Origin: a virus
Length of the DNA stretch: 58,641 nucleotides
Strand: one strand, 5' to 3'
Virus record (IMG/VR): IMGVR_UViG_3300036401_000325
Coordinates: 1-58,641 of that record
How positions within the stretch are numbered: the first letter of the stretch is position 1; every line of letters starts with the position of its first letter. The translations under genes and the position numbers were made by a program. The notes below the pieces were generated by a model. It did no database searches. It worked only from the letters and a program-made list of their open reading frames with translations, and was not told where the DNA came from. This document shows positions 1-58,641 of this stretch, in pieces.

Positions 1-61
1 ACGTGCCGTCCGGGTTGTGGTCGCCGATCGCGTCCGTCGAGTAGGGCGAGTAATCCGCGTT
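1..61. repeat. Terminal direct repeat, left copy
   Basis: Bases 1-61 are identical to bases 58581-58641. Joining the ends through one copy keeps a reading frame open across the junction, so this looks like an assembly overlap of a circular genome of 58,580 bp rather than a biological short terminal repeat. A circularly permuted, headful-packaged genome would give the same picture. Confidence 0.95.
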
Positions 62-1024
62 TGCCTGTCCCCCGAGCCCGTTGAACGCGATGACGATCCA
101 CCGGTAGTAGGTCTGCTTCGACTTCCACGTGCGAAGGACGAGCCGCATGGTCGCGAACACCTGCGGATCGACGGCGAGCCCCCAAGAGCGGTTCGTGTCG
201 CCCCACGCGAGGCCGGGAGAGCCCCACGCGAGGCCGGGCACTAGTCCCTGATACTCGCCGACCACCCACGTGAGCGCGCCGTTGTTCGCGTCCAGCGTCC
301 CTCGGTTGTTCGCGATAGATACGGAGTTCGCACTGAGGAACTGCACGATCTGGAACGTCCCGAGGTTGTTCGTGGTGTCCGCGACGCCGCTCACGGCGAG
401 CCAGCGCCCGACGTCCGCGGCGGACATTCCAGAGAGCCCCGTCACTGTGACGAACCCGCCAGACTCGACAGCGACAGACGCGGTGGCTCCCGAGTTGCCG
501 ACCGCCAACGGCGCCGAGTACAGGACGAGCCACGAGCGCCACCAGCGCGCGCCGAGACCGTCCCAATCCCAGTTTTGGACGCTCTCCCGGATGCTGACGC
601 AGGGACCCGAGAGATCCTGCCCGTAATAGGCGAGGTCCCACGTGTTCGAATCGAGCCCCTTCACGATCGCGGCGATCGGGTACGCCGCCGGGTAGGTGGG
701 GATCGGGAGGATGGAGAGCACCTGCTCAAGCACCACGCGGGACTCGCCCGCACGACTCCACGACTCGAAGGCCCTGGAGAGGCGGAGCGAAAAGGAGTCG
801 TGACTCTCCCCGATCCCTTGAAGGATCCCCCGGTCAGCGCCGAGAAGCGGATCCGAGCTCGGGTCGTTCTGCCCGGGCATGTGGGCCTTCATCGCCTGAT
901 TGAGCTTCTCGAGCAGCACATCGAGCGCGAGCCCGATCACGTACAGGAACTTCTCCGCGTCCCCCGTGGCGAGCCACGGCGGGGAAAGCTTCTGGATGGT
1001 GTCGCGTTGCTGCCCGAGTATCAT
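1..1024 (-). CDS. Baseplate-region tail protein, N-terminal part (continues at 58580-58432)
   Basis: The gene starts at ATG 1024, directly after the J-like gene, and runs off the left edge. It continues on the circle from 58580 to a TGA at 58434-58432, giving 1173 nt or 390 aa. The place just after a J-like baseplate gene is usually taken by a gpI/baseplate-wedge type protein that links baseplate to fibres; that role is inferred from position only. Residues around 200-260 form a Gly/Val/Thr-rich beta segment resembling the small module seen in the J-like protein and the fibre at 56953-58416. A 21-nt tandem duplication near 209-238 encodes two successive PGLAWG units. Unusually, the gene is split by the contig ends, and the frame is maintained across them. 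Confidence 0.8.
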   Translation of the reverse strand, partial: MILGQQRDTIQKLSPPWLATGDAEKFLYVIGLALDVLLEKLNQAMKAHMPGQNDPSSDPLLGADRGILQGIGESHDSFSLRLSRAFESWSRAGESRVVLEQVLSILPIPTYPAAYPIAAIVKGLDSNTWDLAYYGQDLSGPCVSIRESVQNWDWDGLGARWWRSWLVLYSAPLAVGNSGATASVAVESGGFVTVTGLSGMSAADVGRWLAVSGVADTTNNLGTFQIVQFLSANSVSIANNRGTLDANNGALTWVVGEYQGLVPGLAWGSPGLAWGDTNRSWGLAVDPQVFATMRLVLRTWKSKQTYYRWIVIAFNGLGGQANADYSPYSTDAIGDHNPDGT

Positions 1025-1026
1025 GG

Positions 1027-2571
1027 TCAGACTCCGTAGATTGAGAGGGCCGCCGCTGGGCTCATGACAGCGACGTCGATCGGGCTCGAATAGGAGAGGT
1101 TCACCGTGCCTCCGTTCAGCGTGAGCGACGGGATGTGGCGGACGACGCTCGGCTGCCCGTTGAAGATCCCGGCGTCGTAGATCACGCCGATCACGTCGTT
1201 GTAATCGAGCACGCCGTCGATGCCGCCGATCGCGAGCGAGGCGAAGTAGTTGGTGAGCGCGAGCCCTACGGCCGTCGTGTAGGCAGCGAGCGAGGCGACC
1301 GGGACGACGATCGAAGCGACGATCGCGACGTTGAACGCGGTGGCGGAGAAGGTGCTCGCCGTGACCGAGTCCGGCACCACGTTCTCCTGGATGACTCGGT
1401 CCACCTCCCCAAGGTCTCCGCCGTTGAGCTGGCCAGAGGCGAAATACACGCCGTTCCCCACGGAGCCGTCGAGGGTGAACGTCGTGCCCGTGAGTCCCGA
1501 GATCGTGAAGGTCCCGTTCGCTGCGGTGTTGCCGATGACGCCTCGGACAGTGACGAAGTCTCCGGGAGAGAGCCCGGTGGTACTCGCGACGGTGATCTGG
1601 ATCGGCGTGGTGTTCGTCGCGTTCGTGATGTCGAGATTGGTGACGCCCGCCACGATGCCGGCGGCGTTCGCGACGATCGTCTCGACCACTCCTGTCACTG
1701 GGCTCGCCGCACTGAGAACCCGCGTGATCCTGCCGCCGCGCAGGGCGACGGACGGCGTCTCCGCGAGCAGGATGTCGAACGCCGTGAGCGCGAAGTACTC
1801 GTATGCGGCCTTCGGTCCCGCGGGGCTCTTCGTCGCGAGACTCAGGCGGCAGCGTTGCGCGAGCTGAATATTGCTCTCGAAGTTCGCGCCGACGAACGGA
1901 AGCAGGTTCACCACCGTGACACCCGTCACCGTCGTGATCATCTGCGTGACGGTTCCGACAGAGGACGATCCCAGGATGGGTCCGCGAAAGTCCGCCACGA
2001 ACGGCGCGGTAGTCGTACCGCTCGCCGCGATCGTGAGCGTGTCCGCGTTCGAGTAGGTCGCGCCGGTCGAAGGATTCCCGACGTGGAACGTGCCGGGATC
2101 GTGAGGCCCCGAGGCTGCGAGCGTCGGGTTCGTGAAGACGACGTTCTGCGCCGCGAAGGTCGCCGTGAGTCGCGTCACCTGGTAGACGGAGCTCGCGAGC
2201 ACGTCGAGCCACCCGAGCGCTCCTGTCGGGTTCTGCGTCGGGATGCTCGGGTCCGGCGTGACGAACTGCGTGACCTGCTTCCCGTTCGCAGCCGTGAAGG
2301 TGACGGTTCCGCTCGCCGCGTAGTCCAGGAAACCGCCCTGGGCCATGATCGAGATGACGCCGTCCTCCTGGCTGAGGGCGTTCGCGGTGAGCGCGAGGAT
2401 CGTCCGTTCGGGTCCGCCGGGCTCCCAGCTCGTCGTCGGGATCCCGAGGACCTGTGCGTTCGCGAGGAGGATCGCGTACCAGCTGCCCCCAGGAGGCGCG
2501 ATGGCGGCGGTTGCGCCGACTCCGGAGAGCGCGGGGGTGAACAGGTCGGTGATCGATAGGGTCATGGTCAT
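1027..2571 (-). CDS. Baseplate J-like protein
   Basis: 514 aa. J-family proteins of contractile tails form the outer baseplate wedge. The stretch at about 228-265, with GANFESNIQLAQRCRLS and GPKAAYEY, is the typical J signature (acidic residues, Q/R, then Gly-x-x-x-AY). Residues about 323-382 hold an inserted beta-rich module (GDFVTVRGV, GNTAANGTF, LDGSVGNG) of the kind often labelled E1-FCCH-like in phage proteins; a relative is in the fibre at 56953-58416. The start chosen is ATG 2571, whose ATGA overlaps the stop of the gp25-like gene; a second ATG lies at 2565. It follows gp25-like and precedes the wedge protein, the standard order for contractile baseplates. Confidence 0.88.
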   Translation of the reverse strand: MTMTLSITDLFTPALSGVGATAAIAPPGGSWYAILLANAQVLGIPTTSWEPGGPERTILALTANALSQEDGVISIMAQGGFLDYAASGTVTFTAANGKQVTQFVTPDPSIPTQNPTGALGWLDVLASSVYQVTRLTATFAAQNVVFTNPTLAASGPHDPGTFHVGNPSTGATYSNADTLTIAASGTTTAPFVADFRGPILGSSSVGTVTQMITTVTGVTVVNLLPFVGANFESNIQLAQRCRLSLATKSPAGPKAAYEYFALTAFDILLAETPSVALRGGRITRVLSAASPVTGVVETIVANAAGIVAGVTNLDITNATNTTPIQITVASTTGLSPGDFVTVRGVIGNTAANGTFTISGLTGTTFTLDGSVGNGVYFASGQLNGGDLGEVDRVIQENVVPDSVTASTFSATAFNVAIVASIVVPVASLAAYTTAVGLALTNYFASLAIGGIDGVLDYNDVIGVIYDAGIFNGQPSVVRHIPSLTLNGGTVNLSYSSPIDVAVMSPAAALSIYGV

Positions 2572-2945
2572 TTGCCCACGGTGAGGAGCTCGAGCGTCAC
2601 GGAAGTGACCTGGAGAACGAGGAGGAACGGCCCGGCGCTGTCGGTGAGCTTGATGGTCACCAGTAGCGTCCCGTTGGCGAACACCACGGTCGCCGTCGCC
2701 CCGAACACACGCTCGTCCTTGAGGCACTCGGCCTCGATGCTCGAGGACATGCGCGCGACGTCCTCCTGGGTGACGTCGTCGTTCAGCTCACCCGAGAGGT
2801 CGAAGCCGTAGTTCGGGTCGTCGATGAGCCCGCCCCGCGGCGTCTGAAGGCGTCGCGCGATCGCCTCCCCGAGGCAGCGTCGCCCGGTCACCATCCCGGG
2901 CTTGATGTCCGTCACGCAGGCCATGCAGGTCCCGAGGTCGGCCAT
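2568..2945 (-). CDS. gp25-like baseplate wedge protein
   Basis: 125 aa. Proteins of the T4 gp25 / P2 W family join the sheath to the baseplate wedge. The length and the segment LIDDPNYGFDLSGELNDDV followed by an alpha/beta C-terminus (ATATVVFANGTLLVTIKL) fit that family. The start chosen is ATG 2945, overlapping the upstream TGA as TGATG; an in-frame GTG at 2948 is also possible. Its stop overlaps the J-like start. The position between spike genes and J is as expected. Confidence 0.8.
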   Translation of the reverse strand: MADLGTCMACVTDIKPGMVTGRRCLGEAIARRLQTPRGGLIDDPNYGFDLSGELNDDVTQEDVARMSSSIEAECLKDERVFGATATVVFANGTLLVTIKLTDSAGPFLLVLQVTSVTLELLTVGK

Positions 2946-3703
2946 CACGCGCCGTCCGTTCCGAAGACGGCCTGCATGCCGCTCACGCCGGGGGCGTTGC
3001 CCGCGTCGCAGATGAGCACCGGGACGCGTACGTTCGTGCCGCCGCCGATCCCGGTGTCGCCGGGAGCCACCGCATCGATCGCGACACCGAGCCCGGAGAG
3101 GGGGCCGGTGTAGAGGAAGCAGCCGATCCCGCCGGCGGCGAGGAGCCCTGGCACGGAGACCGTGAGGGCGAGCGCGGAGAGGATGCTCGAGATCGCCGCG
3201 TTGAAAGCGGCCTGGATGGCGGCGACGGCGTTCGCGGCGGCCGTCAGGGCGGCGGAGATCGTGTCGAGCGCGATGAGCTGTAGGTCGACGGCGGCGATCT
3301 TGGCCGTGAGTCCAGCCTGGATCGCCACATTCGCCCCAAGCTGCGCGTTCAGCGCAACGGTGGGCACCAGAGACGGAATCACGATCGTGAGCTGCGCGAG
3401 CCCAGCGGTGAGCCCCGCGACGTACTGCGCTGGGGTCTCCAGACCGAGCGACACGCCGACCGAGATCGCCGCGTCGAGTTGCGCCTGAAAGTCCGTCACG
3501 GCCGGAACGCGGATCGCGATCTTCGCCGACCCGAGCGCGGAGATCTGCGCGTTGATCGTCGTGATGAGCGCGGTCAGCTGCACGAGCTGCGCGTCGACCG
3601 TCGCCTTCAGCGTGAGCAGCGCGCCCGAGACCGCCGTAAACGACACATTGATCGCCGGCACGGAGTTCGCGACGGTGAGGTTCCCTCGGAATGAAACAGT
3701 CAT
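2945..3703 (-). CDS. Ala-rich baseplate-region protein of unknown function
   Basis: 252 aa. Residues about 25-175 are dominated by Ala, Leu, Ile and Val with heptad-like spacing (LTLKATVDAQLVQLTALI; AAANAVAAIQAAFNAAI), suggesting long amphipathic or coiled helices. The last 70 residues are Gly-rich and beta-like and end near GMQAVFG. The start ATG 3703 overlaps the stop of the spike gene (ATGA), and its own stop overlaps the gp25-like gene. The place between the spike and gp25 suggests a baseplate component. I do not recognise a family. Confidence 0.7.
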   Translation of the reverse strand: MTVSFRGNLTVANSVPAINVSFTAVSGALLTLKATVDAQLVQLTALITTINAQISALGSAKIAIRVPAVTDFQAQLDAAISVGVSLGLETPAQYVAGLTAGLAQLTIVIPSLVPTVALNAQLGANVAIQAGLTAKIAAVDLQLIALDTISAALTAAANAVAAIQAAFNAAISSILSALALTVSVPGLLAAGGIGCFLYTGPLSGLGVAIDAVAPGDTGIGGGTNVRVPVLICDAGNAPGVSGMQAVFGTDGA

Positions 3704-4248
3704 TCCTTCACCTGTGGATTGCCCGTCGTGATCATCCCGTAGAGGTACGGAACGGGCACCGGCGCGGCGGGCGGCGGCGGGATGAAGAAGAGCGGATACG
3801 GCGTCCCGGTGGTCGCCGGGAGAGAGACGCCGACAGGACCGAGGGACACCGTCATCCCGAGCGGGATGAGCTGCACCATGTCCCCTTGACGGCTGGCCGG
3901 AAGCGAGCCCCCGGCGAACACCATGAGGCTCATCGGGTCTTTGAATCCCCGCACGATCGGCTTCGTTGGGTCGCCGTTCGCGAACTCCACGTAGCAGAGC
4001 GCTCCCACTGGCGGGGTCACGCCGAACGGCAGCCGGATCGGGACGGCCGTGAGCGGCGGCAGCGAGATCGTCGAGTCCGTCGGCGTACAGTCGACCGTCG
4101 TGCTCGGGGTCGACGTCGTGCCGTCTGTCGCGTCGACCGCGTACTCGTAGACGCCCAAGAAGGTCAGAGAGGGGAGCTCTGCGCGCACGAGCGCACGGAA
4201 GGCAGCCCAGAGGCGATCGAGCGGGGTGGGCGGAACCACAGCACTCAT
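3700..4248 (-). CDS. Baseplate spike / gpV-like protein
   Basis: 182 aa. gpV/gp5-type spikes carry an N-terminal OB-fold. Here residues about 85-110 read CYVEFANGDPTKPIVRGF, the hallmark OB-fold strand (VEFxNGDPxxPxVxG). The following ASRQGDMVQLIPLG is reminiscent of PAAR-tip sequences, but no separate PAAR gene was found. The C-terminus is Pro-rich. ATG 4248 overlaps the stop of the upstream hub-region gene (ATGA). Role: the membrane-puncturing tip under the tail tube (family knowledge plus position). Confidence 0.75.
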   Translation of the reverse strand: MSAVVPPTPLDRLWAAFRALVRAELPSLTFLGVYEYAVDATDGTTSTPSTTVDCTPTDSTISLPPLTAVPIRLPFGVTPPVGALCYVEFANGDPTKPIVRGFKDPMSLMVFAGGSLPASRQGDMVQLIPLGMTVSLGPVGVSLPATTGTPYPLFFIPPPPAAPVPVPYLYGMITTGNPQVKE

Positions 4249-4907
4249 GGGCTCGCCAAGACTTCGAGGCGGAGTTTCCCCTCGTTCGATTGGTTGAGGG
4301 ACACGAGTGAGATCGTCTGAGCGCCCGCCACTGTCGGAGCCGTGAACGTCTTGCCCGGCATCCAGTCCGCGTAGTTCTCGGTCGCGATCTCGAACTGGCC
4401 CGTCTTGCCGGACCAGTGGATGACCGTGAATTCGCTCGCGATGGCCCCCGTCGGGCGTGCGCCGATGTGGGTCATGCCGGCGGGATCGATCCACCAGAGA
4501 GAGCCGCCTAGTGTCCGGAGCACGCGGGAGGCCGGGGCCGCCTCGCGCACGTACGCCGCGCCGATCGTGCCGTCCGCGTCGAGGGTGACCGTCTCGCCGA
4601 CCTCGCGCGCCGCGTCGCCGATCACCATCGAGGCGCGGATCCCGGACGGGTTCGAGTAGGGCTTCGCTGGGATCTTCTTCCTCCACCCTCCGGCGCCGCC
4701 GATGAGACGCGCCGAACGGGAGCCAGCGAACGAGGCTTGACGGTAGACGCTGCCGACGAGCGAGAGGTCCCCGACGACGAGCATGATCGCGCTCGTGATC
4801 ATCGCGGAATCCGCGAGCACGACGTCCGCGGTCCACGTGCCGAAGAGCGGCATCATGAGCGCCACGGTGGTTAGCCGGTTTCCGTTGAGGGAAGCGAAGG
4901 TGGTCAT
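4245..4907 (-). CDS. Baseplate hub-region protein
   Basis: 220 aa. The protein is rich in beta-forming segments (TVTLDADGTIGAAYVREA; SLWWIDPAGMTHIGARPTG) in the manner of hub proteins, and it sits between the tape-measure-proximal gene and the spike, where hub (gpD / gp27-like) genes lie. I do not see a diagnostic motif, so the hub role is positional. ATG 4907 is coupled to the upstream stop (ATGA). The much longer open frame upstream to 5258 is only read-through of the neighbour in another frame. Confidence 0.6.
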   Translation of the reverse strand: MTTFASLNGNRLTTVALMMPLFGTWTADVVLADSAMITSAIMLVVGDLSLVGSVYRQASFAGSRSARLIGGAGGWRKKIPAKPYSNPSGIRASMVIGDAAREVGETVTLDADGTIGAAYVREAAPASRVLRTLGGSLWWIDPAGMTHIGARPTGAIASEFTVIHWSGKTGQFEIATENYADWMPGKTFTAPTVAGAQTISLVSLNQSNEGKLRLEVLASP

Positions 4908-5464
4908 GGAGCGCTTGCCTGTTTCATCAGGGCCGCGATCTCGGCTTCCTGCGCGTCTTGGGCGGCTGGCGGGGGAGTGCCGACCGTGGTGCCGGCCTGC
5001 GTGCTCTGGCTCTGCGTCGGTGTCGAAACAGCGGACTTCTTCGGCGCCGGGAAGTACTCGAGGATCTCGACGGTGATCGAGTAGAGGCCCAAGCTTTCGC
5101 GGACGATGTTCCCGATCGACTCGATGACGACGGAGTGGAGATCTACGTCGGCGTAGCTCGGGTGGTAGATGTCGACTGCCTGAACGGACTTCTTCGTCGG
5201 GTCGTACTTCAGGAGTGGACGGAACGAGTCCCACTGCGTGAAGTGCTCCGGCTTCCACAGCAGGAACTTGATCGATCCCTTCGCGGGCGGACGCCCGACG
5301 AACGTGACCGTCGCGCCGTAGCTGCCCTTCCCCTTCTTCACGTCGAACTCGTGGGCGCGCTTGATCTCGGATACCTGGCAGATCGCGGGGCTAGTGACCT
5401 GACCGATGAGGACGACGTCCCACGCGGTTGGGTTCGCAAACGGGTTGAGGGCGCCGCTGCTCAT
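4904..5464 (-). CDS. Tail/baseplate protein downstream of tape measure
   Basis: 186 aa. The N-terminal two thirds is a compact domain with VTFVGRPPAKGSIKFLLWKP and a VVIESIGNIVRESLGLYSITVEI segment. The last 50 residues are a Ser/Thr/Gln/Pro/Ala linker and a short charged helix. Genes in this place encode a small protein connecting tube and hub (LysM-type or gp53-like); no LysM motif is obvious here. ATG 5464 overlaps the tape-measure stop. Confidence 0.6.
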   Translation of the reverse strand: MSSGALNPFANPTAWDVVLIGQVTSPAICQVSEIKRAHEFDVKKGKGSYGATVTFVGRPPAKGSIKFLLWKPEHFTQWDSFRPLLKYDPTKKSVQAVDIYHPSYADVDLHSVVIESIGNIVRESLGLYSITVEILEYFPAPKKSAVSTPTQSQSTQAGTTVGTPPPAAQDAQEAEIAALMKQASAP

Positions 5465-7362
5465 CCGGCCGCGTCCCCCATGAGGCCCTCGGCGAGAGCG
5501 ACCTTCTCGAGGAGTAGCGCAAGTGCCTGCTCGGTGAGCTCTAGCACCCCGGACGCTCCGTTGATGACGATGGCGCCCTTCTCCACGGTGACGCTGAGCT
5601 TCTTCCCACTTGCGCCGGCCTTCGGCGCCGCGTCGCTCTTCTCCGGCGCGTAGTCGCTCGCGCTGATTGCCCCTCGCGTGCCGCCGATCGCGGCCTTCCC
5701 GACGCCCTCTGCCGCGGACGCAACATTGTCAGCTGACCGCTTCAGGCCCGTGACCATGCCAGAGCCCGAGTACCCGCCGATCTTGATGAACTGCTTCGAG
5801 TCGGACGCGATGCCGAGAACTCCCTTGGCCGCTCCGATGGCCTTGTGCGCGAGGTTCTTCGCGGCGTCGACCACGCGCCCGATGCCACCGACGAGCCCGC
5901 TGATGAGCCCCGAGACGATGTTCTCCCCGATCTTGATCGCCTCCGTGCCGAACGCCTTGATGTCGTCCCAGAACTTGTAGAGCAGGAGCCCTGCCCCGAC
6001 GACAGCCGCGCCGATGAGAAGGAACGGTGCCGCGGCGAGGAACGCGGAGACGGCGAGCGATCCGAGGGCCATGGCGCCGGCTGCCGCTCCGGCCACAAGC
6101 GCCGGGATGAACGTCGCCCCGAACGCGAGGCCCGCCGCGAGTACGACCGCGGCGAGGAGCTTTAGCGTCGGAATGAACGGCTTGATCGCGATGTACGCCT
6201 TCAGCCCCATGATGATCATCCCGTAGAAAAGCGTCTTGCTGAGCGTCACGGCCTTGCCGAGCCAGACGAAGAGCCCGGTGAAGAACCCTCCGAGGATCGT
6301 CTTCAGCGCCTTGCCGCTCTCCGTGCCTTGCCCGAACGCTCCGAGCAGGTCCTTCATCCCGTCGATAAACGGCGAGATGTCGACGTCCTCGAAGATGTCT
6401 CCGATCGCTTCCTCGAACTTCTTGCCGAGGGCTGCCGTCGATCCGCTCAGTCGGTCGAGTGGTCCGGCGCCCTTCTCGATCAGCGACTTGTTGAGGGCGT
6501 CTCCGAACGCCTGCGCCGAGACGGTGCCCGCCTTCAGCTTGGCCTGTAGAGCGACCGTCGAGAGACCCATCGCCTTCGCGACGTCGGTCACGTTCGCGCC
6601 CGTCTTCGCGAGGCTCGTGAGCTGCTTTTCGGACAGCTTGAGCTTGCCGGTGGTCGCGACGGACTCTTGGATCTTCCGCGAAAGCATCGTGAAGGACTCG
6701 GTTCCCTCCTCGCCCATGAGGGCAGCGGAGGCCGCCGTGGCTTTCAGCTGCGTGCGGAGGGCATCCTGTTTCAGGATCCCCATGGCCATGAACTCTTTGG
6801 ACCACGCTTCGAGTTGGTCCTTCGTCTGAGGGAGCTCCGTTGCGAGCTCCTCCATCATCTGGAAGAGCTGGTCCCCGGCCTTCTTCCCGCCGGCCATGGC
6901 CTCGAACAGGGAGAGCGCCGCCTGCTTCTGTTGAACGGCGCTGATCGTGAACGCGACGCCCTCTTTCGCGACGTCCCCGATCGCCTCGCCAGCCTTCAGC
7001 GCTATTTCGGTGCCGGCCGCTACGACACCGGACCACGCCTCCATTTTCTTGATCGACTCACCGATCGCGGAGGCTTGCTTGCCCAGGTCCTTCGCCAGCT
7101 GCAGCTCGCTCTTGTCGGCCCGATCGAGTGCAGCCTTCATGGCGTCGAGCTCGTAGGACTGCTTCGCGTACCCCTTGAAGTCCATCTTCGCGGCGCTCCG
7201 CACCATCGCCGCTTCGAGCCCGGCGATACCCTTCTCGAGCCCGAGTACCGACTTGCTGGAAGCGAGCAGGCCCTTCTGCTGAGACACGAGCGCCGACTGC
7301 ATGCGCTTTGCGGGCCCCGTTACGAGGTCGTTCAAGCTGATGGTGAACGCGAAGTTTTCCAA
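5461..7362 (-). CDS. Tail tape measure protein
   Basis: 633 aa, the longest tail gene. It sets tail length and is threaded through the tube. Evidence: helical Ala/Lys/Gln/Glu-rich N-terminal 340 residues, three to four hydrophobic segments at about 345-470 (TLFYGMIIMGLKAYIAI; LLAAVVLAAGLAFGATF; AAPFLLIGAAVVGAGLLLY), then amphipathic helices and a beta C-terminus. It lies right after the frameshifted tail-assembly chaperone, the standard order. The start is ATG 7362, two bases after the stop of the frameshift product. A short 630-residue tape measure predicts a fairly short tail. Confidence 0.9.
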   Translation of the reverse strand: MENFAFTISLNDLVTGPAKRMQSALVSQQKGLLASSKSVLGLEKGIAGLEAAMVRSAAKMDFKGYAKQSYELDAMKAALDRADKSELQLAKDLGKQASAIGESIKKMEAWSGVVAAGTEIALKAGEAIGDVAKEGVAFTISAVQQKQAALSLFEAMAGGKKAGDQLFQMMEELATELPQTKDQLEAWSKEFMAMGILKQDALRTQLKATAASAALMGEEGTESFTMLSRKIQESVATTGKLKLSEKQLTSLAKTGANVTDVAKAMGLSTVALQAKLKAGTVSAQAFGDALNKSLIEKGAGPLDRLSGSTAALGKKFEEAIGDIFEDVDISPFIDGMKDLLGAFGQGTESGKALKTILGGFFTGLFVWLGKAVTLSKTLFYGMIIMGLKAYIAIKPFIPTLKLLAAVVLAAGLAFGATFIPALVAGAAAGAMALGSLAVSAFLAAAPFLLIGAAVVGAGLLLYKFWDDIKAFGTEAIKIGENIVSGLISGLVGGIGRVVDAAKNLAHKAIGAAKGVLGIASDSKQFIKIGGYSGSGMVTGLKRSADNVASAAEGVGKAAIGGTRGAISASDYAPEKSDAAPKAGASGKKLSVTVEKGAIVINGASGVLELTEQALALLLEKVALAEGLMGDAAG

Positions 7363-7363
7363 C

Positions 7364-7552
7364 TCACTCTTTCATCTGCGCTTCCAACCACGCGCGGTGT
7401 CTCAGTACGGTTTCCGCTAGGATCTGAAACGCCGCCTCTGCATGCGGGGAATCCCGATCCCCGGTGAGCCACTCTCCGAGTCCGAAAGCGAACTCACTGG
7501 GGATCCTCGATTGGCTCTGAAGGAGTTCCCCGACTATTTTTGGTGCTGGGAT
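7364..7552 (-). CDS. Tail assembly chaperone extension (reached by -1 frameshift)
   Basis: 62 codons plus stop in the -1 frame relative to the short chaperone. After slippage at G-GGG-GGA (7558-7552) the frame reads IPAPKIVGELLQSQSRIP, then FGLGEWLTGDR, and ends with EAQMKE. That extends the 105-residue zero-frame part to 167 aa. This is the gpGT arrangement of lambda and many contractile phages. There is no convincing independent start. The stop is 1 nt before the tape-measure ATG. Confidence 0.8.
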   Translation of the reverse strand: MPAPKIVGELLQSQSRIPSEFAFGLGEWLTGDRDSPHAEAAFQILAETVLRHRAWLEAQMKE

Positions 7553-7866
7553 CCCCCCATCCCGACGAGGGCCTTGAACCGCTCCGAGTTGCCGAGACTG
7601 ATGTGGAGACCCGGGAACTTGTCGAGCAGCGTGTCGAACTCTTCGCGCGACGGGTAGAGGACGATGGTCCGCGCCATCTGCTCGAGCCCCTTGATGCCGA
7701 TCCCCTGGTCCTGCTTCGCCGTGTAGACGTCGAATTCGCGCTTCGTGGGCACGCGAAAGACGCACTCCCAAAGCAACGTGTCGTCCTCTTCGTCGGTATC
7801 CGACAGGTGCACCACGCGACCGTGGGTCTTCTTCAGTTCGTCTAGCTGTTCTTTCGAGATGGGCAT
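7534..7866 (-). CDS. Tail assembly chaperone, short (zero-frame) form
   Basis: 110 aa, XkdN/gpG-like. Such proteins coat the tape measure during tail assembly. The sequence MPISKEQLDELKKTHGRVV followed by FRVPTKREFDVYTAK and ARTIVLYPSREEFDTLL is typical of chaperones between the tube and tape-measure genes. ATG 7866 has a strong GGAGGAAG site, but that site lies in the 3' arm of an 8-bp hairpin. Near its end the gene carries a GGGGGGA heptamer that can shift ribosomes into the -1 frame. Confidence 0.85.
   Translation of the reverse strand: MPISKEQLDELKKTHGRVVHLSDTDEEDDTLLWECVFRVPTKREFDVYTAKQDQGIGIKGLEQMARTIVLYPSREEFDTLLDKFPGLHISLGNSERFKALVGMGGSQHQK
7552..7558 (-). promoter_or_regulatory. -1 programmed frameshift slippery heptamer GGGGGGA
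   Basis: In the zero frame it is read as ATG-GGG-GGA-TCC. Both P- and A-site tRNAs can re-pair after a one-base backward slip (X-XXY-YYZ with X=Y=G). The downstream -1 frame is open for 62 codons, and the zero frame ends 18 nt downstream at TAG. Confidence 0.78.
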
Positions 7867-7895
7867 GCGCTTCCTCCGGTTTGGTTAGGAAGCGC
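7867..7895 (-). promoter_or_regulatory. Hairpin covering the chaperone ribosome-binding site
   Basis: GCGCTTCC (7895-7888) pairs perfectly with GGAAGCGC (7874-7867) around a 13-nt loop. The 3' arm ends one base before ATG 7866 and contains most of the GGAGGAAG ribosome-binding site. The structure could restrain or time chaperone synthesis. The pairing is visible; the regulatory role is inferred. Confidence 0.5.
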
Positions 7896-7960
7896 GTCCT
7901 CACTCGTCCAGCTGCCGACGCGCTTGGGGTGGGCTACCGCTCACCCGTGATGTGTGCTCG

Positions 7961-8428
7961 CTACTGCGGCGGGGCGACCAGCGGGACCGCCAGGTCGTCG
8001 ACTCCGTTGTAGAGGATCTTGATGGGGCTGAGGTCGAACTTCCTGACGGTGGGATCCGGTCCCTGCGAGTTGTTGGACTCGGTGGAGTCGAGGTTGCACC
8101 CGAGAAGGATGTCCGTGATCGTGTCGAAGCCGTTCTGCGTCCACGTCGCGTAGACGGGGAATTGAATGTCGCCGTAGCCCGCGCCGAGGTCCGACTGCAG
8201 GAGGTTGAACTCGGCCAGGTAGAGCTCGCAGTCGGCCGAGTACTCGTTCTCGCCGATGGTCTTCGCCAGCGGGTCCGGGCTGTTGCCTCGGACGAGAGCG
8301 CGGTTCCTCTTGCGCGTGTAGTTGATCGTTTTGAAGCCGATGTAGATCCGGCCGGCGATCTTGAGCTCCACGCTGTTCAGCGAGTGTTTGACGCCGTTGA
8401 TAAACGGGTATGCGAGGGGGGTCGTCAT
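7961..8428 (-). CDS. Tail tube protein
   Basis: 155 aa, XkdM-like. It polymerises into the inner tube. The opening (INGVKHSLNSVELKIAGRIY) and FKTINYTRKRNRALVRGN are characteristic of tube proteins that pair with a sheath gene. It follows the sheath gene by 17 nt and precedes the chaperone, as expected. Confidence 0.85.
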   Translation of the reverse strand: MTTPLAYPFINGVKHSLNSVELKIAGRIYIGFKTINYTRKRNRALVRGNSPDPLAKTIGENEYSADCELYLAEFNLLQSDLGAGYGDIQFPVYATWTQNGFDTITDILLGCNLDSTESNNSQGPDPTVRKFDLSPIKILYNGVDDLAVPLVAPPQ

Positions 8429-8445
8429 GGTGGTCCTTCAGCTCC

Positions 8446-9987
8446 TCACGCCGCAGCGTTCCCGTTTTGGAACCCGATCGTGATGTCCTCTTCGAGCACG
8501 TAGCCGCGCCCCTGGATGGTCACGTTGATCGGGACCTTGCTCGTTGCTCCCACGTTCGCGGTCTGGTCCACCACGACGGTCGACCCGCTGATCTCGGACG
8601 TGGCGAGCATGTTCGCGGTCAGAGCGCCCTGGATGCCGTTCTGGATCGTGAGCGCGTCGTTGATGTAGAGCGTGCCGCTCGGGTTCAAGCGAACATCGTC
8701 GTTGATCTCTTCCTCGCCGGCCTGGTGCACGATGTCGCACGCCACGTCCATGACGTTGCCGCGAGGTAGGATCGTGAAGTCCGAGCCGCTCGGGCTCATC
8801 AGATTGGGGTTGACGATGAAGTAGCCCTGCTTGCCGAATCGGGTGCGGGCAGAGGTGAACCGCGCTGCATCGAGGCCGGGGCTCACGCGCTCGTCGTGGT
8901 AGTTGAATCCGTCCTTCGGATCGTTCGACGGGTCCACGACGATCTGAGAGAGAGCGCCATCGCGGACGCGCCCGGCGTGACGCTGCGGCGGGATCGTCAC
9001 CTGGCGGGCAGCGAGGGCCCACGCGAGCGGGCGCCGGTACCTCGGGGTGCCTGCCGATGCGTTCGGGTACGCGCTCGGCATGTTGTAGTAGCCGGCGCAC
9101 GCACAGATCCGCTTCGCGCTGACAGCCGAGTAGTCGAGCGCGATTGCGGCGCTCCACGTCGCGTCCGTCTCGCCGGCGCCGCCGTACGCGGTCGGCTGGT
9201 TCGAGTCGCGCGCCGAGATGATGCAACGTGTGAACACGAACCCGGTAGCGAGCGTATTCAGGTATCCCTGGATCGTCGTTGCGTCCGCTCCGCTCATGCC
9301 CTGCTGAGTGCCGGCCGTCGCGATCGTGCTGCCGACGATGTGCACGGAGCCGATGCCGGCAATCGCGTACTGGCTTGCCGCGAAGGTGTTGAGGGCCGTC
9401 TGAATGTTGGCCGTCGAGATCGAAGGTCCCGTGGTCGCGAACTTGAACGTGTCTCCGGCCGTGAAGTTGCCAGCTGCGAAATTCAGCGTGATTCCCGTGT
9501 TCGAGATCACGTAAGTGGCAGCAGTCCCCGGGAGGATCACGGGGCCGAAGGTGCGCCCGGCGTCGAGCGAAATCTGCATCGTCCACCCGGACGTGCCTTT
9601 CACTCCACCGGTCACGATCTTCATGAACACGTAGTAGTCGTCGAAGGCGCCGTTTGTGGCGTCGAGAGTGACCGTCACGACGCTCGGAGAAGACACCGTG
9701 TTACCGGCGCCGACCTGGACGGTTTCCGCGGTTCCGGTCGCCGCCTTCGCAAGCGGCACGGCGAGCACGACGCCGCCGGCGAGGACCGAGAGGGCAGCCG
9801 CCTCGGGGAGCGCTCCGTACCCGAGCGACGTCTGCAAGCTGCTCGGCTGAGTCGTGGCGATGAGCTGGCCAGCCGTGGCAGTGCCGAGCGACGCAAACCC
9901 GATGACGAGCTGCACGCTGTTCGCCGGAGTGACGATCGACGCGCCCCCATCGAGCACCGTGATCTGAACTTCACCTGTCGTGGTCAT
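8446..9987 (-). CDS. Contractile tail sheath protein
   Basis: 513 aa. The sheath monomer contracts to drive the tube through the envelope. The C-terminal 190 residues hold conserved features: DPKDGFNYHDERVSPGLD, an FGKQGYFIVNPNLMSPSGSDF strand region, and a C-terminal arm ending in VLEEDITIGFQNG. The central domain (ARDSNQPTAYGG; SAAIALDYSAVSAKRICACAG) is a typical variable outer domain. It sits directly upstream of the tube gene. This gene defines the phage as a myovirus. Confidence 0.92.
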   Translation of the reverse strand: MTTTGEVQITVLDGGASIVTPANSVQLVIGFASLGTATAGQLIATTQPSSLQTSLGYGALPEAAALSVLAGGVVLAVPLAKAATGTAETVQVGAGNTVSSPSVVTVTLDATNGAFDDYYVFMKIVTGGVKGTSGWTMQISLDAGRTFGPVILPGTAATYVISNTGITLNFAAGNFTAGDTFKFATTGPSISTANIQTALNTFAASQYAIAGIGSVHIVGSTIATAGTQQGMSGADATTIQGYLNTLATGFVFTRCIISARDSNQPTAYGGAGETDATWSAAIALDYSAVSAKRICACAGYYNMPSAYPNASAGTPRYRRPLAWALAARQVTIPPQRHAGRVRDGALSQIVVDPSNDPKDGFNYHDERVSPGLDAARFTSARTRFGKQGYFIVNPNLMSPSGSDFTILPRGNVMDVACDIVHQAGEEEINDDVRLNPSGTLYINDALTIQNGIQGALTANMLATSEISGSTVVVDQTANVGATSKVPINVTIQGRGYVLEEDITIGFQNGNAAA

Positions 9988-10012
9988 CAGGCAGCCTCTT
10001 TCGTCGTGTGAG

Positions 10013-10636
10013 TCATGTGACCGGGGTCACCTCGGTTGGATCGCCCTGGTACGCGACGCCCGCGGACATCCCGGTGCCTATCGGCACGAACGGCAGGAGG
10101 TGATCGAGGATCGGCGTGGGGATCGGATTGGTCGTGAAGACGAACTCCCGACCGAGGATGTCGCTCTGGTCCCCTTCCACCTTCGCGTCCGTCCAGTCGC
10201 CCCGATCCGCCATCACGACGGGATTCCCCGGCATGAGGCGCTGAATCGACTGCAGCACCGCCTGGTAGAGCACCTGCGTGAAGTCGTAGTCGTCGTCGAC
10301 CACCGTCTCGGGGTTCGAGCGATCCGGGTTCATGCCCCAGCACCGGACCTCGAACACCACGGCATCCGTGCCGATCGTGCGCTCCGCGATCTGCAGTAGC
10401 GACTCGGCCGAGTAGGGCGTGTTCGTTGCTGCCCGAGACGAGCTCGACGGGGCACGCGGCCCGAAGCTGCTCCGGAGCGGCGTGAAGATGATCCGCGGCG
10501 GCGCGCTCTCGGTCGGACGCCACTGGCTCCCGAGTAGGATCTTCCCCTCGGAAAGCGGCGGGTATCCCGCGGCAGTAAGCGCCGATACGACGTCCGTCGA
10601 GATCGCTCCTACGATCGTGCTGATGACGCCCGGCAC
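10013..10636 (-). CDS. Tail terminator / head-tail joining protein candidate
   Basis: 207 aa, located between the virion-morphogenesis protein and the sheath, where neck and tail-terminator genes lie. It has an alpha/beta appearance (ESLLQIAERTIGTDAVVFEVRCWG; TQVLYQAVLQSIQRLMPG; REFVFTTNPIPTPILDH) consistent with a terminator fold. GTG 10636 follows the upstream TGA directly (TGAGTG). The function is from position and general shape. Confidence 0.65.
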   Translation of the reverse strand: MPGVISTIVGAISTDVVSALTAAGYPPLSEGKILLGSQWRPTESAPPRIIFTPLRSSFGPRAPSSSSRAATNTPYSAESLLQIAERTIGTDAVVFEVRCWGMNPDRSNPETVVDDDYDFTQVLYQAVLQSIQRLMPGNPVVMADRGDWTDAKVEGDQSDILGREFVFTTNPIPTPILDHLLPFVPIGTGMSAGVAYQGDPTEVTPVT

Positions 10637-11077
10637 TCACCGGCCCTCCATGGCGCGCTTCGTTGCGGCGGCGGTCGAGTCCTTCAAGTCCTTGTTCCAG
10701 CCCGCCGGCATCGTCCCGGTCGGCAGGATCTGGCGAGCGGCCATGCGGCTCGTGCCCTTCTGATGGAAGAGTGCGGGCGCCTCCGGGTTGAACGTCACCG
10801 CGATCCCGGCGCCCGCCATGGGGCGAACCTCGAGCTCGTGGTCGCGCATCTCGCGCGTGTTGGTGAGCGGGGGAGAAGTCCGACCCCTACGGATCGTCGC
10901 AGGCCGGAGTGGTGCCCACGGGTTTCCGTAGGGATCGACGCCGCGGTCGAACTGCTCTTGCAGACGCCCATGGATGCGCTCGGCCGCGTCGCGAGACGCC
11001 TGCGCGGGAACGCGCGCGAGTAGCCCGATGTTGCGCTCGAGCTGGCCGAGCCCGGCGAAGTTGCCGTTGAGGCTCAC
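10637..11077 (-). CDS. Virion morphogenesis / tail completion protein (gpG/gpS-like)
   Basis: 146 aa. Motifs typical of the Mu gpG / P2 gpS group are visible: a helical N-terminus, then FDRGVDPYGNPWAPL, RRGRTSPPLTNT and a C-terminal VTFNPEAPALFHQKGT followed by ARQILP. Members take part in head-tail joining. The start is GTG 11077 with a GTGA overlap. Between connector and terminator genes, this is the expected place. Confidence 0.78.
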   Translation of the reverse strand: MSLNGNFAGLGQLERNIGLLARVPAQASRDAAERIHGRLQEQFDRGVDPYGNPWAPLRPATIRRGRTSPPLTNTREMRDHELEVRPMAGAGIAVTFNPEAPALFHQKGTSRMAARQILPTGTMPAGWNKDLKDSTAAATKRAMEGR

Positions 11078-11358
11078 GTCGCACCGAACCCGGGACCGAT
11101 GCTGTCCACGAAGTATGAGTCCGTGCCCGTGAAGACGATCGTCACGCCGCCGCCCGGGGTCTCCGAAGCAACGAGTACGTCGTCCGGGAACACGAGGCGC
11201 CATCCGGATCCGGCGATCACCGGGATCGCGTCGCCCGCAAAGATCGTGACCGTGCCGCCCGCGGTCGAGTGCGCGTAAATCTGCCGCACCGTCGCTCCCA
11301 CCGGAAGCGTGACCGTGCCGAAGGTTCCCGCCTTGTACCGCCATGTTCCCTGTGCCAC
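11074..11358 (-). CDS. Small beta-rich virion protein candidate
   Basis: 94 aa, almost entirely beta-forming and Gly/Thr-rich (GTVTLPVGATVRQIYAHS; GGTVTIFAGDAIPVI; SGWRLVFPDDVLVASET). It lies between the gp36-like connector and the gpG-like protein. It could be a minor head or neck decoration protein. No family is recognised. Confidence 0.6.
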   Translation of the reverse strand: MAQGTWRYKAGTFGTVTLPVGATVRQIYAHSTAGGTVTIFAGDAIPVIAGSGWRLVFPDDVLVASETPGGGVTIVFTGTDSYFVDSIGPGFGAT

Positions 11359-11361
11359 CTG

Positions 11362-11799
11362 TCACCAACCCCTCGTGGTGTCCGTGCCACCAGTCGAGAG
11401 ATTGACGACGCTCGACGTGAAGACCATGGGCTGCTCGGTGTTGGTCGACGGGGAGGGTTGCGGGGTGACGTCCGGGTGGAGCTGTTGCTTCTGGATGAGC
11501 TCGAGCTGGCGCAGCGCGCGGTTGTAGCGAGCCTCGTACTGGTTGTCGGTGCCGCTCGACCCGGGCTTCAGGCCCCGGATGTCCATCAACCGATACGTCG
11601 CGATGACGGCCGTGATCTCGGTGATCGATGCGTCCCACGCGATGAGCGGCAGCGGGTACCGCGCGCGGATGTGGCGATCGACTTCGTCCGCCGCCGCGTT
11701 GAGGGCCGCCTGCTTCTGGTCGCTGGTCAGCGTCGCGAATGCGGTAGCGGGTGCACCGTATCGGACGAGATCAGCGATCAAAGCGTAGGCGGCTGACAT
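11362..11799 (-). CDS. gp36-like head-tail connector (DUF1320 type)
   Basis: 145 aa. Mu gp36 / DUF1320 proteins are small helical connectors after the capsid gene. Seen here: YALIADLVRYGAP, ALNAAADEVDRHIRARYPLP and ITAVIATYRLMDIRG, the usual helix pattern with a conserved RYPLPL. It follows the capsid gene by 18 nt and precedes the gpG-like gene, as in Mu-type head modules. Confidence 0.8.
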   Translation of the reverse strand: MSAAYALIADLVRYGAPATAFATLTSDQKQAALNAAADEVDRHIRARYPLPLIAWDASITEITAVIATYRLMDIRGLKPGSSGTDNQYEARYNRALRQLELIQKQQLHPDVTPQPSPSTNTEQPMVFTSSVVNLSTGGTDTTRGW

Positions 11800-11817
11800 G
11801 GCTGGCCATGGGGAGCC

Positions 11818-12819
11818 TCAGACGCCCGAGCGGCTCGAGAGCCACGCGAACGACCAGGCCGGGCTCATGCGCGAGTGCGCGCCGTAGAGGAACGCGTGCT
11901 GGTCGAAGACCACCGGATCCGTGGGTGCGTTCCGGTAGAGGAACTGCGCGGCCTCGCGCTGGATGATCGAGAAGGGCTTCCGCGGCTTGTTCGTGACGAG
12001 CATGTACCAGGCTGCCGCGCTCGACAGATCCGGCCACACGAGGAGGTCCGACGTGCCGCGCTGTGTGTTCTCGGTCGTGCCCACCATCGCGTAGTTCGGA
12101 CCGGGACCGGCGCCGAGGTTGCCCCAGATGGGAGCACCGAGGAACGCGGCCTGGAGGATCGGGGTCGCGGTCGCCTTCAGCATGACCGGCACCATGGTCA
12201 TGTCGGGCAGGATGCCGAGCTTCTCGCCCGACTCGCTCTTCCGGTTCGCCATGTCCTGCCACACGGTCGCGTAGCTGTTCAGGGCGAGTGCGCCGCCGGT
12301 CTGGATGCCGCCGATCGAGATGCCGCCCGTCCCGTAGTCATTCGGGTAGGTGCCCTTCGAAGAGTCGTAGAAGTCGATCGGGTGAGCGCTGTTCCAGTGC
12401 GACAGGCCGTCGAGGCCGTTCTGCCGCGAGCCCTTCTGGCTCTTCGCGTTCTCGAGAAGGTCACGAAGGACGTAGTCCTCGTTCTTCTTGATGTTCATGC
12501 CGAGCTGCGTCGGCCGGTGCGAGAGGAGCCCCGTGTGGTCGTCCTTCATCACGAAGATGTCGAAGGACTCGGTGAGCTCCCAGAGCTGCACCGTCACGAA
12601 GTAGGTCTGCGGCGCCGGCTGCTCGGTGACGCGGGACCCCGTCCACTCGCGCATCGTGCGGCCCATGCCGGTCCAGCCCTCGGCGTACTGCGTCGTGCCG
12701 GTCGGGATCGTGGTCGCGATCTTGTTGAAGACCGTTTCCGTCGTCCCGTAGGCGAGCGTGAGCGTCGTGTTGACGTTCGTGAAGAACGCAAGCAGCTGGT
12801 TGGTTGCCGTGATGTCCAT
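11818..12819 (-). CDS. Major capsid protein (Mu gpT-like)
   Basis: 333 aa. Mu gpT-type capsid proteins have an HK97 fold but lack a cleaved delta domain. The order MREWTGSRVTEQPAPQTYFV, then LSHRPTQLGMNIKKNED, SHWNSAHPIDFYDS and VWPDLSSAAAWYMLV with PFSIIQREAAQF is recognisably gpT-like. It lies after the protease-scaffold and decoration genes. ATG 12819 has AGGACCCC just upstream. Confidence rests on this sequence pattern and order. Confidence 0.88.
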   Translation of the reverse strand: MDITATNQLLAFFTNVNTTLTLAYGTTETVFNKIATTIPTGTTQYAEGWTGMGRTMREWTGSRVTEQPAPQTYFVTVQLWELTESFDIFVMKDDHTGLLSHRPTQLGMNIKKNEDYVLRDLLENAKSQKGSRQNGLDGLSHWNSAHPIDFYDSSKGTYPNDYGTGGISIGGIQTGGALALNSYATVWQDMANRKSESGEKLGILPDMTMVPVMLKATATPILQAAFLGAPIWGNLGAGPGPNYAMVGTTENTQRGTSDLLVWPDLSSAAAWYMLVTNKPRKPFSIIQREAAQFLYRNAPTDPVVFDQHAFLYGAHSRMSPAWSFAWLSSRSGV

Positions 12820-12857
12820 TTGGGGTCCTCTTGGGCTCCTCGATCAGCGCGTTGCGA

Positions 12858-13958
12858 TCACCAGTTGACGACGAGGAAGTCCACGTCGCTTGCGTCGTCG
12901 CCGGGGTGCGTGCCGGCCGCGACCGCACCGAAGATCGACAGGGCCGCCGTGCCGGCGACGCCCGCCGTTCGGTTTGCCACCGGGGCGTCGTACGTCACGG
13001 TCGTGGTGCTTCCGGCGTGGAAGGTGTTGCGAGTGATCATCACGGCGCTCGTCGTCGTGCTTCGCAGGAAGAGCCCCTGCGTCACACCGAGCACCTTGGT
13101 TCCGCTCGCGAGCGTGACCGTTCCCTTGGAGACGCGCGGGTAGAACGTCGGATCGTCCGTGTCGACGACCTTCGCCTTGCCGCAGAAGGCTTTCCACTCC
13201 GAGCCCGCGAAGATCGTACCTTCGCTGACCTGGATGACCTGGCCGGGAGCAATCGCGGAACCGGCAACCCACCAGTCGGGCCGCGTGAGCGGAGCCGTGG
13301 TCGCGACCGTGCCGACGACGTAGGGACCGTTCTCTTTCGCCGTGGTCTGCGCCGTGAGGAGCACGACGTCTCCCGCGACGTACGTGATGCCGTCGGTGTT
13401 CGTCGCGACCGTGAAGGCCGTGAGCGAGTGGTTGGTGGCGAACGCGGCGCCGCGCGCCTTGAACTGCGTCGAGCCGCCCGGGGTGGGCGCGTTCGGGTTC
13501 GAGGGCACCGTGAAGCCGGGGCCGACGCCGACCTGAACCGCCGTCGGGTTGTTGGGGTCGAACGGGAAGATCAGGCCCGCGATGGGGCGCGTCCCGCCGC
13601 CGTCCGTGAGCGCCACGGTCTGGTTGTCGACCACGTAGCAGTACGAGAACACGTTCGCGGCAGCGATGAGGTCCACACCGGCCGCGCTGTTCACGAACGC
13701 GAAGACGCCGGGCTTGACGTTGATCGTCAGAGCTCCCGCGCCGCCCGAGCTGTTGTCGACGTGCGCTTCCGCGCGCCCCGCGAGCTTGAGTGCCGTCGAA
13801 GCGGACCCGCCCACTGCGTTCCCGGATGCATCCGCGGCCACCATCGTGCCCGCATAGATCAGAGTCGTCGCCGCCATCGGCAGGTTGATGAGGTACGGGA
13901 CGACGGCGTCCGGCGTGCCGTACTGGGGGGCTTTGCGATCGACTGCTGTTGCGGTCAT
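12858..13958 (-). CDS. Head decoration protein with fibre-type module
   Basis: 366 aa. Residues 1-140 resemble capsid decoration/cement proteins (LPMAATTLIYAGTMVAADAS; LKLAGRAEAHVDNSSGG; NVFSYCYVVDNQTVALTDGG), the usual gene between protease-scaffold and capsid. Residues about 169-275 add a module (GDVVLLTAQTTAKENGPYVV; then RPDWW and GTIFAGSEW) of the type common in fibres, also found in the tail fibre at 52518-53765. The protein is longer than plain decoration proteins, so it may project as a capsid fibre (inference). Confidence 0.7.
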   Translation of the reverse strand: MTATAVDRKAPQYGTPDAVVPYLINLPMAATTLIYAGTMVAADASGNAVGGSASTALKLAGRAEAHVDNSSGGAGALTINVKPGVFAFVNSAAGVDLIAAANVFSYCYVVDNQTVALTDGGGTRPIAGLIFPFDPNNPTAVQVGVGPGFTVPSNPNAPTPGGSTQFKARGAAFATNHSLTAFTVATNTDGITYVAGDVVLLTAQTTAKENGPYVVGTVATTAPLTRPDWWVAGSAIAPGQVIQVSEGTIFAGSEWKAFCGKAKVVDTDDPTFYPRVSKGTVTLASGTKVLGVTQGLFLRSTTTSAVMITRNTFHAGSTTTVTYDAPVANRTAGVAGTAALSIFGAVAAGTHPGDDASDVDFLVVNW

Positions 13959-13992
13959 GTGGGTGGATCCTCTGGTGGCTCTCGGTTGACGT

Positions 13993-14880
13993 TCAGTGCT
14001 TCGGCGCGGACTGCGACATCAGGGCCGCCGTCTTCTTCGCCTCTTCCATGTACTTCTCGAGCGACAGCCCGGCGGCTCGCGCGCTGATCTCGTACATCTC
14101 GCGCTCTTCCTTCGACATCGCCGAAAGGTCGAGCGAGGGGACCGCGGCGGAGCCGTCCGCGTTCTGCTTGGGCAGAGTCGGATCGTCCACCGTGTGGAGC
14201 TTCTTCGGGAGGGAAGCCAAGTAGCCCTTGAGCCACTTCGGGTCCTTCATGCCCTGCGTGCGGAGCGAGGCCATGCTCGCTCGCGTGATCTTTCCTTCGC
14301 GTGCGGCCGTCGCGAGGATCCCGTTCACCTTGTCGGCGCGCGTGGTCGACTCGAGCTTCCCGACGCGGGCTTCCAGCTTCGATGCGTTCGCGAGGCGGGA
14401 CTTGATCCCGGCCATCGCGCCGATCGCTTCGCTCAGGTTCTTCGTACCGGTGAGCGCGACGATCGCGCCGTAGACCTTGGCCGCCGTGCCCTTCTTCGAG
14501 AGGGCGGCAATCGCCTTGGACTTCGACTTCTCGTCGTCCTCTTCGGCGTCGTCATCTTCCTCGGCCGAGGCGTCGTCATCGTCGTCCGAGTCGTCGGGCT
14601 TCTTGCCCGGCTTCGACGACGACGGGGGCTCGTCGTCCTCTTCCTCTTCGGACTCTTCCTCGGATTCCTCTTCCGACTCTTCGTCCTCGGCCTCGCCGTC
14701 GTCTTCCTCGAGCTCGTCCGTGCGGGTCCGCTTCGAGTACTTCATCTTGGCTTCGGCAGCAGACGCCGCCTTCAAAGCCGCGAGCGCCGCCTTGCGCTCC
14801 TCGGGAGTCTTCGCGGATTCGACAGCCGCTTCGGCCTTGGTGACCGCCTGAGTGAGAGCGAGGAGCGTTTTGGCCTTCAT
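13993..14880 (-). CDS. Nested scaffold protein (internal start in protease-scaffold gene)
   Basis: An in-frame ATG at 14880 (MKAKTLLALTQAVTKAEA) is preceded by GGAG at 14894-14891 with a 10-nt spacer. It falls exactly where the protease domain ends. The product would be the 295-aa scaffold alone, as with lambda C/Nu3. It is listed separately because it would be a distinct protein; the sequence shows the site but not its use. Confidence 0.5.
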   Translation of the reverse strand: MKAKTLLALTQAVTKAEAAVESAKTPEERKAALAALKAASAAEAKMKYSKRTRTDELEEDDGEAEDEESEEESEEESEEEEDDEPPSSSKPGKKPDDSDDDDDASAEEDDDAEEDDEKSKSKAIAALSKKGTAAKVYGAIVALTGTKNLSEAIGAMAGIKSRLANASKLEARVGKLESTTRADKVNGILATAAREGKITRASMASLRTQGMKDPKWLKGYLASLPKKLHTVDDPTLPKQNADGSAAVPSLDLSAMSKEEREMYEISARAAGLSLEKYMEEAKKTAALMSQSAPKH

Positions 14881-15780
14881 CGTCGTGGGTCTCCGAAGCG
14901 TCTTCGTCGTCTTCGATCCGGTGGGGGACTTGCCCCCCATTCTTACGGGGTCGGCATTGGGGGCGTCAACCCCCGAAGTTTCACTGCGCAGAGCGTCGAT
15001 GAACTCGTCCCACCCGAAGACGCCGTCCGCGAGTCCCGACGCGATGGCTTCTTTTCCGAGGAAAGTACCCGCTTGCAGTTTCGCGATTTCGGCGGGTTTC
15101 ATCGCGCGAGAATCGGCGACTGACGCGAAGAAGATTTCTCCGATCTGGTCCACGCGCGCCTGGATGACGGAGAGGATTTCCTCCGTGAGCGGCCGATCCG
15201 GGTGCCCGTCCGCCTTGCGCGCGCCCGTCGTGACGAGCTCCACGCGCACGCCGCTTTTCTTGTTCATCTCCGTCGTGTCGATCGCTTCCGCGATCACGCC
15301 GACAGATCCGACACCCCCGGTGGTCGGAACGTAAATCTCACTCGCTGAGCACGCGAGCCAGTACGCTGCCGAGTAGCAAGCCTCGTTCGAATATGCGTAG
15401 AGCGTCTTTCCCGAGGCCGCCGCGAGGTCTTTGATCGTGCGGTGCGCTTCCTCGACGCCGCTCGCGTCTCCGCCGGGCGAGTCGAACCGCATCACGACGC
15501 ACGTGCTCTCCGGATCGTCGAGCGCCTCCTGCACGCGGCGCACGATCGAGTCGTACGAATCGAACCAGCCCTCGTGGTGTTCGAGCGGACCGCACACCGA
15601 CACGACGGAGATCCCGCCCTCGAGTAGCTCGTTCGGGTAGTAGCCGCCGAAGAACCAAGACCCGAACGCCTTTGGGTCGATGCACGCCGTCTTCCAATGC
15701 GCGGACTTGAGCTCGATGCGGTCACCCTTCTCGTGCGCGGACGCGCCCGATCGAGGCTGCGGCCTGAGGTTCGCGTTCAT
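13993..15780 (-). CDS. Fused S49 head maturation protease and scaffold
   Basis: 595 aa. Residues about 45-265 are an SppA/S49-type protease: RFDSPGGDASG, catalytic Ser137 in EACYSAAYW, GGVGSVGV, and Lys189 in GARKADGHP. Residues from about 301 on are scaffold-like: an Ala/Lys helix, a very acidic stretch (about 353-425, runs of Glu/Asp/Ser), then helices ending in a Lys-rich tail. Role: guides procapsid assembly, then digests scaffold. ATG 15780 overlaps the portal stop (ATGA). A nested scaffold start is likely at 14880. Confidence 0.9.
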   Translation of the reverse strand: MNANLRPQPRSGASAHEKGDRIELKSAHWKTACIDPKAFGSWFFGGYYPNELLEGGISVVSVCGPLEHHEGWFDSYDSIVRRVQEALDDPESTCVVMRFDSPGGDASGVEEAHRTIKDLAAASGKTLYAYSNEACYSAAYWLACSASEIYVPTTGGVGSVGVIAEAIDTTEMNKKSGVRVELVTTGARKADGHPDRPLTEEILSVIQARVDQIGEIFFASVADSRAMKPAEIAKLQAGTFLGKEAIASGLADGVFGWDEFIDALRSETSGVDAPNADPVRMGGKSPTGSKTTKTLRRPTTMKAKTLLALTQAVTKAEAAVESAKTPEERKAALAALKAASAAEAKMKYSKRTRTDELEEDDGEAEDEESEEESEEESEEEEDDEPPSSSKPGKKPDDSDDDDDASAEEDDDAEEDDEKSKSKAIAALSKKGTAAKVYGAIVALTGTKNLSEAIGAMAGIKSRLANASKLEARVGKLESTTRADKVNGILATAAREGKITRASMASLRTQGMKDPKWLKGYLASLPKKLHTVDDPTLPKQNADGSAAVPSLDLSAMSKEEREMYEISARAAGLSLEKYMEEAKKTAALMSQSAPKH

Positions 15781-17477
15781 GTTGCTTTCTCCAGCTCGTC
15801 GCCCGCGTACCACTTGTGTGTTTTCTTGGTTCCGTCGAAGAGGACTCCGTACGCGCCGTCCTTGATGATCTTCACGGTGCCGGGGACTCCCTCGTGTTCC
15901 GGCATGTGTTCTTTGCCGGAGATCACTTGCACGCGGTCAGCAAGCGCAAACGTGGCGGTGTTCCCCTTCGCGCTTCGCATCGTTTCGGGCGCGGGCTCGT
16001 CGTCTGCCGCCGCGTCGTCGGTGGCGCTGTCCTTCTCGGCAGCATCCGCGGTGCCCGTTGCGCCGGCTTCCTTCGCTTCGACTTGCAGCGGCGCGACGTC
16101 CTCGAGATCACCCGCCGAGAGATTCAGCCCGAGCGATCGAGCGAGCGCCTCGACGTCCGTCACCTTCTTGCCCGCCTGGCGCAGCGTGTAGAGCACCGTC
16201 GCGAGCACCTTGAGCGCTTCGGCGCGCTGCACGCGGTCCTCGATCGGGTCGATGTCCCACGTCATGCGCGGCGCGATCTCGGCGCGCCCGTAGTTGATGG
16301 CGGCGAACGGTCGCGCCATCTGCGTGTAGATCGTCCGGCAGAACCCGCGCGACTTCGAGCCGAGCAACGTCTGCTTGACGTCGCCGTGTTCACGCGCTGC
16401 CGCGAGAGAGCCTTCCTTGACCTCGCTCGTCAGGTTTTGTGCCTGAAGGGCGAGCGTGATCTCCATGTTGCACTGCTCGATCAGCTTGAAGAACACTTCC
16501 CAGGATTGGTCCTTCGGCTCGAGGTACTCGATGTCGTAGAGCCCGACGGTCGGGTCCGAGCTCCGTGGCAGCTGCGCGATCGACTCCTGCCCGAGGCGCG
16601 AGAGCGTGGCGCGGAAGTCGGCAATCGCTTTCGGGTCCGCACCGAACGGCGTCCACGCCTTCGTGACCGGAAAGCCGTGCTTTTCGCTGTAGCGGCTCGC
16701 GTCTCGAAGCGCGTAGTTGCGCGAGAGCCACCACGGCGCGACGCCGCGGACTGCACCGCGGATCCATCCTCGGTACTCGCCGTGCGGCGCGTGGAGCACC
16801 CAGTGGCCGTCACCACCGTTGATGACCGCCTGCCCATCCATCGTGACGGCGATGAACTTGCGGAGCGGCCAGTTGTAGTACGTAAAGCGCGGGTGCCACG
16901 GAACTAGGTGCGGTTTCCACACGTCAGGGTCGCTCGTGTCCCAGAGCAGCTGCGCCGTCCAGAATCCGATCATCGAATCCCACAGCATCGCGTCCGAGAG
17001 CGCGGCCTCCGTGCCGATGTTCGGCCACGCCTCTTGCCACTGGTCGAGACATTCCTTCGCCTCGTCATCGTTCTCAAACGCGGGCGGGATCGACCACCGG
17101 ATCGGGCGCGAGAAGAGCCCGCCGTTGAGCGAAGCGAGCGATGCCTGGATCCGTGAGTCGCCGACCATGCTGTCGATCAGCTGCGCGGGCGTGTCGAAGA
17201 TCCCAGCCATCAGGGACTGGAGCGCCGTCCGCGTCTGCGCGATCGACCACCCCGTCTGGACGTTGATGTTCGGGATCTCGCGATTGATGACCGACGCGCG
17301 ATCCTTCAGCGCCCCCGGGTTTGCCGTCGGATCCTGCACGGGCTGCCACGCGGGATCGTCCGTCGGTGGCACCGGTTCATCGAAGCCGTAGGCCCCGCCG
17401 GAATTACCAGCGGGGACCCTCGTCACGCCGTCGCCGCTCAACGGGTGTCCCGCGAAGGGGCTCGGGTCGTCGGCCAT
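15777..17477 (-). CDS. Portal protein (Mu gp29-like, DUF935 type)
   Basis: 566 aa. The dodecameric portal is the DNA gate of the head. The order WSIAQTRTALQSLMAGIFD, RPIRWSIPPAFENDDE, MLWDSMIGFWTAQLLWD, GVAPWWLSRNYALRDASRY and GHWVLHAP is typical of the Mu gp29 group. The last 50 residues (ADRVQVISGKEHMPEHEGVP to YGVLFDG and HKWY) form an SH3/KOW-like tail domain after a Ala/Asp/Glu linker, an addition to the plain portal. It lies between terminase-side genes and the protease gene. Confidence 0.88.
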   Translation of the reverse strand: MADDPSPFAGHPLSGDGVTRVPAGNSGGAYGFDEPVPPTDDPAWQPVQDPTANPGALKDRASVINREIPNINVQTGWSIAQTRTALQSLMAGIFDTPAQLIDSMVGDSRIQASLASLNGGLFSRPIRWSIPPAFENDDEAKECLDQWQEAWPNIGTEAALSDAMLWDSMIGFWTAQLLWDTSDPDVWKPHLVPWHPRFTYYNWPLRKFIAVTMDGQAVINGGDGHWVLHAPHGEYRGWIRGAVRGVAPWWLSRNYALRDASRYSEKHGFPVTKAWTPFGADPKAIADFRATLSRLGQESIAQLPRSSDPTVGLYDIEYLEPKDQSWEVFFKLIEQCNMEITLALQAQNLTSEVKEGSLAAAREHGDVKQTLLGSKSRGFCRTIYTQMARPFAAINYGRAEIAPRMTWDIDPIEDRVQRAEALKVLATVLYTLRQAGKKVTDVEALARSLGLNLSAGDLEDVAPLQVEAKEAGATGTADAAEKDSATDDAAADDEPAPETMRSAKGNTATFALADRVQVISGKEHMPEHEGVPGTVKIIKDGAYGVLFDGTKKTHKWYAGDELEKAT

Positions 17478-17485
17478 CGTTCAGC

Positions 17486-18115
17486 TCACACGGCGGGAGG
17501 CGTGTCGCTCAGGAGCCCGATGATGTTGTCGATCGCGGTCTTCTTCTTCTTTTCGGTCTCGTCGATCATCCCGCGGATCGTTTCCGCGCGCTTCCGCTCC
17601 GCCATGATTTTCTCGACGTCGTCGAGCTTGGCGATCCCCTCGATGCAGCTGCGGTGCGCCTTCTCGAGCGCCTTCAGCTCGTTCGTCAGTGCCTCGATGT
17701 TCTCTTTGCCCTTCGCGTCCACGTTGTCGTCGCTCCAGAACGCCCACGTGTGCGACTCCTGCGCCTCTTTCATGGCGAGCGAGTCCGTGTGGCCCTCGTC
17801 CTTCGAGAGCTCGTCGAAGTTCGCGTAAGTGCGTCGGCACTCGAAGCAGACGCACGACATTGTGAGCGTGCGCCCATCGCGTTCAGCGCGTGCTACCTCG
17901 TGGATCCTTTCCTTCGCCTGAAACTGCCGCTTCTGTCCGTCCTTCGCGCGCACGATGCGAGACGCGCCGATCGCGAGCGGGACGAGCCCGGTTCGCTTCT
18001 GGTGCTGCGTGTCGTTCTGCCTCGTGAGCTGGGGCGCTCTCGGCGGCGGGTCGTGAGAGAACGGGTTCGGGATCCTCGGGGCCTGTGCCTTTTGCGGCTG
18101 CGCTACTTCGCTCAT
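17486..18115 (-). CDS. Hypothetical protein with Cys cluster and coiled coil
   Basis: 209 aa. An N-terminal Pro/Gln-rich disordered region is followed by CVCFECRRTYANF, a possible zinc knuckle, and a long charged helix from about residue 130 (ALTNELKALEKAHRSCIEGI; VEKIMAERKRAETIRGMID). It lies immediately upstream of the portal (8 nt), so a head-assembly or packaging accessory role is possible. No family is recognised. ATG 18115 is coupled (ATGA). Confidence 0.6.
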   Translation of the reverse strand: MSEVAQPQKAQAPRIPNPFSHDPPPRAPQLTRQNDTQHQKRTGLVPLAIGASRIVRAKDGQKRQFQAKERIHEVARAERDGRTLTMSCVCFECRRTYANFDELSKDEGHTDSLAMKEAQESHTWAFWSDDNVDAKGKENIEALTNELKALEKAHRSCIEGIAKLDDVEKIMAERKRAETIRGMIDETEKKKKTAIDNIIGLLSDTPPAV

Positions 18116-18300
18116 GTTTTGGGTTCACTCCGTGGGTTCGTACGTTTCGACGCCGGGCCTTCCGGCTCGGGTCGTGCTCCTTCGCGTGGCTCTGCACGCG
18201 GCTCCGGATTCGCGTCGATACGCGGGCGCTCGCGATCGCCGACACGGATCCCGGAGTCCACGCGGCGCGGATGCTCGGGCTTGTCGCCGACGCGAATCAC
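18112..18300 (-). CDS. Small charged hypothetical protein
   Basis: 62 aa, rich in Arg, Pro, Glu and Asp, probably disordered. It contains a degenerate internal repeat (IRVGDKPEHPRRVDSG then IRVGDRERPRID). Support comes from coupling: the GTG start at 18300 overlaps the upstream TGA, and its stop overlaps ATG 18115. The function is unknown. Confidence 0.45.
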   Translation of the reverse strand: MIRVGDKPEHPRRVDSGIRVGDRERPRIDANPEPRAEPREGARPEPEGPASKRTNPRSEPKT

Positions 18301-18689
18301 AGCGTGTCCCCGAGGCGTTCGAAGTCCGAGCGGCTCATCGGGTCACGATCGCGGAAGCGCTCCGAGTCGAAGCACACGATCAGCTTGCCGACCGGTTCGC
18401 TTCCCTTCGGACCGGCGAACACGAAGCCGTCGACCGTGCGGCGCTTACCGTCACTGCCTCCGTAGCCGGCACGGTTCGAGCCCATGCCGAGGGCGGAGCG
18501 CGGGAGCTCGAACCAGAACGTCGCGGGGTCGAGACCGAACGCGCGACAGAGCGTCGAGTGTTCGAAGTCCGGCACCGCTCGCCACTTCGTCTCCGTCGGG
18601 AAGAGCTCGAGACGGATCGGGATGAGCCGCGGGTCGCGTCGTGACCGTTCGCGGATCGCCTGGGGGACTTCCGTGAATTGGGGGTTCAC
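18297..18689 (-). CDS. Hypothetical protein, head region
   Basis: 130 aa with an ordered composition: RLELFPTETKWRAVPDFEHS, FGLDPATFWFELPRSALG, VGKLIVCFDSERFRDRD. The start is GTG 18689, which sits inside a G5/C5 hairpin (see the element at 18684-18735). It stops in a GTGA overlap with the next small gene. Neither family nor role is known; the place between terminase and portal suggests a packaging or head accessory. Confidence 0.55.
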   Translation of the reverse strand: MNPQFTEVPQAIRERSRRDPRLIPIRLELFPTETKWRAVPDFEHSTLCRAFGLDPATFWFELPRSALGMGSNRAGYGGSDGKRRTVDGFVFAGPKGSEPVGKLIVCFDSERFRDRDPMSRSDFERLGDTL

Positions 18690-18735
18690 GCCCCCGAACC
18701 TACCAGCCGACGGGCGGGGGCGCTACCCCCCGGAT
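18684..18735. repeat. G5/C5 hairpins upstream of the 18689 gene
   Basis: Two stem-loops: GGGGGTTCACGCCCCC at 18684-18699, which includes the start codon of the 18297-18689 gene, and GGGGGCGCTACCCCCC at about 18716-18731. The first is nearly the same as a hairpin at about 14955 (loop CGTCAA) and resembles one just upstream of the 54794 gene. They may be translational or transcriptional control structures. Confidence 0.4.
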
Positions 18736-18756
18736 CGGGTAGGGCTCCGTAACACG

Positions 18757-18954
18757 TTACGGCTTGGCGAGCGTCACACGTCGCGCCTTGTCGCTTAGGC
18801 GGCGCAAATCAGCGGCATCTGCGGCGCGGCGGTCACTTGGCGCACGGGCGAGGATCGCTGCCTCTGCGGCCACCGTAGCGGCGGCAAAGCAGTCCGGAAG
18901 CTCGAGGCCCCGAAGGCTTCGGCTGGTCTTGCGGCGTGTCGCGGTGAGCGTCAT
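18757..18954 (-). CDS. Small hypothetical protein
   Basis: 65 aa: Thr/Arg-rich N-terminus (MTLTATRRKTSRSLRGLELP) followed by an Ala/Arg-rich helical part ending in LSDKARRVTLAKP. ATG 18954 is the best start. It stands alone between the P-loop gene and the G5/C5 hairpins. The function is unknown. Confidence 0.4.
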   Translation of the reverse strand: MTLTATRRKTSRSLRGLELPDCFAAATVAAEAAILARAPSDRRAADAADLRRLSDKARRVTLAKP

Positions 18955-18980
18955 GCCGAGGGAGATTGCACCCGGCGTGC

Positions 18981-19415
18981 CTACCCGAATCGTACGACGA
19001 CGCCCCGCCGCTCGAGCTCCGGACGGACCTCGTCCCACACGGTTTCGCAGGCTTTGGCCATCGTCGCTTGCCCCGGAGTGAGCGGAACGCGCGGGGTGCC
19101 GAGCCAGCGGATCTCGTCGCAGGGGGTGCCGCTGTGGTGCGTCGCGAGCCACTTCCGGAGACCACGGACCACCGCGACACCCTCGATCGTCCAGGGTCCG
19201 TGCGCGGCTATCTCGTCGAAGATCTCGGCGACCGTCCTGCTCGTGTCGGACCACGTCATGCGACCGATGAACTCGTCCGTGTGCAGCACGCAACCGTGAA
19301 ACATGATCCCGTGCGAGGTCCAGGGCACGGCGTCGACTCGAAGGCGTGACGCTTCGAGGCGGTTCGCGAGCGTCGTCTTGCCCGAGCGTGGGACGCCGGC
19401 GATCAGGAGGCGCAT
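18981..19415 (-). CDS. P-loop NTPase / small-molecule or nucleotide kinase-like
   Basis: 144 aa. It begins MRLLIAGVPRSGKTTLANRL, a clean Walker A loop (GVPRSGKTT, residues 7-15) at the N-terminus as in adenylate/shikimate-kinase-like folds. Later features are LHTDEFIGRMTWSDT (a DxxxxR-like substrate region), GPWTIEGVAVVRGL and an Arg-rich C-terminus. It is likely a small kinase; the substrate is unknown. It is one of several small genes downstream of terminase. Confidence 0.75.
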   Translation of the reverse strand: MRLLIAGVPRSGKTTLANRLEASRLRVDAVPWTSHGIMFHGCVLHTDEFIGRMTWSDTSRTVAEIFDEIAAHGPWTIEGVAVVRGLRKWLATHHSGTPCDEIRWLGTPRVPLTPGQATMAKACETVWDEVRPELERRGVVVRFG

Positions 19416-19477
19416 CCGAGGAGACTCTTGTCTGGACGGGCAGCGGCGCCGTTTTGCCAGAGTTCTTCGTCTGTCAT
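19403..19477 (-). CDS. Possible 24-aa linking ORF
   Basis: ATG 19477 overlaps the stop of the upstream zinc protein (ATGA). The frame (MTDEELWQNGAAARPDKSLL) ends just inside the start of the P-loop gene. It may only relay ribosomes between the two genes. There is no further support. Confidence 0.3.
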   Translation of the reverse strand: MTDEELWQNGAAARPDKSLLGCAS

Positions 19478-19728
19478 GCCACTCTCTCCTGTTCCATCTC
19501 CGCGCCTTCCACCGCCGGCGCCCGCATCGTAATCCGTTTCGCTCCCGGAAAGTCCTGCCCGAACGCCTTCCGGTGCGTCGGGCAGAGCGCCGCGTGCTCA
19601 TACGAGCTCGGCAAGTCCGAAGCCTCCGACGTGCTCGCCGTCACGTGCATCTGCCACCCGGGCTCGTCGAGTTCCACGTGTTCGACGAGCTGCTCCGCCG
19701 TCCACCCGAGCGGCGTGATCCCGTGCAC
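19474..19728 (-). CDS. Small zinc-ribbon candidate, start uncertain
   Basis: 84 aa from GTG 19728. The open frame continues upstream and there encodes VSCATCGRK, a CxxC knuckle that would pair with CPTH later in the protein to give a C2-CH zinc site. The only start codon including that knuckle is a CTG at 19797 (107 aa). Either the gene uses a CTG start or it has lost its proper start. The rest reads HGITPLGWTAEQLVEHVELD. The function is unknown. Confidence 0.5.
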   Translation of the reverse strand: MHGITPLGWTAEQLVEHVELDEPGWQMHVTASTSEASDLPSSYEHAALCPTHRKAFGQDFPGAKRITMRAPAVEGAEMEQERVA

Positions 19729-19813
19729 CTTGCGGCCGCACGTCGCGCACGAGACTCGGATGACGGAGCGTCTGGGACATGCGCTGGCCTCTGACAGATG
19801 ATGTGCACTTCGC

Positions 19814-20026
19814 TCACGAGAACCTTCCTCTCCGTCTCCAGTTCAGCCTCTTCCCGTTCGCGTGCCGCACCGGAACTCCGCTCGCTTCCGCCGCCTTCAT
19901 GATCGACTCGAAGGAAGAGTAGTCCCCGAGGAGGAAGCGGGCACGGTCCGCGCCGGCGAGCGCCTCGAAGATGACGAGCGCGGTCGCCCATGCGGGCTCG
20001 GTTGGGTCGAGTATCAGGTTGGACAT
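19814..20026 (-). CDS. Small hypothetical protein after terminase
   Basis: 70 aa. ATG 20026 overlaps the terminase stop as TGATG. A helical acidic N-terminus (LDPTEPAWATALVIFEALAG) is followed by a basic C-terminus (KRLNWRRRGRFS) that could bind nucleic acid. The function is unknown. Confidence 0.5.
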   Translation of the reverse strand: MSNLILDPTEPAWATALVIFEALAGADRARFLLGDYSSFESIMKAAEASGVPVRHANGKRLNWRRRGRFS

Positions 20027-21561
20027 CAGAACTCCCATCCACCGCGGATCGCCTGCGGCGCTTGCACCGGTGACGCTCCCGCACGGAAGGCACCATGCCT
20101 CCGGTCGTGCCAGAGCGCGTTCAAGAGAGCCGGCACGAGGTCCGCGTGGCCCATGCCCGCGCGTCGCGGCAGCACGAACGTCATCGACCCGCCACGCTGC
20201 GGGACGGCCAGTGCGCTCTTCAGCTGCGAGATCAACATCGGGTTGTTCGGCAGCACGAGCGCACCTTCGCGGAGCAAGTCTCGCGCGTACATGTAAGCGT
20301 CGGTCTTTTGCTGCCGACCGAGCGATGGGTAGCCTTGCAGAACTTGCATCTGAAACGGCGCTGCGGCCTCGCGAAGACTCATGATGTAGTGCTTGTCGGC
20401 CGTGAGCTCCGTGCAGCCACCGTCCCGTGCGTCGTTCACGTACTTCCCGCAAATATCGGACGTATTCAGCGGCTTCCCCGGTTCCGGTGAGTCCAACTCG
20501 ATATGGACGACCACCACCATCCCACCGTGGCGCTCGACGATCACGTGCGCGGACGAATCCGCCTCGAAGGCGAGGTCGACACCGCTCGACGCCATCGTCG
20601 CAAACGCTTGCGTCCCGATCTTCTTCCCGAGCGCTACGGCCGCATCGATGAGCGTGGACGGAAAGAACGCCGAGTCGAGGTCGACGATCAGGCAGTCGTA
20701 CTCTTGGAGACACTTCGACGGGTGCTGCGCGTACGCGACGTCGCGCATCTCAACGAGGCCCGGATCGTTGTCCCGCATGAGCAGCGTCGGCCCCATCGCG
20801 GCGAGCGCCGTCGAGGGCTCTCCGTAGTTGGCGTCGAACAGTTTCGACGTGAGCGACGGGACGGGCCACACCGTAGAGCACAGATTCAGCGCGCCGTCTG
20901 GAATCAGCGCCGGCCGGATCGCGTCCACCACGTCGCTGTCAGTGAGTGCCGCGGTCTCCGCAGATGACCCGATGAACTCGGACTCGTCCACTAGTGCCTC
21001 GATGATGCTCGGCCCGCGAGCGCCGGATCCCTTGGGCTTCGCGACGCTGACCACGATGTCGACGAGCGCACCGTCGGGACGCCGCAACCGCAGAAACTTT
21101 TCCGTCTCCCGCACGATCATGTGTCGGATGAACTCGCACCCGGGAGCGTCACCGGCGATGATGCCCTTGATCTTCTGGAGCACGTCCTTTGCTTCGGCTT
21201 CTCGTTGCGCGATGACGATCGACCGCGGCACGTCCCCGAATCGCGCCATCGAAATATCCGCGACGAGCGCTCGGTGCAGGAGCCTTGCCCCCACTATCGT
21301 CGACTTGCCCGAGCGGCGCCCAAGCCTCGCGATGATCTGCCGCCGCATGCGCCGCGTAATCTTCGGCACCTCTCCCAGTTCGGGGAACCCGAAAATCTTC
21401 CGTTCCAGGGGCGTCTCGGGCTGCCTGCCGTCGTAGGCCACTCGAGCGAATGCGTACTGCCCGCGCAGAAGCGTGAGCCCCACGAAGGCGCAAAACTCCG
21501 TGAACACGACCGGGATCCTCGGCCCCGCGTACCTGGTCAGAATGTCGAACGCAGCCGTCAC
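20026..21561 (-). CDS. terL: Terminase large subunit
   Basis: 511 aa. The ATPase-nuclease motor packages DNA through the portal. Walker A is GRRSGKST at 82-89. Walker B is ALVDESEF with the catalytic Glu194. The C-terminal nuclease part includes SSGVDLAFEADSSAHV, with an Asp in a beta strand as in RNase-H-like terminase nucleases, and ends near a DLVPALLNALWHD helix. GTG 21561 overlaps the preceding stop (GTGA). It is the first structural gene of the leftward head module. Confidence 0.9.
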   Translation of the reverse strand: MTAAFDILTRYAGPRIPVVFTEFCAFVGLTLLRGQYAFARVAYDGRQPETPLERKIFGFPELGEVPKITRRMRRQIIARLGRRSGKSTIVGARLLHRALVADISMARFGDVPRSIVIAQREAEAKDVLQKIKGIIAGDAPGCEFIRHMIVRETEKFLRLRRPDGALVDIVVSVAKPKGSGARGPSIIEALVDESEFIGSSAETAALTDSDVVDAIRPALIPDGALNLCSTVWPVPSLTSKLFDANYGEPSTALAAMGPTLLMRDNDPGLVEMRDVAYAQHPSKCLQEYDCLIVDLDSAFFPSTLIDAAVALGKKIGTQAFATMASSGVDLAFEADSSAHVIVERHGGMVVVVHIELDSPEPGKPLNTSDICGKYVNDARDGGCTELTADKHYIMSLREAAAPFQMQVLQGYPSLGRQQKTDAYMYARDLLREGALVLPNNPMLISQLKSALAVPQRGGSMTFVLPRRAGMGHADLVPALLNALWHDRRHGAFRAGASPVQAPQAIRGGWEF

Positions 21562-21794
21562 TCGCCCATCTCCCGAATCGCCTTCACGACGAGATCCTGA
21601 ATCCACTTCGTCACCGGAGCACCGTCACGAGCGGCGCCGTACGTCGCGCAGAGGTACTCGCCTTCAGTGAGACGTATGGTCACGACGCGATGGCGGGGGA
21701 CGGCCGCTGGGAGCGCGCCGGGCTTGCGGGGTGGCGTGACCCTCTCGCGTGCCTCCTGGTCGAGCTCAGGGTCAGTCGAATCGTCGTCGGTCAC
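21558..21794 (-). CDS. Ribbon-helix-helix-like small protein (terminase-associated)
   Basis: 78 aa. After a disordered acidic start, residues about 35-75 read HRVVTIRLTEGEYLCATYGA then VTKWIQDLVVKAI. A beta strand followed by two helices is the ribbon-helix-helix pattern of small DNA-binding proteins. Directly upstream of terL and coupled to it, the gene could encode a DNA-recognition subunit for packaging (inference). Confidence 0.55.
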   Translation of the reverse strand: MTDDDSTDPELDQEARERVTPPRKPGALPAAVPRHRVVTIRLTEGEYLCATYGAARDGAPVTKWIQDLVVKAIREMGE

Positions 21795-22027
21795 GGCGAT
21801 TCCTTCCGCGACCCTCTGGCGATCACTTTCGCACGCACATCAGCCGTCCGCTCCTCGGCGCGCTTAGCCAGCGTCGCCGCGAACATCCGGAACGCTCCCT
21901 GTACCTCCGGCACCAGTTTCGCCGCATCGGCCCAGTCGTTCGCGAGCCGCGCCGCCTCGGTGAGCCCGAAGCCCTCCCCGATCGTTTTCGAGTCGAGCAG
22001 ACCTTGCCTGAATTCGTCGTCGGTCAT
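21791..22027 (-). CDS. Small helical protein upstream of terminase
   Basis: 78 aa, predicted mostly helical (LTEAARLANDWADAAKLVPE; FRMFAATLAKRAEERTADV), coupled by ATGA at both ends. With its neighbours it may form the small terminase subunit, but no motif proves it. Confidence 0.5.
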   Translation of the reverse strand: MTDDEFRQGLLDSKTIGEGFGLTEAARLANDWADAAKLVPEVQGAFRMFAATLAKRAEERTADVRAKVIARGSRKESP

Positions 22028-22416
22028 GGCGTGGCCTCGTCAACCGGCGGCAGCGTGGCCCCAAGCCGCTCAAGCAGCGCCCGGAACTGCGGGTTACGGA
22101 GTGCCTCGGCCATCGCGGCCGCTTCCTCTTCGGGCGTGAGCTTCGTCGGTGGCGTTACCTCGCCAGGCGGCGGCGGCGGCAGGCGTGACCATACGTACAT
22201 GACGTCGCGAGCGGCGGCGCGGCGAGCGGAGTCCTTCTCGCGCGTGTCCCGCATCACGCCACCGATGAGTTCGAGCGCCTCGAGGGCGAGTTCGTCCGCC
22301 AGCGCTCGGACCTTGCCGCTGTTAGCCCCCGAATCCGCTAAGGAACGCGCGCGCGCACCCGCGAGAGCTTTGGTGTCGGTCACATCAGTGGTCACGTCAA
22401 CTCGCCCCCTCGTCAC
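22024..22416 (-). CDS. Small terminase subunit candidate
   Basis: 130 aa. It is the first gene of the leftward packaging operon after the AT-rich intergenic gap. The helical core (VRALADELALEALELIGGVM; SARRAAARDVMYVWSRLP) and Pro-rich linker followed by LTPEEEAAAMAEALRNPQF resemble small terminase or adaptor organisation. Start GTG/ATG choices near 22416 are uncertain. The role is inferred from place. Confidence 0.5.
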   Translation of the reverse strand: MTRGRVDVTTDVTDTKALAGARARSLADSGANSGKVRALADELALEALELIGGVMRDTREKDSARRAAARDVMYVWSRLPPPPPGEVTPPTKLTPEEEAAAMAEALRNPQFRALLERLGATLPPVDEATP

Positions 22417-22612
22417 GACTCACACAACAGGCCTCAACGGCTGCGCAACCGGGTGGTTGAGGCGTCGAACTGGCATCAACCTGGCTCAATCCGTCACTGT
22501 CACAACCTTCTCTCCCTATATATAGAGAGGTGGGATAAGGGGAGGGGGGGTCCCCGCTGCCGCCCGAGGCGTTGGAGGGTCTTTGTTTCGCGGGACAGGT
22601 TGGTCGTGACAC
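22417..22612. promoter_or_regulatory. AT-rich intergenic control region before the packaging/head operon
   Basis: This 196-nt gap separates the VapE gene (ends 22613) from the packaging genes and is the clearest break in the otherwise coupled leftward run. It holds a perfect CTATATATAG palindrome at 22516-22525 flanked by pyrimidine/purine runs, and a G-tract. No well-spaced -35/-10 pair was found. It may hold the late promoter or a regulator-binding site. Confidence 0.4.
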
Positions 22613-23887
22613 TCATTTCCTCCAGTATCGGCGTACCCTAACGCCGTGTTCTCGTTGCTGTTTCGGGCTCCACCCAATCTGTCTCAACGCTATGCCCACC
22701 CTGGTTTGCGCGTCGCGTTGCCAGTCTTTCTCCGTGACACCTAGCGCACCTTTCAATACCTCCCCCGACGTCAGCCCATCGCGTTGGTCACCAAGTTGAC
22801 CGGCTCCAAATGGTGCTCCGATGACGTTCAGGCCTTCCACCCACTCTGCAATCTTAGCCACCCAGTCGTCTCCCTCATGGCGCTCCTCCTGCTGCTCGGT
22901 GAGCGCCTCAGTGAGCCCGGCATCGCCCACGGACGGCCACCATTCGGCGCCATCGTCGAACGCGATTACGGCCTCAGCGAGCAGCGCATCCCGGTCTCGG
23001 GTGAGCGCGTCCCGGTCAATCGTGCCGGTCGCTACGGGCCAGAAGCGGCGGGCGCCCGTGGCGTCACGGAGGTAGTGGGCATCGTTCGTGGTGCCGACGA
23101 AGACGCATGTACGGCGCTGCTTGACAGGATAGCGCGCATATGGGGGGCGGTAGCGGTCCTCCGATTGCGTGAGAAAGTCCTTGATCTGGGAGCTTGCCGC
23201 GCCGCGAAAAGCATCCATCTCGCCGAGCTCGACCATCCACGCACCCGCGAGCGCGTGCGCGGCCTTGTCATAGTCGCGGAGCGGCGGAAGCTTGCCGAGG
23301 TACCAGGCGCCGCCAAGGATACCGATCGCGGAGCTCTTGCCTGCACCCTGTGGGCCTTCCAGGATCAGAACGTGGTCGGCTTGGCATCCGGGGCGGAAGG
23401 CTCGCGCAATGGCACTGATGAGCCACCAGCGGCCGACGTTCTCCGTGTAGGGGGATTGCGCGGCGCCGAGGTAACGCGCGAGCCAAGTGCCGAGCCTCTG
23501 AACGCCGTCCCATCGGAGTGATCGCAGGTAGTCGCGGAGCGGGTTGTAGCAGCACTGGCGAGCGGCGGCCTCGATGCCGGACGCGCCTAGCTCGGCACCG
23601 ACGCGGATGTCTTGCCGGGTGCTAAGCGCGGCGCGCGTATAGCTGAGCACGTAGTCGTCGATCGGTCCGAGACGCGGCACGAGCAGCCCGGGAACGGCCG
23701 GGGGCTTCTTGCGTAGCTCGGTCTCGCCGCTCAGCTCGTTGCGGGCGAAGCAGCCCTCGTAATCGGCGTCATGACTCAGGATGAGGACGACGTTTTCCAG
23801 GCACGGAACGAGCTTCATCTCCCCGGTGGGTCCGGCGCGTCTCTGGAGCTGCGCCTTCCAGATCGGGATGACGTTTTCGGCCGTCAT
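22613..23887 (-). CDS. VapE-type replication helicase/ATPase
   Basis: 424 aa, virulence-associated-E family, a helicase-like ATPase working with phage primases. Key parts: YNPLRDYLRSLRWDGVQRL, the usual pre-ATPase signature; Walker A in LEGPQGAGKSS; WMVELGEMDAF as Walker B with catalytic Glu; FVGTTNDAHYLRDATGARRF (arginine-finger region). ATG 23887 overlaps the stop of the Cys-rich gene (ATGA). It lies downstream of the primase-polymerase and SF2 helicase genes and ends the replication module. Confidence 0.88.
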   Translation of the reverse strand: MTAENVIPIWKAQLQRRAGPTGEMKLVPCLENVVLILSHDADYEGCFARNELSGETELRKKPPAVPGLLVPRLGPIDDYVLSYTRAALSTRQDIRVGAELGASGIEAAARQCCYNPLRDYLRSLRWDGVQRLGTWLARYLGAAQSPYTENVGRWWLISAIARAFRPGCQADHVLILEGPQGAGKSSAIGILGGAWYLGKLPPLRDYDKAAHALAGAWMVELGEMDAFRGAASSQIKDFLTQSEDRYRPPYARYPVKQRRTCVFVGTTNDAHYLRDATGARRFWPVATGTIDRDALTRDRDALLAEAVIAFDDGAEWWPSVGDAGLTEALTEQQEERHEGDDWVAKIAEWVEGLNVIGAPFGAGQLGDQRDGLTSGEVLKGALGVTEKDWQRDAQTRVGIALRQIGWSPKQQREHGVRVRRYWRK

Positions 23888-24372
23888 TGCCACAACCCAC
23901 TCCTGCGGCACTGGCATGGCCCGCAGCACGGGACCCCACAGCGCGGACATTGGCCAGATACTCGGCGAGCTTGGTCTCGAGCAAGTCTGGTTGCGCGACT
24001 TCTGGTCCGAATACAAGCCGCGCACTTGCGTCGACGTGGAGCCATGATCGCGCCGCACTTACACGAACGCGACTCCGGGCAATGCTCGGCGCACGTTTTC
24101 CATCCGGACATACGTTCCGCGCCGCACCAGCAATACCCGAGCAATCGCATTTCTTGACGAAACAGCCGTGTTCTGTCCGCCCATTCCTGGTTCTTGTTGG
24201 AACTTTTCTTCAGTGCGGCCGAATCTTTTCGGGACTGACTTCGCAAGCGGTCGCGACCCCGCTGCTTTTCTAAGCACGATTCACACAAACGAAGAAAGCT
24301 TTCACGAAGCCCGCAATCCGCGCAAAGTCCCTGCTGGCGTCTCCGCTGCTTGATGTCTCTGCCGGTGCCCAT
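23884..24372 (-). CDS. Cys-rich multi-zinc-ribbon protein
   Basis: 162 aa with about 20 cysteines arranged as repeated pairs: CADC and CESC near residues 17-33, CWC, CAEHC, CKC, CAAC and a C-terminal CPRCGVPCCGPCQC. The spacing suggests three or four zinc knuckles in a Lys/Arg-rich background, so nucleic-acid binding is likely. ATG 24372 overlaps the helicase stop as TGATG; VapE follows by ATGA. Set between two helicases, it may be a replication accessory. No family is recognised. Confidence 0.7.
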   Translation of the reverse strand: MGTGRDIKQRRRQQGLCADCGLRESFLRLCESCLEKQRGRDRLRSQSRKDSAALKKSSNKNQEWADRTRLFRQEMRLLGYCWCGAERMSGWKTCAEHCPESRSCKCGAIMAPRRRKCAACIRTRSRATRLARDQARRVSGQCPRCGVPCCGPCQCRRSGLWQ

Positions 24373-25865
24373 CACTGAGCGGCCTCCTTGGGCTCTGGCG
24401 CTTGACGCTGCACCGGCAGGTAGCTCCATTCCCGCGGCGGCCAAGTGCCAAACATCGCCTTGTAGCGCGCGGCGACGAAGCCCGGCTTGAACGACTTGGC
24501 GGCGGCGACTTGACGGAGCGAGTCATACTCCGCGCGCCTCGCCTGCTCGGGCAATTCGCGAAGCCACGTCTGCGGCGGGTCCGAGGCGAACAGCTTCTTG
24601 TATTGCTTGATGACGAAGTAGAGCGCCCAACCCTTACGCTTACTGAGCTCGCACAGCCGATCGAACTCCGCACGCTTGTGCTCCTCGGGAGTGTCCGCTC
24701 CCGCATAGACGCGGCGGAGCTCGGCCGCGTAGATGCGAACCTCGACCGGCTTCGGCTTCGGGGGCACCCAACCGCACATCGGGCACGCGGGCAGCTTCGT
24801 CGGGTACATGGCCATGCACTCACCGCAGCGCCGGACATCGGACTTGCTACTGAGCGTGATGGCTTTGCCGGTGAGCGAGTACTCGCGGTCTTCGGTTGGG
24901 TACCCGTGGCGGGAGGTCGCGTCCGAGATGTCGAGGAGGAGCGCGTGCTCTTTGCCGGGGTACGGCCGGAGGATGCGGCCGACCATCTGGAGGAACGTGC
25001 TCGCATGGTCCGGGCAGCGCGCCAGGATGCAGGTGCTGGCCGCCGGCACATCGATGCCTTCGGTCATGGTGGCGACGTTGCAGACGACGCGCACTTGGCC
25101 GGTCTGGAACTGCTGCAGGATCTCCGCGCGCTCTGATGCGGGTGTCTTGCCGTCGATGGTCCGCGCTTGGGTGCCAGCGAGACAGAACGCGCGCTCCCAC
25201 TCATTGCTGCGCGCGACGCGATCGAAAAACGCGAACGCGATCGAGCCGGGCGCGTATTTGTTGTACGCCGTGACGGGGTCGCAACTCCACCCCGCGGAAG
25301 CCTTGTCGGGCGGCGGCGCGTAGACGACGCATGGCGCGAGGTGGCCGGCTTGGAGCAGCTCCGAGTAGCTGGCCGCGACAACGAGCGCGGTGAAGATGTC
25401 GCCGAGGCAAGAACCGTCCCGGCGCTCGGGTGTTGCCGTGAGGCCGAGGATCCTTGCTTGGGGATACGCCTCGAGGAATGAGCTCCAGTGCTCGCTGGCT
25501 GCCGCGTAGTGGTGGCACTCATCTAGGACGACGAGCTCCGCGGGCGGGCGGATGTCGCGCGCCAGCAGCGTCTGGATCGTGCAGACTTGCACGGGCGCGG
25601 TCGGGTCCGGCGTGCGCCCCGGGCAGATGACGCCGACGTGAAGTCCGAAGGAACGGAGGCGCTCCGCGGCCTGATCGATGAGCTCGCGGCGGTGCGCGAC
25701 CCAGACGGCGGTATGGCCGCGGACGAGGTAGGCGCCGATCGTGGTCTTGCCGCCGCCGGTCGGACATACCAGGCAGACCGAGCGGTGGCCCGCGTCCCAC
25801 TGCTCATGCGTCTGACGGCAGGCACGGAGCTGGTAGTCGCGGAGGAGTTGGGCGACGGGGGTCAT
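24372..25865 (-). CDS. SF2 DEAD/DEAH-type helicase
   Basis: 497 aa. Motif I is PTGGGKTT (35-42), motif Ia is WVAHRREL, motif II is DECH (115-118), motif III is GLTATP and motif VI is QMVGRILRP. A zinc ribbon follows the helicase core (CGECMAMYPTKLPACPMCG), and the last 110 residues are a helical tail with repeated W-alkyl patterns. RadD/YejH-like helicases have this layout. Coupled to the primase-polymerase gene (ATGA), it probably unwinds DNA in phage replication or recombination. Confidence 0.88.
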   Translation of the reverse strand: MTPVAQLLRDYQLRACRQTHEQWDAGHRSVCLVCPTGGGKTTIGAYLVRGHTAVWVAHRRELIDQAAERLRSFGLHVGVICPGRTPDPTAPVQVCTIQTLLARDIRPPAELVVLDECHHYAAASEHWSSFLEAYPQARILGLTATPERRDGSCLGDIFTALVVAASYSELLQAGHLAPCVVYAPPPDKASAGWSCDPVTAYNKYAPGSIAFAFFDRVARSNEWERAFCLAGTQARTIDGKTPASERAEILQQFQTGQVRVVCNVATMTEGIDVPAASTCILARCPDHASTFLQMVGRILRPYPGKEHALLLDISDATSRHGYPTEDREYSLTGKAITLSSKSDVRRCGECMAMYPTKLPACPMCGWVPPKPKPVEVRIYAAELRRVYAGADTPEEHKRAEFDRLCELSKRKGWALYFVIKQYKKLFASDPPQTWLRELPEQARRAEYDSLRQVAAAKSFKPGFVAARYKAMFGTWPPREWSYLPVQRQAPEPKEAAQ

Positions 25866-26686
25866 CCTGCGCGCCTCCGTTCCAGCAACCAGCCAACGCT
25901 CCCGTCGCTGCCGAGCGTTTCTCGAATCTTGCGTTTCAGATCCGCGTCGCTCCAGGGCGGCTCGCACGTTCGGTTCCATTCCGAGAGCACCGCGAATGCT
26001 TCGTCTTCGCGCAGCGCAAACCCTCGCGCGATGACGGCGGCCGCGCGGATCGTCGCATCGTGTCCGCCCTGACCGCTCACCGCGCCGGGGATATGACCCG
26101 CATACCGCCTAGCCCGCGCAACCCGGTCGATATCAGCGAATCGCGAAACGTCAACTGGCGCGCGAGTCGGCTCCGGCTTCCGCTTGATCGACACGATGAG
26201 ATCAAGCAGCCACTGCGGGGCCGCAGCGATCTCGCAGTCTGTCGGCTTCACTCTCCACCGGTACGGACCGGACTTGTTCACGCTCGGCGGCAAAAGCACG
26301 TAGCCGCGCGAGCCGCCCTTGATGTCGATGCCATCGACGAGCTTGCCGAGCGGGATCGCATCAAGCACGTTGTCATGCTCGAAATAGAGGTGAAGGCCCC
26401 CGCTTCCCGTGAGTGCTTCCCACGTTCGCGGGAACTCCCCATGCTTCTCTCGCCATTCGCCGAGCACCCGATCGCCGCCATTCCGTGGATCGACGTCCAC
26501 CACGAAGAACCAATCGCATACGGTCCCGACGTTCGCTTCCGGGTGAGCGCCCCACCATCGGCGGATCTGCGCCGGGTCCTTCGTCGCATCCTTGAACCCG
26601 TGCGGCGAGAGCGGGACCTTGTCGCGGGAAAGCGGATGCACCGAGAAGCCGATGCGGCGCGGGTACCAAAGGGCAGCGCGGATCAC
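25862..26686 (-). CDS. Bifunctional primase-polymerase (AEP/PrimPol type)
   Basis: 274 aa. The archaeo-eukaryotic primase core is shown by FFVVDVDPRNGG (metal-binding DxD), a preceding KDPAQIRRWWGAHPEANVGT, TGSGGLHLYFEHD (sHxH-like region) and DIKGGSRGYVLLPPS. The C-terminal 90 residues (DATIRAAAVIARGFAL; EWNRTCEPPWSDADLKRKI) are the PriCT-like helical tail often seen in phage PrimPols. The start is GTG 26686 (GTGA). It supplies primers, and possibly the only visible polymerase, for phage replication. Confidence 0.88.
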   Translation of the reverse strand: MIRAALWYPRRIGFSVHPLSRDKVPLSPHGFKDATKDPAQIRRWWGAHPEANVGTVCDWFFVVDVDPRNGGDRVLGEWREKHGEFPRTWEALTGSGGLHLYFEHDNVLDAIPLGKLVDGIDIKGGSRGYVLLPPSVNKSGPYRWRVKPTDCEIAAAPQWLLDLIVSIKRKPEPTRAPVDVSRFADIDRVARARRYAGHIPGAVSGQGGHDATIRAAAVIARGFALREDEAFAVLSEWNRTCEPPWSDADLKRKIRETLGSDGSVGWLLERRRAG

Positions 26687-27090
26687 TCGTGCGCTCCCAT
26701 CCGCGCGCGAGCAATTGCGCCGCGGGCTTCCTCGACAGAACGCACCACGCAAGCGAATCCGCCCATGCGGATCACCATGCGCCGCCACTTCTCCTGATCG
26801 TCAGTGAGGCGGCCAGTCGGAGTTTTGCACTCCAGGCTAATCAGGCGCCCGAGCGGGTGCAGAATGCCAATGATATCAGCCGACCCTGGCAGTAGCCCAT
26901 AGCGCACCTTCGCTCCGCCCTGGAACGAGGCGACACCGACGTTGTTGCGGAACAATTTGACATCGGCTTCCAGCCCGAGTGCCGCCATGATCCCGGCTTG
27001 GATGCCGGATTCGGCGCGTTTCCTGCGCTTCCGGACAGGGTGCGCTTCCGTTCCGTCTTGCGCTCGCGCCCGCTCAGCTACATTCTGCAA
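26683..27090 (-). CDS. VRR-NUC domain nuclease
   Basis: 135 aa. The family is a PD-(D/E)xK-type nuclease. The core here is FRNNVGVASFQGGAKVRYGL, then LLPGSADIIGIL (catalytic Asp), LISLECKTPTGRL (ExK) and DDQEKWRRMVIRMGG with a final helix. The arrangement is complete. Upstream, a Lys/Arg-rich N-terminus precedes the domain. It is often next to phage SF2 helicases and PrimPol as here; it probably resolves or trims replication intermediates. Confidence 0.88.
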   Translation of the reverse strand: MQNVAERARAQDGTEAHPVRKRRKRAESGIQAGIMAALGLEADVKLFRNNVGVASFQGGAKVRYGLLPGSADIIGILHPLGRLISLECKTPTGRLTDDQEKWRRMVIRMGGFACVVRSVEEARGAIARARMGAHE

Positions 27091-27296
27091 TTGACACCGC
27101 TTTCTCTGCTCAGGGAATTCGACGTCACCGCACCGGGCAGCATTGGCGTGCTGCTCGGTGCAACTATGGGGTATAGCGGCTGGAGTGGGATAGCGCTAGT
27201 CCGTACTAGCGCCCTCCGCATCCTCTGCGCAGCCCGCCACGCGGCTTGCAGGCTCAGAACGCAGGCGCGGATTGCGGCGTGGTCGGTGGGGGTCAC
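27078..27296 (-). CDS. Small basic hypothetical protein
   Basis: 72 aa between the sliding clamp and the nuclease. The start at 27296 overlaps the clamp stop, and the end overlaps the VRR-NUC start by 13 nt. It is Arg/Ala-rich (ACVLSLQAAWRAAQRMRRAL). There is no recognised family; it may only serve coupling. Confidence 0.45.
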   Translation of the reverse strand: MTPTDHAAIRACVLSLQAAWRAAQRMRRALVRTSAIPLQPLYPIVAPSSTPMLPGAVTSNSLSRESGVNCRM

Positions 27297-28366
27297 GCTG
27301 CCGCCAATCTCGGGTCCATCGGCGCGATCGTTGCTAGGTAGTTGCCGCTCCGAACTGTGATGACGGTGTCGCCAATGTTCAACGCGATCTCACCCGACAG
27401 ACCCTTCAGCGCTGCCCCGAAACGGGCCGGGTCAATGAACGAGATCCGTTCACCGTCACACCGACACGACACTTCATCTTCTGCGTGGCTTCCGTTCGCA
27501 GCGGCCCATAGCGACAGACCTTCGCGCGCCGTCGTTAGTCGCAAGTGTGGGGCGCCGGCTCCGACGATTGCGACCGATTCTCGTAGCGTTTCCGCGTCAG
27601 CAAGAACCGAAACACCGTCCGCAACTTGGTCGACCCACTTCCGCACGTCGACCGCCGCAAGCAGCTCGTTCTCTCGGCGTGAGACACTGACCGTTGCCCC
27701 ATCAAGCGTCACGAAGATGCGCTCGTCGGTGACGGACACTTTGACGCTTTCGTCCGTGTCGAATGTCGAGACGAGGATCGGCACCATGGATGACGGAATC
27801 TGTGCGCTGAACTCGGCGCCTTTCTCGATTGGTCGAGAGTCGATCGCGGCCCCGCGTCCATCCGAGGCCATCGCCTCTATCTCGTTTCCGGTCTGCCGAA
27901 TCAAGACACCGTTCTTCGGGTCCTGGTCTGCGTGCATGGTGTGTGAGACGCGCCGAATCAGGGATGCGAGCAGCGATCCTTTTACCTTCCGGGCCTTGCC
28001 GGCGATGGCCGGGATCTGCGGTGCGTCCGTGCCCGGCAGCGTTGCGATGCTGAACTTTCGTCGTCCTCCGCTGACCATCAGCGCGTCATCCGCAATCGCC
28101 AGCGTGATCCCGTCACCCGCCACTGCGTTGGCCGCCCTAAGCAACGCTTGGGAATCAACCATCACATCGCATTCCCCGTGCAGCTCTATGGGGCAGCGCT
28201 CCCCTCTAACGTCCAGTGACAGGATTGTCGAATAATAGTGAATCGACCCGCCAGCCGTGAATAGCCGAACCTTGCCGGAGCTCGGCGTCACGGCGCGACG
28301 GTCCGTGACAAGCGCACACCGAGCGAGCGCATCGATCAGGGACTCACGATTCAGGACGGCCCTCAT
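27293..28366 (-). CDS. dnaN: DNA polymerase sliding clamp (beta)
   Basis: 357 aa, close to the usual 366-380. The clamp encircles DNA and tethers polymerase. Typical marks: the three-domain length; GGRRKFSIATLPGTDAPQIP in domain 2; VRKWVDQVADG; and a C-terminus reading NYLATIAPMDPRL, the near-universal end of beta clamps. Other family positions differ, as expected for a phage copy. It is surprising next to a PrimPol with no visible replicative polymerase; it may recruit the host polymerase III. Confidence 0.9.
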   Translation of the reverse strand: MRAVLNRESLIDALARCALVTDRRAVTPSSGKVRLFTAGGSIHYYSTILSLDVRGERCPIELHGECDVMVDSQALLRAANAVAGDGITLAIADDALMVSGGRRKFSIATLPGTDAPQIPAIAGKARKVKGSLLASLIRRVSHTMHADQDPKNGVLIRQTGNEIEAMASDGRGAAIDSRPIEKGAEFSAQIPSSMVPILVSTFDTDESVKVSVTDERIFVTLDGATVSVSRRENELLAAVDVRKWVDQVADGVSVLADAETLRESVAIVGAGAPHLRLTTAREGLSLWAAANGSHAEDEVSCRCDGERISFIDPARFGAALKGLSGEIALNIGDTVITVRSGNYLATIAPMDPRLAAA

Positions 28367-28557
28367 TCTACCGCGACCCCTTGGTCGAGCAGTTTGCGCT
28401 CCTGGAATCGGACGGCGGTTTCGAGGTCTGCTTTCTGATCGCTAGCGAGCCCGCTGACGTAAGCCGCCGCGTCCTTGCCTTGCTGCGCGAGCTTCGTCGC
28501 TCGGACCATATGACGCGAGCCAAGCGCCACCGTTTTCATGTTGAAATGCTCTTTCAT
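28363..28557 (-). CDS. Small hypothetical protein upstream of clamp
   Basis: 64 aa (MKEHFNMKTVALGSRHMVRA and onward), charged and helical, with a second ATG at 28539. The stop overlaps the clamp start. It lies 2 nt after the methyltransferase gene. The function is unknown. Confidence 0.5.
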   Translation of the reverse strand: MKEHFNMKTVALGSRHMVRATKLAQQGKDAAAYVSGLASDQKADLETAVRFQERKLLDQGVAVE

Positions 28558-28559
28558 GA

Positions 28560-29375
28560 TCAGCCTCCAAATAGTTGCAGGGTCGTTTGTCCGAGACGGG
28601 ATTCTTTGAGCGAAAGCCCTTGCTCTTCGGCGCGGAGGCGTTCGCGGGCGGTCTCGGCCATCTCGGGACGCATCTCAAAACCAATGAACCGGCAATCGCG
28701 CTTCAGCGCCGCATGCCCGGTCGTTCCTGACCCGCACGTCAAGTCAACAACGAGGTCGCCCGCTTGTGAGTAGTCGTCGAGGATCTCCAGCATGAGAGGG
28801 AGCGGCTTCTGTGCCTCGTTCAACCGTGAGCCCTGTTGTCCCTTCCGATTCGCAACGATTGGATGCGTATAATGCGCGCGCTTTCCGCCACCGTTCCAGC
28901 TGCGCGGCTTGTTCCGCGTGAGCGTGATCGCCTCAAAGGCAGGTGACGGGTAGTTGCCGTGGAAGGCCGGTGCGCCACCGAGCCGATCCCAAAAGTTAGT
29001 CCGCACATAGTCCATGCCGCGCGCCTGGAGCGACATCTTCCAGAGCCACGCGGACTCCGTATCTGAGAACGTCAGGCACCAGTGCTTGGTGATTCGGGCC
29101 ATGATGGTGGCGAGGCGGCGACGAGCGGTAGCGGTGAGGTACTCGAAGTTCAGATCGACGACGCGACGGGTGCGGCACTCAAACTCGACAACATCTGGAG
29201 CCTCGGAGCGTTTCGCGGAACGGACATTCTCATGCACGCGGGCGGAATATGGCGGATCGCTGCACGTAATCTCCGCCGTACCGTCCGGGATAGCAGCGGC
29301 AAGATCCCACGCGAGGCCCGTCACGACACACCACGTCGCCTCGCCCGCCAACACTTGCTCAATCGTCCCTTCCAT
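28560..29375 (-). CDS. DNA adenine-N6 / cytosine-N4 methyltransferase
   Basis: 271 aa. The catalytic motif IV is SDPPYS near residue 39 and the SAM-binding motif I is DLTCGSGTTG near 220, so motif IV precedes motif I as in the beta class. QQGSRLNEAQKPLPLMLEIL (motif X region) is just before motif I. There is no nearby restriction gene, so it is probably an orphan enzyme for host-restriction avoidance or regulation. The start ATG 29375 directly follows the TAG of a tiny membrane gene. Confidence 0.88.
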   Translation of the reverse strand: MEGTIEQVLAGEATWCVVTGLAWDLAAAIPDGTAEITCSDPPYSARVHENVRSAKRSEAPDVVEFECRTRRVVDLNFEYLTATARRRLATIMARITKHWCLTFSDTESAWLWKMSLQARGMDYVRTNFWDRLGGAPAFHGNYPSPAFEAITLTRNKPRSWNGGGKRAHYTHPIVANRKGQQGSRLNEAQKPLPLMLEILDDYSQAGDLVVDLTCGSGTTGHAALKRDCRFIGFEMRPEMAETARERLRAEEQGLSLKESRLGQTTLQLFGG

Positions 29376-29474
29376 CTACCGCCTCCCCCCAACATCCCGC
29401 CACCCAAGCCGAAACCCGCACGGGCCAAGGACGGCAAAGAGGAAGGCGAGCGTGCCGATGAAGCGGCGGATCAT
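29376..29474 (-). CDS. Tiny single-span membrane protein
   Basis: 32 aa: MIRRFIGTLAFLFAVLGPCG, then FRLGWRDVGGRR. Arg residues flank one hydrophobic segment. ATG 29474 overlaps the stop of the 29767 gene (ATGA), and its TAG is immediately followed by the methyltransferase ATG. Coupling at both ends supports it in spite of its size. The role is unknown. Confidence 0.5.
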   Translation of the reverse strand: MIRRFIGTLAFLFAVLGPCGFRLGWRDVGGRR

Positions 29475-29767
29475 TCGTCCCCCGGAATCGTCGGGAGCTC
29501 ACACCGCGTTGCTGCCTCTGGTAATCCCTCAAACGACACCGCCAGCGGCAACTCACCGCGAGCCAGCAGCGCGCCAGCTTCGGCGATGGGGATGGTGTCG
29601 GCGATGAAGGGAGGCGGCAGCGTGTCGACCCTTTCCTCCTTCAACCGCCTGACCCGCATGTGCCAGTGAACCTCTTGCGCGATGTGGGCAGCGAGTAGGG
29701 CGCGCTCTTCGTCGTTGAGAGGGAGGGTTGACTCCGCCATGGCTCGCAGAAAGTCGGGCGAGTTCAT
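29471..29767 (-). CDS. Hypothetical protein
   Basis: 98 aa, an N-terminal helical region (RAMAESTLPLNDEERALLAA; QEVHWHMRVRRLKEE) followed by a Pro-rich acidic C-terminus ending in PTIPGDE. It is coupled to two tiny membrane-protein genes on either side. The function is unknown. Confidence 0.55.
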   Translation of the reverse strand: MNSPDFLRAMAESTLPLNDEERALLAAHIAQEVHWHMRVRRLKEERVDTLPPPFIADTIPIAEAGALLARGELPLAVSFEGLPEAATRCELPTIPGDE

Positions 29768-29898
29768 CGGAACACCATCCCGATAACGATCACCGCAACG
29801 AACAGGCAAAGCAGGATGAGGTCTCGACGATCCGAATCGTTATGCGCGTTCGGCGGCCCCTCCGAAAAGATGTACTTGGTGAACAGAATTGTTTTCAT
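29764..29898 (-). CDS. Tiny membrane protein
   Basis: 44 aa: a polar N-terminal half (MKTILFTKYIFSEGPPNAHN), then DSDRRD and one strongly hydrophobic span (LILLCLFVAVIVIGMVF). Both ends overlap neighbours by ATGA. It is probably anchored in the inner membrane with the N-terminus inside. The role is unknown. Confidence 0.55.
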   Translation of the reverse strand: MKTILFTKYIFSEGPPNAHNDSDRRDLILLCLFVAVIVIGMVFR

Positions 29899-30401
29899 AG
29901 GTCAGCTCCCATCGGCATCGGTTTCGCGTCCGCCCGGAGATAGAGCGGGTGTTGCGGCGAACCGTCCTTGTTGAGTTTCAGTGCATGGACGGCGATGTCG
30001 TACGCTTGAACCTCGGCGATCGTTTTCTTGCCCAGGAAGCCGCCAAGCTTCCCAAAGCCAGCCACCACGATCGCCGCCTGGTCCGCTTGCTCGCGGATGT
30101 GCCGGAAGTTGTCCGGACCTACGGCGACGGGATCGGGTGGAACCTTCTTCGGGTCCGTCTCACGCCACGCGCGAACGTTGACGACGCGGCACCAGCCGTA
30201 ACCCCAGCGTTGCGCGTAGGAGATGCAGCGAGCGACCGTTGGATCCGTTTGTTCAGCCGTTGCCGTGCTCGGATTCGCGAGGATGAAGAGCGCATAACGT
30301 TCGTCGTCGAGCCCGGTGGGCCACGCGAGAACGTAGCGGTACCGCTTGCACTCCGAAAAGATGGCCCAGGGTTTGGGCTCGCCACCGAAGAGGGAGCTCA
30401 T
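29895..30401 (-). CDS. DUF1643 domain protein
   Basis: 168 aa. The DUF1643 pattern is clear: YALFILANPSTATAEQTDPT, then CISYAQRWGYGWCRVVNV, RAWRETDPKKVP and AIVVAGFGKLGG. The biochemical function of the family is not established; it is common in phage accessory regions. Coupled on both sides (ATGA). Confidence 0.8.
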   Translation of the reverse strand: MSSLFGGEPKPWAIFSECKRYRYVLAWPTGLDDERYALFILANPSTATAEQTDPTVARCISYAQRWGYGWCRVVNVRAWRETDPKKVPPDPVAVGPDNFRHIREQADQAAIVVAGFGKLGGFLGKKTIAEVQAYDIAVHALKLNKDGSPQHPLYLRADAKPMPMGADL

Positions 30402-30643
30402 CGTTTCCTTTCCTCCCGTTCCCGTTCCTCAAACATCCGTTTTCCTCGCGCGAGGAGGGTCGCGACCCGCACGCCGTTGACGGCGCGGACGCCAGAGGGA
30501 TTGCCGGAGACGAATCGCTCATCGGCGGAGCGGAACGGCGTTCGCGCATGCCGACGCGAATCAATCTCGGCTGCCGCAAGAACGCTTGCGGCTACCTCGC
30601 GTTCGAGACTGCTTGGGCGGGCGTTGCGATAGAAGCCGCTCAT
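30398..30643 (-). CDS. Small hypothetical protein
   Basis: 81 aa from ATG 30643 (MSGFYRNARPSSLEREVAAS), mostly charged helix, ending in an Arg/Glu-rich stretch (FEEREREERKR). Coupled to the transglycosylase-like gene and to DUF1643. The function is unknown. Confidence 0.5.
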   Translation of the reverse strand: MSGFYRNARPSSLEREVAASVLAAAEIDSRRHARTPFRSADERFVSGNPSGVRAVNGVRVATLLARGKRMFEEREREERKR

Positions 30644-31194
30644 GTCGGTTCCCCCGCTTTCACCATCCACAGTTTCCGCCTGACCCGTTCCCACATGACC
30701 GCACGCTCCCGACTCTTCTTCGTCGGCATGCAGTTCCCGGCACCGCTGCCGTACGCGGCGATTGCGCGCTCAGCGTCACCAACCGTCAGCAGCGACGAGT
30801 GCGAGCACATGTACGTCGCGGAACGGAGCACCCGGAGCGCGTCACGTGCCGCTCGAGTCGTCGCCGGCAAGTCGGTCCCGCCGATCGTGTCCCAGTCGCG
30901 GACGAGACCGGAGCGATGAAGCTGAAAGAGCGAGCGAGCTCGGCCGTGGTCCTGCGTCCAGACCGGATGCTTGAGACCGGCGTGGATGAGTGGGTCTAGG
31001 CGGGACTCTTCGTATGCGATGACGATGAGGCCGGCCGCTTCCTCGGGAGTGCGGCTCACATCGTCGATGGCGAGCGCGATGACGTCAAGACGAGCGGCGC
31101 GAACATCGGCCGGCTCGGGAGCGTAACCGCGCGGGGTGACGCTGACGGGGAGCGCGGAGAGGATCGCGAAGATGGCGGCGTGGAGAGAGGTCAT
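30640..31194 (-). CDS. Secreted lytic transglycosylase-like enzyme
   Basis: 184 aa. A hydrophobic N-terminus (SLHAAIFAILSALPVSVTP) looks like a signal peptide. IVIAYEESRLDPLIHAG provides the SLT-type catalytic Glu (usual pattern ESxxxP), followed by DHGRARSLFQLHRSG in place of the G-x-MQ motif, and an AIAAYGSGAGNC tail similar to AYNAGxG. It cuts peptidoglycan. It is placed in the replication/accessory operon, far from the amidase at 48982; it could be an endolysin, or a host-wall enzyme acting earlier. Confidence 0.68.
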   Translation of the reverse strand: MTSLHAAIFAILSALPVSVTPRGYAPEPADVRAARLDVIALAIDDVSRTPEEAAGLIVIAYEESRLDPLIHAGLKHPVWTQDHGRARSLFQLHRSGLVRDWDTIGGTDLPATTRAARDALRVLRSATYMCSHSSLLTVGDAERAIAAYGSGAGNCMPTKKSRERAVMWERVRRKLWMVKAGEPT

Positions 31195-31628
31195 GGCGAT
31201 CCTTCCTTCCGCCACAGCGCCACAGCGCGCCGGATGCACGCCTCGCTTACCGAGGCATCGACGTAGCCGCCATCGGGCCAGAAATAGCGGCGCTCTTCGT
31301 AGAACCACGCCTTCGGATCGAAAACGTCGTCACTGCCGAGCGGCGCGACCGAGAACGACCAGCCGGCGCCACGCGATCGGTAATAGACCTCACGTCCGTC
31401 GATCGCGCCCTCGGCCTGCACGGGGCACATGCCGCCGAATTGGAGATCGATGCCGTCACCGAGAACGTGGCCGCACGTTGGGCCCATGAGCACCGGGCGA
31501 GCGCCGCGGGAGAGGAAGCCCCAAGCGTTCTCAAGCGGGGAGCGCACTCGGAATGGGAGCTTGAGCCAGAGGCAGTAGGCGCGAGCCCAGATGCGGAGGC
31601 GAAGTGGATAGCGGGTGAGATCAGCCAA
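31191..31628 (-). CDS. Hypothetical protein, Trp/Tyr-rich
   Basis: 145 aa from the TTG at 31628, overlapping the previous stop; a shorter GTG start is possible. It has an Arg/Trp-rich N-terminus (LRLRIWARAYCLWLKLPFRV) and an ordered middle (GPTCGHVLGDGIDLQFGGMC; GREVYYRSRGAGWSFSVAPL). The function is unknown. Confidence 0.5.
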   Translation of the reverse strand: MADLTRYPLRLRIWARAYCLWLKLPFRVRSPLENAWGFLSRGARPVLMGPTCGHVLGDGIDLQFGGMCPVQAEGAIDGREVYYRSRGAGWSFSVAPLGSDDVFDPKAWFYEERRYFWPDGGYVDASVSEACIRRAVALWRKEGSP

Positions 31629-31818
31629 GGACGGCCTCCTCACTGTCGAGCTCGGCGATGGCGGAGTCGACGCGGAAGAGGAGCGTCCGAAGCGCGGCTC
31701 GGGCGTCCTCCCGCTCGTCAACGAGTTCGAGGTAGGCGCGCGCCAGCCTGCGGGCCTTCGCGTTCTTGCCGACCTTCGCGACCCGGCGGGCGAAGACGGA
31801 GAGCTCGAGCGGGGTCAT
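31621..31818 (-). CDS. Small helical hypothetical protein
   Basis: 65 aa (MTPLELSVFARRVAKVGKNA, then RRLARAYLELVDEREDARAA), helical and charged. It is the first gene of the operon after the integrase terminator. The function is unknown. Confidence 0.5.
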   Translation of the reverse strand: MTPLELSVFARRVAKVGKNAKARRLARAYLELVDEREDARAALRTLLFRVDSAIAELDSEEAVLG

Positions 31819-31911
31819 GCTGCACCTCGGAGCGCCGGAAGTCCCAAGGCCGACCAGGCGAGGGCGGCCGAGACGCGGGCGGCGGTGAGGGAGCGGAGGG
31901 CCCTACGGACG

Positions 31912-31945
31912 AAAAATCCCCCCGAGCCGATCCCTTTCGGGGGAT
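31912..31945 (-). terminator. Rho-independent terminator downstream of integrase
   Basis: On the minus strand ATCCCCCGA pairs with TCGGGGGGAT around AAGGGATCGGC and is followed directly by TTTTT. It would end integrase transcripts just past the attP candidate. Confidence 0.65.
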
Positions 31946-31992
31946 GGTTCGGGGGGTGCCCGTTCGTTACCGCTGCTTTTTCTGCCCGATCA

Positions 31993-32021
31993 GGGGTGGA
32001 GGCGCCGGGAATCGAACCCGG
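31993..32021 (-). other. attP candidate: 3' end of a tRNA gene (T-arm and acceptor)
   Basis: On the minus strand the sequence has a perfect T-stem/loop (CCGGG-TTCGATT-CCCGG), a 7-nt acceptor strand CGCCTCC, discriminator A and CCC. No full tRNA lies upstream, so only the 3' piece is present, as expected for a phage attachment core matching a host tRNA. It is about 100 nt past the integrase stop. U at position 70 and A73 would fit tRNA-Ala if position 3 is G (inference). Confidence 0.7.
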
Positions 32022-32119
32022 CCCGGGGTGCCACGGGGCTCGGGAAATGCCGACGATTCCACATGTCGTCCCCTGCCCCGCCCCGTCCGAAACGGCATTT
32101 CGGGGGATACGGGGGACAG

Positions 32120-33169
32120 CTACCCGGGGACCTTTTTTAGAGCCGCGATCGCCTGCTTCATCGAAGGCCGAGCGTACCGCGCCGTCGTGCTCGCGCGCGT
32201 GTGCCCGAGGAGGTATTGCGCTCCCGTGAGCGAGGCTCCCCCATCGAGCAAGTGCGTTGCGCGCGCGGAGCGAAGATGCTGCCCCGTGAAGATCGCGGCC
32301 TTGCCCGGAGAGAGCAGCCGTTTCTTTACCGCCTCCGCGACCGCCTTCCGGATGTACCGGTAGTACTTGTGCGCCCCGAAGATGACGCCCGATTCCGGCG
32401 CGCAGCGTTCGAGGATCGCGAGAGCCTTCGCCGGTAGTGGGAGCTCCCGCGCGAACCCCTCCTTGTCGATGTCCGACGAGATCCGAAGCGTCTTCGACCC
32501 CGGCTCCCAGTGCTCGGGGACGGAGAGCGCGTCCACCGTCGAGGGTCGGAGTGACGAGAGGTAGAGGAACTCGCACCGTGGACGCACCCACCATCCGGTG
32601 TCGGCCTTGTCGGCCAGATGCCGGAGAATCGCTCCCGTCTCTGAGCGTTCGAGCTCCGGCGCAGCAACGCGCGTCCGCCGCGACGCCTGCGCTCCGAGCG
32701 CCCCCTTCGGCACGCGCGGGAGCGGGAACTCGTCGAGGTAATTCAGCTCGAAGAGCCACTTCAGGAGCCCGCGCAGACCGGAGACCTCGCTCTTCACCGT
32801 CTTCGCGAGCGACTCCCGAAGGCGCTCGCGGATGTACGAAGCGAGCCCCGGCGGATCCCATGCGCGGACGCGACGGATCCACCGCGCGGAGAACTCCGTG
32901 TAGTTTCCGAGTGTCTTCGGACGAAGTGCGAGGGAGGCTAGCCACGCGGAGGCGACCTCCTTTTCGAGTCGGAAACGGGAAGTCGGTGGACCGACGCGCT
33001 TTCCGGAGAGCTCTTCCACGTAGAGCGTTCGAGCGATGCGGTCAGCTTCGCTTCGAACTGTTTCGCCCGTGGTGAGCTCGCGGCGGACACCGTCGACTCG
33101 GAAGCGGACGGTCCACGCTGCACCGGAGCGCTGGCGTCGGAGGCGGTATCCTTGTGGTCGGCGACCCAT
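32120..33169 (-). CDS. int: Tyrosine-recombinase integrase
   Basis: 349 aa. The N-terminus is arm-binding-like (GYRLRRQRSGAAWTVRFRVD). The core-binding region is at about 70-150. The catalytic domain has R208 (SLRPST), K236, R300, H323 (LGHT) and Y332 (TTARY). The usual H-x-L-R is Q-H-L-R here, so the first His is displaced. Role: integrates at the tRNA-derived site just downstream. The start overlaps the excisionase-like gene by 232 nt. It is the leftward early/lysogeny gene next to attP. Confidence 0.9.
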   Translation of the reverse strand: MGRRPQGYRLRRQRSGAAWTVRFRVDGVRRELTTGETVRSEADRIARTLYVEELSGKRVGPPTSRFRLEKEVASAWLASLALRPKTLGNYTEFSARWIRRVRAWDPPGLASYIRERLRESLAKTVKSEVSGLRGLLKWLFELNYLDEFPLPRVPKGALGAQASRRTRVAAPELERSETGAILRHLADKADTGWWVRPRCEFLYLSSLRPSTVDALSVPEHWEPGSKTLRISSDIDKEGFARELPLPAKALAILERCAPESGVIFGAHKYYRYIRKAVAEAVKKRLLSPGKAAIFTGQHLRSARATHLLDGGASLTGAQYLLGHTRASTTARYARPSMKQAIAALKKVPG

Positions 33170-33339
33170 CGGCGAAGGTCCTCCACGTCTACGATCACCC
33201 GAGTCCCGACGGCAATCCGCGGGAGGATCGGAAGGACTTCGGCGCGGAAAAGGCTCTCGCCCATCCCGAGCACCTCGGCGGCCTCGGGGATCGAATAGCA
33301 GAGCCGCTCCACGCGGCGCTCGCGGGCGGGGGTCGTCAC
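32938..33339 (-). CDS. Excisionase-like helix-turn-helix protein
   Basis: 133 aa from GTG 33339. Residues about 10-60 are an AlpA/MerR-type winged helix (CYSIPEAAEVLGMGESLFRA; IAVGTRVIVDVEDLRRWVAD). The remaining 70 residues are Ser/Arg/Lys-rich and are encoded in a different frame of the integrase N-terminus. Directly upstream of int, it is the likely recombination directionality factor. The deep overlap is unusual; only the first 60 codons look like conserved coding sequence. Confidence 0.7.
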   Translation of the reverse strand: MTTPARERRVERLCYSIPEAAEVLGMGESLFRAEVLPILPRIAVGTRVIVDVEDLRRWVADHKDTASDASAPVQRGPSASESTVSAASSPRAKQFEAKLTASLERSTWKSSPESASVHRLPVSDSKRRSPPRG

Positions 33340-33776
33340 GCTGTCCGTCCCATCACCGCTCGCCAGGCGGCCACCTTCTCCAAGACCTCGGGCGGCACGA
33401 TCCAGAATCCCAGCGCGCCTGCGCAGGGGATGAATGGGAGCGGGCGCACGTCGGCGAGCACGAACGAGAACGCGCCCGGGATCTCCCACGGGCTCTTCCG
33501 AGCGTCCGCACGGTTCAGGCGGCAGTCGACGATCCGCGCGACGCCGACGATCCCGCCGCGCTCGACGTGGTCGCGACCCGGCCATTTGTCGTACACGGAC
33601 GGGTTGATCTCGATGACGGAGGAGATGCCGTCGACGCACTCCTGCTTGCCGAGTCCCTTGGAGGCGTGGATCAGGACCTCGCCGCGAAGGGTCGTGGCCC
33701 AGTCGCGGTTCTCGACGTCCTTGCCCGCGTGGAGGATCGCCCACGCCCAGGGCTGGCGGATGGAGAGGGCTCTCAT
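33336..33776 (-). CDS. ASCH domain protein
   Basis: 146 aa. The N-terminus MRALSIRQPWAWAILHAGKD then VENRDW, GEVLIHASKG and GGIVGVARIVDC are the standard ASCH signature (RNA-binding-like beta barrel). ASCH proteins in phages may act on modified nucleotides or RNA; the exact role is unknown. Coupled at both ends by ATGA/GTGA. Confidence 0.85.
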   Translation of the reverse strand: MRALSIRQPWAWAILHAGKDVENRDWATTLRGEVLIHASKGLGKQECVDGISSVIEINPSVYDKWPGRDHVERGGIVGVARIVDCRLNRADARKSPWEIPGAFSFVLADVRPLPFIPCAGALGFWIVPPEVLEKVAAWRAVMGRTA

Positions 33777-33976
33777 GCGGCCCTCGGCATCGGCTGCCAG
33801 GCGCCGAAGAAGAGTCGCCCCGGGTCGTGCGATGGCGTCCGGAGATCGACGAGCAGGCACTCCGCGGAGCACGCGACCTGCCAGCAACGGGGCTCGCCTT
33901 CCGCCTGGCAGACGCGAACGAACGTGCTCGTCGGCGCGTCGCAGACGCAGCACTTGGATTCCTCTGCCGCCGCCAT
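33773..33976 (-). CDS. Small zinc-binding protein
   Basis: 67 aa from ATG 33976 (MAAAEESKCCVCDAPTSTFV). CCVC near the start and CSAEC later give a four-Cys zinc site around a TFVRVCQAEGEPRCWQVA strand pair. It overlaps the preceding stop as TGATG. The function is unknown. Confidence 0.55.
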   Translation of the reverse strand: MAAAEESKCCVCDAPTSTFVRVCQAEGEPRCWQVACSAECLLVDLRTPSHDPGRLFFGAWQPMPRAA

Positions 33977-34227
33977 CAGTGGACCCACACCGCTTCCGTC
34001 TCGCGCGCGTCCTCTTCCTCAATCCGCCGCCACACCTCGTCACAGATCCGCGCGTCATACAGCGCCCGCCCGAACTGCTCGAAGTAGAGCGCGACGGTGA
34101 GCCGGTCGACGTAGTACCAGCGCGTGAACAGGTAGACGATCATCGCTGTCGAGAGACACGCGCCACCGATCGCGAGGATCGCGACGACGAGGTATGCGGG
34201 CGGAGCGGATAGGAGGGAGGCGATCAC
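33976..34227 (-). CDS. Single-span membrane protein with cytoplasmic tail
   Basis: 83 aa from GTG 34227. A hydrophobic stretch at about 10-32 (AYLVVAILAIGGACLSTAMI, then VYLFT) is followed by a charged helical tail (ICDEVWRRIEEEDARETEAV). It is third in a row of overlapping membrane-protein genes. The role is unknown. Confidence 0.6.
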   Translation of the reverse strand: MIASLLSAPPAYLVVAILAIGGACLSTAMIVYLFTRWYYVDRLTVALYFEQFGRALYDARICDEVWRRIEEEDARETEAVWVH

Positions 34228-34337
34228 CGGTCCGTCCTTTCGAAGAAGAACATCACGAGGATGAGGACCGCCCAAGGCAGGAGAGCGACCGCCATGCCGA
34301 GGAGCGCCGTGCCCCAATCGCCGGTAGCGCTCACCAT
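34224..34337 (-). CDS. Tiny membrane protein
   Basis: 37 aa: MVSATGDWGTALLGMAVALL, then PWAVLILVMFFFERTDR. One hydrophobic span with charged C-terminus. ATG 34337 overlaps the stop of the 24-aa gene, and its TGA overlaps GTG 34227. The tight coupling on both sides is the main support. Confidence 0.55.
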   Translation of the reverse strand: MVSATGDWGTALLGMAVALLPWAVLILVMFFFERTDR

Positions 34338-34405
34338 CCGAGGAACTCCGCGAGCGCCACGAAGAGCGCGAGGAAGGGCCAGGCTAGAACGAAGAGGACG
34401 ATCAC
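34331..34405 (-). CDS. Tiny membrane peptide
   Basis: 24 aa: MIVLFVLAWPFLALFVALAE then FLGW, almost wholly hydrophobic. GTG 34405 overlaps the upstream TGA (GTGA), and its TGA overlaps ATG 34337. It may be a membrane peptide or a translational relay. Confidence 0.4.
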   Translation of the reverse strand: MIVLFVLAWPFLALFVALAEFLGW

Positions 34406-34650
34406 GACATGCGCTCCACTCGCGCCTTCATCGCGATTGCGGCCATCTGAAAGAGCTCGTGGCTCGTTTCCGCGATAACGATCGACCCGTCGGGAAGCTC
34501 GAACCGGAGCATCACGGAGGGCTTCCCGGACTGCATCCCGCGCAGGAGCAGGGCGGCTTCGATGGGCGCCGTCGTGTGGTGGACGACTGCGCCCTTCGGG
34601 ATCGGCGTGAAGTCTTCCGGGCCTTCGAGCTTGATGCTCAGGACGGGCAC
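34402..34650 (-). CDS. Hypothetical protein
   Basis: 82 aa with a very good ribosome-binding site (AAGGAGGT) before GTG 34650. The sequence looks ordered (MPVLSIKLEGPEDFTPIPKG; VMLRFELPDGSIVIAETSHE) and ends in a helix. It starts the chain of tiny membrane genes. The function is unknown. Confidence 0.6.
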   Translation of the reverse strand: MPVLSIKLEGPEDFTPIPKGAVVHHTTAPIEAALLLRGMQSGKPSVMLRFELPDGSIVIAETSHELFQMAAIAMKARVERMS

Positions 34651-35261
34651 TGGGGAACCTCCTTCAGAGCGCGGTGCCCTCGGGAGGCCGAATCGACGCG
34701 GGCGCCAGTCCCGTGAAGATCCCCGAAGTGACCGCTTGCGCCGCCACGCCCACGGTTTCCCGTGAACGCACCGTCGCCGTTTTCCCTTACGCGGATCAGC
34801 GACGTCGGCACCGCCGGTGCTCTCGTCTCCCCGCTCGGCTTTTGGAAGGCTCCGAGCCGAAGCCCGGGGTGAAGTGCTGCATCGCTCTCTCCTCGGGGCC
34901 CTACACCCGAGAACTCCCCGGCTCCCACCGGGGCGCGGCTTGCTCGGCGCATCGAGCCTGGAACTACCGCGGGAGAGAACGATTCGACCGCTTGGTTAGC
35001 CTCTGCGCTGACAACGCTGGCGGTCCGGCGTCGCAGCGCGCCGGGGAGTCCTTCGGTAGCAAATGCCACGGGCCTTCTCGTCACGGGCGCGTCCGTCCGG
35101 GCAGAACTCGCCTCACCCATGGACGTGCGAAAGCATCCTCGGTCCGCCGAAAGAACCTCGCGAGCGGTGGTGCTCAAATGCGCCGCGTGACAATCGGGTC
35201 CCGCGACATCCTCGCCCCGGGTGCCGTCACGCGCTGCTACTTCCATCGCGTTCAGCGTCAC
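34638..35261 (-). CDS. Doubtful 207-aa ORF
   Basis: The frame from GTG 35261 (overlapping the upstream TGA) is open to 34638, inside the start of the next gene. Composition (Ala/Arg/Gly/Ser, few hydrophobic clusters) does not look like a folded protein. Within it are a 28-aa ORF with a GGAGAGAGCG-ATG start at about 34883, a 35-aa ORF before 34650, and a CCCCGG-6nt-CCGGGG hairpin at 34916-34933. The 600-nt region may be partly non-coding. Confidence 0.3.
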   Translation of the reverse strand: MTLNAMEVAARDGTRGEDVAGPDCHAAHLSTTAREVLSADRGCFRTSMGEASSARTDAPVTRRPVAFATEGLPGALRRRTASVVSAEANQAVESFSPAVVPGSMRRASRAPVGAGEFSGVGPRGESDAALHPGLRLGAFQKPSGETRAPAVPTSLIRVRENGDGAFTGNRGRGGASGHFGDLHGTGARVDSASRGHRALKEVPQCPS

Positions 35262-35569
35262 GCGGTCCTCCGCAGCTGTTCGATCCATACGCGGATCGCT
35301 TGCTCGTGCGTCTCAACCGGGAGCCCTTCCAACATCCAACCCGGCACCCTTCGTGCGCCTTCGTAGACGTCCTGAAGATGACGAAGCGTGCAGCCGAGCT
35401 CGCGCGAAAGTGATCGCCACGTCCAGCCGTTCGCGATGGCGAAGTCCACCATGGCGCACAGTTTGCTCCTGGCGCAGTTGTCCCATGCGACACGACGATC
35501 GACGGCACGACACTTCGCGGGCGGACGAATCGCAGCGTCGAGGGCGGTGGTCAGATCGTGGACGCTCAC
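35258..35569 (-). CDS. Helix-turn-helix-like hypothetical protein
   Basis: 103 aa. TWRSLSRELGCTLRHLQDVY resembles a helix-turn-helix, followed by an amphipathic C-terminal helix (THEQAIRVWIEQLRR). GTG 35569 overlaps the upstream stop. It could be a small regulator in the lysogeny arm (inference). Confidence 0.5.
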   Translation of the reverse strand: MSVHDLTTALDAAIRPPAKCRAVDRRVAWDNCARSKLCAMVDFAIANGWTWRSLSRELGCTLRHLQDVYEGARRVPGWMLEGLPVETHEQAIRVWIEQLRRTA

Positions 35570-35736
35570 GCTTCCTCGCTCGCGAACGCATCGATCGCGT
35601 CGCCGAAATCATCAACCCGCGACGCAACCGCCTGCGAGACCGCGAACATGTAGTCCGCCTCCGTGTCGTCGTCGTTCGCGTTCGACTCGGTGAGCCAGAG
35701 AAGTGCGAGTCCAGCGGAGAGGGCGGCGCGGGACAT
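35566..35736 (-). CDS. Small acidic protein
   Basis: 56 aa: MSRAALSAGLALLWLTESNA, then acidic (NDDDTEADYMFAVSQAVASR) and VDDFGDAIDAFASEEA. It lies 3 nt after the GIY-YIG gene and is coupled to the next gene (GTGA). Negative charge and small size could suit a DNA mimic or protein inhibitor, but nothing proves it. Confidence 0.5.
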   Translation of the reverse strand: MSRAALSAGLALLWLTESNANDDDTEADYMFAVSQAVASRVDDFGDAIDAFASEEA

Positions 35737-35739
35737 GGG

Positions 35740-36186
35740 TTACTCCGCCGCCTGGGCCATCGATGGTCGCGGGCATCGATTGCCGAAATGCCCGGTGCTC
35801 CGACAGTATCGACAGCGGAGATCGGTACGCCGCGTTACCGTGGTCCTTGGCGACATGCTCTCCATCGAGCACGGGGCGTTCAGCAGCCGTCCGCTCTTCC
35901 GATATTCGCGGACGAAGAACAGCTCATAGGGACCGGCATCAACGCCGGGGGGAACCACGTGCAGCATGACGAGACGCGGCGCATCTCCTCGCGAGGAGAG
36001 CTCGGCCATCCACGCCTTCATTCGTTGCGTACCGCGCCAACTCCGATGCGTTGCAAATCGATTGCGAGGCTTCCAGCTTTTCCCAACGTATCGGACCTCG
36101 CCGTCCGAACCGGTGAGTCCGTAAATGTAGACCGGCACGTTCCGAACGTCGGCGAAGCCGAGGGCGTAGGAGATTCCGGTGGACAC
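35740..36186 (-). CDS. GIY-YIG nuclease-like protein with CCHC zinc knuckle
   Basis: 148 aa. VYIYGLTGSDGEVRYVGKS (about 19-37) gives the two GIY-YIG strands, with R43/H47 in the following helix, Glu88 in PYELFFV and Asn103. The C-terminus carries C125-x2-C128-x4-H133-x4-C138, an exact CCHC knuckle as in nucleic-acid-binding proteins. The combination suggests a nuclease with its own single-strand or RNA-binding tail. GTG start 36186, 4 nt after the repressor stop. Confidence 0.75.
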   Translation of the reverse strand: MSTGISYALGFADVRNVPVYIYGLTGSDGEVRYVGKSWKPRNRFATHRSWRGTQRMKAWMAELSSRGDAPRLVMLHVVPPGVDAGPYELFFVREYRKSGRLLNAPCSMESMSPRTTVTRRTDLRCRYCRSTGHFGNRCPRPSMAQAAE

Positions 36187-36189
36187 CGA

Positions 36190-36435
36190 TCAGTGCTCCA
36201 CGCCGTTCTTCGGCGCCGTATCGGTCGACGTGTCTCCCGCGCCCTCCTGTGTCCATGCCCGCATCGGGATCCCGTAGATGCTCTCCAGCTTCGCCATCTT
36301 CTCGGGCGATGGGATCGAGTCGCCGGTCAACCAAGACGAGATCGCTTGTCGGCTGCACCCGAGCCGCTTCGCGAGTTCCCCTCGGTCGACGAGCTTTTTC
36401 AGTTCCTGGGCGGCGGCGCAAACGGGCTTGGTCAT
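36190..36435 (-). CDS. XRE-family repressor (lysogeny switch)
   Basis: 81 aa from ATG 36435. LVDRGELAKRLGCSRQAISS with WLTGDSIPSPEKMAKLESIY is a clear XRE helix-turn-helix. It is transcribed leftward from a TTGACA-17-TATCTG promoter overlapping a palindromic site that is repeated before the rightward operon. The predicted transcript has only about 4-5 leader bases, as for lambda cI from PRM. Divergent to the second XRE gene at 36505. It is the probable CI/Cro-like master repressor. Confidence 0.82.
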   Translation of the reverse strand: MTKPVCAAAQELKKLVDRGELAKRLGCSRQAISSWLTGDSIPSPEKMAKLESIYGIPMRAWTQEGAGDTSTDTAPKNGVEH

Positions 36436-36445
36436 GGGACTCAAC

Positions 36446-36475
36446 ACAGATACAGCCGTATCGGTTCTGTGTCAA
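36446..36475 (-). promoter_or_regulatory. Repressor promoter and operator (copy 1)
   Basis: Minus strand: TTGACA (36475-36470), 17-nt spacer, TATCTG (36452-36447). The near-palindrome GATACAGCCGTATC (36449-36462) lies across the spacer and -10. A 22-bp block containing it (36446-36467) recurs inverted at 37030-37051 with one change. This fits autoregulation by the 36190-36435 protein. Confidence 0.75.
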
Positions 36476-36504
36476 CTGTCGCTTGCGCTCGGTAACCTCC
36501 ACTC

Positions 36505-36987
36505 GTGGCCCAGCCCATTCGCGCCGTCCGCATCCGCGACGCCATCGTTGCAGCAGCGGCGAAACTTCACGAAGACCTAGGGACGCAGAAGGCCGCCGCT
36601 AGTGCCGCGGGCGTCACCCAGCAAACGATCTCGACGGCCATCAACGAGAAAAAGGTCGGCTTCGATCTGCTTCTCGGTCTTGCCCAAGCGTTCGACAGTA
36701 CGATTGACGATTTGCTCGCCAGGTTCGGCGGCTATCCAGAGGGGAAAACGTCGGTGCGTGCGGGGGATCTGCCAGGATGGGCAGAGGCCGAAAATATGGC
36801 GCGCGCGACGCTGGGCGAGGCCTCGGAGCTCGTCTGGGCAGCGGCGGCGGCCGTACGCCTACCGATACGACCGAGAGCCGCTACACCGAAGCTCGCGCTT
36901 CGTTGCGCTGAGCTCGTGATCGCTTGCGGGGAAACATCCGGGGTCCGGGAGCGACTCCTCTTGCCAGCACACGAACCGAGGGGTTGA
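36505..36987 (+). CDS. XRE-family regulator (divergent, Cro- or antirepressor-like)
   Basis: 160 aa from GTG 36505. LGTQKAAASAAGVTQQTIST with INEKKVGFDLLLGLAQAF is a helix-turn-helix near residues 25-65. The C-terminal 90 residues are Ala/Arg-rich helices. It is the first rightward gene, 69 nt from the repressor. It probably counteracts or complements the repressor; its own promoter is not obvious. Confidence 0.75.
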   Translation: MAQPIRAVRIRDAIVAAAAKLHEDLGTQKAAASAAGVTQQTISTAINEKKVGFDLLLGLAQAFDSTIDDLLARFGGYPEGKTSVRAGDLPGWAEAENMARATLGEASELVWAAAAAVRLPIRPRAATPKLALRCAELVIACGETSGVRERLLLPAHEPRG

Positions 36988-37021
36988 CGCTGCGCGTCGG
37001 TCGATTCTCCGCAATCGCCAC

Positions 37022-37051
37022 TTGTGCGGGAACCAATACGGCTGTATCTGT
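37022..37051 (+). promoter_or_regulatory. Early rightward promoter and operator (copy 2)
   Basis: Plus strand: TTGTGC (37022-37027), 17-nt spacer, TATCTG (37045-37050). The 22-bp block at 37030-37051 is the inverted near-copy of the one at 36446-36467. The -10 box ends 6 nt before ATG 37057, so the transcript should begin at or next to the start codon. Confidence 0.72.
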
Positions 37052-37056
37052 ATCCC

Positions 37057-37368
37057 ATGGTTCAGCCCTCCCTCCCCCTCGTCCGCGCCATCCTCGCCGC
37101 CCAGCGCAACAGCGCCCCACGTCGACCCCACCTCACGGCCTGCCCCCGAGGCCACATCTGCGCCGCCCCTGGCTGCCACTCCTTGGCAGCCGTGACGGAC
37201 GGTGACGACGCCTACTGCGCCTCATGCGCGCTCGACCGCTTCGACGTCACCGACCTGCCCTGCACGATCGACACGCTCGGTGAGTGCCTGGACGACTTCG
37301 CGCGTGGCATCGCGAGGGCTCAGGAGTTGGCGGAGTACGAGGCTGACTCGGCGCGGAGGGCGGGCTGA
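37057..37368 (+). CDS. Small Cys-rich early protein
   Basis: 103 aa from ATG 37057 (MVQPSLPLVRAILAAQRNSA). CPRGHICAAPGC and YCASCALDRFD give two Cys pairs, a likely zinc site, before an acidic helical tail. It is the first gene after the early promoter, and its mRNA is predicted leaderless. The stop overlaps the next ATG as TGATG. Confidence 0.6.
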   Translation: MVQPSLPLVRAILAAQRNSAPRRPHLTACPRGHICAAPGCHSLAAVTDGDDAYCASCALDRFDVTDLPCTIDTLGECLDDFARGIARAQELAEYEADSARRAG

Positions 37369-37718
37369 TGACTTACCCGATCACCAAACTTTCAACGGCC
37401 GAGATGGCGTTCCCCGCTCACGTCGTCGGTCGCCTCATTCCCGACTACAACAAGATCGACCGCAAGGATCCGGCGATTCGTCGCCTGGAGTCGGTCGCGC
37501 AAACCCTGTTCTTTCAGGGAGGCAACGTCGAAGGGTGGGAGCCGAAAGAGGGCATCGACAAGCTGGGCGCGCTGCGACAGATCAATTGCGTGCTCCGTTC
37601 CTTTGAGCCGAAGCACGAACACAAGATCGCCGGCGTCGCGTTCTTGCTGAATGAGTGGTTTCGGCCCGAGTCGGTACTGCCCTCCACCCCCGCTCTCCGC
37701 GAAGGGAACGGACGATGA
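37368..37718 (+). CDS. Hypothetical early protein
   Basis: 116 aa, ordered composition (LSTAEMAFPAHVVGRLIPDY; RRLESVAQTLFFQGGNVEGW; KIAGVAFLLNEWF). Coupled on both sides. The function is unknown. Confidence 0.6.
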   Translation: MTYPITKLSTAEMAFPAHVVGRLIPDYNKIDRKDPAIRRLESVAQTLFFQGGNVEGWEPKEGIDKLGALRQINCVLRSFEPKHEHKIAGVAFLLNEWFRPESVLPSTPALREGNGR

Positions 37719-37978
37719 GTACCAAGGGCGCGGCGGCAATCGGTGAGGCCTATCAACAGATCTGTGCGCTCCACTGCGACAAGATTCTCTCCAATGTCGA
37801 GTGTCAGCGCGCGATGGGTCGGCTCAAGAAGCACGCTCGGTCCCACGGCTACACGCTGTCGCACCTGAACGCGCGCGGCGAACACATGGTCGGCGCGATG
37901 AGCGTGAGTTGGATGGGCTACCGCGGACACTCACATCGGCGCATCTACGAACGTTTCGGAACCGGGGCCGCGAAATGA
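37715..37978 (+). CDS. Hypothetical early protein
   Basis: 87 aa from ATG 37715, basic, with a C-terminal His/Arg-rich region (RLKKHARSHGYTLSHLNARG; MGYRGHSHRRIYERFG). Coupled (ATGA) at both ends. The function is unknown. Confidence 0.55.
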   Translation: MSTKGAAAIGEAYQQICALHCDKILSNVECQRAMGRLKKHARSHGYTLSHLNARGEHMVGAMSVSWMGYRGHSHRRIYERFGTGAAK

Positions 37979-38151
37979 AATCCCTCTGCCCATCCCGCTC
38001 CACCTACCGCGAGCGCTTCACCGCCGCGCTCCGCTGCATCGAAGACACTCGCGCGATCGCCTCCGCCTGCGGGACCGCCACTGCCAGACGGGATCGCGCG
38101 GTTGCGATGCGGGCGCGGGTTAGGCCGGGATTTGTGGCGGCGTGGGGTTAG
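37975..38151 (+). CDS. Small basic early protein
   Basis: 58 aa (MKSLCPSRSTYRERFTAALR and onward), strongly basic. ATG 37975 overlaps the previous stop. The function is unknown. Confidence 0.5.
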   Translation: MKSLCPSRSTYRERFTAALRCIEDTRAIASACGTATARRDRAVAMRARVRPGFVAAWG

Positions 38152-38159
38152 GAAGGACG

Positions 38160-38429
38160 ATGACCACTTCAGAAGCATTGCTCATCTACGTGCGCGGCGA
38201 AGCCGATCATCTCGTATCCAGCACGGCACGCGAATGTCGCTCGCTTTCACAGAGTCTCGCGCGACTCGCCACGAAGATCGAAGATACGGACTACCCGCTA
38301 AACACGCTTGGCGAGGTCCAAGGCCGTGCGTCGATGTTGGATGCGCAGATTGCATCGCTCGCCACGCTCCGCGCTGTTCTGCGACGGGCCGAGGATGCGG
38401 TTCAGCGCGAGACGAAGGCGGTCGGTTGA
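38160..38429 (+). CDS. Helical early protein
   Basis: 89 aa with GGAAGGA before ATG 38160. Probably coiled (DHLVSSTARECRSLSQSLAR; ASLATLRAVLRRAEDAVQRE). The end overlaps the next ATG as TGATG. The function is unknown. Confidence 0.55.
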   Translation: MTTSEALLIYVRGEADHLVSSTARECRSLSQSLARLATKIEDTDYPLNTLGEVQGRASMLDAQIASLATLRAVLRRAEDAVQRETKAVG

Positions 38430-38680
38430 TGTCCTTCGGCGACGACACGGGACCGCTGCTAGAGCGCGCCGACCCCCACCGTTGCGAGTGCGGCCTTCGC
38501 TACACCGAGGACGAGTTCTGCGCACTCCGTTGCCCCGGCGTCATGCAACTAGAGAGCGGCTTCCCCATTGAGATGCGGGACTGTCTCTGTGGCTCGACGA
38601 TCGCGCGAGTGCTGCATCCGGTGACGGCGGACGTGCTGGCGTTTTTGGAGCGGGAAGATCGCGAAAGGGATGCGGCATGA
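38429..38680 (+). CDS. Small zinc-binding early protein
   Basis: 83 aa. [19 protein letters not shown] and CLCGSTIAR provide about six cysteines for one or two zinc sites. The C-terminal acidic helix ends in [10 protein letters not shown]. Coupled to the HNH gene. The function is unknown. Confidence 0.55.
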
Positions 38681-38958
38681 CGTGGCAAGAACGATTCTGG
38701 AGCTACATCGATCGGCGCTCAGATGATGAGTGTTGGCCGTGGCTTCGAGCAAGGCACCCCAGCGGGTATGGATCGTTTGGGCGAACAGAACCGCGTCGAA
38801 CGGGCGTATCACATCGCATCTCGTGGGAACTTGCGCATGGGCCGATCCCGACCGGGATGGACGTGTGTCATCACTGCGACAATCCTCCGTGCTGCAACCC
38901 GAAGCATCTGTTCCTAGGGACGCCCCGTGACAACGCGGCAGATATGCGCGATGTCTGA
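38677..38958 (+). CDS. HNH endonuclease
   Basis: 93 aa. [58 protein letters not shown] and NAADMRD form the complete small phage HNH fold (the HNH_3 type: His, Asn-Pro, His-Leu). These act as homing-type or nicking nucleases. It lies within the early operon between two zinc proteins. Confidence 0.88.
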
Positions 38959-39265
38959 TGTTCAACCGGCCGACTTGGCCCAACGGCTCTACGATCGCAG
39001 TGGCGACCTGCGCGATAAATTCGTCGATGGCCGCGGGCGCTCGTTCAAGAAAGACTTCCCGGGCTGGTTCGCGGCGTTCACCGAGGTAGTCGGCTTGATG
39101 CGCGATGCCGCCGATTGCATCGAACTTCTGCGCCGTGACGTCGCGGACGCGAAAGAGGTCGGCGGCATCAAGCGATGCCATGCATGCAATCGATTGGGCC
39201 TCCGCCCGGGATGGATCTGCCTCATCTGTAGGGATGACCCGACGCAAGGCGCGCCGAAACCATGA
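38951..39265 (+). CDS. Hypothetical protein with C-terminal zinc ribbon
   Basis: 104 aa from ATG 38951. The C-terminus [20 protein letters not shown] is a CxxC-x(11)-CxxC zinc ribbon, and the N-terminus is helical. Overlaps the HNH end by 8 nt. The function is unknown. Confidence 0.55.
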
Positions 39266-39474
39266 GCCCCGTCACACAAATCCGCGCGACGTCCTCAGTC
39301 CACTATGCCGCCGCCGACAATCTGCGCACGCTAGCGACGGCGGCACTGCTCAGGGGAGAATACAGATCCGCGGCGCAGATGTACGAGGAATCGAAGACGT
39401 TGCGCCGCGAAGGTGATGAGCTGCGGGAAGTCGAGCAGGTGATGGCGGAGACGGCGCGGAGGATGGCGGAGTGA
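39262..39474 (+). CDS. Small helical early protein
   Basis: 70 aa, helical (LRTLATAALLRGEYRSAAQM; TLRREGDELREVEQVMAETA). Directly precedes and is coupled (GTGA) to the exonuclease. The function is unknown. Confidence 0.55.
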   Translation: MSPVTQIRATSSVHYAAADNLRTLATAALLRGEYRSAAQMYEESKTLRREGDELREVEQVMAETARRMAE

Positions 39475-40367
39475 CCCTATCTGCTCAACAGAAGTCCGAG
39501 CGCGTCGGCAAAGACGGGTTCGTTGGCGCCTCCGAGATCGCGGCCATCGTCGGCGAGAACCCGTTCTCTTCCCCGATCGACATCTGGCTCCGGAAGACGG
39601 GGCGCACGGAAGAGGAGCCGTCGAATCCGAGGGCACAGATCGGGTTGCGCGCAGAAAAGCTCATGGTGGATTGGTACGCGGAAGACATGGGGATCGACCG
39701 ATTCGATCTTGCCCCCGGCAATACCCTGCGCCACGTCTCGGCTCCCTGCGTTGGGTGCACACCCGACTTTCTGGTGTACCCGGGACGCGAGCGAGCGCCG
39801 CATGCTCAGCCCACGCATGCGATGCAGCTCAAGTGCGTGGGCGCCCGCACGGCCCTGTCATGGCCCGAGGAATGGATCCCGCCGTACGTCGAGTGCCAGG
39901 TGCAGCTAGAGGCCGAGGTGCTCCAGGTCGAGCGCGTGGACGTTGCCGCGTATCTCGGCGGGACGGACTGGCGAATCATCCGAGTGACGCGCGATCGGGA
40001 ATTCGGCGCGATGCTCGTCGAGGCCGCGGTGCAGTTCTGGCAGTGCGTCCTGCGGGACATGCCGCCCCCGATCGACGGGACCGAGGCATGGCGCAAGTAC
40101 CTCGGAGCGAAGTACCCGAAGCCCATCCGCGAAGAGCTCGACGAGCCTGACGCCGAAGTGGACGAGTGGGCCACGATCGCGCTCAAGGCTCGTGCAGAAT
40201 CCGAAGCCGCGGAGGCGCGTCAGAAGGTGGCCGACAACCGGCTCCGCGATCTGATCGGTGAGGGCACTGGTTACCTCGGAGCTGACTACGTGGTGACGTG
40301 GAAGGCCGACAAGAACGGCAAGCGCACGCTGCGCATCAAAGAACGTGAATTCAACGGAGGACGATGA
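39471..40367 (+). CDS. YqaJ-type recombination exonuclease
   Basis: 298 aa. Lambda-Exo-like PD-(D/E)xK fold: GASEIAAIVGENPFSSPIDI, RAQIGLRAEKLMVDWY, CVGCTPDFLV (catalytic Asp), QLKCVG and a QVQLEAEVL helix. Where most relatives have ExK, this one has QLK, a notable change at a metal-binding residue. It resects DNA ends for annealing. GTG 39471. The next gene, coupled by ATGA, is its likely annealing partner. Confidence 0.85.
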   Translation: MTLSAQQKSERVGKDGFVGASEIAAIVGENPFSSPIDIWLRKTGRTEEEPSNPRAQIGLRAEKLMVDWYAEDMGIDRFDLAPGNTLRHVSAPCVGCTPDFLVYPGRERAPHAQPTHAMQLKCVGARTALSWPEEWIPPYVECQVQLEAEVLQVERVDVAAYLGGTDWRIIRVTRDREFGAMLVEAAVQFWQCVLRDMPPPIDGTEAWRKYLGAKYPKPIREELDEPDAEVDEWATIALKARAESEAAEARQKVADNRLRDLIGEGTGYLGADYVVTWKADKNGKRTLRIKEREFNGGR

Positions 40368-41383
40368 CCATGGCGAACGGCAACAACACGGCGATCCAAA
40401 ACGTAGCCCCGAGCACACTGGAGGCAACGCAGGGATTCGGGGAACAGTCGATCGTTGCCCGCACGGAAACGGCAACCGCTGCCGTAGCCGCGAGCGAGCA
40501 GGCGAAGGTGCAGGCTCGTTACATCGTGGCCATGCAGCGTCCGCGGGATTGGATGACGGTCCGCGCGAAGTTGCTCGACGCCTGTAAGCGCCCCGGGTTC
40601 GCAGCGGCAGCTCGGTACTCCAAGCCCGTGAGCGGTACGAAGATCGAGGGTCCCTCGGTTCGCTTTGCCGAGGAAGCGCTCCGGTCTATGGGCAACGCCA
40701 TCCCTGAGCAGTCGGTCATCTACGATGACGAGCACAAGCGGATCGTCCGCATCGCCGTGACGGATCTGGAGTCGAATCTCTCCTACTCGACCGACGTCAC
40801 GATCGAGAAGACGATCGAGCGCACGAATCTGAAGGAAGGACAGGTGCCGCTCGGCTCGCGGAAAAACTCCTGGGGCAAGACGACGTACCTCCTGCCTGCC
40901 ACCGAGGACGAGGTGGCCAACAAGGTGAACGCGGCAAGCTCCAAGGCTCTCCGAAACAACGCGCTGAGAATCCTGCCCGCCGACATCCTCGAGGACGCCA
41001 TGGCTCAGTGCGTGGAGACGATTCGGCGCGAGGTGTCAGACGACCCGACGGCGGCCACTAAGAAGATGGCCGATGCTTTCGCGGCTCTCCGCATCATGCC
41101 GAACGAGCTCGCGGAGTACCTCGGGCACCCGCTCGACCAGTCATCGCCCGCCGAGATCGTGGAGCTCCGCGCCGTCTACCAGGCGATCAAAGACGGCGAG
41201 ACGACGTGGAAGGCCACGCTTGACGGACGCGCCGAAGCGAAGGGAAAGAAGCGTTCGGAGTCGGGAGCAAAGGAACGGGTCAAGCAGCGCGGCGGCACCG
41301 TCGAAACAACGGGCGTCCCTGCCGACGACGACGCGGGCCCCGAACCGCCCTCCGACTATGGAAGGCAACCGGGCGACGAATGA
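40364..41383 (+). CDS. Putative ssDNA-annealing recombination protein
   Basis: 339 aa. RYIVAMQRPRDWMTVRAKLL then IEGPSVRFAEEALRSMGN matches a group of phage proteins consistently next to YqaJ/Exo nucleases and presumed annealing proteins. The middle has KTTYLLPATEDEVANKVNAA and SKALRNNALRILPADILEDA. The C-terminal 60 residues are acidic and disordered. The family name is not certain. The last gene of the recombination unit, before a strong terminator. Confidence 0.6.
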   Translation: MTMANGNNTAIQNVAPSTLEATQGFGEQSIVARTETATAAVAASEQAKVQARYIVAMQRPRDWMTVRAKLLDACKRPGFAAAARYSKPVSGTKIEGPSVRFAEEALRSMGNAIPEQSVIYDDEHKRIVRIAVTDLESNLSYSTDVTIEKTIERTNLKEGQVPLGSRKNSWGKTTYLLPATEDEVANKVNAASSKALRNNALRILPADILEDAMAQCVETIRREVSDDPTAATKKMADAFAALRIMPNELAEYLGHPLDQSSPAEIVELRAVYQAIKDGETTWKATLDGRAEAKGKKRSESGAKERVKQRGGTVETTGVPADDDAGPEPPSDYGRQPGDE

Positions 41384-41389
41384 AGACTA

Positions 41390-41406
41390 GCCGGCATACC
41401 GCCGGC
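41390..41406 (+). promoter_or_regulatory. Small hairpin before the terminator
   Basis: GCCGGC-ATACC-GCCGGC, a 6-bp stem with a 5-nt loop, directly upstream of the terminator hairpin. It may stabilise the transcript end. Confidence 0.4.
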
Positions 41407-41407
41407 C

Positions 41408-41457
41408 CCAGGGCGACTCGCCGCTGAGCGAGCGGTCAGAGCCGCCCTGGTATTTTT
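41408..41457 (+). terminator. Rho-independent terminator after the recombination genes
   Basis: CCAGGGCG (41408-41415) pairs with CGCCCTGG (41443-41450), an inner CTCGC/GCGAG hairpin lies between, and TATTTTT follows. Strong and correctly placed 24 nt after the annealing-protein stop. Confidence 0.8.
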
Positions 41458-41479
41458 CTGAAGTGGAAGGAAACGACAA

Positions 41480-41671
41480 ATGGCATGCAAGTTCATCTGT
41501 GACGGCTGCGGCAAAGAAGAGCCCGGCTACTACAACGGGCAAGACTGGTTCAAGCCGCACAATTGGTTTGAGCGCAGCGACAAGGATGGTGCGCAGACGG
41601 TTTGCTCGCGTCCGTGCATCGAAACCGTGGCAAAGAAGTCAGGCAAGACGGCAGTGGTGCTACCGATATGA
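41480..41671 (+). CDS. Small zinc-finger protein
   Basis: 63 aa (MACKFICDGCGKEEPGYYNG and onward) with GGAAGGAAACGACAA before the ATG. ICDGCG and CSRPC give the four Cys of a zinc finger. First gene after the terminator. The function is unknown. Confidence 0.6.
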   Translation: MACKFICDGCGKEEPGYYNGQDWFKPHNWFERSDKDGAQTVCSRPCIETVAKKSGKTAVVLPI

Positions 41672-42021
41672 CCCGCCGTCCCCGCTCCGCCAAGCCCCTA
41701 TCCGTCTTCCTCGCCGCCGAGCGCATCTGCGCCATCATCGCCGACGCTCCCGACGAAGCCGCCATCGAAGCCCGCATCCGTGCCGAAGTCGCCGCCGAGA
41801 ACGCGAAACGGCAGGAACGCATCGACGCCGTAACCGCGCTGGTGCCGGAGCTGGATCGCGGCAAGCTGCCCGGGATCGTGCTGGCACGGCTGGACGCGGG
41901 CGGGATGTGCGGGTTTTCGATCGGCACAGGAGCGAACGACGCCGCCCCTGCCGACGAAGTGCCGGAGCGGTTGCGGCACGAACTGCCAGAGGAGCGCGCG
42001 CGGATTGGGAGGGGGCGGTGA
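41668..42021 (+). CDS. Hypothetical protein
   Basis: 117 aa from ATG 41668, mostly helical with an Ala/Glu-rich centre (AIEARIRAEVAAENAKRQER). Coupled on both sides. The function is unknown. Confidence 0.5.
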   Translation: MTRRPRSAKPLSVFLAAERICAIIADAPDEAAIEARIRAEVAAENAKRQERIDAVTALVPELDRGKLPGIVLARLDAGGMCGFSIGTGANDAAPADEVPERLRHELPEERARIGRGR

Positions 42022-42245
42022 GCCGCGAACTACAGGAGTTGTTTCGGCGCGCGAACCGTTGCCCAGAAGAGGCCGAGATGGAACGCGCCGATGAGCTCGA
42101 CATGTTGGAACGACGCGGCCTCGCGACGTGGGACGATATTGCGGAGGCGCACCAGATCCGGCGACGTCGCGCGATCCGCGAACACCGTAGAGCGACTCAT
42201 GCCCAGAGTGAAGTTGCACGTGCGGCGGAACGGGGGCGGAGGTGA
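42018..42245 (+). CDS. Small charged protein
   Basis: 75 aa from GTG 42018 (VSRELQELFRRANRCPEEAE), a highly charged helical protein ending Arg-rich. Coupled (GTGA) to its neighbours. The function is unknown. Confidence 0.5.
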   Translation: MSRELQELFRRANRCPEEAEMERADELDMLERRGLATWDDIAEAHQIRRRRAIREHRRATHAQSEVARAAERGRR

Positions 42246-42448
42246 CCGACACACTCGGCGACGCGCTACCCCGCGAGATGGCTCGCGTCCGCGATCATGT
42301 ACTCCCGGCGTACCTGGAGATCGGCCCCGTCGGTGCTTTCGGCGCGATGATGATTCGGAGGGACCTCGATGCGGCAACCAAGGCGCTTGCAGAGAACGAT
42401 GTTGTGGCGATGCTGCGCGCGTACGAAGCGCTAAAGGGATGCAAGTGA
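42242..42448 (+). CDS. Small hypothetical protein
   Basis: 68 aa (MTDTLGDALPREMARVRDHV), ordered helical composition, ending AYEALKGCK. GTGA overlaps at both ends. The function is unknown. Confidence 0.5.
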   Translation: MTDTLGDALPREMARVRDHVLPAYLEIGPVGAFGAMMIRRDLDAATKALAENDVVAMLRAYEALKGCK

Positions 42449-42684
42449 GCGACGAATCCTACTATATCCGCGCGATCGACTTCGCCGCCGGCAAGGCAAC
42501 AGTCCGGCTAGAGCAGCCGCTAAAAACGCCCGAGGACCGCTGCCCGTTGGCACTGGTCATCCCGGTGACGCCCGAGCATGCCCGCGCGCTGACGCAGTAC
42601 ATCGGCGAGGAGGTGCAATTCTTCGCGCTGCCGACGTGCGCGACGTTCGACAACGTGGTCACGTACAAGCCGAGGGCGACTTGA
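42445..42684 (+). CDS. Small hypothetical protein
   Basis: 79 aa from GTG 42445 (GTGA overlap); an ATG at 42439 is an alternative. Beta-type content (YYIRAIDFAAGKATVRLEQP; EEVQFFALPTCATFDNVVTY). The function is unknown. Confidence 0.5.
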   Translation: MSDESYYIRAIDFAAGKATVRLEQPLKTPEDRCPLALVIPVTPEHARALTQYIGEEVQFFALPTCATFDNVVTYKPRAT

Positions 42685-42743
42685 CCCCCGCCCGCAAGCC
42701 AACGCTGGTCGAGACTCAGGTGCGCCATAGTCATCGTGAGGAA

Positions 42744-42772
42744 TTGAAGCACGGCGCGCGATTGAATATCTC
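42744..42772 (+). promoter_or_regulatory. Promoter candidate for the second recombinase
   Basis: TTGAAG (42744-42749), 17-nt spacer, TATCTC (42767-42772), 27 nt before ATG 42800. It stands in a 115-nt gap that is otherwise empty of a convincing gene. Confidence 0.45.
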
Positions 42773-42799
42773 GCCATCGAGTCCCGTCGTACCTGGACC

Positions 42800-43744
42800 A
42801 TGCAGACCCGATCTCTCGAAGACGCCTGTCACTCCTACGCCCAACACTCCCGCGCTCCGGGCACGCGCGCCTCGTATCTCCAGAAGATGGTTCCGTTCCG
42901 AGCGTTCTGCGCAGAGCGCGGCGTCAAGGCCGTGCCCGCGGAGCCAGAGACGGTACGCCTCTACCTCGCCAAGCTCGCGGAGAGCGGGCTCTCGGTGTCC
43001 ACCGTGAACCAGTTCCTCTCCGCCATCGGCGAGGCGCACGAGGTCGAGGGGCACCTCTCGCCGCGCTTCCACCCCGCCGTCCAGCAAGTCTGGAAGGGGA
43101 TCCGGCGCACGAAGAAAGTCCGCCAGGTCGGCATGAAACCGCTCCTCGCTGAGCACATCAAGAAGATGCTCGCGGCGACGCCGGACGTGTCGATGCTCAA
43201 CGCGCGCGACCGGGCGATCGTCGTCTTCGGTTGGGCCTGCGCGATGCGGCGTCACGAGGTCGTGGACACGCATGTCGAGCACGTCACGTTCCACGACAAA
43301 GGCTTCACGGTGCTCATTGAGCGCTCGAAGGAGGACCAGGAGGGCAACGGCTTCGAGAAGATGGTCCTCTTCGGGAAGAACCCCGAGACGTGCCCAGTGC
43401 GCATCCTCCAGCGCTGGCTCGCGGTCTCGCGCATCACCGAGGGACCCATCTTCCGTCCGGTGAACCGGTGGGGCCGCGTCGTCCAGTATGGCGAGCAGCA
43501 ACGCCTCTGGCCGCAGTACGTCGAGAAGATCGTCAAGCGCCTGATGACGAACGCCGGCCTCGACCACAAGGGCTACGGCGCCCACTCGCTCCGCGCCGGG
43601 TTCATCACTCAGGCGGCGCTCAACGGGCACACCGAGTCCGAAATCATGCGGCACTCGGGCCACTCGAACACCAAAATCGTGCAGCGGTACATCCGCATCG
43701 CGAACCTCGACAAGCGCAACACCACGGAGGACATGGGCCTGTGA
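42800..43744 (+). CDS. Second tyrosine recombinase (XerC/D-like)
   Basis: 314 aa. N-terminal SAM-like core-binding domain (ACHSYAQHSRAPGTRASYLQ; LSVSTVNQFLSAIGEAHEVE). Catalytic set R150 (CAMRRHE), K177, H262-S-L-R265, H288 (SGHSN) and Y297, all canonical. There is no arm-binding domain. Encoded rightward, apart from the integrase and attP. It could resolve multimers, act on a second site, or be a mobile cargo gene. The stop overlaps the methyltransferase start. Confidence 0.88.
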   Translation: MQTRSLEDACHSYAQHSRAPGTRASYLQKMVPFRAFCAERGVKAVPAEPETVRLYLAKLAESGLSVSTVNQFLSAIGEAHEVEGHLSPRFHPAVQQVWKGIRRTKKVRQVGMKPLLAEHIKKMLAATPDVSMLNARDRAIVVFGWACAMRRHEVVDTHVEHVTFHDKGFTVLIERSKEDQEGNGFEKMVLFGKNPETCPVRILQRWLAVSRITEGPIFRPVNRWGRVVQYGEQQRLWPQYVEKIVKRLMTNAGLDHKGYGAHSLRAGFITQAALNGHTESEIMRHSGHSNTKIVQRYIRIANLDKRNTTEDMGL

Positions 43745-44448
43745 AAGTAGGCTCTCTCTTCACCGGAATTGGAGGCATCGACCTCGGCCTTGAGCTGGCC
43801 GGGGTCGGTTCTCCTATTTGGCAGGTAGAGCAGAGCGACTTTTGCCGGCGTGTGCTTTCCCAACGGTGGAAAGGCATTCCGGTATTCGATGACGTTAGAA
43901 CAGTCGGACAAGCAAACCTCGCCCCAGTGGATCTTGTATGTGGTGGATTCCCCTGCCAGGACCTCTCCAGCGCACGCCGAGACGCTCGCCCTGGCCTTGC
44001 TGGAGAGCGCTCGGGACTCTGGGTGCAGTTCGCTCGTATTCTTGAGGAGCTCTGCCCGCCATGGGCTCTCATCGAGAACGTCGCAAGCGGAGCAAACTAC
44101 TGGATCGACACCGTGGTCGGATCTCTGGAACGGCAAGGCTACCATTGCCTTCCGGTCCCTCTGTCGGCGGCGGATGTCGGCGCTCCGCATGGGAGGGCGC
44201 GCGTTTTCGTCCTTGCTCGCCACCCCGACCGCGACGTGCAACCAGTGGTGCAACAGCATGCGCAAGTGGCCCGGATGTCGAGCATTGCAGGCAGCTTTCC
44301 CGACTGGACCGTCGATCCGTGCATACGAGTGGTTGATGGGATTTCCCCTGGGATGGTTGCCCTAGGAAACGCGGCTATGCCGCAGATGGTCGAAGTGGTC
44401 GGGAGGATGCTTTTGAACCTGGAGGAAGAGTGGCAGACCCAGAAGTGA
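43741..44448 (+). CDS. DNA cytosine-C5 methyltransferase
   Basis: 235 aa from GTG 43741. Motif I is GSLFTGIGGIDLGLELAG, motif IV is GGFPCQDLSSA with the catalytic Cys, motif VI is LIENVAS, motif VIII is GRARVFVLA, and motifs IX-X are RVVDGISPGMVALGNAAMPQ. Shorter than most (usually over 300 aa), with a very small target-recognition region. No partner nuclease is seen. In the +1 frame 43850-44365 is also open and reads like a phage methyltransferase C-terminus; see findings. Confidence 0.88.
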   Translation: MKVGSLFTGIGGIDLGLELAGVGSPIWQVEQSDFCRRVLSQRWKGIPVFDDVRTVGQANLAPVDLVCGGFPCQDLSSARRDARPGLAGERSGLWVQFARILEELCPPWALIENVASGANYWIDTVVGSLERQGYHCLPVPLSAADVGAPHGRARVFVLARHPDRDVQPVVQQHAQVARMSSIAGSFPDWTVDPCIRVVDGISPGMVALGNAAMPQMVEVVGRMLLNLEEEWQTQK

Positions 44449-44798
44449 AGATAGGCTCGACCGTGTGGTTCTTCGACGTGAACCATCGGGTGTACCCAGA
44501 AAAGGAGGGGCGCCACAGTTCTGCCGCGCCAATTTGGCGCGAGCACTGGGTCAGACATCACGTCATCGGAGAAACCTCGCGTTCGTGGTTGGTGGGCAGC
44601 TACCCGAAGGCGGATCCCAAGCTCTGCGCGAAGTGCCCGAAGGCCGAGATCACCACGCGCTACGCTCTGACCGAACTGGAGGTAGACGAGCGCGTTTACT
44701 GCCACGACAACGGATGGCGAATTGCTGAACGAGTACAGAGAATTAAGGACGCGCGCATCCTGCGAGAGGTGGCGCGAATAATTGGGTACTCCCCGTGA
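44430..44798 (+). CDS. Hypothetical protein
   Basis: 122 aa from GTG 44430 with GGAGGAAGA just upstream; GTG 44445 (GTGA) is an alternative start. Ordered sequence (VKIGSTVWFFDVNHRVYPEK; WREHWVRHHVIGETSRSWLV; LCAKCPKAEI). The stop is the first CCGTGAAGCA junction repeat. The function is unknown. Confidence 0.6.
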   Translation: MADPEVKIGSTVWFFDVNHRVYPEKEGRHSSAAPIWREHWVRHHVIGETSRSWLVGSYPKADPKLCAKCPKAEITTRYALTELEVDERVYCHDNGWRIAERVQRIKDARILREVARIIGYSP

Positions 44799-45055
44799 AG
44801 CAGCAAGACACCACAGCTCCGGCGGAGCCCGTCACGCGAACGGCAAATGCTCCACCTATGTGCGACGTGCTCAATTGTGCAGAGGATGCGGCGACCGAGG
44901 TTGACGGCCGTCTTCGACTAAACCCAGGTTTCACCCCCGCGCTGTGGATTGCCGTGGAATTCAATCTGTGTCCCGCGCACGAGGCGGATCACGACGACGC
45001 CTATGGTGAGGTGCTCTCGGTGAGCGCGCCCAAAAAGACCAAGAGGAAACCGTGA
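44795..45055 (+). CDS. Junction-module protein 1 (MKQ-tag, Cys pair)
   Basis: 86 aa. The N-terminus MKQQDTTAPAEPVTRTANAP belongs to the shared tag of this region; the centre has CDVLNCAED and later LCPAHEADHD, a likely zinc site; the C-terminus SAPKKTKRKP resembles that of the 45799 gene. GTG 44795. The function is unknown. Confidence 0.55.
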   Translation: MKQQDTTAPAEPVTRTANAPPMCDVLNCAEDAATEVDGRLRLNPGFTPALWIAVEFNLCPAHEADHDDAYGEVLSVSAPKKTKRKP

Positions 45056-45408
45056 AGCAGCCAGACACCGCTACTCCGACCGAGCCCATCACGGAGGAGG
45101 GGAGTCCTCCACCTACGCGCGATGTCCATTGGCGTCTCACTGAGCTTGTCGATGAGAACTTCGGATACCGCTCGACGATGCCCGTCGAGGAACTGTTGAC
45201 CGTCCTGGAGACGGAGGTCCCCGCCGTCGTAAAGACGCTGGAGGCCGTCGGGGAGGCGGCTTGGTCCTTCACCGAGCTGGACGTCGAACACACGATCTCG
45301 TGTCACGCCGACTCGCTCCCGGAAGCGTACCGGCGCGCATGCGCGGTCATCGACAAGGTCCGCGAACTCACCAGCGCGGACCTCGAACAGATTGAGCGTG
45401 CCCCGTGA
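45052..45408 (+). CDS. Junction-module protein 2 (MKQ-tag)
   Basis: 118 aa. Shared N-terminal tag (MKQPDTATPTEPITEEGSPP) then a helical protein (PVEELLTVLETEVPAVVKTL; YRRACAVIDKVRELTSADLE). GTG start in the second CCGTGAAGCA junction. The function is unknown. Confidence 0.55.
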   Translation: MKQPDTATPTEPITEEGSPPPTRDVHWRLTELVDENFGYRSTMPVEELLTVLETEVPAVVKTLEAVGEAAWSFTELDVEHTISCHADSLPEAYRRACAVIDKVRELTSADLEQIERAP

Positions 45409-45464
45409 AGCAACATCTGCCGGCTGTCCGAAACTACCCCGACACGAGAGAGGGAATCTTTTGA
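45405..45464 (+). CDS. 19-aa micro-ORF A in junction repeat
   Basis: MKQHLPAVRNYPDTREGIF. The GTG start overlaps the previous TGA (GTGA), and its TGA overlaps the next TTG start (TTGA). It has exactly the length of two relatives at 46389 and 46684, with the pattern MKQ, PD near position 12-13 and a charged -I- end. The last codons contain a GAGAGAGGG purine run that would be the ribosome-binding site of the next gene. Confidence 0.5.
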   Translation: MKQHLPAVRNYPDTREGIF

Positions 45465-45802
45465 CCAAGAATTCAGCAATCGACGCCGCGTATGATGCTC
45501 TCGAAGGACGCATCGGCTCGGGGCACGATGACAACGCCAAGGCGGAGCTCGTGCGCTGGGTGTGCGAGGCGTACGTGCGAACCGAAGACGCGCTCGCGGG
45601 CGACGAGTTCGACGGGGACGATTACGAGCTACCGAAGGCCGCGGAGGCGCTCGTCAAGCAACGGGATAATGCGCGCGACGAATACGAAGCGTTGGCGGAA
45701 GAGCTGGCCACGCTGTTCGGGCTAGAGGGCGAACGCCGAACCGGCGAGCACATCGTGACGTGTGCGAAGGAAGCCCTGCGCCAGCTTCGGCGGGATAGGT
45801 GA
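45461..45802 (+). CDS. Hypothetical acidic helical protein
   Basis: 113 aa from TTG 45461 (MTKNSAIDAAYDALEGRIGS). Helical and acidic, ending in EHIVTCAKEALRQLRRDR. Its start is set by the micro-ORF overlap. The function is unknown. Confidence 0.55.
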   Translation: MTKNSAIDAAYDALEGRIGSGHDDNAKAELVRWVCEAYVRTEDALAGDEFDGDDYELPKAAEALVKQRDNARDEYEALAEELATLFGLEGERRTGEHIVTCAKEALRQLRRDR

Positions 45803-46392
45803 GCGCGCCCGTGAAAGACCAAACCCGCCCCGTGAAGCATCCCAGCGAGCCCGACACTACAGAACCCGTCACGGCGGAGGCGAGCCCTCCGCCCATCTCC
45901 GACCACCTGACGGCTCTCGGAATCGAGACGTGCATCCACTGCGAGGGGCCGCGGTCAGCGCATCGGGGACCGATGTGGTGGTGCTGGGAGCGCACAACGT
46001 TCTTCGAGGCAGGGCCGACCCGGGCGCAGCTCACGGAAGCGCTCGCTCGCGCTGAGGCGAAGGTGACGCGGCTCTACGCTCGTGGCGTTGACACGACGTC
46101 GGCGCTCCGAGATGAGAGAGACTTCTGCGGCAATCTGAGCAGGCTTTCGATCGCCGTCGTCGAGGACTGCGACGCCGAGAGCGCTCGCCTCCGGAGGACT
46201 CTCGTGCGGCTCTACGACGCCACCACGGCATACTTCCTCCACAATGGTGCCGAGCACGAGACGGAAGATTGTCCGGAGGACGACACCTGCGAATGCCAGT
46301 TGGTGAACGCGGTCAACGAGGCGTTCGCTGCGGCGCTCCCGCTAGTCGAAGACAAGGTGAGCACGCCCAAGAAAGCTGCGGTGCAACCGTGA
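45799..46392 (+). CDS. Junction-module protein 3 (MKDQ/VKH tag)
   Basis: 197 aa from GTG 45799; GTG 45811 (MKDQTRPVKHP) is an alternative matched by the gene at 47072. After the tag (PSEPDTTEPVTAEASPPP) comes CIHCEGPRSAHRGPMWWCWE, a Cys-containing domain, then a long helix and a tail ending STPKKAAVQP like gene 44795. The function is unknown. Confidence 0.55.
   Translation: MSAPVKDQTRPVKHPSEPDTTEPVTAEASPPPISDHLTALGIETCIHCEGPRSAHRGPMWWCWERTTFFEAGPTRAQLTEALARAEAKVTRLYARGVDTTSALRDERDFCGNLSRLSIAVVEDCDAESARLRRTLVRLYDATTAYFLHNGAEHETEDCPEDDTCECQLVNAVNEAFAAALPLVEDKVSTPKKAAVQP
45812..45843 (+). repeat. 32-nt junction repeat, copy 1
   Basis: It begins TGAAAGACC and contains CCCGCCCCGTGAAGCAT. It matches 47073-47104 at 29 of 32 positions. 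The inner CCGTGAAGCA decamer occurs seven times (44793, 45050, 45403, 45830, 46387, 46682, 47091), almost always at a stop/start junction. Confidence 0.7.
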
Positions 46393-46448
46393 AGCAACAC
46401 GAACCGGCAGACCAGGCGAAGCCCGACATGAGAAAGGCAATCCGATGA
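46389..46448 (+). CDS. 19-aa micro-ORF B in junction repeat
   Basis: MKQHEPADQAKPDMRKAIR. Starts by GTGA overlap and ends by ATGA overlap with the next gene. Same length and pattern as micro-ORFs A and C. GAGAAAGG near its end is a plausible ribosome-binding site for ATG 46445. Confidence 0.5.
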   Translation: MKQHEPADQAKPDMRKAIR

Positions 46449-46687
46449 GCGAGAAGAAGTCACACGGGCCCGAATGCGTTTGCTACGTCGGCGGCCCCGG
46501 AGAGCCTTACTATAAGCCGTTCATCGAGTGCATTTGCGGCTGGCACACGGTGAACGGGGGCGTCTACTCCTGGGAGGAGGCTGGCGCGGAATTCGACGAA
46601 CACCTAACTAGCGTCGATGCGAAAAGACAGGTGGAAGCAAAAAGAGCACGCGAGAGACGCCAACGCGGGAAGGAGTCGCGGCCGTGA
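46445..46687 (+). CDS. Small Cys-containing protein
   Basis: 80 aa. CVCYVGGPGEPYYKPFIECI then CGWHTVNGG suggests a zinc site; EEAGAEFDEHLTSVDAKRQV is a helix with an Arg-rich end. Flanked by micro-ORFs B and C. The function is unknown. Confidence 0.55.
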   Translation: MSEKKSHGPECVCYVGGPGEPYYKPFIECICGWHTVNGGVYSWEEAGAEFDEHLTSVDAKRQVEAKRARERRQRGKESRP

Positions 46688-46743
46688 AGCAACGTGTGCT
46701 CGCTATCCGAAAAGACCCCGACAAGAAAGAGGCAATCCGTTGA
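46684..46743 (+). CDS. 19-aa micro-ORF C in junction repeat
   Basis: MKQRVLAIRKDPDKKEAIR. Starts by GTGA overlap, ends by TTGA overlap. Identical length and similar sequence to micro-ORFs A and B. AAGAAAGAGG near its end precedes TTG 46740. Confidence 0.5.
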   Translation: MKQRVLAIRKDPDKKEAIR

Positions 46744-47075
46744 CTCAGCAAGAGATCGACATGGTCGAAGACGAGGAAGGTGCTCGGTGGCAGGAGCGCA
46801 TCGAGCAAACGATCCGACGCGCGGGCCTCATGCCGTGTGATGCCTCTGGATGTGATAGCGGTGACCCGCTCGACTGGAGCGACACGCAAATCGGTCACGC
46901 TTTGAACGAGCAAAATGACCGTATCGATGAGCTGCGAATGATGCTGGCGCGCGCCCTGGGCACGATCGTGGGACTGCGTGCGCATGTGCCCGTCGGGCAC
47001 TCCGCGCGAGACGCTGCAGACGAGTGTGCCGATGCTTGCACGAAAGTGCTGGAACAAGGTGGCGCCGATCTATGA
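46740..47075 (+). CDS. Hypothetical helical protein
   Basis: 111 aa from TTG 46740 (MTQQEIDMVEDEEGARWQER). Helical, with ALNEQNDRIDELRMMLARAL and a C-terminal Asp/Cys-containing segment. Coupled to the 38-aa zinc peptide. The function is unknown. Confidence 0.55.
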   Translation: MTQQEIDMVEDEEGARWQERIEQTIRRAGLMPCDASGCDSGDPLDWSDTQIGHALNEQNDRIDELRMMLARALGTIVGLRAHVPVGHSARDAADECADACTKVLEQGGADL

Positions 47076-47188
47076 AAGACCAGCCCCGCCCCGTGAAGCA
47101 TTCCGTCCACCGGGCCGCCGACTACTGGCGCTGCTATGCCTGCGGCGCGCTCCACTCTTGGAGGATGACCCGATGCCCGAATCGCTGA
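47072..47188 (+). CDS. 38-aa zinc-knuckle peptide with MKDQ/VKH tag
   Basis: MKDQPRPVKHSVHRAADYWR then CYACGALHSWRMTRCPNR. The tag equals that of the 45799 gene, and CxxC plus a later Cys may bind zinc. ATG overlaps the previous stop (ATGA). Overlaps the next gene by 16 nt. Confidence 0.5.
   Translation: MKDQPRPVKHSVHRAADYWRCYACGALHSWRMTRCPNR
47073..47104 (+). repeat. 32-nt junction repeat, copy 2
   Basis: Matches 45812-45843 at 29 of 32 positions. It encodes the same KDQxRPVKH peptide in both genes. Confidence 0.7.
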
Positions 47189-47526
47189 ATGTCCCGATGC
47201 CAAGTGACACCGACGTCGAAGACATCTGCGAACGGATCCGCGCCTTGCAGGCCGCGACTGCCGGGGGAGCGCCGGGCCTCACGGTCGCCGTCCGTTCCGC
47301 CATCCACAAGCGCGATGTCGAAATCTCCGCTCTCCGCTCGCAACTGGGGCGTGCGATGGAGGCGTTGCGGGTCGTCTCTCAGGCGCCCGCATACGAGGCA
47401 TGGGCTCGCGAACTCTGCGCACAGGACCCATCGATACCGATGAAACTGACGATGCGAGTCGACGAGTTCATTCCGATGCTGGACCTCCTCCGCGAGCTTG
47501 CCGGCGGCGAAGGAGAACCCAAGTGA
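47173..47526 (+). CDS. Hypothetical helical protein
   Basis: 117 aa from ATG 47173, GGAGGATGACCCG just upstream. Helical (VEDICERIRALQAATAGGAP; KRDVEISALRSQLGRAMEAL; FIPMLDLLRELAGG). The function is unknown. Confidence 0.6.
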   Translation: MPESLNVPMPSDTDVEDICERIRALQAATAGGAPGLTVAVRSAIHKRDVEISALRSQLGRAMEALRVVSQAPAYEAWARELCAQDPSIPMKLTMRVDEFIPMLDLLRELAGGEGEPK

Positions 47527-47711
47527 GCTACATGACGTTCGGCGACAGTCTGGTAATGCTCCTGCGTTGCACCCCAGGGACGCCGCTGCATGCCATCGCG
47601 AGGTCCGCGGCAAGGCGAGTGGTCACGGAGCTCTATTACGCGGAATGTCGCGAGGCTCAAAAGCGCCGCGATAAGTGGCTGGCAATCATCAACCGAGACA
47701 GCGGCACTTGA
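47523..47711 (+). CDS. Small hypothetical protein
   Basis: 62 aa from GTG 47523 (GTGA). MSYMTFGDSLVMLLRCTPGT then a basic helix (AIARSAARRVVTELYYAECR). The function is unknown. Confidence 0.5.
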   Translation: MSYMTFGDSLVMLLRCTPGTPLHAIARSAARRVVTELYYAECREAQKRRDKWLAIINRDSGT

Positions 47712-47738
47712 GCTTGCCGGCGGCGAAGGGGGGACGTG

Positions 47739-47888
47739 ATGCTAAGGCGCTCTCTCATCATGACCGGTATCGGTTGGGTCCTCAGCGGCTCCGGTATGTT
47801 CCTTCATGCTCACTCGTTCCTGTGGCTCGGCGGGATCGCGCTCGGGATGGGCGGAGCGATGCTTGCCGAGTGGCTGGGGGAGACTTGA
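47739..47888 (+). CDS. Small two-span membrane protein
   Basis: 49 aa: MLRRSLIMTGIGWVLSGSGM, then FLHAHSFLWLGGIALGMGGA and MLAEWLGET. Two short hydrophobic spans, N-terminal positive charges. AAGGGGGGACG lies just upstream; a GTG three bases earlier is in frame. Could be a holin-like or other membrane protein of the rightward operon. Confidence 0.55.
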   Translation: MLRRSLIMTGIGWVLSGSGMFLHAHSFLWLGGIALGMGGAMLAEWLGET

Positions 47889-47922
47889 CCCGCATCCTCC
47901 CCAAGTCGGGCCGGGGCGGGGA

Positions 47923-48111
47923 GTGACCGACCTGCCGCGTCTCGTCCGCGCCTGCCGCGGTGTCATCGCAGAGAGAGACCTCGTCACGCCGTGCTGTCGC
48001 CTCACGCCGGAGCTGCGCGCGTACCTGCTTTGGTGCCCGTGCGGGAAGGCGTACGGGAAGCTGGCGGAGTTGGTAGCCGTCGAACGCAAAACGCCCCCTG
48101 CCACGCCGTAG
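47923..48111 (+). CDS. Small Cys-containing protein, last rightward gene
   Basis: 62 aa from GTG 47923. PCCRLTPELRAYLLWCPCGK gives four Cys for zinc. A 13-aa ORF (TTG 47885) bridges it to the previous gene. It ends inside the convergent hairpin. The function is unknown. Confidence 0.5.
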   Translation: MTDLPRLVRACRGVIAERDLVTPCCRLTPELRAYLLWCPCGKAYGKLAELVAVERKTPPATP

Positions 48112-48124
48112 CGCAACAGGGGGC
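48093..48124. terminator. Convergent hairpin terminator
   Basis: GCCCCCTG (48093-48100) pairs with CAGGGGGC (48117-48124). On the minus strand it is followed by GTTTTG, favouring leftward termination. It separates the rightward early operon from the leftward fibre/lysis operon. Confidence 0.6.
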
Positions 48125-48161
48125 AATTCCGACCGAGGACGGGCGGGGGCTACGAATGCGG

Positions 48162-48704
48162 TCACTCGCCACCCGGCCGCGACGGCATTCTCCGTCTCGG
48201 CGGCGCCAGCGGGTCCGACCCAAGTTCCCGCTGTGCGATCAACCCCTGCACTTGACGGAATCGTTCCGGTCCAGACAGGCCAGCGATCTCCAAGTGGATC
48301 GCGCCAGCGTCGCTACGGATCTCATGACGGGTCGAGCGGATGTCCTCATGCAGGTCGTCGGCGACGGTGTTGAGCTGTTGCGGGAGCGCAGCAATCCCGG
48401 ACACGAGCTGGCGAAGTAGCTCCGTCTGCTTCGTCTGTTCGATCAGGCTTTGGCGAGCCAGGTGCGCTTCGGTGCGCTCCTCTTCCTGCTCCTGCAATTT
48501 CTCGACGACGACGGCCGCCACTGAGGACGGGGACATGCTGCGCTTATACGCGGGCACGTTCATATAAGAAGGCGGCTCGGGCGGTCGCTCCGGTCGCTGT
48601 ATGACCGTGCGCCACACAGACGGCCCGTACTTGACGAGCAGGCCGCCAACAGCCGTGGCGGACATGACGAGGCCGGTGACGAAACCGGTATCGGTGGGGC
48701 TCAC
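48162..48704 (-). CDS. Inner-membrane spanin-like protein
   Basis: 180 aa. One N-terminal membrane span (TGFVTGLVMSATAVGGLLV) followed by a Pro-rich linker and a long coiled coil (VVVEKLQEQEEERTEAHLAR; LRQLVSGIAALPQQLNTVAD). The layout (short N-inside span plus periplasmic coil) is that of i-spanins, and it is the last gene after the amidase. GTG 48704 (GTGA). The role is inferred. Confidence 0.55.
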   Translation of the reverse strand: MSPTDTGFVTGLVMSATAVGGLLVKYGPSVWRTVIQRPERPPEPPSYMNVPAYKRSMSPSSVAAVVVEKLQEQEEERTEAHLARQSLIEQTKQTELLRQLVSGIAALPQQLNTVADDLHEDIRSTRHEIRSDAGAIHLEIAGLSGPERFRQVQGLIAQRELGSDPLAPPRRRMPSRPGGE

Positions 48705-48985
48705 AGCTTCCGTCCTTTCGCCTCTTCGGCCGCCTTCACGAGATCCGCCGTCACCGCGCGAAACTTGTGCGACGACTCCGACGACTTCGCGATCTCGACC
48801 GGCGTGAACTGCTCAAGCTCGGAGTCCAGCATGGTCACCAATTCCGAGAGCGAACGAATGATCGCGATGAGGTCCACGCGAATCGAGCGCGGGTCCTTGT
48901 CGTACGCCTTCGTGGACGTCTCGATGTGGGCACGCGCGTTCGCGGCCTTTTCGCGGAGCTCGTGGAGGAAGCGTGCGGCGCTCAT
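48701..48985 (-). CDS. Small helical protein between amidase and spanin-like gene
   Basis: 94 aa from ATG 48985, wholly helical (ARFLHELREKAANARAHIET; LIAIIRSLSELVTMLDSELE). No membrane span. Could be a regulator in the lysis cassette. Coupled on both sides. Confidence 0.55.
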   Translation of the reverse strand: MSAARFLHELREKAANARAHIETSTKAYDKDPRSIRVDLIAIIRSLSELVTMLDSELEQFTPVEIAKSSESSHKFRAVTADLVKAAEEAKGRKL

Positions 48986-49659
48986 GCGGCAGGCTCGGGA
49001 GGCAACGGGAACGGCTCGACCTCCGCCGGTTGCATCAACGTGACGAACTCGGCCAGCGGAAAGCCATCGCCGGGGTCCGTGTGCGAGATGTCGCCATGCG
49101 CGGGAGGCAGGCCGTACAGCCCGCCGTTCCGCCATGCGCCGTTGCACATCGCGTGAGTCGTGACGCCACCGACTAGGCCGCTGAGGGTGCCAGTGATGTG
49201 CTTCTGACGGATGAGCGAATCTCGCAAGCACGCGGCCGTCTGCTCTTCGTCGAGCATGACGAGTGGCAAGCCGAAGAACGTCGCCGCTTTCGCCATGTGG
49301 ATGGCCGCTAACCGGAGCATCGACATGTTCGGTATGCTGAGCCACTCGGGCTGGGTTTCGCGCGCGTAGCCGGCCAATTCTACTGAGTACGTGTCCCAAT
49401 TGGCCGCCCCGCACGCCCACGCGATGTGCTGTGGCTCGACGCATCCGATGACGTGCGACTGGTCGACGCAGACGTGGGCGGATGCTTGCGGCGCTCCCGA
49501 CGACGCGAACCAGCCGGCCACGGAGCTAGCGGTGGTCGGCTTGTTGGGCGCTTCCATCGAGTGCACGCAAAGCAAATTTGCGACGCGCGGCTCGTTCGGT
49601 GAAACCCAAGTCCAGTGGCGCGCTTGGACGAACGGGATTGAGTCGAAGGGGAAGGTCAT
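48982..49659 (-). CDS. N-acetylmuramoyl-L-alanine amidase (endolysin)
   Basis: 225 aa from ATG 49659. Amidase_2/PGRP-type layout: LLCVHSMEAPNKPTTASSVA (zinc His), SAHVCVDQSHVIGCVEPQHI and AWACGAANWDTYSVELAGYA, with a later VGGVTTHAMCNGAW His and GDISHTDPGDGFPL, the usual HxDPGxxF end. It cleaves the peptide from the sugar backbone of peptidoglycan at lysis. No signal peptide. Coupled to a tiny membrane gene upstream. Confidence 0.88.
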   Translation of the reverse strand: MTFPFDSIPFVQARHWTWVSPNEPRVANLLCVHSMEAPNKPTTASSVAGWFASSGAPQASAHVCVDQSHVIGCVEPQHIAWACGAANWDTYSVELAGYARETQPEWLSIPNMSMLRLAAIHMAKAATFFGLPLVMLDEEQTAACLRDSLIRQKHITGTLSGLVGGVTTHAMCNGAWRNGGLYGLPPAHGDISHTDPGDGFPLAEFVTLMQPAEVEPFPLPPEPAA

Positions 49660-49766
49660 GCTCGCCGCTCCCGCCACAACGCGCGGCAGTCCTCGAACAG
49701 CCCGACGCCGAACAGGATGACGACGCCGAGCAACGAGAACGAGCGAGAGCGGTGCGCGAGTTTCAT
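49656..49766 (-). CDS. Tiny single-span membrane protein, lysis region
   Basis: 36 aa: MKLAHRSRSFSLLGVVILFG then VGLFEDCRALWRERRA. One hydrophobic segment between basic ends. ATGA overlaps both the upstream lipoprotein and the amidase. Next to the amidase, it might assist or control lysis. Confidence 0.5.
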   Translation of the reverse strand: MKLAHRSRSFSLLGVVILFGVGLFEDCRALWRERRA

Positions 49767-50008
49767 GGCTCCGCCGTTCGCTTCACCGGCTTCCTCATCC
49801 CGAGGTCCCCGATCGGCATGTCGGAATCGCAGCCGCTCATCGAGCAGTGGTAATTTTCGTCGCAGCACGTGTGAGTGGAGTCGAACGGCATGCACGAGAC
49901 GCGAAGGGCGCCACACGGCATCTCGGTCCCAGGCCCTGTCTTGGGGCCGGGAATGCCGTAACAGCCGACGAAGGCGAGGGCGACGGCGGCAAGAACGAGT
50001 GCCCTCAC
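49763..50008 (-). CDS. Small Cys-rich lipoprotein
   Basis: 81 aa. Signal peptide MRALVLAAVALAFVGC with a lipobox Cys at 16, then a Cys-rich domain (MPCGALRVSCMPF; HTCCDENYHCSMSGC). A small lipoprotein just before the amidase could serve as an o-spanin, but the Cys pattern is more like myxobacterial secreted proteins. The role is unknown. Confidence 0.6.
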   Translation of the reverse strand: MRALVLAAVALAFVGCYGIPGPKTGPGTEMPCGALRVSCMPFDSTHTCCDENYHCSMSGCDSDMPIGDLGMRKPVKRTAEP

Positions 50009-50823
50009 GGCTTCCGCGTCCTCCGCGACGTCCGCGATCCCGAATGGCCCTTCATCGCCGCTTTCGCCGGAGACAGCGACGCCATGTGCCGCGAGAATTC
50101 CTGCGACGCCTGCCCGCTCGTGTCTATCAGGATGTCGTAACCTCCGGGAGTTCTGGCCGGCGCGATCTGCCCGTTCAGCTTGTTCAAGTAGTCGGTGGGT
50201 CCAGTTGCGGCCGACGAAAAATAGGACGGCAAAAGGAAGTTGCTCACCTTGATCTTCGTCCCGCCGACGTCCTTCTCATATTCGTCTGCTTCGACGGCGT
50301 CGCACGCTTCCAATGCGCGCATGTTCCCGTCGTTCGTCTGCGTCCACAGCGTGCACGTCGGGTCCAGCACCATCTCACAGAGCTCGTGCGAAAGCGTCGT
50401 CGAGACGTTCCCGCCGTCCTCTTTCGTCGTCTTCGCGAACACGAACCCGCGCGGCTTACCTTGCGCGTCGGTGTCATGATAGCCAAGCGCCCCGGGCTGG
50501 TCCGACGTGTCGAAGATGCCCATCTGATACGCCTTCGGATCCTCGACACCGTTCAGATTCGCCTCCACGGTAGGCGGCACCTTTTCCCATGCGGTCGCAA
50601 ACTCGTCGCGGATCTGCGCGGCACACGCCGTCACCATGTTGAGGAACTCGGCGGGACCGATGACGGTCGAGTGATTCGTAACTTGGATCAGCATGGCCTT
50701 CGCTTTCGTAGGAGTCGGGGCAGGAGCGGGAACCGGATGCGCTACCGGCGCGGGCTTGACGGTCGTGACGAACGACACAGAGCCATCGGGATGAGTCGTT
50801 GGGAGAGACGTCGTGATCTTCAT
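50005..50823 (-). CDS. Metalloprotease-like protein (HELCE motif)
   Basis: 272 aa. A Pro/Ala linker at about 20-43 is followed by a domain with STTLSHELCEMVLDPTCTLW and later ALEACDAVEADEYE and VSNFLLPSYF. This SHELxExxxDP plus CDxVExDxY pattern recurs in phage and bacterial proteins and looks like a zinc metalloprotease variant, but catalysis is unproven. The tail is basic (SGSRTSRRTRKP). No signal peptide. Located between secreted proteins; it may be virion- or lysis-associated. Confidence 0.6.
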   Translation of the reverse strand: MKITTSLPTTHPDGSVSFVTTVKPAPVAHPVPAPAPTPTKAKAMLIQVTNHSTVIGPAEFLNMVTACAAQIRDEFATAWEKVPPTVEANLNGVEDPKAYQMGIFDTSDQPGALGYHDTDAQGKPRGFVFAKTTKEDGGNVSTTLSHELCEMVLDPTCTLWTQTNDGNMRALEACDAVEADEYEKDVGGTKIKVSNFLLPSYFSSAATGPTDYLNKLNGQIAPARTPGGYDILIDTSGQASQEFSRHMASLSPAKAAMKGHSGSRTSRRTRKP

Positions 50824-51113
50824 TTGCACTCCACGTTGCAGGTCGTGACCTTGGCGATGCAGTCGATCCCGGGCGCCGAAAGGTTCTTCGCGGCGGCTTC
50901 GCAGACGGCCACGCAGTGCGCTTCGTCGAGCGGGTTCGTGCATGCCGACTGAGCCTGAGCGCACGCCGTCGAGCAGTCGTCGGGATTCTGGACGGGAGGA
51001 GGCGGAGGCGCGGGAGCGACAACCGGAGCCGGGGCAGGCGCGAGACCGGGCTGCGCGTTGCAGGTGCTCGTCGAGCTCATCGCCGCAAGCGCCATCCAAG
51101 CTAGTGTGCGCAT
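50820..51113 (-). CDS. Secreted Cys-rich protein
   Basis: 97 aa. N-terminal signal (MRTLAWMALAAMSSTSTCNA), Pro/Ala linker, then eight Cys (DDCSTACAQAQSACTNPLDE; HCVAVCE; DCIAKVTTCNVEC) spaced as in small disulfide proteins common in Myxococcota. The role is unknown. Confidence 0.6.
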   Translation of the reverse strand: MRTLAWMALAAMSSTSTCNAQPGLAPAPAPVVAPAPPPPPVQNPDDCSTACAQAQSACTNPLDEAHCVAVCEAAAKNLSAPGIDCIAKVTTCNVECK

Positions 51114-51343
51114 GCCGCCCTCGGTGCCGCGTTCTTAGCTTGTTCGATGTAAGGAGCTAGCTGTTCCACGGTCTGGCAGGCGCCCTTGACCGAGAAGGCG
51201 CGGGCGTTGGCGGCCTTCGCGTGATCGGCCAAGCAAAGCACTTGCGCGATCTTCGTCACGTCGTCGGCGATGTCGGTGACCGTCTTCCACTGGGACGGCG
51301 AGCAACCGAGCGCGAGGAGCGGCAGCCAAAACCAGCGCCTCAC
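51101..51343 (-). CDS. Small lipoprotein
   Basis: 80 aa from GTG 51343. MRRWFWLPLLALGCSPSQWK has a classic lipobox (LALGC). The rest is helical with three Cys. Second gene after the holin-like gene; o-spanin is a possible role. Coupled (GTGA). Confidence 0.6.
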   Translation of the reverse strand: MRRWFWLPLLALGCSPSQWKTVTDIADDVTKIAQVLCLADHAKAANARAFSVKGACQTVEQLAPYIEQAKNAAPRAACAH

Positions 51344-51537
51344 GGCTGCACCTTCGGCGCTTCCTTCCCCAGCGGCGGCATCGAATATCGCTGCACGAGG
51401 GAATTCACCGTGCCGAGGAAGCCCATGATCGACGCGGCGAGCCCGGCCGACACGTGTGGGAAGTAGGGCAGGAATGAGGCCGCGCCCGCAGTGAGGACCG
51501 CGAGGGCGATGGTTAGCTTGTGTTCGTTGAGGTTCAT
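51340..51537 (-). CDS. Holin-like two-span membrane protein
   Basis: 65 aa. Two hydrophobic segments (LTIALAVLTAGAAS with FLPYF; SAGLAASIMGFLGTVNSLV) separated by a short turn, charged C-terminus. Size and topology fit a class II holin or phage-hole-type protein. First of the lysis run in the transcription direction, ahead of lipoproteins and amidase. Confidence 0.6.
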   Translation of the reverse strand: MNLNEHKLTIALAVLTAGAASFLPYFPHVSAGLAASIMGFLGTVNSLVQRYSMPPLGKEAPKVQP

Positions 51538-51549
51538 GAGGGAGTCCTT

Positions 51550-52539
51550 TCACTTCACAGAAACGGACCAGGACGCTTGACCGGTCACGAATCCGACGAC
51601 GTTGCACATCTCCGCCGTCTGCACCTGGTTCGCATACCGGAGCGTCGCGGCCGTGGTGTTGTTGATGTCGCATTCCCAGGAGAGCGAGTCGCCAGCGGCG
51701 AAGCGGAGCGGCGTCGTCGTGCTCGTAAACCAAGCGACTTCCGGCTCCTCCCATGTCTTCGCCGAATAGACCTGCGCGCCATTGAACGAGACGCGCTCCT
51801 CGGTAGTGTGGGCGTGGAAGTGTCCGGCAAGCTGCACAACGTCGATCGGAAGACCCGCCACGACGGACGCCTTGATGGTCTGTTTGGTTCCCGAAGGAAC
51901 CGCCATCCCCAGTCCTCCTGCAAATTGCAGAGCTGACAGAGGTTTCGAGGATACCGCCACTATGTGCAAGTTGATCCACGCTTCCACCAGCGTTGGCGCG
52001 TTCCCCGTATTGATCGCATGTGCCGCAACCACGAAAGCGTCGCGCTGTAAGTGAATCGCCGCCCCGTCGAGCTCCGGAGCGATGGCTCCGAATTCGACTG
52101 ATTCCCGAGGAGCTTGCGCGAGGAAAAGAGCCGGGTTGATGAGCGCGCTCGACGCATCGGTCACGCCGATCGAAGCATTGTAAAGGCCAAGATGGTGCAT
52201 CCCGGAGCGTTCGCTCACGTCGTAACCGGCGATGAAGATCGCATCGTGAACGCCGACGACCTCGTACGTCAGCGTCTCCTGACCGGGCTGAAGAATGAAC
52301 CTCTCCAGCGCGGCAGGGTTGTCGTAGTTATCGGGGCCGTAGCGCAACTGCACGACGCTTGGATCGGTGGGTGGCACAAGACACGCATCGTCGCCCGCGT
52401 AGGCCGTGTGGAGGTCGCAGCTCGCCTCGGTGGGCGCTCCCGAGTCCGTGGCTAGGTCTACCGATGCCGCGTGTGATGAAGAACCTCCGCATGCGGCGAG
52501 CAGCAGCGCTAGTCCGGCTATGTTCTTGGCGTGGCCCAT
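51550..52539 (-). CDS. Lipoprotein with PHM-like copper monooxygenase fold
   Basis: 329 aa. Lipobox LLLAACGG near residue 17. The remainder resembles the two-domain peptidylglycine/dopamine monooxygenase core: MHHLGLY (HH115-116), AAHAINTGN (H174), GHFHAHTT (H240/H242), FAAGDSLSWECDINNTT and AEMCNVVG (M311), matching the positions of the copper ligands known for the family. A hydroxylating or copper-binding surface protein. Such domains are frequent in myxobacteria but surprising in a phage fibre/lysis operon. It may be a lysogenic-conversion gene. Confidence 0.7.
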   Translation of the reverse strand: MGHAKNIAGLALLLAACGGSSSHAASVDLATDSGAPTEASCDLHTAYAGDDACLVPPTDPSVVQLRYGPDNYDNPAALERFILQPGQETLTYEVVGVHDAIFIAGYDVSERSGMHHLGLYNASIGVTDASSALINPALFLAQAPRESVEFGAIAPELDGAAIHLQRDAFVVAAHAINTGNAPTLVEAWINLHIVAVSSKPLSALQFAGGLGMAVPSGTKQTIKASVVAGLPIDVVQLAGHFHAHTTEERVSFNGAQVYSAKTWEEPEVAWFTSTTTPLRFAAGDSLSWECDINNTTAATLRYANQVQTAEMCNVVGFVTGQASWSVSVK

Positions 52540-53765
52540 GAGTAGTCCATGTCGAACCAATCGACCTCAAGGCGCCGTGCGTTCGTGCCCGCGCTCTTAG
52601 TGATTTCTAGGCATGGCCACATGATATTGGTCGGCATCGTGCCGGTGCCGACTGGGTTGACCATGTCGTCAATGTAGATGTTGCACGTGGTTGTGCCGGC
52701 TGCCTTCGTGACGCGAAAGATGTGATAGGTCGCCGTGCCCATCACGACAGTGGACGTCACCGCGGTAACGACGTTTCCGGCGCCACCGCTGCACGTCTTG
52801 ACCAGGATATGCGTGTCCGCGTTCGCGTCGACTTCCGCCCAGAAACCATTTGCCGGAGCACCGTTCAGCGTGTCGCTGAGACCTACGATGATCTTGTAGC
52901 TGTCGACGGCCCCGCTGACTGCGTCCGCAAGCGCGAACTTGACCTCGAACCACATCGGATTTCCGCTCGTTGGCGTGACGCTGGTGCCGCTGGGAGCGGT
53001 CGATCCGGAGATCGCCGTGCAACTTCCCGCAGTGTTCGCGCCAGTCGACAGCAACAACAGCCCCACCTCCGTCGCCGTATTCGTGCCAATAGTTAGTCCG
53101 GTCGCCGCATTTGCGTTGGTGGCCACCCACCCGACCTCGCCCATCGTCCCAACATAGAGCACCGCCGAAACGAAGTTAGCCGTATTGGGCGCAGAAAAGT
53201 CGCACCGGAATCCGAAGGTCGCGGCGCTGCGACCGCGTTGGTGCATATGATCGCGACGAGTCAGGTGAGGAGAAGTACCTACGGTTGCCGGATAGGCGAT
53301 ATCTGCCGGCGCCGTCGCGCTCGTGTGCGGATTCGCGAACGTGAGCGCCGTAGTGCCGACAGTGATCGATGCCGCGGCCAGGTTGATTGTCCACGCGCTG
53401 TTCGCGTTCGCTGTGCCGAGCGCGACCGCTACGTTGCAGCCAGCAATCTTCGCCGCCGTGTCCGCCGCCGTGATGCGGGTCAGAACCGCCGACGTGCCGG
53501 CATCGCCGAGCGTCGTAACCGTGTAGATGCCGTTCTGGAGGCCGCTTGCCTGGTCTTTGACGAGCACGATGTCGTTCGCTGCTGGCGTCTGTCCGTCGAT
53601 CGCGGCGAGTGCGCCGTGCGCGGTGATGGTGAAGGTTGCGCCGACTCCGAGCGTGCCGTTTGAGTAGGTGCCGGCGGCCAGCGCCGCAGTCGTCGCGTAG
53701 TTTGCGATGATGACGCCGCGCAAATTCTGTCGCGGTAGCGCTTCGGTTGTTTTGTACGTAGTCAT
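52518..53765 (-). CDS. Tail fibre protein
   Basis: 415 aa. Residues about 21-143 have the fibre module VLVKDQASGLQNGIYTVTTL then LTRITAADTAA and a GTTALTF strand, followed by a beta-sandwich-like C-terminus (NPMWFEVKFALADAVSGAVD; NGFWAEVDANADTHILVK) possibly carbohydrate-binding. Last of the fibre genes before the PHM-like lipoprotein, which it overlaps by 22 nt. Likely binds the host receptor. Confidence 0.72.
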   Translation of the reverse strand: MTTYKTTEALPRQNLRGVIIANYATTAALAAGTYSNGTLGVGATFTITAHGALAAIDGQTPAANDIVLVKDQASGLQNGIYTVTTLGDAGTSAVLTRITAADTAAKIAGCNVAVALGTANANSAWTINLAAASITVGTTALTFANPHTSATAPADIAYPATVGTSPHLTRRDHMHQRGRSAATFGFRCDFSAPNTANFVSAVLYVGTMGEVGWVATNANAATGLTIGTNTATEVGLLLLSTGANTAGSCTAISGSTAPSGTSVTPTSGNPMWFEVKFALADAVSGAVDSYKIIVGLSDTLNGAPANGFWAEVDANADTHILVKTCSGGAGNVVTAVTSTVVMGTATYHIFRVTKAAGTTTCNIYIDDMVNPVGTGTMPTNIMWPCLEITKSAGTNARRLEVDWFDMDYSWATPRT

Positions 53766-53778
53766 GGTGAAACGTCCT

Positions 53779-53952
53779 TCATCCGTCCACGAGATCGGAG
53801 GCGTCGGTGTCGTCGACAATCACGGAAGCGTCGGTGTCGTCGACGATGGCGTTCGCCGGGATCCCGCCACCGTCGTCCTGAAAAAGCTCGACATCCGCCG
53901 CCGCAAGCGCGTGCGCCACCGTCGCCCGTTGCGCGACCATCCACTGGTTCAC
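53779..53952 (-). CDS. Small acidic fibre-region protein with tandem repeat
   Basis: 57 aa from GTG 53952 (GTGA overlap with the previous stop). Helical N-terminus (MNQWMVAQRATVAHALAAAD), acidic C-terminus with two copies of a VDDTDAS unit. It could be a fibre chaperone or attachment helper. The function is unknown. Confidence 0.45.
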   Translation of the reverse strand: MNQWMVAQRATVAHALAAADVELFQDDGGGIPANAIVDDTDASVIVDDTDASDLVDG

Positions 53953-54794
53953 GGCGCCGCCTTCACCGGCACGTGCACTTCGGCGATCAAGATCTGTCCC
54001 GACGTGAGCGCCACCGGAAGAATCATCAAGACAGACGTCGGCGTGCCCGTAGCCGCTAGACCTGCGCCCCCGGTCGATCCGGCGATTGCGTACGTGTAGA
54101 ACGTCTCTTCGGTGAGGACGAGCTTCGTGCCGTCGGCCACGAGTGCTCCCGCTGCCGTCGGGAACTCAATCGTGATGGTCGTCCAGTCGGGAGTCGTCGT
54201 GGAGCCCTGCTCGAAGCCGAGCTTGATCCACAGCTCGTCTCCGGCCCGTTTCCACCACGTGGAGATCGAGCCGTTGCCGAGCGCAAACGGGTCCACGTCG
54301 AAGGTGACAGTTGCAGAGAACGAAGCCCACGAGCCCGCGCCCAAGGCAACGACCGCGCCCGCCGAATCCTTCGTGACGTGTATCCCCTGCTCCTTCGACT
54401 TGAAGACAGTGAGCGCGGCACCGGGCGGCGATGCGACGGCGCTCTCCGAAACCTCCTGCCCGAGCAGCGCCGGAATGTTCACCGGCTGCGCGACGTCGAG
54501 CACGTCCAGCGTGAGCGTGTACGACGTCACGCCGTCGACGAGGCACGTCAGGATGTAGAAGCCGCCGACGTCGGGCGTGAACGTCGGCGTCGCTCCCTGG
54601 ATGTCCGAGAGCGCCGGGGGACGCGTGCGGCTCGACGTGGACGGATTGGAGAGCGTCCACTGGTAGGTCGACCCCGTGGGCGTGACGGAGAGCGTGACGA
54701 CCTGCCCGCTCACGTAGCCGGCGACGACGTTGACGGGGGAGGTGTCCCCGTCGACCATCTGGTGGGAGAGGCTATTCGCGAGGATGCCGGCCAT
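53949..54794 (-). CDS. Ig-like-domain tail or fibre protein
   Basis: 281 aa. The N-terminal half looks like an immunoglobulin/PKD sandwich (VVTLSVTPTGSTYQWTLSNP; FTPDVGGFYILTCLVDG). The C-terminal half is a second beta domain (SWASFSATVTFDVDPFALGN; ISTWWKRAGDELWIKLGFEQ). Probably a tail surface or fibre-network protein. Its start codon follows a GGGGG-CCATAA-CCCCC hairpin by one base. Confidence 0.65.
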   Translation of the reverse strand: MAGILANSLSHQMVDGDTSPVNVVAGYVSGQVVTLSVTPTGSTYQWTLSNPSTSSRTRPPALSDIQGATPTFTPDVGGFYILTCLVDGVTSYTLTLDVLDVAQPVNIPALLGQEVSESAVASPPGAALTVFKSKEQGIHVTKDSAGAVVALGAGSWASFSATVTFDVDPFALGNGSISTWWKRAGDELWIKLGFEQGSTTTPDWTTITIEFPTAAGALVADGTKLVLTEETFYTYAIAGSTGGAGLAATGTPTSVLMILPVALTSGQILIAEVHVPVKAAP

Positions 54795-54871
54795 CGGGGG
54801 TTATGGCCCCCAGTCTACGCTCCGGCCCCCGTCCCGGCTAGGGGGCTAGAGACCCCATGATTCCGCTTGAC
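54795..54871 (-). promoter_or_regulatory. Hairpin-rich gap between glycosyltransferase and Ig-like gene
   Basis: In 77 nt there are a GGGG-TCTCTA-GCCCC hairpin, a CCCCC/GGGGG pair and a GGGGG-CCATAA-CCCCC hairpin ending next to ATG 54794. No T-run follows, so translational control or partial attenuation is more likely than a plain terminator. Confidence 0.4.
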
Positions 54872-55453
54872 TTACCCGGGGCGGGGCCACATCGGGCTCG
54901 CGTGGAAGGCGTCCCCGAGCGAGGAAACGCGGCCGACGTGCTGCACGAGGGACGGGACGGTGGCGAGAAGGGGAACGCCAGCGGCGGCGGCCCAGCGAGC
55001 GATCAGCGTGTCGACCGTCGTCTCGACGCGATGGCGTTCGAGGTAATCCGCGAGCTCGACGCGAACGGCGTCCGGAACTAGCTGCCCCTGGGTGCCGAAG
55101 AAGCTTCGCTCGCGGTAGCGGGAGATTCGGTCTCCCACGAGTAGGTGGGGGCAGTAGAGCGCTAGGAAGAAGCGGTCGCCGTAGAGCTCGCGGGCTCGCG
55201 TCGCCGAAGCGGCAAGCATCGCTGGCCACCCCGGGAGAAACTCGACGTCGTCTTCGACGATCAGCGCGTCGCCGTCGGACTCTAGAAGCGCTCGCCGAAA
55301 CGAAAGCGTGAGCCGCTGTTCTGGAGGAATGCCGCGGTCCCATTCGTCGCGGAAGAGGCGCGGCTCGACATTGTGGGCCGTGGCGCGCAGCGATGCTAGC
55401 GTGCCCTCGATGTACGACGGCGATCGGTCGCATGTCAGGACCGAAACGATCAC
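54872..55453 (-). CDS. Glycosyltransferase-like protein
   Basis: 193 aa from GTG 55453. IVSVLTCDRSPSYIEGTLAS is the nucleotide-sugar entry of GT-A-type enzymes, and ALIVEDDVEFLPGW (about 63-76) contains the acidic metal/nucleotide motif of the GT25/GT2 style. It lies between two fibre genes, coupled to the upstream one. It may glycosylate virion fibres or host surface sugars (inference). Confidence 0.7.
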   Translation of the reverse strand: MIVSVLTCDRSPSYIEGTLASLRATAHNVEPRLFRDEWDRGIPPEQRLTLSFRRALLESDGDALIVEDDVEFLPGWPAMLAASATRARELYGDRFFLALYCPHLLVGDRISRYRERSFFGTQGQLVPDAVRVELADYLERHRVETTVDTLIARWAAAAGVPLLATVPSLVQHVGRVSSLGDAFHASPMWPRPG

Positions 55454-56307
55454 GCGGTGAGATCGCCGGCGATCGTCTTCGAGCCGTTCGTGAGCGTCTC
55501 GCTGCCTTGCTTGAAGTAGTAGTTGCTCGTCGCGTCCACGGTGAGAACCCCAGGGGAACCGCTGAAGACGATTGTGCTCGCTGATCCTACCTTCGTACCG
55601 CGGAGACTGACCGCGGTACCACTGCACGAGATGATCGTTCCCGCGCCGTCGATCTCTCCGCCTCGCGCGTCGAGCGACGTGCACCCGGTGATCGTGTTGG
55701 TGGTGACGTCTGTCAGTGCCAGTGCGCCGCCGGTCCCTTGGAACGTTCCGTCTCGTTGCGTGATATCGCCCGTTCCCGTTCCCGTAAGCGCGCAGTTCTC
55801 CGCGAAGATCGGTCCACTCCCCGCGACCGTGCACGACACACCCCGAAGCGAGACAACGCCGATCCCGCTCGTCGTGATCGTCCCGAGTAGTGTCGCGGCA
55901 GCATCGAGGCTTGTGGCGAGCGCCACTACCGAGAGCTTCCGGGGCGGACTGCCCGTGCCCGCCCACGAGAACGAGTCGCCCAAGTAATCGCCAGGCAATG
56001 CCAGAATCAGCCCTCCCGCATTGGGACCGAGTGCGTCGATAGCTTGCGCCGCGGCGCTGACGCTGGTGAACGGCAGCTGTATGGACCCGTCCGAAGCGGT
56101 GACCTCAGGAACGAATCCGGGGTCCACGAAGAACGTATTCGACAGGATCGAATCGGCTCCCGCGATCGTGACGTCCGTCGATTCCGTGCCCGGGTTGTCG
56201 GCGACGGAGACGCCCGCGCCGATGAAGTTAACGAAGGGCCGCGCCGTCTGAGGAGTGCCGTTCCAAGAGACATCGAGACCGGCGAAAAACCTATCGAGCC
56301 AAGACAT
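55450..56307 (-). CDS. Tail fibre / beta-helix protein
   Basis: 285 aa. A short N-terminal attachment part (MSWLDRFFAGLDVSWNGTPQ; FVNFIGAGVSVADNPGTEST) is followed by repeated short beta strands with Gly/Thr/Ser (GIGVVSLRGVSCTVAGSGPI; TITGCTSLDARGGEIDGAGT) typical of a right-handed beta-helix. A fibre or tailspike stalk. No catalytic signature is visible. Confidence 0.72.
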   Translation of the reverse strand: MSWLDRFFAGLDVSWNGTPQTARPFVNFIGAGVSVADNPGTESTDVTIAGADSILSNTFFVDPGFVPEVTASDGSIQLPFTSVSAAAQAIDALGPNAGGLILALPGDYLGDSFSWAGTGSPPRKLSVVALATSLDAAATLLGTITTSGIGVVSLRGVSCTVAGSGPIFAENCALTGTGTGDITQRDGTFQGTGGALALTDVTTNTITGCTSLDARGGEIDGAGTIISCSGTAVSLRGTKVGSASTIVFSGSPGVLTVDATSNYYFKQGSETLTNGSKTIAGDLTA

Positions 56308-56362
56308 GGGCAGTTCCTTCGTTCAGTGGCGCAGCGGTGCGCGGGTGGATACCCTGGGAAGA

Positions 56363-56950
56363 ATGCGGCGGCTTCTCGTCGTGGTAACGACCCTGTGCGG
56401 ATGCTCCACGGTCATTGGGGCGGACTTCGGGACGTACCAGGTCGCGGGGCAGGCGGACGAGTCGGTGCCCGACGGAGCGCTCGGGAGCGGAGGGGAAGCC
56501 TACTGGGAGCCGCCCGGGGGCGGCGGGGTGGCGGAGCTCGGTGCCGGCGGGGCGAGTGTGGTGCAGGAGGACTCGGGGACGCCCGGGGCTGGTGGGGCCA
56601 TGGTGGGATCCGGGGGAGCTCCGAAGGACGCTGGGGACGCGCCGGGCAACGGTGGCGCCGCGGACACGTGTTGGGCGCCCGCGTGCGGGAACATGTGCCC
56701 TTTCGGCTCGCACAAGTGCTGCGCGGGCTCCATGTGCGCGTGCTGCCAGCCGGTGCCCGTCGACTCCGGGATCGGGTTCGACTGCCCGAGCGGGTGCGCG
56801 TGCTCTGGCCTGGTCGGCGACGCGAGCTGCACGGAGAGCGGGTTCCCGGGGCTGCACTACGTATACTGCCAGACGCTCAGCGCGAGCGGCAAACGTCCCA
56901 CCGATGGTGGCGCGTGCCAGGCGCTCGGGGCCGCGTGGTGTTGTCCCTAG
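56363..56950 (+). CDS. Lone Gly/Ala-rich, Cys-rich lipoprotein (myxobacterial style)
   Basis: 195 aa from ATG 56363 (GGGAAG upstream). MRRLLVVVTTLCGCSTVIGA is a lipoprotein signal (LCGC). Residues about 30-100 are a low-complexity Gly/Ala/Asp linker. The C-terminal 95 residues contain about 18 Cys (CWAPACGNMCPFGSHKCCAG; CACCQ; CPSGCACSG). This composition is typical of Polyangia surface proteins. The only plus-strand gene in the fibre region, so probably an inserted cargo gene with its own promoter. Confidence 0.75.
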   Translation: MRRLLVVVTTLCGCSTVIGADFGTYQVAGQADESVPDGALGSGGEAYWEPPGGGGVAELGAGGASVVQEDSGTPGAGGAMVGSGGAPKDAGDAPGNGGAADTCWAPACGNMCPFGSHKCCAGSMCACCQPVPVDSGIGFDCPSGCACSGLVGDASCTESGFPGLHYVYCQTLSASGKRPTDGGACQALGAAWCCP

Positions 56951-56952
56951 CA

Positions 56953-58416
56953 TCACGCGATCACCTTCGATGACGCGCGGAACGCATACGCACCGAGTGT
57001 CGCAAACTGGCTCCACTGGTTCGGGATCGCGCCGTACGCGACGAAGTACACGGGCGCGTGCGTATCCCGATGCGCGTCCCACGAGCTAGTGAGCATGTCC
57101 TGGGACACCTTGACCAGCGTCGAGCCCGTCACCGTGTCGATCTGCGCGTAGACGATATTCTGACCGTCGGTCGCCGCCGCGAAGATTTCCACGCTCGTGT
57201 TCCAGTCGTAGAGCGTCGGATCTGTCGGGTCCGTCGTGAGCGCGTAACCCGCGGTCGTGAGCACGAGGTAGCGGTCGAACCCGCTCACATAGATGACGTC
57301 GCGGATGTTCCCGTGTGCGATTGCGCTCGTCGCCGTCCACGAAGCGCCCTCGTTGTCCGTGTAGAAGATGATGTCTCCGCCGTTCGCTCCCGCGGTGTCG
57401 TAGAGCCACGCGAAGACACGCTGCGTTTTCCCGACCGAGATCCCCGCGAGATACTGCGGGCCGCCGGTGTAAATCGTGTGCACGCTGTGCGCCGTCCACG
57501 TCGTGCCGTTGTCGGTCGACGTCCAGGACCGGAGCGCGTCGAATCCGCCGCCGAGTGTCCCGCCGATGAGCATCACGTGACCGTTGGCGAGCACGACGCT
57601 GTCTTGAATGGTCGCGTGCGTCCACCCGGGATTTGCGATCGACACGGTACCCCAGGCCGAGAGGGAGCCGTTGCTGCGCTCGAAGTCGATCGTGCCGGTG
57701 GTGAAGTCCGCGCTCGAGAAGAGCAGGATCTTCCCGTTGCTCTCCACGCCGTGTGTGTACTTGTGCGAGACGCCCGTGGTCGCTTTCTCCAGGTAACCCT
57801 CGTCTCCCATGAGGAAGATGTCGTTCGTGTCCACGCCGAGGGCGAACCACGTCCGGAATGTCGGCGAGTAGAAGCAGTCGGCCGAGTTGTCGACTCGTAG
57901 GTTCGTGGTCTTGAGCTCAACCACGGCCGTCGCGCTCGTGCCGGGGTCCGCGGCAAGCCACTGTTGCGGGTGCCAGTTGATGAGTGCCTGTGGGGCGAAG
58001 ACGGAGTCTAGAAGGATGAGGCGCTCCCAGAGAAACTGGGTCCGATCGTGCAGATTCTCGAATGCTACGTTGACCGAGGCGACCGTTGGCGGGTCTCCCG
58101 TACTCGGAAGCGCAGAGGGCGCGTTCAGGCTCACGTCGACCGCGATGCCACCGTCCACGTAAGCTCCGTTGCCCACGCTCCCGTTCAACGAGAAATGAGT
58201 CGCGTCCACGAACGTGATCGTCCAGGGCGTGAAGGGGCTGTACGGCGAGTTAGCGGCCGTGTTGCCGCGTACGCCATTGATCGCCACCCTGTCTCCGTCG
58301 GACATGAGGTGGGCGGCGCTCGTCTGAATGGTGATCGGGGTGAGGTTCGTGGCGCCGATGATCGTCGCGCTGGGCTCGGTGACGTTGCTCGGGATGCCGT
58401 TGTAGAAGTTGGGCAT
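56953..58416 (-). CDS. Large tail fibre with sialidase-type (Asp-box) repeats
   Basis: 487 aa. Residues about 27-91 carry the FCCH-like module (GDRVAINGVRGNTAANS; SLNGSVGNGAY) seen in the J-like protein. Residues about 160-450 read as beta-propeller blades with Asp-boxes STDNGTTW (300-307) and YTDNEGASW (about 352-360). No complete sialidase active-site set was found. Likely an adhesin that binds host surface glycans. First fibre gene after the baseplate. Confidence 0.72.
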   Translation of the reverse strand: MPNFYNGIPSNVTEPSATIIGATNLTPITIQTSAAHLMSDGDRVAINGVRGNTAANSPYSPFTPWTITFVDATHFSLNGSVGNGAYVDGGIAVDVSLNAPSALPSTGDPPTVASVNVAFENLHDRTQFLWERLILLDSVFAPQALINWHPQQWLAADPGTSATAVVELKTTNLRVDNSADCFYSPTFRTWFALGVDTNDIFLMGDEGYLEKATTGVSHKYTHGVESNGKILLFSSADFTTGTIDFERSNGSLSAWGTVSIANPGWTHATIQDSVVLANGHVMLIGGTLGGGFDALRSWTSTDNGTTWTAHSVHTIYTGGPQYLAGISVGKTQRVFAWLYDTAGANGGDIIFYTDNEGASWTATSAIAHGNIRDVIYVSGFDRYLVLTTAGYALTTDPTDPTLYDWNTSVEIFAAATDGQNIVYAQIDTVTGSTLVKVSQDMLTSSWDAHRDTHAPVYFVAYGAIPNQWSQFATLGAYAFRASSKVIA

Positions 58417-58431
58417 GATTCTCGCGCTCCT

Positions 58432-58641
58432 TCAGCCTGTATCGGTGTGCTCGTACGAGCTTGAATAGACGCCGGTCCCATCGGCGAAACCGTCGAGGCT
58501 CGGCCGGTTCTCGTCGAGGTAGGTCTTCGTGACGCGCGCCGGGACGCGCTGCCCGGCGACGGTCTTGGACCAGTGCGCCCACGTGCCGTCCGGGTTGTGG
58601 TCGCCGATCGCGTCCGTCGAGTAGGGCGAGTAATCCGCGTT
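58432..58641 (-). CDS. Baseplate-region tail protein, C-terminal part (start at 1024 on the circle)
   Basis: This is the last 49 codons of the gene starting at 1024, plus the duplicated 61 bases. The frame reads through GTWAHWSKTVAGQRV and ends with a TGA at 58434-58432. The next gene in the transcription direction starts at 58416, 15 nt further on. An AAGGAG ribosome-binding site lies at the stop of this gene, so the pair is a tight operon of baseplate protein followed by fibre. Confidence 0.8.
   Translation of the reverse strand, partial: NADYSPYSTDAIGDHNPDGTWAHWSKTVAGQRVPARVTKTYLDENRPSLDGFADGTGVYSSSYEHTDTG
58581..58641. repeat. Terminal direct repeat, right copy
   Basis: Exact second copy of bases 1-61. 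It lies inside the C-terminal part of the baseplate-region gene that starts at 1024 on the minus strand. Confidence 0.95.

Follow-up and report, generated by a model that had tools for sequence, protein, structure and literature searches.

The window analysed here is the whole of a 58,641-nucleotide viral record (IMG/VR IMGVR_UViG_3300036401_000325) whose gene set is that of a contractile-tail phage. On the 3′ side of its integrase gene lies an array of small genes; most have no family match, so some of these cargo genes may not be real. The array is marked by a decamer, CCGTGAAGCA, which an earlier note on this DNA had placed at seven positions (44793, 45050, 45403, 45830, 46387, 46682 and 47091). 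All seven copies are there, on the + strand, against an expectation of 0.14, and no shuffle out of 100 yields as many.

The same note described the element as a family of 19-residue micro-ORFs that fill gaps of precisely 60 nt. The three ORFs at 45405, 46389 and 46684 do encode the 19-mers it gave when GTG is read as M, and an independent repeat search returned them as one homologous family (D1) with 68–81 % identity. However, 60 nt is the length of the micro-ORF with its stop codon counted; the next start codon is at unit position 57, within a TTGA or ATGA overlap, and the distance from the upstream stop to that start is 52 nt. The repeat search also revealed a wider element than the earlier note saw, with an upstream half that begins GGTGAGC in many copies. 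At 44795, 45052 and 45832 the leader is not a micro-ORF, since its frame stays open and continues as a full gene. A single element thus has two forms, here called form A (the micro-ORF) and form B (the leader joined in frame to a gene). The decamer was said to lie nearly always where one gene stops and the next begins, and for five of the seven copies this stands: the TGA within GTGAAGCA is the stop of an upstream ORF of at least 80 codons. In the copies at 45832 and 47093, however, the TGA closes no such ORF, the decamer falling some 20 nt into a start that reads MKDQxRPVKH. The features of the array are as follows.

42744–42799, +: core TTGAAGCA, 56 nt 5′ of the integrase start, at the left edge of the block conserved among phages
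42800–43744, +: tyrosine recombinase (integrase), 314 aa, Pfam PF00589
43741–44448, +: C5-cytosine DNA methylase, the first cargo gene
44793–44858, +: junction unit, form B, leader fused in frame to gene 44795–45055
45017–45115, +: junction unit, form B, with upstream half GGTGAGCGCGCCC..., leader fused to gene 45052–45408
45403–45464, +: junction unit, form A, 19-codon micro-ORF 45405–45464 with exit Shine-Dalgarno and TTG start at 45461; 87 % identity over 45 nt to relative G001
45461–45802, +: accessory gene, 113 aa, without assigned function
45797–45893, +: junction unit, form B, with upstream half, leader of gene 45811–46392
46354–46448, +: junction unit, form A, micro-ORF 46389–46448, ATG start at 46445
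46445–46687, +: accessory gene, 80 aa, with a homologue (L008) that lacks the 60-nt unit
46682–46743, +: junction unit, form A, micro-ORF 46684–46743, TTG start at 46740
46740–47075, +: accessory gene, 111 aa, without assigned function
47055–47111, +: diverged junction unit inside the start of a 38-aa ORF, 47072–47188 (MKDQPRPVKH...)
47489–47516, +: second linker family, GAGCTTGCCGGCGGCGAAGG, C-terminal tail of gene 47173–47526; further copy at 47710–47748
47893–47926, +: third linker family, CCCAAGTCGGGCCGGGGYGGGG, C-terminal tail LPKSGRGGE* before the next GTG start

Shared junctions with unrelated genes between them

A search with the portal protein led to G001 (portal 98 % identity, terminase 61 %), and a search with the integrase to G006, G007 and G008, in which no homologues of the window's portal or terminase are detectable. 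Together with the window (W) these relatives make a sample of five contigs, all metagenomic; the loci of G001, G006 and G007 are referred to as L048, L052 and L053. All four relatives have a related integrase and carry the element, or a GTGAGGCA variant of it, just 3′ of that gene and nowhere else. Exact decamers, confined to the array, number seven in the window, two in G001, four in G006 and seven in G007, and G008 has five copies of the variant CCGTGAGGCA at the same place. The integrase is the sole gene near the array that is conserved in all five phages. Within the stretches of L052 and L053 that were compared, nothing beyond the integrase gene and junction units is common with the window.

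Other searches were less productive. A further contig with a related portal (67 %), G002, has no decamer. Phage records searched with the array DNA gave no relatives, and neither did queries with array gene 45052 and the helicase; gene 46445 gave one good homologue (that in L008) and two weak ones. A search of bacterial genomes with the integrase gave no relatives. A degenerate pattern for the 60-nt unit matched no viral contig, but it was too strict, for the unit is present in relatives that turned up afterwards. The second-family 20-mer GAGCTTGCCGGCGGCGAAGG also occurs in L057 and L058, as a chance match in mid-gene and not as a linker.

When the arrays of W, L048, L052 and L053 were compared by blastn (E ≤ 0.001), 28 of the 32 matches were junction units, the remaining 4 belonged to two additional linkers, which stand at gene ends, and none of the 32 fell in a gene body; one more match, between L053 and L054, lies outside this set. 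Matches between array proteins of different phages are likewise shared leader stretches of 20 to 36 residues, apart from one weak match of 58 residues that also begins at the leader. The genes between the junctions include QueC and a radical SAM protein in L052, a T4 Rnl2-like RNA ligase in L053, pentapeptide and HTH proteins, and two different C5 methylases, that of G001 at the position of the window's own. Different genomes thus carry the same short sequence at their gene boundaries, and the genes that lie between are not homologous. The earlier note had proposed, among other options, a recombination linker by which small accessory genes are swapped; this proposal has strong support, the junctions being common to phages while the genes between them are not.

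The units themselves also bear a mark of exchange. Over 20 units, distances between upstream halves are uncorrelated with distances between leaders (r = -0.12), whereas odd/even split halves inside the segments do correlate (r = 0.39–0.47, p = 0.0003, a guide only because the units are kin and not independent). In sliding windows, linkage is lost across the core and again near +30. The unit at 5963 of L048 and that at 1404 of L053, for example, have an almost identical upstream half, GGTGAGCGGATCTACATGGCAYCC, and different downstream forms. With the two halves unlinked and the split-half controls linked, this statistical evidence indicates that the sequences left and right of the decamer have been reassorted. 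As no moved cassette, whether at two positions or as an empty/filled pair, was seen among the five contigs, we infer exchange from the shared linkers with different cargo. The units are mostly only 60–80 % alike, which is low for RecA-type recombination today, so the exchanges may be old or may use a phage annealing recombinase.

Translation signals and the micro-ORF

Ten form-A units were available, three from the window, one from G001 and six from L053. Nine are 60 nt long, and eight have an open 19-codon frame. Of the two broken ones, the unit at 4176 of L053 has a TAG at codon 14; that at 3236 has a TGA at codon 4, a TAA at codon 15 and a one-base insertion, and in it an in-frame GTG is preceded by a Shine-Dalgarno, TAAGGAGG, that is near-perfect. 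A unit classed as form B, at 6818 of L048, stops after 14 codons and restarts immediately. Spacers without a conserved frame, which the earlier note had thought would speak against its reading, are therefore found in part. An open frame in itself means little, because another reading frame is open in all ten units. For these ten, a small sample, the coding frame has a pairwise pN/pS of 0.90 and each of the two remaining frames 0.81, giving no sign of purifying selection on the micro-ORF codons. In-frame stops in two of ten units and divergence free of codon-level constraint argue that the 19-mers are probably not under selection, and their conserved residues follow from homology of the DNA. 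The peptides are most likely a by-product of the linker, and the small peptide family offered by the earlier note is not borne out.

What the units keep is the TGARGCA core, a Shine-Dalgarno and start at position 57, and a nearly constant length. Only one of 20 leaders of 57 nt has an indel, while upstream halves vary (24, 33, 34 and 35 nt); leader length is therefore constrained, and given this constraint, reading through the micro-ORF may have some role. The exit Shine-Dalgarno averages -9.5 kcal/mol against -3.9 at random array positions (p = 1e-5, again a guide only, as the units are kin), and both broken leaders retain a strong one. At the entry GTG the Shine-Dalgarno is weak (mean -4.9), and this GTG usually overlaps the stop codon that ends the preceding gene, an arrangement that fits translational coupling. 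Further features of a coupling leader are the Shine-Dalgarno inside it and the stop-start overlap at position 57 in nine of ten form-A units, the unit at 3236 of L053 having a GTG at position 58 instead. The translation relay put forward in the earlier note thus has partial support, from strong exit sites, stop-start overlaps and near-constant length, but the frame is broken in two of ten. A hairpin in form-B leaders, GGAGGCGAGTCCTCC, was considered as a Shine-Dalgarno trap and rejected, being absent from some copies and from the consensus.

The integrase and competing explanations

A constant integrase beside changing cargo raises the question of whether the recombinase is involved. By blastn, homology of the integrase block begins at 42745, at TGAAGCA, in L048, L051, L052 and L055. 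A core lies 53–56 nt 5′ of the integrase start in all five phages; this start coincides with unit position 57 only in the window and G001, the other phages having it 53 nt 3′ of the core. In G008 the integrase-proximal core and the array cores all read TGAGGCA. The right boundary of the integrase is a bare stop-start TGA with no decamer. Against the IntI model TIGR02249 the integrase scores 19.9 bits, where the cut-off is 265, and is not an IntI. Attempts to fold the repeats as attC-like bottom strands did no better than shuffles (z from -0.87 to 2.15), no conserved pairs emerged in a consensus structure among the units, and no inverted arms were seen around the core. With model, folds and consensus structure all negative, an integron was rejected, and by the tests run the array does not appear to be one.

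We consider the element to be, probably, a gene-boundary linker that bears a translation start, within a hypervariable accessory array 3′ of an integrase, where small genes are exchanged and the incoming gene is still translated. A full unit consists of an upstream half of about 33 nt (GGTGAGCG...), the 10-bp core and a leader of about 50 nt. The core supplies a GTG start, its TGA usually serving as the stop of the preceding gene. In form B the leader runs straight into the next gene, giving a common N-terminus (...EPVTAEASPPP...); in form A, 19 codons and a Shine-Dalgarno lead to an overlapping TTG or ATG at position 57, where ribosomes would re-initiate on the next gene. Small genes would be swapped through homologous or near-homologous recombination at the linkers and, because the linker brings start signals, an incoming gene would stay coupled to its upstream neighbour and be translated.

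Alternatively, the adjacent tyrosine recombinase could cut the TGARGCA core and insert or remove cassettes, as in an integron built from unrelated parts. What speaks most strongly for such a recombinase-driven cassette system is the placement of the core at the integrase, exactly where the conserved block begins on its left, together with the matching cores of G008, the break in linkage across the core, and the occurrence of integrase and array together in five of five phages, three of them without a detectable window portal or terminase. Yet neither inverted arms nor a conserved fold surrounds the core, the integrase is not IntI and its right boundary lacks the decamer, its relatives are common on plasmids when compared at the integrase level, and the second break near +30 speaks against a single fixed crossover. 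We regard this explanation as unlikely. Were it true, the phage would carry a non-integron form of gene capture in which the core doubles as the start codon of each cassette and a captured gene lands in a translated position, an outcome to which we give little credence. It is similarly doubtful that the core is a start-associated regulatory motif, bound by the ribosome, a regulator or a small RNA, that co-regulates the accessory genes and was copied by selection without marking points of exchange. TGAAGC is invariant in 24 of 24 units at translation starts while the flanks have diverged, as with the Start Associated Sequences of Cluster K mycobacteriophages (PMC3203893), but most of the 24 were picked for containing the core, so that the invariance is partly a result of that choice; long homologous flanks, reassortment across the core and a core 53–56 nt 5′ of the integrase start are left unexplained.

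Very unlikely is a functional 19-residue peptide family, or a relay that needs the micro-ORF to be translated. The open frame in eight and the 60-nt length in nine of ten form-A units would suit it, but codon-level constraint is lacking, another frame is open in all ten, the units at 4176 and 3236 of L053 carry stops (the latter with TAAGGAGG instead), and the L008 homologue of gene 46445 does without the unit. Hardly credible, finally, is plain tandem duplication of one ancestral gene of which only the 5′ ends are still recognisable: form-B leader peptides mostly share about 50–76 % identity and the units within L053 are alike, but the downstream proteins retain no similarity within or between phages, and the cargo mixes methylases, QueC, RNA ligase, HTH and pentapeptide proteins.

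Relation to known phage elements

The statement in the earlier note that no system of this form has been described is too strong, since the element is closely akin to PeSL cassettes, start-associated sequences and boundary sequences. PeSL (promoter early stem-loop) elements of T4-type phages are mobile regulatory cassettes (Arbiol 2010 and Comeau 2014, via PMC4503421). They too are repeated between small genes of a hyperplastic region and proposed to shuffle genes, but they are defined by an early promoter and a stem-loop, and our units by translation starts and a Shine-Dalgarno; the consensus among our units has no stem-loop structure. The Start Associated Sequences are a 13-bp motif in the ribosome-binding position 5′ of starts, genome-wide (PMC3203893). 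They resemble our element as a short repeated motif at the starts of genes from different families, mostly in one orientation; here, however, the core contains the start codon or lies 53–56 nt 5′ of the start, is flanked by long homologous stretches and is restricted to a single array. Integrons, which are reported in phages too (PMC9892861), share the order of a tyrosine recombinase followed by small cargo genes parted by repeats. Our array differs in lacking IntI and an attC-like fold, in placing the repeat at gene starts and in conserving sequence and not structure.

Because the defining features examined for PeSL, start-associated sequences and integrons were not found, we file the element under gene-boundary linkers. 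Lambdoid phages have short conserved boundary (linker) sequences that are proposed to promote module exchange. Genes 67 and 68 of Island3 share 18-residue tails (PMC3029335). Our junctions are similar short homologies at gene boundaries with a proposed role in module exchange, but they occur in many copies per array, are common to phages with different virion genes and have built-in start signals. By analogy, the element may act as PeSL cassettes or lambdoid boundary sequences do, except that translation signals would replace the promoter and stem-loop. Boundary sequences are often invoked to explain phage mosaicism and seldom seen at work, and at most boundaries they cannot be identified (PMC3029335). 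Many copies in one array, common to phages with different virion genes, make the idea directly testable. They also suggest how a swapped gene could be expressed at once, as its start signals come with the linker.

Linkers at the gene boundaries

A gene-boundary unit of the form GTGAGGCAGTCTG, with an upstream half of its own kind, occurs in at least five copies at 11893-13234 of L054, a further array locus among the relatives. Two more linker families are shared by the window and L048, the array locus of the relative phage contig G001.

Second linker family, GAGCTTGCCGGCGGCGAAGG: window 47489-47516 and 47710-47748; L048 7320-7362
Third linker family, CCCAAGTCGGGCCGGGGYGGG: window 47893-47926; L048 7926-7952 and 8144-8170
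Hairpin, GCCCCCTG...CAGGGGGC: window 48093-48165; L048 9502-9547

At one site the GAGCTTGCCGGCGGCGAAGG linker encodes ELAGGEG, the C-terminal tail of one gene; at another it is apparently an untranslated leader, with a Shine-Dalgarno sequence ahead of GTGATG. The CCCAAGTCGGGCCGGGGYGGG linker encodes the C-terminal tail PKSGRGG(E)*, found on unrelated genes. The hairpin, which looks like a terminator, sits at the array end between convergent gene sets, and the sequence near it is ~90% conserved in G001.

Integrase relatives and neighboring genes

Recombinases matching the window integrase (42800-43744) are found on 2222 plasmid records, at up to ~41% identity, but on only 7 named phage records, and the array-bearing phages may therefore be plasmid-like prophages. 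Another relative, at locus L052, carries cargo directly 3' of its integrase.

QueC, with a radical SAM gene that is probably QueE: L052 11753-13104

This pair beside the integrase suggests 7-deazaguanine DNA modification.

Portal homologue

In the contig G002, the portal homologue (G002:C1:25363-26832) contains one in-frame TAA, either a genuine break or a sequencing error.
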